Source: a virus. From it: a stretch of 35,110 nt of DNA. Both the position numbers and the translations under genes were made by a program. The stretch is from the IMG/VR virus record IMGVR_UViG_3300043413_000144, positions 1-35,110 of that record; one strand, given 5' to 3'. Below, one piece after another: positions 1 to 35,110 of the stretch (positions are counted from its first letter, which is position 1; the number at the start of each line of letters is the position of its first letter). The notes under the pieces are model-generated. The model ran no database searches. It saw nothing but the letters and a program-made list of their open reading frames with translations, and was not told where the DNA came from.

Positions 1-195
1 TTAGGAGTGGGTGGCAGCCCGGTTGTGGCTATCAATCCACGCCATGACGTGTGACTTGATCCAGCGCAGCGGCTGGTGGTCGATCGGCTTGGGAAACGTG
101 GCGTCTTTATTGCGTAGGTGATAGAGCGCGGTCCGTCCCTTGCCAAGCATTACCAGCAGCTCTTTCTGTTCAATTTTCTCAATTGGCTCAATCAT
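1..195 (-). CDS. AlpA-family HTH regulator / excisionase-like protein
   Basis: A 64-residue protein with the AlpA layout: a short recognition helix region (GKGRTALYHLR), an FPKPI strand segment and a closing W.KS.V..WI helix. AlpA proteins are small MerR-like winged-helix DNA binders that control prophage integrase genes or act as excisionases. I chose ATG at 195 because GGGGAGG lies just upstream and everything before it in the frame is shadow of ssb. It is the last gene of the leftward early operon in view, 10 bp after ssb. That is where lambda-like phages keep xis and int, so an integrase may follow outside the window. The family call is by motif recognition only. Confidence 0.8.
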   Translation of the reverse strand: MIEPIEKIEQKELLVMLGKGRTALYHLRNKDATFPKPIDHQPLRWIKSHVMAWIDSHNRAATHS

Positions 196-205
196 AATGC
201 CTCCC

Positions 206-685
206 CTAGAACGGCAGATCGTCTTCAAAATCAATTGGCGGCTCGTTGTAAACTGGCGGTGCCGGTTGCTGAGCTTGGCGGCCATATCCGCCCTGTGGCT
301 GTGATGCTGGTGGTTGTTGCGGATGGCCCTGCTGCGGTCTGCCGCCAAGCATCTGCAGTACGCCGGTGAAGCTATCGACCAACACTTCAGTGGTGTAGCG
401 GTCGCTGCCATCCTGCGCCTGCCATTTTCTGGTCTGCAGCTTGCCTTCGACGTAGACCTGCGTCCCTTTCTTGAGGTGCTTTCCTGCAACCTCAGCCAAC
501 GCGCCCAAGAAAACAACCCGGTGCCACTCGGTGCGCTCTTTCTGCTCACCGGTCTGCTTGTCGCGCCATGATTCTGAGGTGGCCAGGGTGATGGAGGTCA
601 CCGCGCCGCCGCCCTGGTTGTAGCGCACTTCCGGATCCTGACCCAGATTGCCGATCAGGATTACCTTGTTGATGCCTCGTTTCAT
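206..685 (-). CDS. ssb: Single-stranded DNA-binding protein
   Basis: This 159-residue protein has the bacterial SSB form. An N-terminal OB fold (about residues 1-115) opens with [16 protein letters not shown] and holds the typical EWHRVVFLG and YVEGKL.TRKW segments. A Gln/Pro/Gly-rich linker follows, and then the acidic tip DFEDDLPF that docks partner proteins. It would coat single-stranded DNA during phage replication and recombination, and the intact tip suggests it can recruit host repair and replication proteins. The stop overlaps the upstream gene by 4 bp (ATGA), so translation is coupled. The length is close to that of host SSB, slightly shorter because the linker is short. Confidence 0.97.
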
Positions 686-936
686 TCTGCGATCCTTTTG
701 AATTCAACAACCATGTTGTCGTTGTCATCCACGTCAACCAGCACTTCGTAGGTTGGCAGCTGCTCGCCCAGTTCAACCTCATCAAATGCCGGGTGCTCGG
801 CGGTGTAGGTTGCGGTGTCGCGGTAGAGGTTGTGCTCGATATCCAGCACGACCATATCTTTCTGGATGGCCCGCATCAGCTCATAGTCATGGCGTCTGAA
901 CCGGTCACCCTGTATTGCAAATTTTCCGAGTCGCAT
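682..936 (-). CDS. Hypothetical early protein, 84 residues
   Basis: I do not recognise a family. The protein is acidic in its second half ([13 protein letters not shown]), has no membrane segment and no cysteine pairs, and begins [22 protein letters not shown] at 936 is preceded by GAGGAAA at a good distance; a longer in-frame opening upstream belongs to the shadow of the next gene. Its end overlaps the ssb start by 4 bp, which places it firmly in the leftward early operon. Genes in this position in lambda-like phages are often small host-takeover or accessory recombination proteins, but nothing in the sequence shows which. Confidence 0.75.
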
Positions 937-949
937 GGTTTTTCCTCTA

Positions 950-1156
950 TCAGTTTCCCTTGCGCTCGTAGATAGCGCCAGGGGATAGAATGCTTTGGTT
1001 ATCGGCGAGCTGCGACATCTCGAACCCGCCATCCTTATCAAGTACCGCCATCGAATCGAACTCATAGCGGCGGCCGAACTCATCAACAAACCACTCTGGG
1101 ACTTTCTGGCCCCGGATCGTGATGGTCTCCGGCCCCTTCTCAACAATTGCAGCCAT
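950..1156 (-). CDS. Hypothetical early protein, 68 residues
   Basis: A small soluble acidic protein, family not recognised. It starts MAAIVEKGPETITIRGQKVPEWFVDEFGRRYEFD, which suggests a small beta-rich fold in the N-terminal half. It sits between the 84-residue gene (13 bp gap) and the 68-residue CKHC protein (10 bp gap) in the leftward operon, with even spacing and matching base composition. That context is the main reason to accept it as a gene. Confidence 0.7.
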   Translation of the reverse strand: MAAIVEKGPETITIRGQKVPEWFVDEFGRRYEFDSMAVLDKDGGFEMSQLADNQSILSPGAIYERKGN

Positions 1157-1166
1157 GCCTTTACCC

Positions 1167-1373
1167 TTATCTCTTCGCCATTGCCTTAAGGCAGTGTTTG
1201 CAGGTCACCGCTTCCGGTTTATCCGTGAGCGATGCTGCGTGTTTTTGCTTGACCATCAGTTGGTCGCACTTTCTGACGTAGTAGGGCACCAATCCTTCAC
1301 GATCCCACTGGTCGTAGGCTTCTTGCTGATACCCTGGCTGAACATCAGCCCACTCCTTGAGGTGTACCTTCAT
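1167..1373 (-). CDS. Hypothetical early protein with C-terminal CKHC motif
   Basis: A 68-residue basic protein of unknown function. The C-terminal segment carries a single CKHC knuckle (VTCKHCLKAM) and another cysteine further upstream (VRKCDQL). It could form half of a zinc site or a metal-bridged dimer, but a full zinc ribbon is not present. The N-terminal half has several tryptophan and tyrosine residues (EWADVQPGYQQEAYDQW). ATG at 1373 overlaps the end of the upstream NUMOD1-like gene by 4 bp, so the two are translationally coupled. Confidence 0.72.
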   Translation of the reverse strand: MKVHLKEWADVQPGYQQEAYDQWDREGLVPYYVRKCDQLMVKQKHAASLTDKPEAVTCKHCLKAMAKR

Positions 1374-1789
1374 CCTGCCACCTGCTCTGTTTTGGCTACT
1401 TGCCAGCGGTAGCCGCGGTGGTGCTTCTGCTCTCCGCGCAGGCAGCGGGAGATCATCTCCCGGTCAAACCCCATCTGGCGGTGTGCCTCGTGGATGCTGC
1501 CGAACTGGACGGTCTGGCCGTTGCGATAGGTGCCGATCACCGGCTTGCACTCCCACTGTGACGGGGTGACCTTGTCCACATAGAGGCGGCGGCCTGATGC
1601 CGGTGCCCCGAGCGAGTTGAAGATCTGGCATTTCTCAACCCGGGTATCGAATCTCGGTTCGCGGTGAATGGCTGCGATGATCCCGCTGGCCCGCGAGATG
1701 CTGACGTTGAACTCGGCCGCCACGTCAGCGCTGACGGCCCCCTGTGCTCTGGTGTGAACCCACTCGGCCACGTCTTGAACGATGCTCAT
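1370..1789 (-). CDS. HTH / NUMOD1-like DNA-binding protein
   Basis: A 139-residue protein with two recognisable parts. Residues about 1-50 look like a winged or tetrahelical HTH (GAVSADVAAEFNVSISRASGIIAAIH). The C-terminal half (IGTYRNGQTVQFGSIHEAHRQMGFDREMISRCLRG) matches the NUMOD1-type repeat, a short helix-turn-helix module often attached to homing endonucleases. No HNH or GIY-YIG nuclease part is present, so it is probably a stand-alone DNA-binding regulator or the remnant of a homing protein. It overlaps both neighbours by 4 bp, consistent with coupled translation in the leftward operon. The role in the phage cycle is not visible. Confidence 0.72.
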   Translation of the reverse strand: MSIVQDVAEWVHTRAQGAVSADVAAEFNVSISRASGIIAAIHREPRFDTRVEKCQIFNSLGAPASGRRLYVDKVTPSQWECKPVIGTYRNGQTVQFGSIHEAHRQMGFDREMISRCLRGEQKHHRGYRWQVAKTEQVAG

Positions 1790-2373
1790 AAAGACCCACC
1801 TTCCTGTTTTTGCTCTTTGTGGAGCAAGTCATCGTGAGATGGTCCGATAATGGATTGAGGGTCTTCACCAGCAAACCTGATAACCTGTCTCCATACGCTA
1901 TCCAAAGTCCTGCGATAAACGTTCTCCATGGGGCGGTGAGCAACCTGCTGGTGCCAGCTAGTAACTGCAAAATCAAGCAGACTCAGATCTTGTTGATGTG
2001 GAAGTTTTCCTGCCAGTGCCGCGTCGCACCGTGATGGGAATGACTGCGTTTGCGGAACTTCGCCGATTGCCTCCCTCAGCAGCTCCGCCATCACACCACA
2101 CTGGCGGGTTGCATCTGCAAGCTGTTCGGCCAGTTCCTGATCGCGCTTGTTTGCCAGCCCAAGCACCACATATCCAGGCTTTTGCTCGAAGTCGGTGATG
2201 TAACTGACCGTCCTTTCCACAAAATTTCCGTTGAACTTGCCATCCCAAGACTTGAGAATCAGGGTGTCGCCGACTTGGAAGTTGCGATCGGTGTTGTTGC
2301 GGATCTCGAATGTCTTCTCGCCGTTGACAACTGCAGCGAAGTATTCCGGCTTAATCTTGAGCTCGTGTTTCAT
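1786..2373 (-). CDS. DUF3850 (ASCH-like) domain protein
   Basis: The first 75 residues match DUF3850, a small ASCH/PUA-like beta barrel thought to bind RNA or modified nucleotides: HELKIKPEYFAAVVNGEKTFEIR, then FQVGDTLILKSWD and GYVVLGL. Residues about 76-110 are a helical segment (ELAEQLADATRQCGVMAELLREA) and the rest is hydrophilic, so this looks like a fusion of the DUF3850 barrel to a phage-specific tail. ATG at 2373 has AAGGGG at a good distance and lies 10 bp after the small membrane peptide gene. Molecular function is unknown; the domain call is from family motifs. Confidence 0.8.
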   Translation of the reverse strand: MKHELKIKPEYFAAVVNGEKTFEIRNNTDRNFQVGDTLILKSWDGKFNGNFVERTVSYITDFEQKPGYVVLGLANKRDQELAEQLADATRQCGVMAELLREAIGEVPQTQSFPSRCDAALAGKLPHQQDLSLLDFAVTSWHQQVAHRPMENVYRRTLDSVWRQVIRFAGEDPQSIIGPSHDDLLHKEQKQEGGSL

Positions 2374-2383
2374 CGCAATCCCC

Positions 2384-2464
2384 TTAAATCAGTGCCAGCG
2401 CCACGAAAGCGGCCAGTGTGTTGAGTGCCAGAATGGTGAGTCCGGCGGCTTGTTGTTTGGTCAT
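2384..2464 (-). CDS. 26-residue membrane peptide
   Basis: A very short gene starting MTKQQAAGLTILALNT and ending in an uninterrupted hydrophobic stretch (LAAFVALALI): one predicted transmembrane helix after a short polar start. Its ATG overlaps the stop of the upstream 78-residue gene (ATGA), GGAAG stands at ribosome-binding distance, and it fills an otherwise empty stretch of the operon. Together these make it more than a chance opening. Small one-helix peptides in phage early operons often modulate host membrane enzymes or superinfection, but no function can be assigned here. Confidence 0.6.
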   Translation of the reverse strand: MTKQQAAGLTILALNTLAAFVALALI

Positions 2465-2697
2465 ATCTTCCATCCGTCCTGGTCGAGTGTGGGTGCAATG
2501 GTCACCATGTCTTGCCACACGCGCACCACCTGCTCATCGCACAGGGCAGGGGCGTTATCGTCGGCATGCTGGCCGACGGCGATCATGGTTGGTGTGGCCT
2601 GTTTCGGTACCAGTACCCAGCCTTCCGGCAGTTCAATCTCGAGCGTTTCGGCGTAGAACAGCTGCATGCGCATTGTCGGTGTGAGTTGGATTTTCAT
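2461..2697 (-). CDS. Hypothetical early protein, 78 residues
   Basis: Unknown function. It is a soluble, slightly acidic protein (MKIQLTPTMRMQLFYAETLEIELPEGW at the start, two later Trp-containing segments), with no membrane helix and no clear catalytic motif. It overlaps the methyltransferase gene upstream and the membrane-peptide gene downstream by 4 bp each. The start is preceded by GGGGAGGCAGC, the same junction sequence that precedes the methyltransferase and clamp genes. Confidence 0.72.
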   Translation of the reverse strand: MKIQLTPTMRMQLFYAETLEIELPEGWVLVPKQATPTMIAVGQHADDNAPALCDEQVVRVWQDMVTIAPTLDQDGWKI

Positions 2698-3527
2698 GCT
2701 GCCTCCCCGTTGTCGATGCGCTGCTCTTCATCCGGATGCAGCAGGCGGCTGGCCATATTGGTGGCGCAGGTCAGGGTGGTGGCGTCATAGCTACCGCTAT
2801 CGATGATGTCGCGCACGTAGCCGGCCAGCAGGTTGGTGTTGCTCGGGGTGAGCAGTTCAACCTCATCGACCTGGTAAATCACCGCCTTGACGGCAGGGAA
2901 GTTGAGCCAGTCTGCCAGTGGCTCGATATCGGCCAGCGGGTTGACCGGCGCGCTGGCGGCCTCTGCTGCCGGCGCTTCATTGCCCCAGCAGTCCCAACCG
3001 GCGGCGGATTCGCGGGCGAACAGCTCGATGCGCGGCACGTCACCGCACATTTTCTGGATGGCAACGCGAAACTCGTTCGGCTTCTGGCTGTGCTTGCCAA
3101 CCTCTGCCTCGATGACGGCCCGCACGGCGCGATCCTTGATGAGCTCGCTCACCTTGCCGCGCACCCCTATCAGGGCAGACTCAGATCCCGCCCGGGTGGT
3201 GAAGCCCATGCCGAAGTGGGGGAGCCAGCGCTTGGTCATCTTGCGCCAGACAAAGCCGTTCATGTTGACCAGGCGGAAGCCCCACGCCTTGCACAGGTCG
3301 ATGGCTTCTTGCGGCATGCTGCCGACCCACCACATCACCAGCAGGCAGTGATCGTCAGCGAGCTTGGCAACCGGCAGTGCAGCCATGTCGGCCAGACTGG
3401 TGACGGTGTATTGCGCCTCAGCAGAGCTGGTCATGCTGCCGCCGGTGTTCTTGTTGTTGAACTGCCAAGCTGGGTCGGCGTAGATGACGCGGTATTTGCG
3501 ATCGGTGTTGAAGATGTCGATGTTCAT
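2694..3527 (-). CDS. MT-A70 family adenine-N6 DNA methyltransferase
   Basis: The first 175 residues match the MT-A70 family. YRVIYADPAWQF carries the DPPW-type catalytic motif in the variant DPAW, followed by LLVMWWVGSMPQEAI and KHSQKPNEF. These enzymes transfer a methyl group from S-adenosylmethionine to adenine N6, and phage versions usually methylate DNA and help evade host restriction. The last 80 or so residues form an acidic extension after WDCWGNEA that ends LLHPDEEQRIDNGEAA and is not part of the core. ATG at 3527 sits behind GAGGATGCAGC and overlaps the clamp gene by 4 bp. The target sequence cannot be read from the protein. Confidence 0.92.
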   Translation of the reverse strand: MNIDIFNTDRKYRVIYADPAWQFNNKNTGGSMTSSAEAQYTVTSLADMAALPVAKLADDHCLLVMWWVGSMPQEAIDLCKAWGFRLVNMNGFVWRKMTKRWLPHFGMGFTTRAGSESALIGVRGKVSELIKDRAVRAVIEAEVGKHSQKPNEFRVAIQKMCGDVPRIELFARESAAGWDCWGNEAPAAEAASAPVNPLADIEPLADWLNFPAVKAVIYQVDEVELLTPSNTNLLAGYVRDIIDSGSYDATTLTCATNMASRLLHPDEEQRIDNGEAA

Positions 3528-4183
3528 GCTGCATCCTCAACAGGACCCACAGCACACGGCATGATGATGGCTTTGGCGCCAGCGTAGTGGCGGCTCTGCA
3601 GATCGACCTCGATAGCCGTTTTTGCACCGCGCAGGTTAACGGCGCATTGCGGGTATGGGCTGCCGAGCTCTTTACATGCTTTGGCAACGCGAGCGCAGAA
3701 GTCGAAGTTGATCCCGATGCGGTCGGTAGGGATGGCCTCGCCAGTTGGCACAACACGCTCCCAGTCAGGGAACTTGCCATCAATCTTGTGGAAGAAGGCG
3801 CATTGCTGGTGGCCCTGACCATCAAGAACAGCGGCCGCTGTCGGTGGTACATCCTCAAACTCGCCGGTGATGCGGTTTCTCACCTTCATGTTGAATGGTG
3901 TCACCTCAACGCAGCGCGCTACACCGATGTTGCTCTCATCGTCATAAAAAAGGTCGAGGTTGTGAGCCTTAGCCGGGATCTTGCCTTTGATGGCAATAAT
4001 CATCTGCTCATCAGGGCGCAGGTCTGACTCGTATGGTGAGACGAACATCACATGACCATCGGTAGCGACGATGTGTGATTTGGTGATCATGATGCCGTTC
4101 AGGTAGTAGCGCACATCATTCTTGGCCTGAAACAGCATGGCGGCCTTGACCAGTGCGGCAGGTACGGTGGCGATGTGTTTCAT
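3524..4183 (-). CDS. Sliding-clamp (DnaN-like) homologue, two domains
   Basis: This 219-residue protein resembles the second and third domains of the bacterial beta clamp. YYLNGIMITKSHIVATDGHVMFV corresponds to the ATDGHRLA motif of domain 2, KIDGKFPDWERVVP corresponds to the VDGRFPDYRRVLP segment, and AKAIIMPCAVG corresponds to the C-terminal YVVMPMRL strand. Domain 1 of the usual 366-residue protein is missing. A two-domain clamp would need to form a trimer to close a ring, as T4 gp45 does, or could act as a decoy or loader-binding protein. I chose ATG at 4183, behind GGGGATGCAGC. It overlaps the DUF4406 gene by 4 bp. Confidence 0.82.
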   Translation of the reverse strand: MKHIATVPAALVKAAMLFQAKNDVRYYLNGIMITKSHIVATDGHVMFVSPYESDLRPDEQMIIAIKGKIPAKAHNLDLFYDDESNIGVARCVEVTPFNMKVRNRITGEFEDVPPTAAAVLDGQGHQQCAFFHKIDGKFPDWERVVPTGEAIPTDRIGINFDFCARVAKACKELGSPYPQCAVNLRGAKTAIEVDLQSRHYAGAKAIIMPCAVGPVEDAA

Positions 4184-4521
4184 GCTGCATCCCCTGTGTT
4201 TTCCGGATACCAGACAAAGCCATCTTCGGCTTGGCGGATGACCTTGCCGCACTTCATGGCGAGGTTGAATTCGGCGGTGGCGCCTTGGGAGTTAATCCAG
4301 GCAGGCAGCATGATTACCTCATCGGCCATCATCACCATGGGGCAGCAAATCTGCATGTATTGCTGCTGGGTTAGGCCGTCCGGCAGGGTTGCCGGGTTGA
4401 GTACGACGTGGCCTTTTTGCTGCTGGTGGAGCGCTTCGGTGTTGAAGGCAGGGCGGTTGTATTCCGGCAGGCCAGACATTGGCCCTGCGATGTAGACGAT
4501 TTTGCGTTGTTGGTTCGACAT
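4180..4521 (-). CDS. DUF4406 protein, deoxyribosyltransferase-like fold
   Basis: This 113-residue protein opens KIVYIAGPMSGLPEYNRPAF, the hallmark of DUF4406, which is related to nucleoside 2-deoxyribosyltransferases. YMQICCPMVMMADEVIMLPAW and SQGATAEFNLAM follow, matching the conserved active-site region of the superfamily. A role in nucleotide metabolism or base handling during phage replication is possible, but no substrate is known for this family. It is the first gene of the leftward early operon, 26 nt after the predicted transcription start, with GGGA before ATG at 4521. Confidence 0.88.
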   Translation of the reverse strand: MSNQQRKIVYIAGPMSGLPEYNRPAFNTEALHQQQKGHVVLNPATLPDGLTQQQYMQICCPMVMMADEVIMLPAWINSQGATAEFNLAMKCGKVIRQAEDGFVWYPENTGDAA

Positions 4522-4553
4522 GGTTCATCCCGTTTACTGGTGTATCTGGGATA

Positions 4554-4582
4554 AAAATACGATATGTATTTGGATTGGTCAA
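4554..4582 (-). promoter_or_regulatory. Leftward early promoter (PL-like)
   Basis: Read on the minus strand, TTGACC (4577-4582) and TATTTT (4554-4559) are separated by 17 bp, a good sigma70 arrangement. Transcription would start near 4547 and run into the DUF4406 gene. Both hexamers overlap repressor operators, so CI binding should shut the promoter off. Confidence 0.75.
4556..4570. promoter_or_regulatory. Repressor operator OL1
   Basis: AATACGATATGTATT, a dyad of AATAC and GTATT arms around five bases. It covers the -10 hexamer of the leftward promoter and matches the operators in the CI-Cro intergenic region, so it is inferred to bind CI and/or Cro. Confidence 0.75.
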
Positions 4583-4595
4583 TACGATTTGTATT
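4581..4595. promoter_or_regulatory. Repressor operator OL2
   Basis: AATACGATTTGTATT, the same dyad with one centre base changed, 25 bp from OL1. It touches the -35 hexamer of the leftward promoter. The two sites lie about 2.5 helical turns apart. Confidence 0.72.
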
Positions 4596-4613
4596 TTTTA
4601 GTGCTTGGGCATG

Positions 4614-4639
4614 AAAAAGCCCACCGTACTGGTGGGCTT
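4614..4639 (-). terminator. Intrinsic terminator of the lipoprotein cassette
   Basis: A 9-bp stem (AAGCCCACC at 4617-4625 with GGTGGGCTT at 4631-4639) and a 5-base loop. On the minus strand it is followed by a run of T. It lies just after the stop of the 4670-5140 gene and would keep its transcript from entering the early operon. Confidence 0.85.
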
Positions 4640-4669
4640 ACGTGACTTCCTGCGTTTGCAAGCTGGCAA

Positions 4670-5140
4670 TCAGTTTGAGGATGGATAAATCAGGTGGTAG
4701 CTATTCATCTTGAGTGGGATGCCACAGAAGTCCATCGAGGCTTGCTTGCCACTTATCATCACTGTTGGCTTGCCATCAAGCCGAACATAGAAGTGATGAT
4801 GGTGGCCGCTAACCTTGCTGTCATCCACGTTAAAGTAGATCTCCTTTTGCCATCCTAGATCAGTCCCCCTCCAGTAGGTGTCTATTCCTTCTGCATATGA
4901 AGCGGTCATACCAACAACGGATGATGCTGATACTGGTGGGCAGGCTTCAACAAGATACTTAATTGCCAAAGACTTCTCTTCATCATGCCCTTTTACCCCG
5001 GTACTTTCGAATGCTGGCAATCTCGTCTCTGCTACAACATCTTCACTTTCATGGGGTATTGCTCCGTCTTGCTTACCTGAGTCGCAAGCAGACAGCATAA
5101 AAACCATGCCGCAAAATAGTAAAATTCGTTGTTTATACAT
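4670..5140 (-). CDS. Putative lipoprotein, lysogenic-conversion candidate
   Basis: A 156-residue protein with a lipoprotein signal: basic start MYKQR, hydrophobic core ILLFCGMVFM and lipobox LSAC, giving Cys19 as the lipidated residue. Asp at the next position is the inner-membrane retention signal in enterobacteria, so it may stay in the inner membrane. The mature part is soluble, with three more cysteines and a GHHHHFYVRLDGKP segment. I know no family for it. It has a good AGGTGAT ribosome site and its own terminator, and is more A+T-rich than the phage genes around it. These suggest a gene expressed in the lysogen to alter the host surface or block superinfection. Confidence 0.82.
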   Translation of the reverse strand: MYKQRILLFCGMVFMLSACDSGKQDGAIPHESEDVVAETRLPAFESTGVKGHDEEKSLAIKYLVEACPPVSASSVVGMTASYAEGIDTYWRGTDLGWQKEIYFNVDDSKVSGHHHHFYVRLDGKPTVMISGKQASMDFCGIPLKMNSYHLIYPSSN

Positions 5141-5160
5141 AGATCACCTAAAAGTCAGTG

Positions 5161-5793
5161 TTAACCCTGTTGTTCCACTGTGTGGACTTTCCATTTTGTA
5201 CGGTCTGCGTCATCCCCATCACCGCCAAACTGAATGTCGCAGAACCATCCAGATCGCAGCATTGCCCCGGCTGCATTTTGGCTGTCTACATGTGTTCTTA
5301 TGGCGTATCGCTCATTGCCTTTATACCTGGTCATATCAGGAACAAAAGGGAAGTCGGCAGACGCTGGTGATATGAGCTGTTCGGTGATGATGTTGTTGCA
5401 GATGATGCCAGCCATCACAGACCGATCTGGGATGTCCAGCTCATTGATGTGTTGCAGGAAACGTTCACGGTTATTGTCGCTCTCTGTCTTGCACCATCCG
5501 AACACATCCACCAGCTTGAGATCCTGAGACTTGCTGACGGCCAGATCGCCAATGCAGTTGGTATAACCTGCAACATCCGATTTATCTGCCCCGTAGTAGG
5601 CCATCAGCGTTGGCACGATATCGTCGCGCCGATCTTCCAAATCCTGCTTTCCGAACCATGCCAAGTTTTTATCAGAAAGCTGGCTAATGACATCTACATT
5701 CCCCTTCATTTCATCCCAGCTAAGTGGAGGCTTGTTATCACCGCACCCGAACTGAATAAAAGATAAAGCAATGATTATAAATCTTATTTTCAT
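5161..5793 (-). CDS. Putative lipoprotein, 210 residues
   Basis: MKIRFIIIALSFIQFGCGDNK is a lipoprotein signal with lipobox FGC and lipidated Cys17. The mature region is hydrophilic and contains several cysteines (NCIGDL, WCKTE, IICNN, WFCDI), which could form disulfides in the periplasm. I chose ATG at 5793 because GCGGGG lies at the right distance; a TTG four codons upstream is possible. It is 20 bp from the next lipoprotein gene and the pair is probably co-transcribed. The family is not recognised. Its lower G+C and position between CI and the leftward operon fit a lysogenic-conversion gene. Confidence 0.8.
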   Translation of the reverse strand: MKIRFIIIALSFIQFGCGDNKPPLSWDEMKGNVDVISQLSDKNLAWFGKQDLEDRRDDIVPTLMAYYGADKSDVAGYTNCIGDLAVSKSQDLKLVDVFGWCKTESDNNRERFLQHINELDIPDRSVMAGIICNNIITEQLISPASADFPFVPDMTRYKGNERYAIRTHVDSQNAAGAMLRSGWFCDIQFGGDGDDADRTKWKVHTVEQQG

Positions 5794-5815
5794 ATTACCC
5801 CGCAATCACATTTGT

Positions 5816-6232
5816 TTATTTTAAGGCGTTGATACCAAATCCTATGGCCATTGAAGCAAACGTTCTGACCTTATCCTGATCACCCTCATCAATAGCGGCT
5901 GTTAACCTATAACCAAGCGTCAGCGTGTACGGCAGGGCCATTGATTTGAGAATGGATATCCCTTTGGCAGACAGCACCGCCTCTTTCAGTCCGATATCAT
6001 CCTGCACGTTCGCGTCGATATAGTCCGCCTCTACCAGCCATGACCATGACGCCATGATCAGCGATGCCTCTTCGGTCATCGCCTCAATCCCATCTCCCCT
6101 GTCTTCACTGGCTGATCCATGTACTGTATATTCTTCCAGTGCTATATCTATTGGCATCGGGAAGGCCTGATAGAGCGCGGCAAAGGTCTTACCGGCAATC
6201 ATGTCGAACTGTTCAATATTGGAGGTTGTCAT
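5816..6232 (-). CDS. Hypothetical protein of the lysogeny cassette, 138 residues
   Basis: An acidic, mostly helical protein (MTTSNIEQFDMIAGKTFAALYQAFPMP near the start, then WSWLVEADYI and a C-terminal helix AIGFGINALK). Family not recognised. There is no signal peptide. ATG at 6232 has AGGA upstream, and its start codon overlaps the start of the opposite-strand gene at 6231 (shared CATG), so the two openings are mutually exclusive for initiating ribosomes only at RNA level. It precedes the two lipoprotein genes and may share their transcript. A superinfection-exclusion or host-defence role is possible but not shown. Confidence 0.7.
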   Translation of the reverse strand: MTTSNIEQFDMIAGKTFAALYQAFPMPIDIALEEYTVHGSASEDRGDGIEAMTEEASLIMASWSWLVEADYIDANVQDDIGLKEAVLSAKGISILKSMALPYTLTLGYRLTAAIDEGDQDKVRTFASMAIGFGINALK

Positions 6233-6506
6233 GTCTGATCCTGATGTTAAGGGTAAGGATGAAGTGCAGGGCGGGGCCACGAAACGGGATTTTTTGCGGG
6301 CCGATCTGCTGCGGGTAATGAATTACGGGGTGGTGGGTACTTGGGACAGCCAGCGGTGCGGAGAGTATTTTGCAGCCAGGCTGCCGGAGATTGAGCCAGC
6401 GATGTTGTTTGATGTGCTGGCCGAGGTGATGGTGAGCGGGCCGAAAAAGGCCTACCAGCGTGGGCAGGATGATGCGCTGGCAATGATACGGAAGGCGCTG
6501 AAATAA
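6231..6506 (+). CDS. Hypothetical protein, 91 residues
   Basis: A small helical protein with KRDFLRADLLRVMNYG and WDSQRCGEYFAARLPEIEPAMLFDVLAEVM segments; family not recognised. It reads rightward while its neighbours on both sides read leftward. GGAGG stands 5 bp before ATG at 6231, the strongest start signal nearby. The gene ends 18 bp before the 3' end of cI, so the two converge. Being alone on its strand, it needs its own promoter, which I could not locate inside the overlapping gene. Confidence 0.7.
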   Translation: MSDPDVKGKDEVQGGATKRDFLRADLLRVMNYGVVGTWDSQRCGEYFAARLPEIEPAMLFDVLAEVMVSGPKKAYQRGQDDALAMIRKALK

Positions 6507-6524
6507 ACCATCCATGGTCTATCC

Positions 6525-7187
6525 CTAGCGGCGCCGTCTGCGGCGGCGGTGTTCCACCATGGTGCCGATGATTTGAATGGGCTGGCGATCTGATCGCATG
6601 GTGGCGTAATCGTCATTGAGCGGGGCCAGTTCGAAGATCTCTTTGCCATCTTCGCTGTAGCCGCGGGGGCGGTACTTCTTGAAGGTGGCCTCTTCCTCGC
6701 CGTTCTTGGCCACCACGAAGTCGCCAGGGTGGAGCGGTTCGTCCGGGTCAATCAGCACCAGATCGCCCTCGGTGAATTCCGGCTCCATGGAGTTACCCCG
6801 GATCACGATGGCAAAGGCGCGATCGCCAAGCTCGAGATCGGTGGTGATGTAGGCCATATTGCCATCGCACTCGCGGATCTCGTTCGGTGCTGTCCATACC
6901 CCCGCCTGCACATAGCTGATCACCGGGATCCGGTGAGTGTCAGGCTGGGCTATCTCCATATTCGGTTCGTCGCCGACGATATTGCCATCAACCCCGATAT
7001 TGATGCTCTTGAGATCAAGAACGCTCATGATGTTGAGGATCACGTCCATTGCTGGTTCGCGGCGTTTATTCAACCAGTGCCCGATCGCCCCCTGAGTTAC
7101 CCCCAGCTTTTCAGCTAGTTGCTCCTGAGTGATGCCGAGCTTCTTCATCCGGCTCTTGGCCAGACTGTGCCATGTCTCTTTTTCCAT
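6525..7187 (-). CDS. cI: CI-like repressor, LexA/S24 family
   Basis: A 220-residue lysogeny repressor. Residues about 8-60 are an XRE helix-turn-helix (ITQEQLAEKLGVTQGAIGHWLNKR). The rest is an S24 autoprotease: cleavage site Ala95-Gly96 in YVQAGVW, nucleophile Ser133 in GNSMEP, and catalytic Lys near residue 170 in ATFKKY. RecA-stimulated self-cleavage would induce the prophage after DNA damage. ATG at 7187 has no ribosome site but lies where transcription from the predicted maintenance promoter should start, so the message may be leaderless, as for lambda cI. The protein ends in seven arginines, which is unusual. Confidence 0.95.
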   Translation of the reverse strand: MEKETWHSLAKSRMKKLGITQEQLAEKLGVTQGAIGHWLNKRREPAMDVILNIMSVLDLKSINIGVDGNIVGDEPNMEIAQPDTHRIPVISYVQAGVWTAPNEIRECDGNMAYITTDLELGDRAFAIVIRGNSMEPEFTEGDLVLIDPDEPLHPGDFVVAKNGEEEATFKKYRPRGYSEDGKEIFELAPLNDDYATMRSDRQPIQIIGTMVEHRRRRRRR

Positions 7188-7194
7188 GCTGAAA

Positions 7195-7222
7195 ATATTA
7201 CGTTGCGTATTGTTTTTCTCAA
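7195..7222 (-). promoter_or_regulatory. Repressor-maintenance promoter (PRM-like)
   Basis: On the minus strand TTGAGA (7217-7222) and TAATAT (7195-7200) are 16 bp apart. Initiation seven or eight bases further on would fall at the A of the cI start codon. Operator 7197-7211 covers the -10, so high repressor would switch its own gene off. Confidence 0.55.
7197..7211. promoter_or_regulatory. Repressor operator OR3-like
   Basis: ATTACGTTGCGTATT matches 11 of 15 positions of the OL1 dyad and lies over the predicted cI promoter. Most diverged of the five sites. Confidence 0.5.
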
Positions 7223-7230
7223 CGCACAAA

Positions 7231-7258
7231 TTGTCATGGCTGCAAATCGTGTTATAGT
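7231..7258 (+). promoter_or_regulatory. Rightward early promoter (PR-like)
   Basis: TTGTCA (7231-7236) and TATAGT (7253-7258) are separated by 16 bp. It would transcribe cro, cII and the replication genes. Operators at 7239-7253 and 7256-7270 cover its spacer, -10 and start point. Confidence 0.7.
7239..7253. promoter_or_regulatory. Repressor operator OR2-like
   Basis: On the minus strand AACACGATTTGCAGC, 11 of 15 matches to OL2 with the core ACGATTTG intact. It lies in the spacer of the rightward promoter, 17 bp from the next site. Confidence 0.5.
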
Positions 7259-7270
7259 ACATATCGTATT
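7256..7270. promoter_or_regulatory. Repressor operator OR1-like
   Basis: On the minus strand AATACGATATGTACT, 14 of 15 matches to OL1. It covers the -10 and start point of the rightward promoter, so binding would block cro transcription. Confidence 0.75.
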
Positions 7271-7299
7271 AAGTCACCCCAAAGAGAACGGAGTTGTCG

Positions 7300-7509
7300 A
7301 TGAACAACATCAAGGAACTGCGCGACAAGGCGGGCAAGACGCAGTCCGATTTGGCCGCCGAGCTCGGAATCACTCAGGGGGCGGTTGCTCACTACGAGAA
7401 GAGCCGTCGCAAGCCTGGGTTGGACACCTGCAGAAAGATTGCGTCTGTCATCAATCGCTGGGGGGTGAAGTGCTCCATCAACGATGTATTCCCCCCTGAA
7501 AACTGCTGA
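7300..7509 (+). CDS. cro: Cro-like XRE repressor
   Basis: A 69-residue single-domain XRE helix-turn-helix protein (MNNIKELRDKAGKTQSDLAAELGITQGAVAHYEK). It diverges from cI and shares the GITQ/GVTQ recognition-helix style, so the two probably bind the same operators. Cro-type proteins repress the maintenance promoter and favour lytic growth. GGAG lies 6 bp before ATG at 7300; an in-frame TTG at 7294 abuts that site and is unlikely. It is the first gene of the rightward early operon, followed after 8 bp by cII. Confidence 0.93.
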   Translation: MNNIKELRDKAGKTQSDLAAELGITQGAVAHYEKSRRKPGLDTCRKIASVINRWGVKCSINDVFPPENC

Positions 7510-7517
7510 GAACCATC

Positions 7518-8039
7518 ATGACAGAAGCCAAAAAAACAACCACGAGAGTCAAGCGGGATCACTCCCACGCATCTGACCCTATTGACGCCGCTTATCAGTT
7601 GAGCCGCCGGTACAACATCACCGAGTTGGCCAAGCTGATGGGCAACAAGCGCCCGACCACCTTGAACAACAAGTTCAACCCGCAGTGCGAAGACCATCAC
7701 CTGACCCTGTCTGAGGCTATGGCCGTGACCGAGCTGACCGGTGACAACGCCATTCTGCAAGCCTGGGCGCTGTCTCGTGGTCATGTGCTGGTGGCCCTGC
7801 CGGATAGCACGGTGAGCGAGGAAGAGTTGGCCGACCAGGTGATGACCGTCACCTCAGTGGTGGGGGCGGTGTTCGGTGAGCTGCATCTGGCGCGTCAGGA
7901 CGGGGTGATTGACCCGATCGAGCGTCAGGCAATTACGGCGGCAGTGCATCGCGCCATCAGGGAGCTGTTGAGTTTGGATGAGTCAGTGGCAAGTCAAGTT
8001 CGTTCGTTGCCAGTGGCAGTGCAAGGAGGAGCGAAGTGA
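7518..8039 (+). CDS. CP76-type CII regulatory protein
   Basis: This 173-residue protein matches the phage CII family named after CP76. The conserved part YNITELAKLMGNKRPTTLNNKFNP is followed by HHLTLSEAMAVTELTGDNAILQAWA, a helix-turn-helix with an extra helical region. Its C-terminal third (about residues 105-173) is a helical segment of unknown role. CII proteins act early after infection in the lysis-lysogeny decision. It follows cro by 8 bp, and its stop overlaps the start of the next gene (TGATG). The family assignment is firm; its target promoter is not identified. Confidence 0.9.
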   Translation: MTEAKKTTTRVKRDHSHASDPIDAAYQLSRRYNITELAKLMGNKRPTTLNNKFNPQCEDHHLTLSEAMAVTELTGDNAILQAWALSRGHVLVALPDSTVSEEELADQVMTVTSVVGAVFGELHLARQDGVIDPIERQAITAAVHRAIRELLSLDESVASQVRSLPVAVQGGAK

Positions 8040-8329
8040 TGAACGTCGTTGAAATGAATCGGGCCCGCGCTGCGGTAACAGCCGGACCCACGGTCGATTT
8101 CACTGGAGAAAACAACATGGATAAGCGTACCGAAGCTGGCGCCAAAGCGCAAGGCAAGCGCCGCAACGTGATTCCGGCAGTGATCCCGCGCCTGGTGGAG
8201 AGTCAGGGCCAGTCCTATCTGGTCTATGGCGGTCTGCTGCGCGGCATCAAGATCCCGGCAACCCCCGAGCAGGCCAAGCGTCACCTGAACTGCCTTATGC
8301 AGCACCTGCAGGAGGTGGCTCATGGGTAA
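8039..8329 (+). CDS. Hypothetical early protein, 96 residues
   Basis: A basic small protein with unknown function. The second half has a compact fold signature (YLVYGGLLRGIKIPATPEQAKRHLNCLMQHL). AAGGAGGA lies 9 bp before ATG at 8039; GTG at 8036 in the same frame is an alternative. A second in-frame ATG at 8117 is preceded by GGAGAAAA and could give a shorter 70-residue form that begins with the conserved-looking part. It overlaps cII and the O-like gene, so all three are coupled. Confidence 0.72.
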   Translation: MNVVEMNRARAAVTAGPTVDFTGENNMDKRTEAGAKAQGKRRNVIPAVIPRLVESQGQSYLVYGGLLRGIKIPATPEQAKRHLNCLMQHLQEVAHG

Positions 8330-9236
8330 CCTTGCCACCGTTATTCAATTCCCCGCTCATAGCGCACCAGCGAAGCCACAGGAGGTCATGGTGGCAGATT
8401 GTGATGATGGTTACACCAGACTGGCGAACGACCTGCTCGACGCGCTGATTGAGGCTGACCTGACCAAGCACCAGTACAAGGTGGCCCTGGCTGTCATCCG
8501 CAAGACCTACGGCTTCAACAAGTCTATGGACTGGATGACCAACGAGCAGATTGCCGAGGCGACCAACATCCCGGCCACTCGGGTAAGCACTGCCAAGAAT
8601 GAGCTGTTGCGCATGGGTGTGCTCATCAGTCGTGGCCGTAAAACTGGCCCGAACAAGGTCATTTCTGAGTGGCAAACTCACATTCCCCAAAATGGGGAAA
8701 CATTCCACAAAACAGGGAAGGAAAGTTTCCCCAAAACAGGGAAGGCATCTTCCCCGAAACAGGGATACACAAAAGACACTATTCAAAAGACAAGAAAGAC
8801 AAAAGATCAAAACACTAGCGCCGAGCCCGCTATCGCGGACTCCACGCCGGTGGTGATTGAATCTGTTTCTGCTGAGCCTGTTTCACTGCCAGCCAAACAG
8901 CCAGCACCGCAGGAGCCTGTGGTGATCACCATGCCGCTCAACAGCGGTGAGCATCAGGTCACCGAATCGTTCGCAGCCCAGATGCAAGCCCTGTATCCGG
9001 CGGTTGATGTGGCCCAAGAGCTGCGCACCATGACTGGATGGCTGATTGCCAACCCCACCAAGCGCAAGACCAAGACTGGTATCAACCGGTTTATCAACGC
9101 CTGGCTGTCGAAGTGCCAAGACCGCGGTGGCAGCAATGGCCTGCAGGCCTTCACGCCGCGCCGCAATGATCACACCGACCTGACCCAGACCATGACCGCC
9201 GCTGAGCTCAACCAGCGCATGCAGGAGGGTTTCTGA
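8322..9236 (+). CDS. O: Replication initiator, lambda O-like
   Basis: The N-terminal 110 residues match phage replication protein O: YTRLANDLLDALIEADLTKHQYKVALAVIRKTYGFNKSMDWMTNEQIAEATNI, a winged helix for binding origin iterons. The middle is a basic low-complexity linker (about residues 120-170), encoded by the iteron array itself. The C-terminal part (about 200-304) should contact the P-like loader, as in lambda. GGAGGTG precedes ATG at 8322. The protein would melt the origin and recruit P with host helicase. The next gene overlaps it by TGATG. Family call is strong; the interactions are by analogy to lambda. Confidence 0.93.
   Translation: MGNLATVIQFPAHSAPAKPQEVMVADCDDGYTRLANDLLDALIEADLTKHQYKVALAVIRKTYGFNKSMDWMTNEQIAEATNIPATRVSTAKNELLRMGVLISRGRKTGPNKVISEWQTHIPQNGETFHKTGKESFPKTGKASSPKQGYTKDTIQKTRKTKDQNTSAEPAIADSTPVVIESVSAEPVSLPAKQPAPQEPVVITMPLNSGEHQVTESFAAQMQALYPAVDVAQELRTMTGWLIANPTKRKTKTGINRFINAWLSKCQDRGGSNGLQAFTPRRNDHTDLTQTMTAAELNQRMQEGF
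8683..8766. repeat. Replication-origin iterons inside the O-like gene
   Basis: Four 17-bp units begin at 8683, 8703, 8727 and 8750, consensus TTCCCCAAAACAGGGAA, spaced 20-24 bp. Each is an imperfect dyad. A strongly A-rich, nearly C/T-free stretch follows (8767-8820), resembling the AT-rich unwinding element next to the iterons of lambda ori, which also lies inside gene O. Confidence 0.85.
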
Positions 9237-9913
9237 TGACCATGAAACCACTCAGTGCCGTGCTGCACGAGATCGCCACTGCGCCGACCGTGGAGACCAT
9301 CACCCCGCAGCAGCGCCCGCTGACCGATCGGGATTCCAAGATGGTGGCCACCCTGTTCGAGCAGCTGAAAGCGGTGTTCCCGGCATGGAAACAGGCATTC
9401 CCCACTGACGACCATCAACGCCGCGCCCTGGCCGAGTGGACTCGCGCCATGGTCGATGCCGGTTGCACCAGCCGCGAGCAGTTGCAGCTGGGGATGCGGA
9501 TGGCCCGCAGCAACGGCGGGGACTTCTTTCCGAGCACCAGCAAGTTCATCAAGTGGTGTGAGGTGACGCCGGAGTCACTGGGCTTGCCCACGCTGGATAG
9601 CGCGCTGGTTGAGGTTCGCACCCGCCGTTACACCCATCCCGCCGTTGAGCTGGCCGCCAAGGCAACCAGCTGGGAGCGCCAGACCCTGAGCGCAGACGCT
9701 TACCGCGCCGTGTTCGATCAGGCATACGCCCAGCTGGTGCGCAGGATGATGGCCGGTGAAGACCTGAACGCCGAGGTGATGAAGGGGCTGCCGACCAGGG
9801 CGCAGATCCAGCACAGCCCGGAGTTTTACCAGCAGGCAGGCCAGAGGGCCGTGGCAAACCTGAAAAAGCTGTTCAAGCGGGGAGGATGCAGTGATGCCAG
9901 TGACATTCAGTGA
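9236..9913 (+). CDS. P: Replication protein P, helicase loader
   Basis: A 225-residue protein of the lambda-P family. Residues about 35-110 carry the typical helical core (VATLFEQLKAVFPAWKQAFPTD, then LAEWTRAMVDAGCTSREQLQLGMRMARSNGGDFFPSTSKFIKWC). P-type loaders take the host DnaB helicase and deliver it to the O-bound origin. It follows the O-like gene with a TGATG overlap. An ATG two codons in, at 9242, is an alternative start. The C-terminus (KNLKKLFKRGGC-like basic tail) differs from lambda P. Confidence 0.9.
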   Translation: MTMKPLSAVLHEIATAPTVETITPQQRPLTDRDSKMVATLFEQLKAVFPAWKQAFPTDDHQRRALAEWTRAMVDAGCTSREQLQLGMRMARSNGGDFFPSTSKFIKWCEVTPESLGLPTLDSALVEVRTRRYTHPAVELAAKATSWERQTLSADAYRAVFDQAYAQLVRRMMAGEDLNAEVMKGLPTRAQIQHSPEFYQQAGQRAVANLKKLFKRGGCSDASDIQ

Positions 9914-10175
9914 AGCCTGCGAGCGGGATATCAAGGCCGCCAAGCATGTGCGGGTGGCGGTGTACCCGGAGGTGAAGGATTGGCTGCCGGTGCAGGTGCG
10001 CCTTGAGGTGTCGGATTGTCCGCGCCAGCTTGGGTCGACATCTGCGGCCCACCGTGCCGGGCACTATCTGGTGCAGGATGCCGATCTCGGCGAAGTCATG
10101 GCGGCGGTAAACGCCCTGCGCGGCCAGCAACAGCGGCCCGCCACGTTGGAGATGATCAAATGCGCGATTTCATGA
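9894..10175 (+). CDS. Hypothetical early protein, 93 residues
   Basis: Unknown family. The N-terminal half is mixed alpha/beta (VTFSEACERDIKAAKHVRVAVYPEVKDWLPVQVRLEV); the C-terminal half is helical (VMAAVNALRGQQQR). GGGAGG lies 8 bp before ATG at 9894; the GTG at 9891 is an alternative. It overlaps the end of P and its own end overlaps the small membrane gene by 16 bp. Confidence 0.7.
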   Translation: MPVTFSEACERDIKAAKHVRVAVYPEVKDWLPVQVRLEVSDCPRQLGSTSAAHRAGHYLVQDADLGEVMAAVNALRGQQQRPATLEMIKCAIS

Positions 10176-10252
10176 AGAGCACCCTGATGGTGGTGGTGAT
10201 GGTGGGTCTGGCTGTGTATCTGGCCGCGAATGTGTCGATGGGGGTGAAGTGA
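10160..10252 (+). CDS. 30-residue membrane peptide
   Basis: A very short gene, MRDFMKSTLMVVVMVGLAVY at its start, forming one transmembrane helix with a charged N-terminus. It overlaps the preceding gene by 16 bp and the following Rha/KilAC gene by TGATG, leaving no gap in the operon, which supports it being real. Function is unknown. It parallels the 26-residue membrane peptide at 2384-2464 in the leftward operon, though the two are not similar in sequence. Confidence 0.5.
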   Translation: MRDFMKSTLMVVVMVGLAVYLAANVSMGVK

Positions 10253-10962
10253 TGGAGCTGATGAAGGCAAACGCCAATCCGGTGATGAGCACCAGAGAGA
10301 TCGCTCAGTTGGTGAAAAGCAATCATTCGGATGTGAAGCGCTCGGCAGAACGGCTTTTCACTGCTGGTTTATTAACCCAGCCGCTGGCTGAGTTCCCATT
10401 TCAACACAATGGCAATGAATACACAGAGTACCGGCTGAACAAGCGTGATTCATTGGTGCTGGTTGCTCGACTGTCTCCTGAGTTCACCGCTGCCGTGGTT
10501 GACCGCTGGCAGGAGCTGGAGCAGCAGGCCAACCAGCCCGCGATGATAATCCCCCAGACGCTGCCGGAGGCGCTGCGGCTGGCTGCCGAGCTGGCAGAGC
10601 AGAAGATGGAGCTGGAGCGCAAGGTGGCGTTGGATGCCCCTGCGGTGGAGTTTGCGAAGCAGATCGCCAGCATCGAGAAGGGGATCACCCTGTCGGCATT
10701 CGCCAAGACCGTTGGCCTTGGCCCCACCAAGCTGTTCGCCATGCTGCGCGAGCGCAAGATCCTGATGAGTTGCCGTGGTGAGCGCTGGAACCTGCCGATG
10801 CAGGAGTTCGTAGACCGTGGTTACTTCGCCACCCGGGAGAGCACCTATTCATCGAACGGGGAGAAGCGGATCAGCTTTACCCCGCTGATCACCGGTAAGG
10901 GCCAGCAGTGGCTGGTGGAGCGGTTGATCCGTGATGGCGTACTGCGCGGGGTGGCTGCGTGA
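10252..10962 (+). CDS. Rha-family / KilAC-domain regulatory protein
   Basis: Two domains are clear in 236 residues. The first 85 match the Rha regulatory family (MSTREIAQLVKSNHSDVKRSAERL ... YRLNKRDSLVLVARLSPEFTAAVVDRWQELE). Residues about 125-230 match the KilAC/ANT C-terminal DNA-binding domain (ISIEKGITLSAFAKTVGLGPTKLFAMLRERKILM ... RDGVL). A helical linker joins them. Such proteins act as phage antirepressors or early regulators. The start at 10252 overlaps the membrane-peptide stop; GTG at 10249 is possible. The target is unknown. Confidence 0.88.
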   Translation: MELMKANANPVMSTREIAQLVKSNHSDVKRSAERLFTAGLLTQPLAEFPFQHNGNEYTEYRLNKRDSLVLVARLSPEFTAAVVDRWQELEQQANQPAMIIPQTLPEALRLAAELAEQKMELERKVALDAPAVEFAKQIASIEKGITLSAFAKTVGLGPTKLFAMLRERKILMSCRGERWNLPMQEFVDRGYFATRESTYSSNGEKRISFTPLITGKGQQWLVERLIRDGVLRGVAA

Positions 10963-11159
10963 CTCACAACCTCGCCAAACTCCCCGAGCAAGACCGCCAA
11001 CGTATCGAGCTGGAAAAGCAGGCTCATCTGCTGTTCTGGCGCCGTCGCCGTAACGATATCAGCCGGCAGAATGTGATCGCCGCCATCGATGCGGTGGATG
11101 AAGAGCACCGAGAGTGGTTCCGCCAGCTGATGAATCAGATCCGGAGTGCCGCCTCGTGA
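10959..11159 (+). CDS. Hypothetical early protein, 66 residues
   Basis: A small, highly charged helical protein (QDRQRIELEKQAHLLFWRRRRNDISRQNVIAAIDAVDEEHREWFRQLMNQI), with no family I can name. It starts at GTG 10959, which overlaps the stop of the Rha/KilAC gene (GTGA), and its own stop overlaps the GTG of the DUF968 gene in the same way. The pattern of back-to-back GTGA overlaps indicates coupled translation. The charge and length would suit a nucleic-acid-binding or adaptor protein; that is a guess. Confidence 0.72.
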   Translation: MTHNLAKLPEQDRQRIELEKQAHLLFWRRRRNDISRQNVIAAIDAVDEEHREWFRQLMNQIRSAAS

Positions 11160-12148
11160 CTACCAACGCTGTTTTTGTTGAGGCTATGGGGCTGGCACTG
11201 GTGCAGCTGGGTGAAAACCTGGCTGCCACCAAGCGCCATCTGGCAGGCCATCCGGTACGGCTGGTGCGAGACCATAGCGCCGATCTGCTGCGTCAGTTCC
11301 CCGAGCTGGTGGCTGCGCTGGCCTGTGCCGAGGTGGTGAATGCCGCCGGTGGTGAGTTGCTGACCGCCAATGCCGGGCACTGCGTGATCGGCCATGACTG
11401 CGCTGGTGAGTCGGTCACGGCCGAGGTAGAGGGGGTTCACCTGCCGCTGTGCTGGCACCACGACAACGAGCGCCACGATGGGCAGTTGCCGATCTCCCTG
11501 GCTGCGGTGGCTGAGTGGGTTGCCAGGGTGGTGCTGCAGAAGGTGGCTGGCTGGTGCGGGGTGTCTCAGCTCGATCTGGGTGTGCGGGACCTCTGTTGGT
11601 GGGCGACCGTTTACAAGGTGCAGCATTGCCTGCCTACCGCCGTGCTGCGCGATGCCTGCCGCTTGCCGCCACTGGAGCCTGAGCGGGTGCTGGTGCCAGG
11701 GCGCGGCTACAAGGAGACCGATGCCAGATACCGCGTCAACCAATCCAAGCTGCTGGCGGATGATCCGCTTGCCGAGCTGCGCCCCCGCATCAAGGCCAAA
11801 CCGGCCATTCGCCATATCAACCCTGAACCCGCCGCCCTGTTTATGGGCAAGCCTAAGCTCCAGCGCTGGGAGTGTTCGGCATACCTGGCCTTTGTTCGCC
11901 AGTTGCCCTGTGTGCTGACCGGCCGCCGCGAGGGGGTAGAGGCGCACCACGTAGTGGGCCACGGCATGAGTGTGATGGGCAGCAAGGCCCATGACCTGAT
12001 GGTGTTCCCGCTCGCCCACCAGCCGCACATGGAGTTGCACCAGATCGGTTGGAAGGCCTGGGAGGCCAAGCACGGTTCGCAGCTGCAGCATGTCATCAAC
12101 ACACTGGAGCTGGCCTGCTCCTTGGGAGTGTTCAATGAAAAAGCCTGA
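11156..12148 (+). CDS. DUF968 protein, HNH-like nuclease domain
   Basis: A 330-residue protein typical of phage DUF968. The N-terminal part has a Cys/His-rich region (HCVIGHDCAGE ... LCWHHDN). The C-terminal domain (about residues 240-325) has LPCVLTGRREGVEAHHVVGHG, then SKAHDLMVFPLAHQPHMELHQIGWKAWEAKHG, with the HH...H...H arrangement of HNH-type nucleases such as Ref. It lies directly before rusA and probably acts in recombination or DNA processing. GTG at 11156 overlaps the upstream stop, and GGAG is 9 bp away. Nuclease activity is inferred from the motif only. Confidence 0.85.
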   Translation: MTTNAVFVEAMGLALVQLGENLAATKRHLAGHPVRLVRDHSADLLRQFPELVAALACAEVVNAAGGELLTANAGHCVIGHDCAGESVTAEVEGVHLPLCWHHDNERHDGQLPISLAAVAEWVARVVLQKVAGWCGVSQLDLGVRDLCWWATVYKVQHCLPTAVLRDACRLPPLEPERVLVPGRGYKETDARYRVNQSKLLADDPLAELRPRIKAKPAIRHINPEPAALFMGKPKLQRWECSAYLAFVRQLPCVLTGRREGVEAHHVVGHGMSVMGSKAHDLMVFPLAHQPHMELHQIGWKAWEAKHGSQLQHVINTLELACSLGVFNEKA

Positions 12149-12521
12149 GTCATTCACCGTCACCCTGCCGTGGCCACCTTCAACCAACCGGATCTGGCGC
12201 AATGTGGCGGTGAAGGGCAAGCCGCGCACCCTGCTCAGTGAGGAGGGGCGGCGCTACCGCACCAACGCGGCCCAGATGTGCATGCTGGGCGGGGTCAATA
12301 ACCGCCAGCTGGCCGGCCGCCTTGCGGTGTCGCTGGTTGCCTGCCCGCCCGATCGCCGGGCGCGGGATCTCGATAACGTGCTCAAGGCTACTCTGGACGC
12401 CATGACCCATGCCGGGGTGTGGCTGGATGACAGCCAGATCGATCTGTTGAGCGTGGAGCGTGCCCAGGTGGTGAAGGGTGGCGAACTGCGGGTGACCATT
12501 TCAGTGAGGGAGGTGGCATGA
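12135..12521 (+). CDS. rusA: RusA Holliday-junction resolvase
   Basis: A 128-residue RusA-type endonuclease. PWPPSTNRIWR forms the N-terminal signature. The catalytic acidic residues are Asp78 and Asp80 in RDLDN and Asp98/99 in WLDDSQI, with Lys84 in between, as in E. coli RusA. It resolves four-way junctions formed during phage recombination and replication, preparing DNA for packaging. GGGAG stands 6 bp before ATG at 12135. It overlaps DUF968 upstream and the Mor-like gene downstream (ATGA). All key residues are present, so it should be active. Confidence 0.96.
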   Translation: MKKPESFTVTLPWPPSTNRIWRNVAVKGKPRTLLSEEGRRYRTNAAQMCMLGGVNNRQLAGRLAVSLVACPPDRRARDLDNVLKATLDAMTHAGVWLDDSQIDLLSVERAQVVKGGELRVTISVREVA

Positions 12522-13021
12522 GGAGCGCGCTGGCCGAGTTGCCCCGCAGCGTGCGGGAGATCGCAGAGGTGATCGGGGTAGAGCCGGCGCTCTATCTGGT
12601 TGGCCAGTTGCCGCGCTGCTATGAGCGTGATCACCGCTACCCTGGTGCCAAGCGCTCTTGCGTGATCCTCTACGTGCCCAAGACCCTGCGCCCCGATCAC
12701 CCGCTGGTGACCATTCTCGGCTGGCCGGATGCTGACAAGCTGGTGAAGGAGTTCGGCGGGGAGATCCTTCAGCCAGGCAACTGCATGGACATCTACCGCC
12801 GGTTTCGGGATCAGGCCATCGTGAAGATGCTCAAGGATGGCACCCCCTCTGCCTATATCGCTGAAATCATGGGGCTGTCTGAGCGTCAGATAAGAAATCT
12901 GGCGCGGGCAGAAATCCCCCAAGAGGATAGCAAAGCTGCAATTGGCAACACTCCGAGAGGTAAGAGCACCGGAGCTATACCAATGAAAAACAACATGGGG
13001 GCCCGCACAGCATGGGCCTGA
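12518..13021 (+). CDS. Mor-family transcription activator
   Basis: A 167-residue relative of the Mu middle-operon regulator Mor and late activator C. The dimerisation region is followed by HPLVTILGWPDADKLVKEFGGEILQPGN, the hallmark of the family, and the C-terminal helix-turn-helix PSAYIAEIMGLSERQIRNLAR. As the last early gene before the lysis genes, it takes the place that Q holds in lambda, so it likely activates late transcription. After the helix-turn-helix comes a 35-residue tail that contains one copy of the dispersed repeat (EIPQED). It overlaps rusA by 4 bp and the holin-like gene by 10 bp. Confidence 0.88.
   Translation: MRSALAELPRSVREIAEVIGVEPALYLVGQLPRCYERDHRYPGAKRSCVILYVPKTLRPDHPLVTILGWPDADKLVKEFGGEILQPGNCMDIYRRFRDQAIVKMLKDGTPSAYIAEIMGLSERQIRNLARAEIPQEDSKAAIGNTPRGKSTGAIPMKNNMGARTAWA
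12911..12928 (+). repeat. Dispersed late-region repeat, copy R1
   Basis: GAAATCCCCCAAGAGGAT, inside the 3' tail of the Mor-like gene, read there as EIPQED. It begins 101 bp before the first holin-like gene. See R2-R5. Confidence 0.85.
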
Positions 13022-13338
13022 TAGAGCGAATCCTCACAAATGCCGAGTGGGCCCTCGCGGGCCTTATCGGCGCCTTGGTGGCCGTCCCTTTCCATGAAGA
13101 ACTGCGCACCTGGAAGGGGCGCGTGGTCTTTATCGGTACCGGTGCGGCTTGCGCCTACTTCACCACGCCTCTGGCAATCAGCATGTATAGCATCGACCCC
13201 GGCCTAGCCGGTGGGGTCGGCTTTCTGCTGGGTGCCTTTGGCGGATCTCTGCTTGCCGCTGGCCTGCGCACCATCAAGGGGCTGGACCTGGTAGAGCTGG
13301 TGAGGCAGCGCTTCAGTCGAACAGGAGGCGGTCAATGA
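13012..13338 (+). CDS. Holin-like membrane protein
   Basis: A 108-residue protein with three predicted membrane segments (WALAGLIGALVAVPF, VVFIGTGAACAYFTTPLAI, GGVGFLLGAFGGSLLAAGL) and a charged C-terminal tail (RQRFSRTGGGQ). The layout and position directly before another membrane protein and an endolysin without signal peptide make it the main holin candidate. Holins open the inner membrane at a set time to release the endolysin. ATG at 13012 lies inside the end of the Mor-like gene with a weak GGGG upstream. The exact holin family is not certain. Confidence 0.8.
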   Translation: MGLIERILTNAEWALAGLIGALVAVPFHEELRTWKGRVVFIGTGAACAYFTTPLAISMYSIDPGLAGGVGFLLGAFGGSLLAAGLRTIKGLDLVELVRQRFSRTGGGQ

Positions 13339-13625
13339 TGTTCATCAACTCCATCGCCGTGACGGCCATCGTGCTGTGGGCCTTCTGGTGCTGGTTGTCG
13401 CCAGATATCCATGATGGGCTCATCGGCAAGATCCTTTGTCTATTGCTGATGCTGGCTGCGTTGGGGGTGTTGAGCAATCCCGGGCAGGAGGCGGAGGTGC
13501 TGCTGAATGTGTCAGTGGCATCACTCGCCATCCGCCATTGGTGGATGAAAACCTATTACCCACGGGTGCGTGAGTTTGTGCTGAGACATCTCAGGTGCAA
13601 AAACTGCCCCAATAAGCCGGAGTGA
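13335..13625 (+). CDS. Second lysis-cassette membrane protein (holin or antiholin)
   Basis: A 96-residue protein with two hydrophobic segments (INSIAVTAIVLWAFWCWLS and ILCLLLMLAALGVLSN), then a basic tail with HLRCKNCPNKPE. AGGAGG precedes ATG at 13335. Position between the holin-like protein and the endolysin suggests a holin partner or antiholin that sets lysis time. The C-terminal CKNC pair could bind metal. It overlaps the previous gene by 4 bp. Function is by context. Confidence 0.72.
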   Translation: MMFINSIAVTAIVLWAFWCWLSPDIHDGLIGKILCLLLMLAALGVLSNPGQEAEVLLNVSVASLAIRHWWMKTYYPRVREFVLRHLRCKNCPNKPE

Positions 13626-13630
13626 GCATC

Positions 13631-14113
13631 ATGAGATTGTCACCGCACGGCGTTGCCGTGGCCCATTACTTCGAACAGTGCAAGTTGAAGGCATACCCTG
13701 ATCCTGGCAGCAAGAACGGCGAGCCCTGGACGATTGGTTGGGGGCATACAGGCTCCGAGGTGAAGCCCGGGCTGGTGTGGACGCAGGAGCAGGCTGATGC
13801 CGCGTTCCTGGTGGACGTGACCCGCTTCGAGCGTGATGTGCTGTCGCTGGTCAAGGTGCCGGTCAATCAGGGCCAGTTCGATGCCCTGGTGCTGTTTGCC
13901 TACAACGTTGGCCGCAAGTCGCTGGAAACCTCCACCCTGCTGCGCAAGCTGAACGCCGGAGACTATGACGGCGCAGCGCTCGAATTCCGCCGCTGGAACA
14001 AGAATGACGGCAAGGTGATGCGCGGGCTGACCCGCCGCCGTGCTGCCGAGGAATGCCTGTTCCGTGGCATGGCCGGTGCTGATGCCATTCAGAAGGGAGT
14101 GGCAGCAGCATGA
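13631..14113 (+). CDS. Endolysin, GH24 lysozyme
   Basis: A 160-residue T4-type lysozyme of glycoside hydrolase family 24. The catalytic triad is Glu15 (FEQCKLKAY), Asp24 (PDPG) and Thr34 (WTIGWGH), spaced as in this family. It cuts the sugar backbone of peptidoglycan. There is no signal or signal-anchor sequence, so it depends on the holin to cross the inner membrane. GGAG stands 8 bp before ATG at 13631; GTG at 13622 is an in-frame alternative three codons longer. It overlaps the next gene by 4 bp. Confidence 0.95.
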   Translation: MRLSPHGVAVAHYFEQCKLKAYPDPGSKNGEPWTIGWGHTGSEVKPGLVWTQEQADAAFLVDVTRFERDVLSLVKVPVNQGQFDALVLFAYNVGRKSLETSTLLRKLNAGDYDGAALEFRRWNKNDGKVMRGLTRRRAAEECLFRGMAGADAIQKGVAAA

Positions 14114-14337
14114 CAGAGATCCTGAAACGCCTGCTGGACCTGCTGGTGCCGCGCTTCATCACCGAAGACGTGGCGCTCGAGTTGTTGGAAGACGGCTATC
14201 ACCCGGTGTGCAGCATGGAAGACGTGCGCCCTGGTGAGCAGTTCGACGGCATAGTGGCTATGCGTTCTTTCACGTGGCTTAACGTGGCCTCTTTTCCCCG
14301 CATCGTCGGTGAGGTGCGGTCATGGGAAGCCAAATGA
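14110..14337 (+). CDS. Hypothetical lysis-cassette protein, 75 residues
   Basis: Unknown family. The first third is helical (MTEILKRLLDLLVPRFITEDVALELLEDGYHPVCSM), and the rest is mixed. It is a soluble or peripherally bound protein between the endolysin and Rz, overlapping both by a few bases. Small proteins are common here in Gram-negative phages, but no function can be named from the sequence. Confidence 0.7.
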   Translation: MTEILKRLLDLLVPRFITEDVALELLEDGYHPVCSMEDVRPGEQFDGIVAMRSFTWLNVASFPRIVGEVRSWEAK

Positions 14338-14849
14338 TGCGCAGAGCCATTCCATACCTGCTGGCGTTCGCTGGCGCACTGGCCTGCCTGTGGTGGGCCT
14401 ATAGCCATGGCGTCAGCGTCACCACCACAGAGTGGCAGGGCAAGTGGGATAAGCAGGCAGAGCAGCTGGCTAAAGCCAAGGCCAAGGCAACCATGGAGGC
14501 GCGGGAAGAGGAACAGCGTCGCCAAGCCTCAATCGACAAGGTGAGAGATGACGCAGAAAAACAGATTGCCCTGGCTGAGAGTGATGCTCTTGCTGCCCGT
14601 GATGCTGCTGATGGCGTGCTCGAGCAAGCCAAGCGATTGGCAGCCAGAGCAGGTAAGTGCCCCAGCAATTCCGCAGCTACCCAGTCAGGCGCGCCAGCAG
14701 CAGAGCCCAGCGTGGTGCTCGCCGACGTGCTCGGCAGGGCTGACGCGAGAGCGGGGGAGCTGGCAGCAGCTTATGACCGCTCAAGAGCCGCAGGATTAGC
14801 CTGTGAACGGGCCTACGATGCGCTGCGCGCTGGGCGTGTGGAACCATGA
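14322..14849 (+). CDS. Rz: Rz-like inner-membrane spanin
   Basis: A 175-residue protein with one N-terminal membrane anchor (IPYLLAFAGALACLWWAYSHG) followed by a long periplasmic coiled coil rich in Ala, Glu, Lys and Gln. This is the i-spanin pattern. It pairs with Rz1 to span the periplasm and fuse the two membranes in the last step of lysis. ATG at 14322 has GAGGTG upstream; ATG at 14334, overlapping the previous stop as ATGA, is an alternative. Rz1 lies wholly inside it in another frame. Confidence 0.88.
   Translation: MGSQMMRRAIPYLLAFAGALACLWWAYSHGVSVTTTEWQGKWDKQAEQLAKAKAKATMEAREEEQRRQASIDKVRDDAEKQIALAESDALAARDAADGVLEQAKRLAARAGKCPSNSAATQSGAPAAEPSVVLADVLGRADARAGELAAAYDRSRAAGLACERAYDALRAGRVEP
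14548..14799 (+). CDS. Rz1: Rz1-like outer-membrane spanin lipoprotein (embedded)
   Basis: An 83-residue lipoprotein encoded entirely inside Rz in a different frame. The signal peptide LPWLRVMLLLPVMLLMAC ends at lipidated Cys24, and the first part of the mature chain is Ser/Pro/Gln-rich (PAIPQLPSQARQQQSPAW). This is the classic o-spanin arrangement seen in lambda and related phages. After Rz binds it, the complex links both membranes. The ATG is at 14548. Confidence 0.88.
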   Translation: MTQKNRLPWLRVMLLLPVMLLMACSSKPSDWQPEQVSAPAIPQLPSQARQQQSPAWCSPTCSAGLTRERGSWQQLMTAQEPQD

Positions 14850-14987
14850 CTCTGGCCCTGATTTTCGGCTGGGTCCTTCCTCCGCCCCCCTCCCTTGCGG
14901 GGGCATAGTCTCCGCGGTATTTGATATCTGAGTGGGCCTCAAGATAAGAATTTTTAATTATATCTCCTGCCTCGATAAGGGTGTGTT
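14850..14987. other. Gene-free stretch before terminase, candidate cos region
   Basis: No gene is seen in these 138 bp. They hold a GC-rich segment with a 6-bp inverted repeat GCCCCC (14884-14889) / GGGGGC (14899-14904), then an A+T-rich run (14945-14965). In lambda-type phages with Nu1 and gpA terminase, the cos cutting and binding sites lie just before nu1. The site is a position-based guess; no cohesive-end sequence is proved. Confidence 0.35.
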
Positions 14988-15506
14988 ATGGCCAAGCATG
15001 CCGGTCAGAATGTCAATAAGTCAGAACTCTGCGTGATCATGGGGGTAAGCCCGCCGACCGTTGACGGCTGGGTTCGCAACGGTTGCCCGATCACTCAGCG
15101 CGGATCCCGCGGCGTGGCCGCCACCTTCAATACTGCCGATGTGATGAAGTGGCTGCGTGACAAGGCCAGGGATGAAGGTCGCGGCACGGCGCAGGCATCA
15201 GAGGAAGAACTCAAGCTGCGCAAGCTGGCGGCAGAGGCCGAGAAGGCCGAGCTGGAGCTGGCGAAGGCAAAGGGTGAAGTTGCCCCGGTGCGTGAGTTCG
15301 AGCGGGCCACCTCTGCATTGATGGCAGTGATCCGTCAAAACGTGATGCAGGTACCTGGCCGCGCCGTGATGCAGCTGATCGGCTGCAACGATGAAAGCGA
15401 GTTAAAGTCAAAGCTGCGGGCCGAGCTGGTGCTGGCGCTTGAGTCTGCTGCAGAAGAGGAGCTGGCCCTCGATGACGACGAGGACCAGTCTGGCTCGGAT
15501 GACTAA
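14988..15506 (+). CDS. Terminase small subunit, Nu1-like
   Basis: A 172-residue protein of the lambda Nu1 type. The N-terminal winged helix-turn-helix (KSELCVIMGVSPPTVDGWVRNGCPITQRGSRGVAATFNTADVMKWL) binds the packaging site. A long charged helix (EEELKLRKLAAEAEKAELELAKAKGE) follows for oligomerisation, and a C-terminal part with an acidic end (LALDDDEDQSGSDD) contacts the large subunit. ATG at 14988 has AAGGGTG upstream. The last codons overlap the start of the large subunit by 8 bp. Confidence 0.9.
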   Translation: MAKHAGQNVNKSELCVIMGVSPPTVDGWVRNGCPITQRGSRGVAATFNTADVMKWLRDKARDEGRGTAQASEEELKLRKLAAEAEKAELELAKAKGEVAPVREFERATSALMAVIRQNVMQVPGRAVMQLIGCNDESELKSKLRAELVLALESAAEEELALDDDEDQSGSDD

Positions 15507-17553
15507 GCAACACCAGTTCAGCAACCTGGTCGCGGTTGCTGACGCTGTCAGACGAGCCACGATCAACCTCATCCCTCCCGCTGACATCCTCCCGAGTGTC
15601 TGGGCAGAGCGCAACGTGCGCATCCCGGTAGGTAACGCCAAGCCAGGCCCTATCCGGTTTGATAACGCCCCGCCACAGCGCGGGATGATCGATGTCATCA
15701 AGGAGCCCGGGATCCGCCGCGTCTCCTACAAGCTGGCCGCCCAGCTTGGCAAGACCACCATCCAGCAGTGCATCACCGGCTTTCATATCGAGCATGAGCC
15801 AAAGTCGCAGATCTTCGCCCAGCCATCGCAAGGCGATATCCAGACCTTTCAGGAGACCAAGCTGCGCCCGATGCTGGACGCCAACCCGCAGATCTCCAGC
15901 AAGATGGCAAAGCAGCGGGGGCGGGAAGGGGTCAACAACAGCAGAATGATCTCTTATATCGGCGGCTGGCTGATGTTCTGCTGGTCTGGCTCGCCGAAGA
16001 CTGCCCGTGGCCGCTCTGCGCCAGTGATCCACCAGGACGAGATCGACGGCTATGACCCGTTGCCAGAGGGTGACTTCGGCGAACTGCTGGCACAGCGGGC
16101 GGCCTCCTTCGGTGATGAAGCGCTGCGCACAGAGTCCAGCACCCCGACCATTGAAGGCTCGAGCCGGATCGCCATTGCCTTTGATGAGGGGGATCAGCGC
16201 CGCTACTACGTGCCGTGCCCGCACTGCGGCCACGCCCAGGTGTTGAAGTGGGAAAACGTCACCTGGCAGGGGCGCGCCTCTGTCGATATCGATGATGCAG
16301 AGGAAGATCTCGGCAAGGAGCACCTGCCTGAAACCGCTGGCTACGCCTGTGAAGGGTGTGGAGCGATATGGAGCGACGGCGAGCGCATCGCCGCGATCCG
16401 CGAGGCAGAGAAACACGGTGGCGGCTGGCGGGCGGCCAAACCGTTCCGGGGTCACGCCTCCTTCCACGGCCCGGAGATGCTTTCCACCTTTCGGCGCCTG
16501 CGCGATATCGTCCAGTCCTACCTCGACAAGCTGGCGGTGGGTGACATGCAATCCTTCGTCAACGTCTCGCTGGCCGAGGTCTATGCCGAGAAGGGCGAGA
16601 AGGCAGACCCGTCCAGCTTGCAACTGCGAGCCGAAGAGTACCGCGCCGATGTGCCGATGGGGGGGCTATACCTGACCGCCGGGATTGATATGCAGATGGA
16701 CCGCCTTGAGTGCGAAGTGGTGGCGTGGGGAGTGGCAGAAGAAAGCTGGTCTGTCGCCTACTACGTGCTGTGGGGCGACCCTCTGGAGCAGGACGTTTGG
16801 GACGATCTGGATGATGTGTTGGCCGGTACCTACCAGCACGAAAACGGGGCGATCATGTCGATCAGCTCGGCGGTGCTCGATACCGGCGGCACCAAGAAGC
16901 AGGGCCAGAGCTACACCCAGGCGGCCTATGACTACGCCAAGGGCAAGACCGGCCGCCGCCTGTTCGCCGGTAAAGGGGTCGGTGGATGGGGCCGCCCCAT
17001 CGTTGAGAAGCCGCAGCGTAAGCAGTCAGGCAAGAAGGCGCGCAAGGTTGATCTGTTCCTGGTCGGGGTGGACGAGGCGAAGCTGGTGGTCATGCGGCGC
17101 CTGGCTGCCACCGTTGGCGCCGACACCCGCACCAGCGGCCCGGGCTACTGCCATACCCCCAGCGATCGGGATGCGGAGTGGTATCGTCAGCTCACCGCCG
17201 AGAAGCTGCTCACCCACTATGTCAAAGGCCAACCTGTCAGAACGTGGAGCAAACCGGATCGGGCCCGCAACGAGGCGCTCGACTGCCGGGTGTATGCCTA
17301 TGCCGCGCTCAAGATCATGAATCCGTCATTCAAGCGGCTGGCAGAGCGTTTCGCCAAGGCGGATGATGACACGGTGGCCACCCAGAAACCGGCAGCCAAG
17401 CGGCCTCCGCAAGGTGGGCACATCAAGCCGGAGGGGCCGAAGGAAATCCCCCAAGAGGAAGCCAAACCCCCGCAAACCCAGACTAAACCCGCGATCAAGC
17501 GCTCCAAATCCGTCGCGGGGCGCAATAAGGGCGGATGGGTGAGGGGCTGGTGA
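15499..17553 (+). CDS. Terminase large subunit, lambda gpA-like
   Basis: A 684-residue packaging motor and nuclease of the gpA family. The ATPase has a Walker A-type AAQLGKTT (about 80-87) and a Walker B-type PVIHQDEID (about 175-183). Two cysteine pairs (CPHC at 240-243 and CEGC at 284-287) suggest a zinc knuckle. The nuclease domain starts near YLTAGIDMQMDRLE with Asp397 as a likely metal ligand, and DCRVYAYAAL lies near its end. The Pro/Lys-rich C-terminal tail holds repeat copy R2 (EIPQEE, residue about 649). I chose ATG at 15499; the longer reading is shadow of the small subunit. Confidence 0.95.
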   Translation: MTKQHQFSNLVAVADAVRRATINLIPPADILPSVWAERNVRIPVGNAKPGPIRFDNAPPQRGMIDVIKEPGIRRVSYKLAAQLGKTTIQQCITGFHIEHEPKSQIFAQPSQGDIQTFQETKLRPMLDANPQISSKMAKQRGREGVNNSRMISYIGGWLMFCWSGSPKTARGRSAPVIHQDEIDGYDPLPEGDFGELLAQRAASFGDEALRTESSTPTIEGSSRIAIAFDEGDQRRYYVPCPHCGHAQVLKWENVTWQGRASVDIDDAEEDLGKEHLPETAGYACEGCGAIWSDGERIAAIREAEKHGGGWRAAKPFRGHASFHGPEMLSTFRRLRDIVQSYLDKLAVGDMQSFVNVSLAEVYAEKGEKADPSSLQLRAEEYRADVPMGGLYLTAGIDMQMDRLECEVVAWGVAEESWSVAYYVLWGDPLEQDVWDDLDDVLAGTYQHENGAIMSISSAVLDTGGTKKQGQSYTQAAYDYAKGKTGRRLFAGKGVGGWGRPIVEKPQRKQSGKKARKVDLFLVGVDEAKLVVMRRLAATVGADTRTSGPGYCHTPSDRDAEWYRQLTAEKLLTHYVKGQPVRTWSKPDRARNEALDCRVYAYAALKIMNPSFKRLAERFAKADDDTVATQKPAAKRPPQGGHIKPEGPKEIPQEEAKPPQTQTKPAIKRSKSVAGRNKGGWVRGW
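17442..17459 (+). repeat. Dispersed late-region repeat, copy R2
   Basis: GGAAATCCCCCAAGAGGA in the C-terminal tail of the terminase gene, read as EIPQEE. It starts 93-108 bp before the connector gene, depending on that gene's start. Confidence 0.85.
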
Positions 17554-18092
17554 GCTGCAATTTTCCTGCAAAAATCGGAGCCGGGTTAACGTTTAACCTG
17601 TTGCTGACATTAACCGCATACCCTGCTCCTGCGTGGAGCGTCTTTATCTCCCTGCGTGGCCCCGGCGCGATGACCATGACTGCCACCTCGGAAGGCTCAC
17701 AGCATCGCTTTCGTGCCGACGTCACAGAAACCGCTGACTGGGTGCCCGGTGATTACTGGTACACCCTGCGCGCCGTTGATGCCGCGACCAGTGAAATGGT
17801 CGAGGTCGAGTGCGGGCAAGTCACCATCACCCCGGATCTGATCAACGCTGCAGCCGGTTTTGATGGCCGGACGCCAAACCAGATCGCCCTCGATGCCATC
17901 GAGGCTGTGATCGCCCAGCGGGCCACCCTGGATCAGGAGCGGTACCGCATCAACAACCGCGAACTCTATCGCACCTCTATCCCCGATCTGCTCAAGCTGC
18001 GCGACCACTACGTTCGGCTGGTCAAGCGCGAGCAGGATCTCGCTTGTGGCCGCAATCCGTTCGGCAACACCGTCAGAGTGAGGCTTCGCTGA
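17535..18092 (+). CDS. Head-tail connector / head completion protein
   Basis: A 185-residue protein in the position of lambda gpW, between terminase and portal. The N-terminal half is beta-rich (FNLLLTLTAYPAPAWSVFISLRG ... YWYTLRAVDA) and looks like a small virion domain. The C-terminal half (DAIEAVIAQRATLDQERYRINNRELYRTSIPDLLKLRDHYVRLVKREQ) resembles a gpW-like helical pair. The start may be ATG 17535 or GTG 17550, the second overlapping the terminase stop as GTGA. It overlaps the portal gene by TGATG. The gpW link is by position and weak similarity. Confidence 0.75.
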   Translation: MGEGLVSCNFPAKIGAGLTFNLLLTLTAYPAPAWSVFISLRGPGAMTMTATSEGSQHRFRADVTETADWVPGDYWYTLRAVDAATSEMVEVECGQVTITPDLINAAAGFDGRTPNQIALDAIEAVIAQRATLDQERYRINNRELYRTSIPDLLKLRDHYVRLVKREQDLACGRNPFGNTVRVRLR

Positions 18093-19654
18093 TGACTACC
18101 ATGGTTTTCAAATGGCAGCAGCGGCTGATGGAGCAACAAGCCGCCGAATCACCGCCAAAGCGCCACTTTATGCGCAACCGCACCGGTGCCCGGATGTTTG
18201 CCGCCGCCAGGCAAGATCGGCTGGGTACCGCATGGGGTGGTACCCCGCTCACCGCTGATGAAATTGTTGATCGCAACCAGGTTGTGCTGGTGGCCCGCTC
18301 CCGCGAGCAGTCAGCCAACAACGATTACGGCCGTTCGTTCCTGCGGATGTGCCGGCAAAACATCGTCGGCCCGAAAGGGGTAATGCTGCAGGCCCAGAGC
18401 ATGACCGCGCGCGGCAAGCTCGACAACGCCGCCAACCAGGCGATCGAAGATGGCTGGCTGGCGTGGGGCAAGCGCAAGCACTGCGACGTGACCGGCCGCC
18501 GCTCCTGGCGCGCCATTCAGGCCAACTGCATCACCAGCGCCGCCAAAGATGGCGAGTTCATGGTTAGGCTGGTGTTTGGTGCCGATGCGGGGGCCTGGGG
18601 CTTTGCCCTGCAAGTGCTGGATCCGCAGCGATGCCCCATAGACCTCAACGACCAGCGCCCGCGCACTGGCGCCTTTATCCGGCAAGGGATTGAGTTCAAC
18701 CGCTACGGTCGCCCGCTGGCCTACTACTTCACCACCACTGACGAGGGCGAGGCCGGTTACCACTGGGGCGGCAAGCACTACGTGCGGATCCCGGCGGAAG
18801 AGATCATTCACGGCTTTCTCGAGGACATGGTGGGTCAGAAGCGCGGCCTGCCGTGGATGTCGACCGCCCTGTTCCGCATGCGTCAGCTCGGCGCCATGGA
18901 AGAGGCGGCCATCATCAAGGCGCGCACCGGCGCCAACCAGATGGGCTTTATCGAGTGGGACGAGAATGTCGGGCCTGAATCTGATGAAAATGAGGAGCTG
19001 ACCATCGACAGCGAGCCAGGCGAGTGGCGCGTGCTGCCATCTGGCGCCCGGGTCAAAGAGACCAATCCGCAATATCCAACCGGTGAATATGCCCCCTTCT
19101 ACAAGCAAGCCCTGCGCGGCATGGCCGCCGGTTTTGGGGTACTTTACAACAACCTCGCCAGCGATCTGGAAGGGGTCAACTTCTCCAGCATCCGCCAAGG
19201 CACCCTCGATGAGCGTGAGCACTGGAAAGACCTGCAGGAGTGGCTGATTGAAAGCCTGATCGAACCGGTGTTCGAGGCCTGGCTGCCCAGGGTGCTGCTG
19301 GCTGGCTTGATCAAGGTGAAAGGCAAGCCGTTGCCGGCCGAGCGCATCGATCAATATCGAGTCGTTGAGTGGCAAGCCCGCCGCTGGCAGTGGATCGACC
19401 CGCGCGCAGACGTGAACTCCGCCGTCGAGGCCAAGAACAACATGTTGACCAGCCCGGGCAAGATTATCCGCGAGCAGGGTCAAGACCCGCAAACCGTCTG
19501 GCAAGAGTCTGCCCGCGATGTCGCCGCGATGATAGAGGCCTACAAATCGGAAGGGATCGACGAAGCCACCGCCAAAGAACTGGTATTGCTCTCCATGGGC
19601 AGGCCACAACAGAAAGTTGCACCAATACCATCAGCTGATAAGGCCGAAGCATGA
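18092..19654 (+). CDS. Portal protein, lambda gpB-like
   Basis: A 520-residue lambda-type portal protein. Recognisable segments are DEIVDRNQVVLVARSREQSANNDYGRSFLRMCRQNIVGPKG near the start, EIIHGFLEDMVGQKRGLPWMSTALFRMRQLGAMEEAAIIKARTGA in the middle, and FGVLYNNLASDLEGVNFSSIRQGTLDEREHWKDLQEWLIESLIEPVFEAWL in the stem region. Twelve copies form the ring through which DNA enters and leaves the head. ATG at 18092 overlaps the upstream stop (TGATG), and its end overlaps the protease-capsid gene by 4 bp. Confidence 0.96.
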   Translation: MTTMVFKWQQRLMEQQAAESPPKRHFMRNRTGARMFAAARQDRLGTAWGGTPLTADEIVDRNQVVLVARSREQSANNDYGRSFLRMCRQNIVGPKGVMLQAQSMTARGKLDNAANQAIEDGWLAWGKRKHCDVTGRRSWRAIQANCITSAAKDGEFMVRLVFGADAGAWGFALQVLDPQRCPIDLNDQRPRTGAFIRQGIEFNRYGRPLAYYFTTTDEGEAGYHWGGKHYVRIPAEEIIHGFLEDMVGQKRGLPWMSTALFRMRQLGAMEEAAIIKARTGANQMGFIEWDENVGPESDENEELTIDSEPGEWRVLPSGARVKETNPQYPTGEYAPFYKQALRGMAAGFGVLYNNLASDLEGVNFSSIRQGTLDEREHWKDLQEWLIESLIEPVFEAWLPRVLLAGLIKVKGKPLPAERIDQYRVVEWQARRWQWIDPRADVNSAVEAKNNMLTSPGKIIREQGQDPQTVWQESARDVAAMIEAYKSEGIDEATAKELVLLSMGRPQQKVAPIPSADKAEA

Positions 19655-21699
19655 AAAAAACAGCACAAGAGCGCATGGCTCAGCGCCTGAAAGAGATTCA
19701 AAGCCGTGGCGCCTTATACCGCGAAGCAACCGTGGCCAGCATCGACAAAGAGGCGCGCACCGTTGAGCTGTCGTTCAGCAGCGAAACCGAAAGTGTTGAG
19801 CGGTGGTTTGGTATCGAGATCCTTGGTCACGATGCGGGTGAATGCGATCTGACCCGCCTTAACAACAAGGCACCGTTGCTCTGGATGCACGACTGGGACG
19901 ATCAGCGCGGTGTGATCGAGCAGGGTACCGCCCGCATCGACCAAGACAAGAAGGGTCGCTGCAAAGTCAGATTCAGCCGATCCGATGATGGTGAGCAGCT
20001 ATTTCAGGATGTGGCTGATGACATCGTCACCAAGGTATCGGTTGGCTACTTCGTTAATGGCCTGCGCCTTGTTGAAGAGCGTGATGGCGTCGATGTATTT
20101 CGCGTGTCATGGACTCCCTATGAAGTGAGCCTTGTTTCTGTCGCCGCAGATGATGACGTTGGCGTGGGCCGCTCACTGGAAATCCCCCAAGAGGATGGGA
20201 AACGGCGCATTGATGAAACTGCAATCACTGAAAGTGGCGCGACCGCTAAAGACTCAACTACTGAGGAAGTCAGAAAGATGGAAAAAACACTGCGTGACGG
20301 CAAGGGCAATCTGGTACGCGCCCTGGTTGATGCCGAAGGCAAGATCCTCGAAGTGATCGAGGTACTGGAAGAGGCTGGCGCAGATGTTCGTGCGGCCCAA
20401 AACAACGCGGCCAAGGCCGAGCGCGAGCGTGCTGCATCCATTCTGCAAATGGGTGAGCAGTACGGCTGCCGATCCCTGGCTGACAAGGCTGTTTCCGAAG
20501 GCAAGACCGTTGATGAGTTCCGTGCCGAGGTGCTCGATTACATCAACACCCGCGACGCTCGGGCCATTGTTGGTGTGCTCAGTAAACGCGAGCCAGCCCA
20601 GCCTTCCCAGCGCTCCGGTGTTCCGCTTTCCGAGATGCCCAGCCCGCTGATCGGCCTCTCCGATCAGGAAGTGCGCAACTACTCCATTTTCCGTGCAGTG
20701 CGCGCCCTGCAACCGAACGCCTCCAAGGCTGATCGTGATGACGCAGCATTCGAGATCGAGTGCTCCGAGACCGCCCAGCGCCAACTCGGCAAGACCGCCA
20801 AAGGGATTTTGATCCCGCAGGACGTACTTAACTCCCGCGCTTTCAATGCTGGAGGTGCGGCCAATACCCCGAGCGGCGCGCAGTCAGGCCAGAATCTGGT
20901 TGATACCACCTTTATGGGTGGCAGCTTTATCGAGATGCTGCGCAACCGCACTACCATCATGCGTCTGGCCACTACCATGGGTGGGCTGGTTGGTAATGTG
21001 GACGTTCCCCGTCAAACAGGTGGCGCAACCGCATACTGGCTTGGTGAAGGTGAGGATGCGCAAGAAGGCACCCCGACCATCGGTCAGCTCACTCTGTCTC
21101 CCAAGACATTGGCTGCCTATACCGATATCACCCGCCGTCTGCTGATGCAATCCAGCATGGATGCAGAAGGCATCGTGCGCCGCGATCTGGTCAATGCCAT
21201 GGCGCAGGCCATCGACTTTGCCGGTTACTACGGCAGTGGTGCCGGCAATCAGCCGCGCGGCATCAAGAACTACACCGGGATCAACGCTGTTGATTTCGCT
21301 GCGCTGTGGCCGACCTATACCGAGCTGGTGGCGATGGAGTCCGAGATTGCTGCTGACAACGCAGATATCGGCCAGATGGGATACATCGGTAACGCCCGCT
21401 TCCGTGGTAACTGCAAGTCAACCGCCAAGTTTGGTACTGGTACCGAATCAACCATATGGGAGCCGGGTAACACCGTCAACGGCTACCAATGCGAGATCAG
21501 CAACCAGATCGCCCAAGGCGATGTGTTCTTCGGCAACTTCGCCGACATGCTGATCGGCATGTGGGGCGGTCTGGATCTGACCGTTGACCCGTACAGCCTG
21601 AGCAAATCCGGCGGCCTGCGCATCGTGGTATTCCAGGACGTTGACTTTGTCCTGCGCCGTGTGGAGTCGTTCTGCTGGGGCAGCCAGAACGTCGCGTAA
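19651..21699 (+). CDS. Fused prohead protease and HK97-type major capsid protein
   Basis: A 682-residue fusion. Residues 1 to about 175 are an S78 prohead protease with His80 (LLWMHDWD) and Ser130 (TKVSVGYF). A linker holding repeat copy R3 (EIPQED at residue 177) follows, then a coiled delta/scaffold region (about 210-310). The rest is an HK97-fold capsid (RNYSIFRAVRAL ... SFIEMLRNRTTIMRLATTMGG ... VAYTDITRRLLMQSSMDAEGIVRRDL). The protease would cleave the scaffold so that the shell matures. A good internal start with GAGGAAG lies at 20278. ATG at 19651 overlaps the portal gene by 4 bp. Confidence 0.95.
   Translation: MKKTAQERMAQRLKEIQSRGALYREATVASIDKEARTVELSFSSETESVERWFGIEILGHDAGECDLTRLNNKAPLLWMHDWDDQRGVIEQGTARIDQDKKGRCKVRFSRSDDGEQLFQDVADDIVTKVSVGYFVNGLRLVEERDGVDVFRVSWTPYEVSLVSVAADDDVGVGRSLEIPQEDGKRRIDETAITESGATAKDSTTEEVRKMEKTLRDGKGNLVRALVDAEGKILEVIEVLEEAGADVRAAQNNAAKAERERAASILQMGEQYGCRSLADKAVSEGKTVDEFRAEVLDYINTRDARAIVGVLSKREPAQPSQRSGVPLSEMPSPLIGLSDQEVRNYSIFRAVRALQPNASKADRDDAAFEIECSETAQRQLGKTAKGILIPQDVLNSRAFNAGGAANTPSGAQSGQNLVDTTFMGGSFIEMLRNRTTIMRLATTMGGLVGNVDVPRQTGGATAYWLGEGEDAQEGTPTIGQLTLSPKTLAAYTDITRRLLMQSSMDAEGIVRRDLVNAMAQAIDFAGYYGSGAGNQPRGIKNYTGINAVDFAALWPTYTELVAMESEIAADNADIGQMGYIGNARFRGNCKSTAKFGTGTESTIWEPGNTVNGYQCEISNQIAQGDVFFGNFADMLIGMWGGLDLTVDPYSLSKSGGLRIVVFQDVDFVLRRVESFCWGSQNVA
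20178..20201 (+). repeat. Dispersed late-region repeat, copy R3
   Basis: A 24-bp copy in the protease-capsid linker, beginning GGAAATCCCCCAAGAGGATG and ending GGAA. It is identical to R5, which lies 8.2 kb away in non-coding DNA, and starts 100 bp before the internal ATG at 20278. Confidence 0.88.
20278..21699 (+). other. Possible internal start giving scaffold-capsid product
   Basis: ATG at 20278 (MEKTLRDGKG) lies in the frame of the fusion, just after the protease domain. GAGGAAG (20263-20269) stands 8 bp upstream. Initiation here would make a 473-residue scaffold-plus-capsid chain without protease, similar in logic to the nested Nu3 start in lambda gene C. It is inferred from the start signal and domain border. 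Confidence 0.5.
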
Positions 21700-21707
21700 T
21701 TAAGGGG

Positions 21708-21736
21708 TGGCCGCCTTCCATTCGATAGGGCGGCCA
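21708..21736 (+). other. Hairpin after the capsid gene
   Basis: TGGCCGCC (21708-21715) pairs with GGCGGCCA (21729-21736) over a 13-base loop. No T-run follows, so it is a weak terminator at most. It may instead protect the abundant capsid message or lower readthrough into the next genes. Confidence 0.5.
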
Positions 21737-21760
21737 TCTTCCATCCAAGAGGGTGAACGG

Positions 21761-22090
21761 ATGAAAAGTTATGTATTGAAACTGACCTGTGCGATCGCCA
21801 TCGATGGCCAGATCCACAAGCCAGGTTCGCTGGTGGAAGTGAGTGAGGCGGAGGCCAAAAACTTCCTCCATCGCGGCAAGGCGGTATTGGCCACCGAAGA
21901 AGATGGCGTAGAGCTGCAAGAAGAGCAGACCGGCACTGATTATTCCAGCTGGACCAAGCCTGCCCTGCTCGAATACGCCAAGCAGCGTGGTCTGGAAGTG
22001 GCCAGCGGCATGACCAAGGATCAGATCATCGATGTTATCGAAGCGGCGCCTGCTGCTGACGATGATGCCGAACAGAAAGGGGACGAGTAA
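21761..22090 (+). CDS. Head accessory protein with HeH/SAP-like C-terminus
   Basis: A 109-residue protein. The N-terminal part (MKSYVLKLTCAIAIDGQIHKPGSLVEVSEAEAKNFLHRGKAVLA) is a small beta domain found after capsid genes in many phages. The C-terminal part (WTKPALLEYAKQRGLEVASGMTKDQIIDVIE) resembles an HeH or SAP-type helix-extension-helix, which may bind DNA or protein. Asp/Glu-rich residues end the chain. GAGGGTG precedes ATG at 21761, and the longer reading runs into the hairpin. The exact virion role is not known. Confidence 0.75.
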   Translation: MKSYVLKLTCAIAIDGQIHKPGSLVEVSEAEAKNFLHRGKAVLATEEDGVELQEEQTGTDYSSWTKPALLEYAKQRGLEVASGMTKDQIIDVIEAAPAADDDAEQKGDE

Positions 22091-22447
22091 ATGCGCGGTG
22101 TAACCCGAATCGTACTGGCCGTATCGGCCTCCATCACTGCCACCGGCAACGGCGCGGCGGTCAACGTCAGTGATTTTCAAGGCCTGTGCCAGATCATCAT
22201 GAACTCTGGCCCCACCAACGCTGGTACCAATACCGTCAAGCTGCAGCACAGCGATGATGGCTCGACCAACTGGGTTGATGTGCCCAACGGCGCATTCCCG
22301 GCTGTCGGTACCGCTGCAGCTGCCCCGTCGATCACCATGAACTCGGACGCACTGAAAAAGTTCGTGCGGGTAGTGGATACCCTGGCTGGCGGCGCGAATG
22401 CCGTGGTGCGCGGGGTGTCGCTGGTCGGCCGTAAGCAGTACACCTGA
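22091..22447 (+). CDS. Head decoration-like protein
   Basis: A 118-residue, beta-rich protein with few charges (RIVLAVSASITATGNGAAVNVSDFQG ... VKLQHSDDGSTNWVDVPNGAF ... FVRVVDTLAGGANAVVRGVSLVG). The composition and place after the capsid suit a decoration or head-surface protein, but I cannot name a family with certainty. It overlaps the joiner gene downstream by one base (TGATG). GGGGACGAG lies before ATG at 22091. Confidence 0.72.
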   Translation: MRGVTRIVLAVSASITATGNGAAVNVSDFQGLCQIIMNSGPTNAGTNTVKLQHSDDGSTNWVDVPNGAFPAVGTAAAAPSITMNSDALKKFVRVVDTLAGGANAVVRGVSLVGRKQYT

Positions 22448-22788
22448 TGCGCGGGCCGTCCTGGGAGAACCTGGACGCCTTCCTGCAATTGGATAGTAGC
22501 GGCGGGTTTGCAACACCCGCCGTTGTTCATTTTGGGGATGGCAGTACCAGAACCATTTCGGTGATCTTCGATGATCCCTATCTCAACGCCCAGCTTGGCG
22601 AGTATGAGGCTGACACCAGCGAGCCGCGCATCAGTGGCAAAGAGGTGGACATGGTCGGCATCAGCCGTGGTGATGAGGTGGTGGTGGCCGGAGAGCGGTT
22701 TGATGTGATGACCAGCCCACAGGCCGACGGCACCGGCTGGGCGCTAGTGACGATGGCACGGCAGGGGGATCACCATGCTGCACTTTGA
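22447..22788 (+). CDS. Head-tail joining protein, lambda FII-like
   Basis: A 113-residue protein of the FII/phage-attachment type. WENLDAFLQLDSSGGFATPAVVHFGDGSTRTISVIFDD gives the small beta-barrel start, followed by GKEVDMVGISRGDEVVVAGERFDVM. In lambda, FII seals the filled head and makes the surface for the tail. It overlaps the next gene (gpZ-like) by 14 bp. The start codon overlaps the previous stop and has no good ribosome site, so coupled translation is likely. Confidence 0.8.
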   Translation: MRGPSWENLDAFLQLDSSGGFATPAVVHFGDGSTRTISVIFDDPYLNAQLGEYEADTSEPRISGKEVDMVGISRGDEVVVAGERFDVMTSPQADGTGWALVTMARQGDHHAAL

Positions 22789-23323
22789 TGTTGATATCGC
22801 TCAATTACTTCAGGTCACCGAAGATCTTGGCGCGACAAGCAAGCAGGTGGTGCTCTCGCTTAAACGTGCGTTGAACCGAACGTTAACCTCTCTTCGCAAA
22901 TCATCAGCCAAAGACCTGAAAAGAGAGCTGATGCTTGGCGCTGCCTCAAACCTTCGTAGCCGGGTCAGGCAAACCCAGATGCGAATAAAAAACAACGAGG
23001 TTAAAGCTGATCTCTGGTTTGGCCTTAACCCCGTATCTGTCAGCAGCCTAAAGGGAAGAGCAAAACAAGAATCGTGGGGAGCATCAAAGCAGAATTACTT
23101 ATTCAAGGATGGCTTTGTCGGAAAGATGCCTAACGGACACCATTCCATTTTCAAGCGTAAAGGCAAGGCTCGCCTCAAGATCGAAGAGCAGACGGTTGCC
23201 ATAGAAGAAGATGCCAGCGATTACGTTGAAAGCGAGGTGTTTGAGGAGGTATTGACCGTATTTTGGGGGCATTTTGAGCGTGATCTCAAGGCCCGAGTCA
23301 AATTCCAGATAGGTGAACGATGA
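22775..23323 (+). CDS. Minor tail protein Z-like (head-tail junction)
   Basis: A 182-residue basic protein like lambda gpZ. ALNRTLTSLRKSSAKDLKRELMLGAASNLRSRVRQTQMRIKNNEVKADLWFGLNPV and the hydrophilic rest match the tail-completion family that sits at the top of the tail. GGGGGAT precedes ATG at 22775. The gene is more A+T-rich than its neighbours and uses different codons (many AAA and AAC Lys/Asn codons), which suggests a separate origin. This is the last lambda-type structural gene before the P2-type tail. Confidence 0.8.
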   Translation: MLHFDVDIAQLLQVTEDLGATSKQVVLSLKRALNRTLTSLRKSSAKDLKRELMLGAASNLRSRVRQTQMRIKNNEVKADLWFGLNPVSVSSLKGRAKQESWGASKQNYLFKDGFVGKMPNGHHSIFKRKGKARLKIEEQTVAIEEDASDYVESEVFEEVLTVFWGHFERDLKARVKFQIGER

Positions 23324-23913
23324 ACGCCAATACCAATATCGATCTGGCCGTGGTGCACGATGCCATCGTGGCAGATATCAAGGCCGCATTCCCCCACCTG
23401 CAGACGGTTGAGTTCTACCGAGAAGATCGCAAGTCACTGACTACCCCTGCTTGCCTGCTGGAGCTCACCGAGCTGGAGGCTGCTCCCGATAACGACCCCG
23501 GCACCGAGCAGTTGGCGGTATTGGCCAAGTTCGAGGCAGAGCTGGTGATTGGCTTTCGCCAGAAACCAGGTGACATGGCCAGGGCAAAACTCTCCATCAG
23601 GGTGCTGGCGTCCGCGCTCGAGGCCTGGTTGCGCATGCGGCGTTGGACTAATCCGGCAGACCCAGTCAAGAAGCTGCCCACCGGCGAAGCCATAGTGCTC
23701 GGTGCTTATCAGGATGACTTCTCGGTGATGGGACGCCAGCGTGACCAGGAGCTATCCCAATTTGAGGTGTGGCGGGTGGAATGGCAGCAGCGCATGCATC
23801 TGGGGCAAACCGTCTGGACTGATGAGGGGATCACTCCGACCACGGTCTACAGCGGCGTGTCACCAGACATCGGCCAAGATAATGAAGATCAGTACAGTCA
23901 GGTGACCCCATGA
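23320..23913 (+). CDS. Phage tail-terminator-like hypothetical protein
   Basis: A 197-residue protein of unknown family. The start MNANTNIDLAVVHDAIVADIKAAFPHLQTVEFYRED resembles the layout of tail terminator or completion proteins, with a mixed alpha/beta fold and no membrane segment. It stands exactly at the border between the lambda-type head-joining genes and the P2-type baseplate genes, so it may adapt the head to a contractile tail. AGGTGA lies before ATG at 23320. It overlaps both neighbours by 4 bp. Confidence 0.7.
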   Translation: MNANTNIDLAVVHDAIVADIKAAFPHLQTVEFYREDRKSLTTPACLLELTELEAAPDNDPGTEQLAVLAKFEAELVIGFRQKPGDMARAKLSIRVLASALEAWLRMRRWTNPADPVKKLPTGEAIVLGAYQDDFSVMGRQRDQELSQFEVWRVEWQQRMHLGQTVWTDEGITPTTVYSGVSPDIGQDNEDQYSQVTP

Positions 23914-24494
23914 GTGACTACAGCCTGGGAGAACTCTCTCGCCAGATTGCCAACATGATCAGGGTGGGGGAGATAACAGATCTCGATTTCGACGACCCGG
24001 CCGCGCCCCGGGTCAAGGTGGAAGTCAGCGGTTTCCCCTCTGACTGGTTGCCATGGTCGGCTGGGCGGGCAGGAGCATCCCGCAAGTGGTCACCGCCAAG
24101 TGTTGGGGAGCAGGTGATCATAGTGGCGCCCTATGGCGACCTCGGCCAGGCCATGATCATTGGCAGCCTGTTTTCTGCCGCCAGGCTGGCACCAGACACC
24201 AGCGCCACGCGCGAAACGGCGACGTACCCCGATGGCAGCACGGTCAGCTATGACAGCGCCAGCAACACCCTGCAAGTCAATGTAGCCGGGGAGGGGAATG
24301 TGGTGGTGAACTGCCAGACAGTTGTTGTCACCGCCCAGGAACAGATCACCTTCGATACGCCGCAGGCGAACTTCACCGGCAACATCACGGCTGCTGGCAG
24401 CATTGAAGATGGCGTTCGTTCCATGGCTGCTGATCGCGAGATCTACTCTGGTCACAACCATGGTGATGGGCCCGAGCCCAATCAGCCACAGTAG
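23910..24494 (+). CDS. V: Baseplate spike, P2 gpV-like
   Basis: A 194-residue baseplate assembly and spike protein. The N-terminal OB-like domain (IANMIRVGEITDLDFDDPAAPRVKVEVSGFPSDWLPW ... VGEQVIIVAPYGDLGQAMIIGSLF) is followed by a beta-helix region (VNVAGEGNVVVNCQTVVVTAQEQITFDTPQANFTGNITAAG). The tip carries HNH-type metal ligands in SGHNHGDG, matching the iron-binding HxH tip of P2 gpV. The spike pierces the outer membrane as the sheath contracts. Its start overlaps the previous gene by 4 bp. Confidence 0.93.
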   Translation: MSDYSLGELSRQIANMIRVGEITDLDFDDPAAPRVKVEVSGFPSDWLPWSAGRAGASRKWSPPSVGEQVIIVAPYGDLGQAMIIGSLFSAARLAPDTSATRETATYPDGSTVSYDSASNTLQVNVAGEGNVVVNCQTVVVTAQEQITFDTPQANFTGNITAAGSIEDGVRSMAADREIYSGHNHGDGPEPNQPQ

Positions 24495-24519
24495 CTAAAC
24501 CGCGCCTCCCGCTCCCTCA

Positions 24520-24633
24520 TTACGTGCCAGCAGGAGCTGGACGGCTTGCCTTCCACGCCTTCCAGCAGGCAATCCCTACTTCAACCAGCTCGATTAAGAC
24601 CTTCACAACACGCTTGAATAAAGTGAAGTTCAT
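24520..24633 (-). CDS. Possible 37-residue amphipathic peptide, antisense to tail operon
   Basis: ATG at 24633 has AAGGGG at a good distance. The peptide starts MNFTLFKRVVKVLIELVEVG and continues with ACWKAWKA, so it would form a charged, hydrophobic helix like small membrane-active peptides. It lies alone on the minus strand in the spacer. No promoter is proved and the length allows chance, so the call is weak. Confidence 0.3.
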   Translation of the reverse strand: MNFTLFKRVVKVLIELVEVGIACWKAWKASRPAPAGT

Positions 24634-24762
24634 GGGACGCCCCTTAATATCAACGGTTTACTTGGTGTGTGACCTGGTGATGGGAACTCGCGGTCGTTTT
24701 TACCGGTAGAGGTCCTGTACACCACTGATTATGTATAGCTGCGGCCAACCGTGGTTGCTCAT

Positions 24763-24779
24763 GGAAATCCCCCAAGAGG
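24763..24779 (+). repeat. Dispersed late-region repeat, copy R4
   Basis: GGAAATCCCCCAAGAGG, 49 bp before the W start. It follows an ATG (24761) that would read MEIPQE in the frame of W, so it could extend that gene, but no ribosome site precedes it. Confidence 0.85.
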
Positions 24780-24811
24780 TGCGGGGGGCAAGCACCTCCC
24801 ACAATGCCCAC

Positions 24812-25150
24812 ATGAACGGCACCAATTCACTCACAGGCAAGCGCCTGAGCGGGATCCAGCACCTGCGCCAGTCCATCACCGACATATTGGGTACCCGTAT
24901 CGGCACCCGGGTGATGCGTCGCGCCTATGGCAGCCGGATCCCCAGCCTGATTGATGCCCCCATGAATCGCGCCACATTGATCGACATTTACGCCGCCACC
25001 GCGGAGGCGCTGCAGCAGTGGGAACCCCGTTTCAGCCTTGAGCAGGTGCAGGCTGTCGCCGCCTCCCCGGGTCGTATTGAGTTGGACCTGTATGGCGAAT
25101 ATCTGCCAGACGGCCAGAAGGTAACCATCGACGGAGTCGTGATTGAATGA
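24812..25150 (+). CDS. W: Baseplate wedge protein, P2 gpW / gp25-like
   Basis: A 112-residue protein of the gp25 family: TGKRLSGIQHLRQSITDILGTRIGTRVMRRAYGSRIPSLIDAPMN, then AEALQQWEPRFSLEQV. It begins the baseplate wedge with J and I. The ATG at 24812 matches the start of P2 gpW, but no clear ribosome site stands before it. A longer form from 24761 would begin inside repeat R4. It overlaps J by 4 bp. Confidence 0.9.
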   Translation: MNGTNSLTGKRLSGIQHLRQSITDILGTRIGTRVMRRAYGSRIPSLIDAPMNRATLIDIYAATAEALQQWEPRFSLEQVQAVAASPGRIELDLYGEYLPDGQKVTIDGVVIE

Positions 25151-26046
25151 CCAGTGCATTTACTGCCGTGAATTTGTCACAGTTGCCGCCGCCGGTGGTG
25201 GTGGAGCAGTTGGACTTCGAAACCATCTTTGCCGAGATGTTGGCCGATCTGCAAAGCCGTGATCCGGCATTCACCGCCCTGGTGGAGAGTGACCCGGCAT
25301 TCAAGATCCTCGAGGTCGCGGCCTATCGCGAGGTACTGCTGCGCCAGCGAGCCAACGAGTCAGCCAAGGCGGTGATGCTGGCCTTTGCGCAACACTCTGA
25401 CCTCGACCAGATCGGGGCGAACTATAACGTGGGGCGGCTGGTGCTGATACCCGGCGACCCCACGGCAATCCCGCCCACTGAGGATGTGATGGAGGAGGAC
25501 GAGGATTACCGGTTGCGGATCATCCTGTCACTGGAGGGCTATACCACGGCGGGTTCCATCGGCAGCTATGCCTATCACGCCATCAGCGCGTCAGGTGATG
25601 TGCTGGATGTGGGGGTGGACAGTTTGATTCCTGGTCGAGTCAATATCGCTGTGTTGTCTCGCACCGGATCCGGGGTTCCGCCTCAGTCCACGCTCGATGC
25701 TGTGATTGCCGCCACCACTGCTGAGGTGGTGCGCCCGCTGTGTGACACCGTGGAAGTGTCTGCTGCGGATGTGGTGAACTACCAGATCAATGCTGTGCTC
25801 GACTTCTTCCCTGGGGTGGGGCAACAGCAGGTGCTTGATGCCGCCACTGCCAGCGCGCAAGCCTACGCCGCAGAGATGCACAAGCTGGGGATGGATATCA
25901 CGCTCGATGGCGTCTATGCCGCGCTGCGCCGCCCAGGGGTGCAGAAGGTCAATCTCTCTTCACCGGCGGCTGACATTCCTATCCAGTGGAATCAGGCGCC
26001 GTACTGCAGCGCTATCAACATCACTGCCGGGGTGATCAGTGAGTAG
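25147..26046 (+). CDS. J: Baseplate protein J
   Basis: A 299-residue P2 gpJ-like protein. Typical segments are LDFETIFAEMLADLQSRDPAFTALVESDPAFKILEVAAYREVLLRQRANESAKAVMLAFA near the start and EDEDYRLRIILSLEGYTTAGSIGSYAYHAISA in the middle. J forms the outer wedge ring of the baseplate and links to the fibre-bearing protein I. Its ATG overlaps W by 4 bp and its end overlaps I by 8 bp. Confidence 0.95.
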   Translation: MTSAFTAVNLSQLPPPVVVEQLDFETIFAEMLADLQSRDPAFTALVESDPAFKILEVAAYREVLLRQRANESAKAVMLAFAQHSDLDQIGANYNVGRLVLIPGDPTAIPPTEDVMEEDEDYRLRIILSLEGYTTAGSIGSYAYHAISASGDVLDVGVDSLIPGRVNIAVLSRTGSGVPPQSTLDAVIAATTAEVVRPLCDTVEVSAADVVNYQINAVLDFFPGVGQQQVLDAATASAQAYAAEMHKLGMDITLDGVYAALRRPGVQKVNLSSPAADIPIQWNQAPYCSAINITAGVISE

Positions 26047-26605
26047 CGCATCCCTGTTGCCATCAGGCGCCAGCGCCCAAGAGGTCGCACTGGCGATGAC
26101 GGTTGCCCGCATTTCTGATGTGCCGATCCGCACCAGCGAGATATGGAGCCCTGATAACTGTCCGGCAGACCTACTGCCGTGGCTGGCCTGGGCATTCGGC
26201 TGTGATGAGTGGTCGCCGGATTGGTCTGATGAGGCCAAACGGCAGACTATTCGCGAGGCGGTGGTTGTTCAGTCGCGCAAGGGATCGGTCTGGTCTGTGC
26301 GCCGCGCCCTGGCCAATGCCGGTTACGTGGCAGCCCAGATCATCGAAGGCATTTACGGTGCAACTTATGACGGGGCTTTGACCTACAACGGCTTTACCAC
26401 GTTTGGCGCTACGGAAGAGTGGGCGAAATATCGTGTTGTGCTGGAGAGGCCTATTACAAACGCACAAGCTGACCAGGTGCGGCGCATTCTGAAATACACC
26501 GCGCCGGCCAGGTGTCACCTGGTGGCATTGATTTTTACCCAAGTCGCCAATCTCTATAACGGTGAGCTCCGTTATGACGGCACCTACAACTATGGGACTG
26601 CATAA
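26039..26605 (+). CDS. I: Tail protein I
   Basis: A 188-residue P2 gpI-like baseplate protein. DVPIRTSEIWSPDNCPADLLPWLAWAFGCDEWSPDWSDEAKRQTIREAVVVQSRKGSVWSVRRAL is the family core. In P2, I sits at the edge of the baseplate and carries the fibres, so this protein joins the wedge to the fibre gene that follows. It uses a GTG start at 26039 within the J gene. The last codon overlaps the fibre start by one base (TAATG). Confidence 0.93.
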   Translation: MSSASLLPSGASAQEVALAMTVARISDVPIRTSEIWSPDNCPADLLPWLAWAFGCDEWSPDWSDEAKRQTIREAVVVQSRKGSVWSVRRALANAGYVAAQIIEGIYGATYDGALTYNGFTTFGATEEWAKYRVVLERPITNAQADQVRRILKYTAPARCHLVALIFTQVANLYNGELRYDGTYNYGTA

Positions 26606-27738
26606 TGGCAAACCTATCTGAAACCCCCAACTTTGACTCTGGCATCTACCAGATCGAGACCACAGACCCGGTGCTGGGTGGCCCTGCTGGCATAGCCAAC
26701 GTGCAGGCCAAGTCCCTGGCCAACCGGACCTCATTCCTCAAGCAGCAAATTGACCAACTCAATAGCGGAACGCTGACTCCAAGCTGGATCGCCTCGGAGT
26801 CTTATGTGCAGGGTGAGCTGCAAAAGCTGGACAGCAAGCAGAGTGTGCGGGCGGCCACGACACAAAATACCACCTTGTCCGGCGTCCAGACGATTGATGG
26901 TGTCGCTCTTGCCGTGGGTGATCGGGTGTTGGTGAAGGATCAAACCAATGCTAATCAGAACGGGATCTACCTGGTAGCTGCGGCTGCTTGGACTCGTTCT
27001 GCGGATGCAGACAGTGGCACCAAGTTGACCAGTGGTGCTCGGGTAGCCGTCGAGGAGGGGTCCATCAACGCTGGGCGAGTATGGTATCTGGCGACCGTTG
27101 GCGCTATTTCAGTGGGATCGACTGCGTTGCAGTTCAGTGATGAACATCCCAAAGCAACTCAAACGAGTGTCGGATTGATGCGCATTGCCACAATGGCTGA
27201 GGCATTGTCTGGGCTGCTTGATGATGTTGCCGTTACCCCGAAGACTGCTTTAGAGGTAGCCTTCAGCGCCTATCCCGTTGGCGCCCCTATTCCCTGGCCG
27301 ACGGCGGTGCCCCCCGCTGGATTTTTGGCGATGACGGGGCAGTCGTTTAGTGCCGTGACCTATCCAAAACTGGCGCTGGCCTATCCGGATCTGGTGCTGC
27401 CAGATATGCGTGCCGAGTTTATTCGAGGTTGGGATCATGGGCGAGGCATCGATGCCGGGCGCACGTTGTTGTCAGCTCAAGGGGATGCGATCAGAAACAT
27501 TACTGGTGATATAACACACACAACAAATGATATTAATAGCAGCTACATCCCAGTTACGTCAGCACTCGGAGCACTCCGTAACAGAGCTACGTACAACACC
27601 GTCTTAGCAGTCAGTATCACTGGATCGCAGCTCACACGACCCGCTGGGATCTCATTTGACGCATCTCTTGTTGTTCCTACTGCAGCAGACAACCGTCCGC
27701 GTAACACAGCATTCAACTATATAGTGAGGGCAGCATAA
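26605..27738 (+). CDS. Tail fibre / receptor-binding protein
   Basis: A 377-residue fibre. Residues about 1-60 (LSETPNFDSGIYQIETTDPVLGGPAGIANVQAKSLANRTSFLKQQID) attach to the baseplate. A beta domain of the kind found in many fibres follows (DGVALAVGDRVLVKDQTNANQNGIYLV), then a phage collar region (GAPIPWPTAVPPAGFLAMTGQSFSAVTYPKLALAYP), and a tip (about 295-377). The tip DNA (27490-27735) is visibly richer in A+T and ends in the widespread RPRNTAFNYIVRA, a pattern of exchangeable receptor-binding tips. It overlaps its assembly gene by one base. Confidence 0.92.
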   Translation: MANLSETPNFDSGIYQIETTDPVLGGPAGIANVQAKSLANRTSFLKQQIDQLNSGTLTPSWIASESYVQGELQKLDSKQSVRAATTQNTTLSGVQTIDGVALAVGDRVLVKDQTNANQNGIYLVAAAAWTRSADADSGTKLTSGARVAVEEGSINAGRVWYLATVGAISVGSTALQFSDEHPKATQTSVGLMRIATMAEALSGLLDDVAVTPKTALEVAFSAYPVGAPIPWPTAVPPAGFLAMTGQSFSAVTYPKLALAYPDLVLPDMRAEFIRGWDHGRGIDAGRTLLSAQGDAIRNITGDITHTTNDINSSYIPVTSALGALRNRATYNTVLAVSITGSQLTRPAGISFDASLVVPTAADNRPRNTAFNYIVRAA

Positions 27739-28355
27739 TGAACGAACCGCGCGTAGCTTGGGGTGTTGATGGTTTCGCATCATCGTCCGGCTGGCATCTG
27801 GTCTATATCGCATCACCACAAACTGGCGAATACCTGTACAGCCAGGAAGTGTGGATATCGATCGGGACTGGTCTATCTGCAGGAGCCTATCTGGATGAGC
27901 CTATGACGGCAGGACCAGGTAAGGCAATCATCCGACAGGATGGCGCCTGGGTGGCGGTGGATGACTATCGTGGCCAAACGGCGTACAACAAGCAGACTCG
28001 TCAGGATGTCGTGATTGATACGCTCGGCCCGCTGCCATCAACGCTGACCCTGACCCCCCCGTCATCTCAGTTTGACGCGTGGGATGAGCAACAGGGGAAA
28101 TGGGTCAAGGATGAGGAGCAGGAAGGTGTCTGGTTGATTCAACAAGCCACCTCCCAGCGTCAGCATTTGATGGCTGAGGCGACCCAGGAGATCGCTGTGC
28201 TGACCGATGCCCTGGATCCCGCCATCATCGACATCCCCTCCCCAGATGACCAGGGAACATTGCTCGCCTGGAAGGCGTACAGGGTAGAGTTGTCGAAAAT
28301 AGACCAGCAGACCGGGTACCCTCGAACCATTAACTGGCCTGCAAAGCCACAGTAA
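27738..28355 (+). CDS. Tail fibre assembly protein (Tfa family)
   Basis: A 205-residue fibre chaperone. The C-terminal part (AEATQEIAVLTDALDPAIIDIPSPDDQGTLLAWKAYRVELSKID) has the Tfa pattern, and TINWPAKP is the typical end. It helps fibre subunits to fold and trimerise and may stay on the tip. The N-terminal half is variable and probably recognises the fibre tip encoded just before. A strong terminator follows at 28363. Confidence 0.92.
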   Translation: MNEPRVAWGVDGFASSSGWHLVYIASPQTGEYLYSQEVWISIGTGLSAGAYLDEPMTAGPGKAIIRQDGAWVAVDDYRGQTAYNKQTRQDVVIDTLGPLPSTLTLTPPSSQFDAWDEQQGKWVKDEEQEGVWLIQQATSQRQHLMAEATQEIAVLTDALDPAIIDIPSPDDQGTLLAWKAYRVELSKIDQQTGYPRTINWPAKPQ

Positions 28356-28362
28356 GCCCTGT

Positions 28363-28382
28363 AACCCCGCCTCGGCGGGGTT
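28363..28382 (+). terminator. Intrinsic terminator after the fibre genes
   Basis: AACCCCGCC (28363-28371) pairs with GGCGGGGTT (28374-28382), followed by a T-run to 28385. It is the only strong terminator seen in the late region, so the sheath and tail genes beyond probably need a promoter of their own or antitermination. Confidence 0.92.
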
Positions 28383-28391
28383 TTTGTTATG

Positions 28392-28415
28392 GGAAATCCC
28401 CCAAGAGGATGGGAA
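28392..28415 (+). repeat. Dispersed late-region repeat, copy R5
   Basis: A 24-bp copy identical to R3, in non-coding DNA 7 bp after the T-run of the terminator and 83 bp before the sheath start. Its survival outside any gene argues for a role at the DNA or RNA level. Confidence 0.88.
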
Positions 28416-28474
28416 GACACCCCGGCGCCATGATGGCGGCACGATCTTAAACCGTGTCCATCGAGGCCAAGCAC

Positions 28475-29905
28475 ATGTCTGAACTGTTCCTTCATGGTAT
28501 CGAGGTCATCGATATTGACTCCGGTCCCCGTCCCATTACCACGGTGCGCACCAGCGTCATCGGTTTGTGCGGTACTGCCCCGAACGCAGACCCCACTCTC
28601 TTCCCGCTCAACACCCCGGTGTTGATCGCCGGCAGCCGCCGCGAAGCCGCGGGGCTCGACACATTGGGCACGGGCGAGGGGACCTTGCCGGCGGCTATTG
28701 ACTCCATCTTTGACCAGTGTGGCGCAGTGATCATCGTGGTGCGGGTAGAAGAAGGGGCAACGGATGCCGAAACCCTGGCCAACATTCTGGGCGGGGTCAA
28801 TGCGGGGAATGGCAACTATGAGGGGGTACATGCCTTCTTGGGGGCCAAATCTGCCGTTGGTTTCTCACCGAAAATTCTGGCGGTCCCCGGCTTTACTCAT
28901 AAGCGCGTTCAGGGCGGTGTCACCGCGATCACCGTTACCACCCAGGGCACCGGTTACACCAGCGCCCCAACGGTCACCTTGAGCGGCGGCAGTGGGGTGG
29001 GCGCCCAGGCGACAGCAGTGCTGGGCACCGGCGCCAACGCTGGCAAGGTGGTGTCTGTGATCGTGGCAGAGCCCGGCAGCGGCTACACCGCAGCTCCCAC
29101 CGTTGCCTTCTCTGGCGGCGGCGGTACCGGCGCAGCGGCGACGGCCTCTTATGGCACGGTTGGCAACGCCGTGGTGGCAGAGCTGATCGGCATCGCCGAG
29201 AAGCTGCGCGCCGTCATCATCGCCGATGGCCCCAACACCAACGATACCGATGCCATCGCCTATGCCGGCGACTTTGGCAGCAAGCGGGTTTATGTGGTGG
29301 ATCCGAAGGTCATCAAGGTGGATGACGAGGGCAACAACGTCACAGAATGGTCCAGCCCCTGCGTTTGTGGGCTGATCGCAAAGTCTGATAACGAGCGAGG
29401 ATTCTGGTGGTCGCCGTCGAACCAGAACATCAACGGCATCATCGGTACCGCACGACCCATCGATTTCACCATGGGCGATACCAGTAGCCGGGCCAACCTG
29501 CTCAATGAGAAGAAGGTGGCCACCATCATCCGCGAGGATGGATATCGCCTGTGGGGTAACCGCACCCTGTCGAGCGATCAGAAGTGGGCCTTCCTCTGTG
29601 TGGTGCGCACAGCCGACATGATCAATGAGTCTATCCTGGTCAATCACCTGTGGGCCGTGGATCGCGGCATCACCAAGAACTACGTCACCGACGTGACCGA
29701 GGGCGTTAACGCCTACCTGCGCAGCCTGGTCAACAAGGGGGCCATTCTCGGCGGTGAATGCTGGATTGACCCAGATCTGAACACGGCTGACCAGATTGCA
29801 CAGGGCAAGATCTACTTCGATTTTGATTTTACCCCTGTATACCCGGCCGAACACATCACGTTCCGCAGCCACCTGGTCAATGACTACATCACGGAGATCT
29901 TCTAA
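28475..29905 (+). CDS. FI: Tail sheath protein FI with inserted beta domain
   Basis: A 476-residue P2 gpFI-like contractile sheath. The N-terminal part (FLHGIEVIDIDSGPRPITTVRTSVIGLCGTAPNAD) and the C-terminal part (RDTSSRANLLNEKKVATIIREDGYRLWGNRTLS ... PVYPAEHITFRSHLVNDYITEIF) are typical. Between them, residues about 148-228 form an insertion of two similar units, each with GxGYTSAPTV-type and SGG.G.GA.ATA-type segments. Such surface domains decorate the sheath. GAGG stands 8 bp before ATG at 28475; GTG at 28454 is an in-frame alternative. Confidence 0.95.
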   Translation: MSELFLHGIEVIDIDSGPRPITTVRTSVIGLCGTAPNADPTLFPLNTPVLIAGSRREAAGLDTLGTGEGTLPAAIDSIFDQCGAVIIVVRVEEGATDAETLANILGGVNAGNGNYEGVHAFLGAKSAVGFSPKILAVPGFTHKRVQGGVTAITVTTQGTGYTSAPTVTLSGGSGVGAQATAVLGTGANAGKVVSVIVAEPGSGYTAAPTVAFSGGGGTGAAATASYGTVGNAVVAELIGIAEKLRAVIIADGPNTNDTDAIAYAGDFGSKRVYVVDPKVIKVDDEGNNVTEWSSPCVCGLIAKSDNERGFWWSPSNQNINGIIGTARPIDFTMGDTSSRANLLNEKKVATIIREDGYRLWGNRTLSSDQKWAFLCVVRTADMINESILVNHLWAVDRGITKNYVTDVTEGVNAYLRSLVNKGAILGGECWIDPDLNTADQIAQGKIYFDFDFTPVYPAEHITFRSHLVNDYITEIF

Positions 29906-30412
29906 ATGGCAGCCCGCGACATTCGCAAGAATTTTAACGCCTTCGTCGATGGCCGCGGCTATGCCGGGCATGGCGATGAATTCAATGCCCCCAAGCTGAC
30001 CCTGCAGACCGAAGAGTTTCGGGCAGGTGGGATGGACCTGCCGATCGATGTGACCATGGGCATGGAAAAGCTGGTGACCGATTTCAGCCTAAAGGCCTAT
30101 GACCGCAACGTGCTGGCACTGTTCGGGGTCACAGAGGGGTCACGTGTCCCGTTGGTGCTGCGCGAAGTGCTCGAGTCATATGACGGCACTACCACAGCAG
30201 TGGTACACACCATGCGCGGCAAGATCACCGAGCTTGACCCGGGCACCAGCAAGCCAGGCGAACTGCCATCGCTCAAGGTCACCATGAGCCTGACCTACTA
30301 CAAGATGCAGCACGGGGAGCAGGTTGTGCACGAGATCGACGCAGAGAACATGGTGCGCATCATCAACGGCACCGATATCCTGGCCGGTTTCCGCAACGCC
30401 CTGGGCATCTAA
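29906..30412 (+). CDS. FII: Tail tube protein FII
   Basis: A 168-residue P2 gpFII-like tube subunit. NFNAFVDGRGYAGHGDEFNAPKLTLQTEEFRAGGMDLPIDVTMGMEKLVTDFSLKAYDRNVLALFGV and LKVTMSLTYYKMQHGEQVVHEIDAENMVRIINGTD are the family core. It forms the inner tube that the sheath drives through the envelope. ATG at 29906 directly follows the sheath stop and has GGAGATC upstream. A hairpin (30417-30439) follows the gene. Confidence 0.96.
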   Translation: MAARDIRKNFNAFVDGRGYAGHGDEFNAPKLTLQTEEFRAGGMDLPIDVTMGMEKLVTDFSLKAYDRNVLALFGVTEGSRVPLVLREVLESYDGTTTAVVHTMRGKITELDPGTSKPGELPSLKVTMSLTYYKMQHGEQVVHEIDAENMVRIINGTDILAGFRNALGI

Positions 30413-30416
30413 TCTT

Positions 30417-30439
30417 GCTGGCAGGCCAGCCCTGCCAGC
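30417..30439 (+). other. Hairpin between tube and chaperone genes
   Basis: GCTGGCAG (30417-30424) pairs with CTGCCAGC (30432-30439) over a 7-base loop. No T-run follows. It lies between a highly expressed tube gene and low-level chaperone genes and may lower readthrough or protect the upstream message. Confidence 0.55.
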
Positions 30440-30463
30440 TAATCCATTCAAACCGGTGAGACC

Positions 30464-30748
30464 ATGGAAAACAAACTCCCTGAATACCTGAAGATCAACG
30501 ATGACGGCAGCGTCGATATCATCCTGTCCCGCCCGGCCGATATCGGCGGCACCAAGGTGGCCGTGCTGCGCATGCGCGAGCCGACCGTGGGCGATCAGGA
30601 GATCACGACCCAGATGACCGGCAGCGACGCCACCCGCGAGATCACCGCCTTTGCCAACCTGTGCGGGCTGGCGCCGGACGACATTCGTAAGCTCCCCATG
30701 CGGGACTATGGTCGGCTGCAGCGGGCTTACACCGCTTTTCTCGACTAG
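30464..30748 (+). CDS. E: Tail assembly chaperone gpE
   Basis: A 94-residue P2 gpE-like protein: MENKLPEYLKINDDGSVDIILSRPADIGGTKVAVLRMREPTVGDQEI ... LCGLAPDDIRKLPMRDYGRLQRAYTAFLD. It covers the tape measure during tail assembly. It sits between tube and tape measure genes, where tailed phages usually encode two products of one start, the longer by a -1 shift near the end. The end of this gene has a T-run that may allow it. Confidence 0.9.
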   Translation: MENKLPEYLKINDDGSVDIILSRPADIGGTKVAVLRMREPTVGDQEITTQMTGSDATREITAFANLCGLAPDDIRKLPMRDYGRLQRAYTAFLD

Positions 30749-30879
30749 CACCTGAATACATCCGCCAAGGGGTGTTAGCACTGGCCTCGCACACTGGCTG
30801 GTCACTGGCGGAAATCAGCGCCCTGCGCACGTCACGGTTTATCTGGTGGATAAAGGGGCTGCCCAAACACGATGGCTAA
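30739..30879 (+). CDS. gpE-prime extension, probably reached by -1 frameshift
   Basis: This frame, -1 relative to E, is open from the end of E to TAA at 30877-30879 and has no good start of its own. It encodes 46 residues, including GWSLAEISALRTSRFIWWIKG, like the C-terminal part of gpE-prime. A slip of one base back at the T-run 30736-30739 (GCTTTTC) would make a 138-residue E/E-prime fusion. The site is not a classic X-XXY-YYZ heptamer. The TAA lies 8 bp inside the tape measure gene. Confidence 0.75.
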   Translation, partial: SRLAPEYIRQGVLALASHTGWSLAEISALRTSRFIWWIKGLPKHDG

Positions 30880-32962
30880 CAAGAAACTCTCGGCAACCAT
30901 CACCATCGGCGGGGCGGTTGCCTCCAGTCTCAAATCTGCATTTGGTTCCGTAAAAAGTGGGGTCAACGAGGTTGGCTCCGCCATTCGCAATGCTGAGCGC
31001 CAGCAAAAACTCCTAGCTCAATCCATCCAGACCTTCGGCAAGATGGGCCGCAACGTTGACGGTATGCGAGAGCGTTACACACAGCTGACTCAGCAGATCG
31101 ACCGCATGCGCGTCGCCCAGCAGCGCCTTAATCAGGTGCAGCAGGCGCAGAAAGCCAACCTTGATAAGCGGGCTGAGTATCGAGGCCAAATCCTCGATAC
31201 CGTAGCGCTTGGTGCAACAGTCGCCTCTCCGGTGGTGATGGCCGCCAGATTTGAAACAGCCATGCTGGGTGTTGCCAAACAGGTTGATGGCGCACGCGAC
31301 TCGAGCGGCAAGCTGACCAGCGTTTACTACGAGATGGGCAAGCAGATCCAGCAACTCGGGCGCGAGATCCCGCTCGCCACCAATGAGATTGCCGACATGG
31401 TTACCGCCGGTTCCCGCATGGGGGTTGCTCGTGACCAACTGATCGACTTCACTCGCACCTCGGCCATGATGGCCGACGCCTTCGAGCTTCCAGCTGGCGA
31501 GCTGGCCGACAACATGGGCAAGATTGCCGGTCTGTTCAAGATCCCCATCCCGGCGATCGGTGAGCTGGCCGACTCCATCAACTACCTGGACGATAACGCC
31601 ATCAGTAAGGGTGGCGATATCATCGAGTTCCTGACCCGCACCGGCGGCGTAGCGTCTGCCGTGCGCATTACGGGGCAGGAGATGGCCGCCCTCGGCTCAA
31701 CCCTGCTCACCCTTGGCGAGCGCACAGAAACAGCTGGCACCGCGACCAATGCGATGTTCCAGAAGTTTGCCGCCGCCGATAAGGGCACCAAGAATTTCAA
31801 GTCAGCCCTAAAAGAGTTGGGGATCTCCTCAGCTGCCGTTCAGAAGGGCATGCAGCAAGACGCCACCGGCACCATGATGAAGGTGCTGGAGGCGATCGGT
31901 AAGCTGCCGAAAGAGAAACAGCTGGGCGTGATGGTCGAGCTGGTGGGCCTTGAGCACTCCGACACCCTGGCCAAGCTCGCCAACAACACCGAAGAGTGGC
32001 GCCGCCAGCTGGCGCTGGCCAATAGCGAAGCAGCCAAAGGCAGTATGTCGCGCGAGTTCACCGCCCGCCTGCAGACCACCAACGCCCAGTGGACACTGAT
32101 GAAGAACCGCACCTCAGAGGTGGCGGTCAATCTCGGGTCTGTGCTGCTACCTGCCATCAACGACACCTTCAAGGCGATCTCCCCGGTCGTAAACGCGGTG
32201 GCCGACTTCGCCAGAGAGAATCCCAAGGTGACCAAGGCGATCGTTGGTACGGCGGTTGCGCTGACCAGCTTGAAAGTTGGCAGCCTTGCGCTGAGGTATG
32301 CCTTCACCTTCGTGAAGGGGGCCGCCCTGTCAACGGTAGGCCTGTTCTATCGTGTCTCCGCTGGTGCAGCCATTGCTGGCGCATCAACTACTGCTGCCGC
32401 CGCTGGCCCAACCCTGCTTGGTAAAGCATTTATGTTTGCCGGGCGCGGGATCATCTGGATGGGGAGGGCCCTACTGATGAACCCGATCGGACTGGCGATC
32501 ACCGCCATTGCCGGGGCGGCATACCTGATTTACGAAAACTGGGACAAGCTGAAACCGTGGTTCACAGCGCTGTGGGATGACATCGTTGCCAAGTTCGAGA
32601 CCGCAGTGGTCAAGATCGGCGGGATGATCGACAGTGTGAAGCAGAAGTGGAACGACACCAAGGATGCAGTCACCGGTGGCGTGGGTAGTGCTTGGGCATC
32701 CACCAAGGAATTTTTTGGATTTGGCGACGATAAGGCTCAGAGTCAGGCCGCCAGCATACCGAGCAACCTGCCGTTGCCTGCCATCGCCTCAAGCCGTGGG
32801 CGTGGCAACACCTATCAAGACAACAGCCAGACCACCGTGCAAGTCACCCAGTTACCAGGAGAAAGCCAGCAGGCGTTGGCAAAGCGCATCGTTGCTGAGC
32901 AGGAGCGCATGCGCGGCGTCCGCCAGCGCAGCATGATGACAGATGGAGTGATCGCCCAATGA
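30872..32962 (+). CDS. T: Tape measure protein, P2 gpT-like
   Basis: A 696-residue tape measure protein. An N-terminal coiled region (AIRNAERQQKLLAQSIQTFGKMGRNVDGMRERYTQLTQQIDRMRVAQQRLNQVQ) is followed by the conserved TP901/gpT domain (about 120-330: GREIPLATNEIADMVTAGSRMGVARDQL ... ELPAGELADNMGKIAGLFKIP). A membrane-active part (about 460-560) holds VTKAIVGTAVALTSLKVGSLALRY and MNPIGLAITAIAGAAYLIYENWD. It sets tail length and probably forms a channel for DNA entry. ATG at 30872 overlaps the E-prime end, and its end overlaps U by 4 bp. Confidence 0.95.
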   Translation: MANKKLSATITIGGAVASSLKSAFGSVKSGVNEVGSAIRNAERQQKLLAQSIQTFGKMGRNVDGMRERYTQLTQQIDRMRVAQQRLNQVQQAQKANLDKRAEYRGQILDTVALGATVASPVVMAARFETAMLGVAKQVDGARDSSGKLTSVYYEMGKQIQQLGREIPLATNEIADMVTAGSRMGVARDQLIDFTRTSAMMADAFELPAGELADNMGKIAGLFKIPIPAIGELADSINYLDDNAISKGGDIIEFLTRTGGVASAVRITGQEMAALGSTLLTLGERTETAGTATNAMFQKFAAADKGTKNFKSALKELGISSAAVQKGMQQDATGTMMKVLEAIGKLPKEKQLGVMVELVGLEHSDTLAKLANNTEEWRRQLALANSEAAKGSMSREFTARLQTTNAQWTLMKNRTSEVAVNLGSVLLPAINDTFKAISPVVNAVADFARENPKVTKAIVGTAVALTSLKVGSLALRYAFTFVKGAALSTVGLFYRVSAGAAIAGASTTAAAAGPTLLGKAFMFAGRGIIWMGRALLMNPIGLAITAIAGAAYLIYENWDKLKPWFTALWDDIVAKFETAVVKIGGMIDSVKQKWNDTKDAVTGGVGSAWASTKEFFGFGDDKAQSQAASIPSNLPLPAIASSRGRGNTYQDNSQTTVQVTQLPGESQQALAKRIVAEQERMRGVRQRSMMTDGVIAQ

Positions 32963-33867
32963 TCGGCCTTTCCCTTGGCCCCAGCGTGATGATGCAGCTC
33001 GGGGCCTTCCAATTCAGCGTCAGCACCGCAGCCTACCAAGAGCTGACCCGCCGCAGCGAATACCGCTGGGCATCACAGGACCGCTTCGGCAAGCAGCCAA
33101 ACCTGCAATATACCGGCCCTGCCAGCGAGGCGATCTCGCTGGTGGGCGTCATCTATCCGGATTACAAGGGCGGCACTGGCCAGCTCGACAAGATGCGCCA
33201 GCTCGCCGGAGGCGGCCAGCCGCTCAACCTGGTGGGTGGGGCAGGGCAGATGATGGGGCGCTGGGTGATCGAGAGCCTGGAAGAGAAGCAGGGCACCTTT
33301 GCCGCAGCCGGGGCACCACGCAAGCAGGAGTTCACCATTGCGATCAAGCGGTTCCCAGATTCGGCAGCCAACCAGATCGACGCGCTCGACAAGCTGGCCA
33401 GCGGCACTACCGCCAGCTCCGGCCTTGGCAGCTTCGCAGACGGGGCCATTGCCACGGTAGGATCGGCGATCAGCTCAATGACCAGCGCCCTCGATGCGGT
33501 GCAGGCCAAAGCCGCCGAGATCGGCAATGCGGTCGGGCCGGTGATTGCCACGGTGCAAAACAGCATCCGAACCGCCCGGGATCTGCAAAGCCAGGTGAGC
33601 AGCCTCAAGGAGGCCAGCAAAAACCTGAACTCGCTGGAGAACGTGCAATCGGCCATCTATGGCGTGATGTCGGCCGCATCGGCGGCGTCCAATGCCGGGG
33701 CAGTGGCCTCCGGCGCGGCCACCTTGCTATCCAGCACCCTGACCACCACGGATCCGGGGGCGATCACCGCCGTTCGCAGTTGCACCAGTTCATGCAGCCG
33801 GTCGGCCGTTGAATCCACCAGGGTGCATGCCGAAACATCGAACTTCAACCAGACGCTGGGGGCATGA
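32959..33867 (+). CDS. U: Tail protein U
   Basis: A 302-residue P2 gpU-like protein. The first 130 residues are the family core (MMQLGAFQFSVSTAAYQELTRRSEYRWASQDRFGKQPNLQYTGPASEAISLVGVIYPDYKGG). After it comes a long Ala/Ser-rich helical extension (about 150-265) not found in short gpU proteins, and a short Cys/Ser-rich end. U acts in tail assembly between the tape measure and the baseplate hub. It overlaps T and X by 4 bp each. Confidence 0.9.
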   Translation: MIGLSLGPSVMMQLGAFQFSVSTAAYQELTRRSEYRWASQDRFGKQPNLQYTGPASEAISLVGVIYPDYKGGTGQLDKMRQLAGGGQPLNLVGGAGQMMGRWVIESLEEKQGTFAAAGAPRKQEFTIAIKRFPDSAANQIDALDKLASGTTASSGLGSFADGAIATVGSAISSMTSALDAVQAKAAEIGNAVGPVIATVQNSIRTARDLQSQVSSLKEASKNLNSLENVQSAIYGVMSAASAASNAGAVASGAATLLSSTLTTTDPGAITAVRSCTSSCSRSAVESTRVHAETSNFNQTLGA

Positions 33868-34076
33868 TGCAGACCTATCGCACCAGTGACGGCGACACCC
33901 TGGACTACATCGCGTGGAAGTTTTACCAGACGCTAGATGGGCGGGTGGTTGAGCAGCTGCTCGATGCCAACCCGGGTATTGCCGATCTTGGCCCAGTGCT
34001 GCCAGCCGGGATGCGGGTCAACATGCCGGATATCGCCCCGCAGCAGCAGGAGCAGGGGGTCAGGCTGTGGAGCTGA
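33864..34076 (+). CDS. X: Tail protein X
   Basis: A 70-residue P2 gpX-like protein with a LysM-type pattern: TSDGDTLDYIAWKFYQ, VVEQLLDANPGIADLGPVLPAGMRVNMPDI. X-type proteins link tail hub parts and may bind peptidoglycan. It overlaps U by 4 bp and the D gene by 10 bp, in the usual U-X-D order. Confidence 0.92.
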   Translation: MMQTYRTSDGDTLDYIAWKFYQTLDGRVVEQLLDANPGIADLGPVLPAGMRVNMPDIAPQQQEQGVRLWS

Positions 34077-35110
34077 TAGATCGCATCGCGCCAACATGGC
34101 AGATCATCGCCAACAAGGCCGACATCACCACCCAGATCAGCGAGCACTTCGTCAGCCTGACCCTGACCGATGCGGTCGGGCTGGAATCTGACATGCTGGA
34201 TATCACCCTGGACGACTCCGATCCGGACAAGCCATTGCTGATCCCGCCGGAGGGGGCAGAGCTTGAGCTCTACCTCGGCTATGACGGGGTAAACCAGTAC
34301 ATGGGGCTGTTTGTGTTCGATGAGGCCGAGCTGGTTGGCTGGCCATCTCAGCTGATCATCAGGGCCCGCGCCGCCACCTACGACAAGAGCAAGGGCGGCA
34401 AGACCAACCTGCAGACCCAGAAAAACCGCAGCTGGAAGAAGGGCACCACCCTGGGTGACATGGTCCAGACGATCGCCACAGAGCACGGCATGGAGGCAGC
34501 GGTTGCGCCGTCACTGGCCGCCATTGCGCTGCCCCACACCGATCAATCGGATGAGTCAGATATCAACCTTCTGGTGCGCATGGCCAAGCGCTATGACGCC
34601 ATCATCAAGCCTGCCGCCGGCAAGCTGATCCTCTCCAAGCGTGGGGCGTCCCGCTCCGTCAGTGGCAAGCCGTTGCCACCGGTGACCATCAACGCCGGCG
34701 ACTGTTCGAGTTACCGCTTGGTGAAGTCGAAGCGGGAAACCGCCGGGATGGTGGTCGCCTACTGGCATGCGGTGAAGAACTCCAAGCGAAACGAGGTCAA
34801 AGTGGGGCAGGGGGAGCCGGTACGCAGATTGCGCCAATACTACCCGACCGAAGAGATGGCCTTGGCCGCCGCCCGCGCTGAGCTGTCACGGCGGGAGCGG
34901 GCGCAGGAGACCCTGGCATTGTCAGCTGTCGGCGACCCGGGTTATCTGGCAGAGGCCCCGCTGACCACCACAGGGTTCCGGCCAGACATTGACAGCCAAT
35001 GGCTGATCTCCCGCGTCACCCACTCACTCGACTGCACCGGCGGCTACGTCTGCGACATCGAGGCCGAAAAGCCGAACAGCGGTGAGTCGCCGGATGTGGA
35101 GTTGGTGTAA
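34067..35110 (+). CDS. D: Baseplate hub protein D
   Basis: A 347-residue P2 gpD-like hub protein: IIANKADITTQISEHFVSLTLTDAVGLESDMLDITLDDSD near the start, and IDSQWLISRVTHSLDCTGGYVCDIEAE near the end. It forms the centre of the baseplate, joining the tube to the spike V. It starts at GTG 34067 inside X, with GGGGGT upstream, and ends with a TAA at the last base of the window, so it is complete. Confidence 0.94.
   Translation: MELIDRIAPTWQIIANKADITTQISEHFVSLTLTDAVGLESDMLDITLDDSDPDKPLLIPPEGAELELYLGYDGVNQYMGLFVFDEAELVGWPSQLIIRARAATYDKSKGGKTNLQTQKNRSWKKGTTLGDMVQTIATEHGMEAAVAPSLAAIALPHTDQSDESDINLLVRMAKRYDAIIKPAAGKLILSKRGASRSVSGKPLPPVTINAGDCSSYRLVKSKRETAGMVVAYWHAVKNSKRNEVKVGQGEPVRRLRQYYPTEEMALAAARAELSRRERAQETLALSAVGDPGYLAEAPLTTTGFRPDIDSQWLISRVTHSLDCTGGYVCDIEAEKPNSGESPDVELV

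Follow-up and report, generated by a model that had tools for sequence, protein, structure and literature searches.

A candidate exclusion protein related to Orf97 of coliphage 186 in an exchangeable cargo slot next to a phage cI-type gene

We think that the region next to the cI-type repressor gene of this virus is best explained as a slot for accessory (moron) cargo within the immunity region, in the order cI, a core pair of genes, exchangeable cargo, a terminator, and the left operator. The cargo would be expressed in the lysogen, and one of its proteins, ORF2, would exclude superinfecting phages at the inner membrane. We give this explanation a probability of about 0.5. The cargo probably protects its host against competing viruses, and superinfection exclusion by ORF2 is the reading that we favor, based on the distant homology of ORF2 to Orf97 of coliphage 186. 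Positions refer to the window, which is the whole stretch of DNA that was analysed (35,110 nucleotides), and we compared it to two sibling loci, L006 and L099. The features of the region are:

4670-5140, minus strand: ORF1, a lipoprotein of 156 amino acids with aspartate at position +2
5161-5793, minus strand: ORF2, a predicted Orf97-type envelope protein of 210 amino acids
5816-6232, minus strand: ORF3, 138 amino acids, in phrog_2266, winged-helix-like (from a model of the homologue from L013)
6231-6506, plus strand: the small partner gene of ORF3, 91 amino acids (from an alignment of the partner family)
6525-7262, minus strand: the cI-type repressor, with HTH and S24 peptidase domains
4638-5811, minus strand: the exchangeable cargo slot, with no match to L006 between 5812 and 4637
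4613-4639, minus strand: an intrinsic terminator (from its fold) at the far edge of the slot, kept in both siblings
4556-4595: two probable CI operators, AATACGATATGTATT and AATACGATTTGTATT, before the left early operon, kept in both siblings
7256-7270: a probable CI operator on the repressor side, with one mismatch to the pattern
6230-6233: the CATG in which the divergently read start codons of ORF3 and its partner overlap (from the sequence)
6104-6132, plus strand: a promoter-like site for the small plus-strand gene (such sites are not above chance in the region)
6122-6141: a LexA-like box (TACTGTATATTCTTCCAGTG) inside ORF3, of the form CTG-N10-CAG, matching 15 of 20 positions of the presumed consensus

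As an earlier note on this DNA had stated, three minus-strand genes (ORF1 to ORF3) sit between the S24-type repressor gene and the left early operon; its gene list was incomplete, as the plus-strand gene had been missed. The note was also right that this stretch is richer in A+T: the GC content of the slot is 46.8%, versus 58.8% for the whole window, and all stretches of this length outside the slot have a higher value. The cassette does end in its own terminator, a GCCCACC/GGTGGGC hairpin with a run of T on the minus strand. (A consensus terminator scan missed this hairpin, and the 4 terminator-like sites that it did report are what chance would give, with 4.3 expected.) The repeats that flank the region at 4556-4595 and 7256-7270 are probable CI operators, judging from their sequence. 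The operator-like pattern AATACGATATGTATT has 5 matches in the window with at most 3 mismatches (with one site counted on both strands), versus 0.31 expected, and none of 100 shuffles reached 5. Two of the matches are at 4556-4595, one is at 7256-7270, and one other is at 5774. Within the early operon, the gene at 3524-4183 matches a RusA-like resolvase family (phrog_3007) and also families of DNA sliding clamps. In a DNA search of phage records with positions 1-25000 of the 35110 in the window, the best 20 of 25 records left the cassette uncovered; what they matched was mostly capsid and portal genes plus a methyltransferase.

The siblings show that the cargo is exchanged. L006 is 97.3% identical to the window at the DNA level from cI to position 5812, which is 4 nucleotides past the stop codon of ORF3. 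Identity resumes at position 4637, inside the terminator stem, at 98.3%, and there is no match in between. The slot of L006 encodes an exported-looking protein of 124 residues, a protein of 107 residues, and a zinc-ribbon membrane protein, all of them unrelated to ORF1 or ORF2. The second sibling, L099, is from a genome in the family of Zobellella denitrificans and has two of these three genes. Its match to the window breaks off within ORF3 and reappears over 27 bases at the 3' end of this gene. ORF1 and ORF2 are therefore cargo that can be exchanged, between sharp edges at the stop codon of ORF3 and at the terminator, and ORF3 and its divergent partner are the cI-proximal core. The three genes had been taken for a single cassette, and this has to be revised: in the sibling, ORF3 stays with cI while ORF1 and ORF2 are replaced. 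The proposal that these genes are morons gains support from the swap of cargo at the same site.

Expression of the cargo in the lysogen would be by read-through. We infer that the minus-strand message for CI runs on across ORF3, ORF2, and ORF1 as far as the terminator, and if so, the cargo would be made in the lysogen. Our promoter scan listed no minus-strand sigma-70 promoter between cI and ORF3. (It found 7 promoter-like sites in the region versus 4.3 expected, which is not above chance.) A caveat is that another terminator-like hairpin, at 6451-6468, separates cI from ORF3 and would weaken this read-through; the number of such sites in the region is what chance would give.

Comparisons of protein sequences show that ORF2 belongs, as a distant relative, to the family of Orf97 from coliphage 186 (phrog_3403). 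Among the PHROGs profiles, ORF2 matches phrog_13160 (E = 3.8e-9) and phrog_3403 (E = 1.2e-7, across residues 39-117 only), and ORF2 alone has other weak matches to proteins of Vibrio phage p42 and Microcystis phage MinS1. The link from ORF2 to Orf97 was obtained only through a homologue from L096, P0005, which was found in just 1 of 75 genomes. P0005 is 44% identical to ORF2 and is similar to Orf97 over 81% of its length (E = 1e-11). The phrog_3403 profile matches P0005 with E = 2.6e-24 and Orf97, over its whole length, with E = 2.1e-139. If ORF2 and Orf97 are aligned directly, they are similar over 80 residues (E = 6e-8, for a single comparison), and they are about 18% identical in the full alignment. 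The claim that these genes belong to no known family stands only in part: it fails for ORF2 (phrog_3403 and phrog_13160, and Orf97 itself) and for ORF3 (phrog_2266).

These three PHROGs families have no assigned function. Searches of Pfam, NCBIfam, and PADLOC assigned none of the four proteins, ORF1 to ORF3 and the partner (queried without its first methionine), to a family; a match of ORF2 to DUF3718 falls under the cut-off for that family, and all four proteins are unmatched by PADLOC's profiles for known anti-phage systems. Queries with ORF1 and ORF2 against viral contigs found no relative. (This was separate from the search that gave the viral loci for ORF1 described below.)

A pair of cysteines in the middle domain is invariant in all seven of the aligned family members. 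ORF2, P0005, and the MinS1 protein share a second pair, in the C-terminal domain, that the Orf97 group lacks. In the model of ORF2 (mean pLDDT 76.5, from 4 sequences), the C-terminal domain is NTF2/cystatin-like. Foldseek found no match for this domain at E = 0.001; with VIA, it is similar to an IcmL-like protein (Z = 9.2), a designed cystatin fold (Z = 9.0), and the periplasmic domain of DotI (Z = 8.1). As this is a common fold, we draw no function for ORF2 from it.

We then consider where ORF2 would be located. The earlier note described ORF1 and ORF2 as two lipoproteins. This is correct for ORF1, which has a clean lipobox (LSAC) that agrees with the PROSITE rule and, as was claimed, has an aspartate right after the lipid-bearing cysteine. 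But in ORF2 the corresponding sequence, FIQFGC, is non-canonical and fails the PROSITE rule, which is a point against our best explanation. ORF2 also lacks the two-helix N-terminal membrane anchor of the Orf97 family, and we therefore term it a distant relative with another N-terminus. By a hydropathy threshold, no segment of ORF2 passes, versus two segments in Orf97 and in P0005, whose N-termini have two hydrophobic helices with positive charges between them (the charges were judged by eye). By the same threshold, the family member from VHML has one hydrophobic helix and the member from p42 has three. Among other family N-termini, the one from L109 resembles a signal peptide (by eye), and the one from MinS1 has a lipobox. 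This pattern indicates that the Orf97 family is one domain carried on differing membrane or export N-termini, and we infer that ORF2 is on the periplasmic side of the inner membrane. The idea of a superinfection block at the inner membrane is independently supported for ORF2, by its kinship to Orf97 and by the N-termini of the family, and is not supported for a pair of lipoproteins without a family.

The evidence that links this family to exclusion is from 186. Its GenBank record (U32222.1) states of Orf97 that "expression from plasmid blocks 186 infection." ORF2 on the outer face of the inner membrane may block superinfection, most likely at DNA entry, by analogy with what has been proposed for other exclusion proteins with a membrane anchor (Ltp, SieA, and gp15 of HK97, described below). 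The block that was recorded for 186 may be an effect of overexpression. The low identity of ORF2 to Orf97, the short direct alignment, and the lack of the second cysteine pair in the Orf97 group are further points against exclusion. As for their neighbors, the relatives of ORF2 adjoin a regulator- or repressor-like gene (L096, by eye, and p42), an antirepressor (VHML), an integrase (MinS1), or tum/dinI-like genes (186 and BIS20). One relative, from YenS-P840, is among tail genes, which again argues against exclusion. In E. coli, matches to Orf97 are present in 39 of 5,426 genomes, and 38 of these cover at least 80% of its length.

ORF1 would be the second envelope protein of the cargo, either as a helper or as an independent factor. 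We found homologues of ORF1 in 2 of 75 genomes and in five viral loci, two of which (L112 and L116) are, by their neighbors, the same places as the two genome hits. These homologues look exported and adjoin GemA-, Mor-, or lysozyme-like genes of Mu-like phages (by eye). ORF1 had no match among the phage records. Nothing connects these homologues with exclusion.

If ORF1 and ORF2 are not active in the quiet lysogen, they might act in the lytic or SOS phase and keep competitors out after induction. According to the record of 186, Orf97 follows tum under the LexA-controlled promoter p95, in an SOS operon, which counts against exclusion in the lysogen. The neighbors of ORF1's relatives in Mu-like phages and the LexA-like box inside ORF3 also suit action after induction. 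However, the promoter-like site that overlaps that box points away from ORF2 and ORF1, and the terminator separates the slot from the left operon. We consider action in the lytic or SOS phase to be possible but doubtful.

We think it unlikely that the cargo instead alters the envelope or the fitness of the host in a way that is unrelated to phage entry, so that the block noted for 186 would be a side effect of making a membrane protein from a plasmid. It is true that nothing links ORF1 to exclusion, that the PHROGs families of ORF2 have no known function, and that our literature search found no paper that studies Orf97. (PMC5322425, in the excerpts available, names Orf97 once, together with tum, and the passages searched in PMC8538670 and PMC7067206 do not mention it.) But the recorded block concerned infection by 186 itself, and in the records examined, the family is mostly beside genes for the control of lysogeny. 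Exclusion by ORF2 in the lysogen remains our favored reading.

Turning to the core pair, ORF3 matches phrog_2266 with E = 1.5e-23 (residues 3-136 align to positions 2-141 of 144 in the profile); it had no match among genome contigs. A model of the homologue from L013 is winged-helix-like (pLDDT 79.6). Foldseek's best hit for this model had E = 0.1, with none at 0.001 or better. The best Z score was 7.8, with MarR and CymR entries at about 6, and 200 of 1,000 chains scored at least 5 and none at least 8.

The start codons of ORF3 and of its plus-strand partner overlap as CATG. Of 31 viral loci, 27 show this overlap together with a homologous partner, and 20 of these 27 have the P2-type version. 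(L017 is counted for its second copy only; L010, L015, L016, and L037 lack the pair with the overlap.) The pair with CATG is also found in Salmonella phage FSLSP004, in Escherichia phage Midge, in Arsenophonus and Salmonella plasmid records, and in several genomes. Matches to the pair from Midge are present in 94 of 5,426 E. coli genomes, with 56 over at least 80% of the length. In L101, the start codons abut as CATATG, and a partner profile that was built without L101 recovers its partner with E = 5.7e-12. In the Pseudomonadaceae, phrog_2266 matches 180 of 248 genomes, mostly weakly among the matches listed, and just 1 of the 30 loci examined (L057) has the partner. Given the four exceptions among the 31 viral loci, the other 29 Pseudomonadaceae loci, and L101, CATG is not a universal feature of phrog_2266. 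A literature search on overlapping start codons in phages found no paper.

Both genes of the pair look to be coding. Relative to L006, dN and dS are 0.005 and 0.032 for the partner and 0.013 and 0.102 for ORF3; relative to L099, they are 0.57 and 0.97 for the partner. Also, the ribosome-binding site of the partner, which lies within codons of phrog_2266, is stronger than under synonymous recoding (combined p = 2.6e-6 across 14 representatives, which is optimistic because these lineages are related). The signal for phrog_2266's own ribosome-binding site is weak (p = 0.03).

We also noticed several relatives of these genes. A weak chromosomal relative of phrog_2266 in Pseudomonadaceae (L106, 6640-7065) is beside an aminotransferase-like gene (by eye). 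Second copies of the partner, on the same strand as the first, are near the pair in L009 (1752-1997) and L007 (4622-4837). In L017, a weak partner-like match (7225-7968, E = 7.6e-5) is in the reading frame of a P-loop-like protein, and two other partners are similar to the end of phrog_3787, a family of 242 residues.

LexA-like boxes were scored against what we take to be the LexA consensus. In 400 kb of simulated sequence at each of two compositions, no site scored as well as the box in ORF3, which overlaps the -10 element of the promoter-like site that reads towards the partner. The CTG-N10-CAG of the box is retained in both siblings; the box as a whole is kept in L006 and is weaker in L099, at the same place (one mismatch in the core and 12/20 overall). 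As a general feature of the pair, the box was ruled out: across 11 loci, L006 (which has the window's site) was best and the others had at most 12/20. Among 5 larger loci, only L099 has a box at the same place; L105 has a 16/20 site about 3.5 kb away. In this lineage alone, the box may bring the partner under SOS control.

ORF3 and its partner would probably set the expression of the slot. Tentatively, and with low confidence, we propose that they are an undescribed control module that stands ahead of exchangeable anti-phage cargo in temperate phages of unrelated types and switches it. The start codons of the two genes overlap, and each ribosome-binding site would lie within the coding sequence of the other gene. 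Here, with the LexA-like box, DNA damage would free the partner's strand for a transcript that runs towards the 3' end of cI and is antisense to the beginning of ORF3. This antisense transcription would shut the cargo off as the phage is induced.

We compared this to the genes that follow phrog_2266 elsewhere. Where the partner is present, the next gene on the same strand encodes Fic in FSLSP004 and L031 (and, by eye, in L029), GmrSD in L036, and putAbiC in L100, which speaks for our best explanation. Copies of phrog_2266 without an intact partner are followed by SIR2 (L040 and, by eye, L041) or by a match to PDC-M14A (L061). Other next genes are an integrase (L101), are of recombination type by eye (L065 and L066), or have no recognised type (L064 and L108). 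Defense cargo is not universal behind phrog_2266: most of the 54 rows lack a credible next gene on the same strand, and this scarcity is a point against our best explanation. In L024, an AAA_15 ATPase that matches several defense models (4067-5368) is on the partner's side of the pair. In one record, phrog_2266 and its partner are between gpA- and gpQ-type genes, a locus of P2-like phages that is described as an anti-phage hotspot in the portion of PMC9122126 available; in two P2-like phages they are beside a replication gene, and the Arsenophonus pair is elsewhere. It is quite improbable that the core genes act by themselves as a toxin-antitoxin or abortive-infection pair and that the downstream cargo is incidental, because, even though two small genes with locked start codons and these positions in P2-like phages would suit such a pair, the homologue of ORF3 models as winged-helix-like and phrog_2266 lacks the partner in 29 of 30 Pseudomonadaceae loci, which is odd for half of such a pair.

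Among known systems, Orf97 of 186 is like ORF2 in having a middle domain with the invariant cysteine pair and a GWC motif, a related C-terminal domain, and a predicted location in the envelope. It differs in that it has two predicted helices, whereas ORF2 has a short lipobox-like start (and the two share only about 18% identity), and in that it is in an SOS operon, whereas ORF2 is behind cI and ORF3. In phage lambda, the accessory genes rexAB lie between cI and the left operator and are read in the same direction as cI. The slot has the same relative place, but ORF1 and ORF2 are predicted envelope proteins, and ORF3 and a gene on the opposite strand lie in between. The exclusion lipoproteins of the Ltp type, as described in part of PMC3952083 for Streptococcus phage TP-J34, resemble what is predicted for this cargo: a protein held by a lipid or membrane anchor outside the cytoplasmic membrane and encoded in a temperate phage's lysogeny module. 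Their hosts are Gram-positive, and the Pfam search gave no Ltp hit. According to excerpts of PMC10883804, SieA of P22 and gp15 of HK97 are inner-membrane exclusion proteins that are proposed to act at DNA entry. ORF2 is likened to them by description only, for this proposed site, and differs in that its main part is predicted to be periplasmic. Finally, the hotspot of P2-like phages (again from part of PMC9122126) has swappable cargo and, in that one record, phrog_2266 with its partner, but the slot in the window is in the cI region of another type of phage.

Overall, what was an anonymous lipoprotein cassette becomes a testable claim about the little-studied envelope family of Orf97 from 186. 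Its members may act in exclusion, and phages may bring them to the periplasm by means of different anchors. And the pair with CATG would be a marker for finding slots for prophage cargo beyond the hotspots that have been described in P2 and P4.
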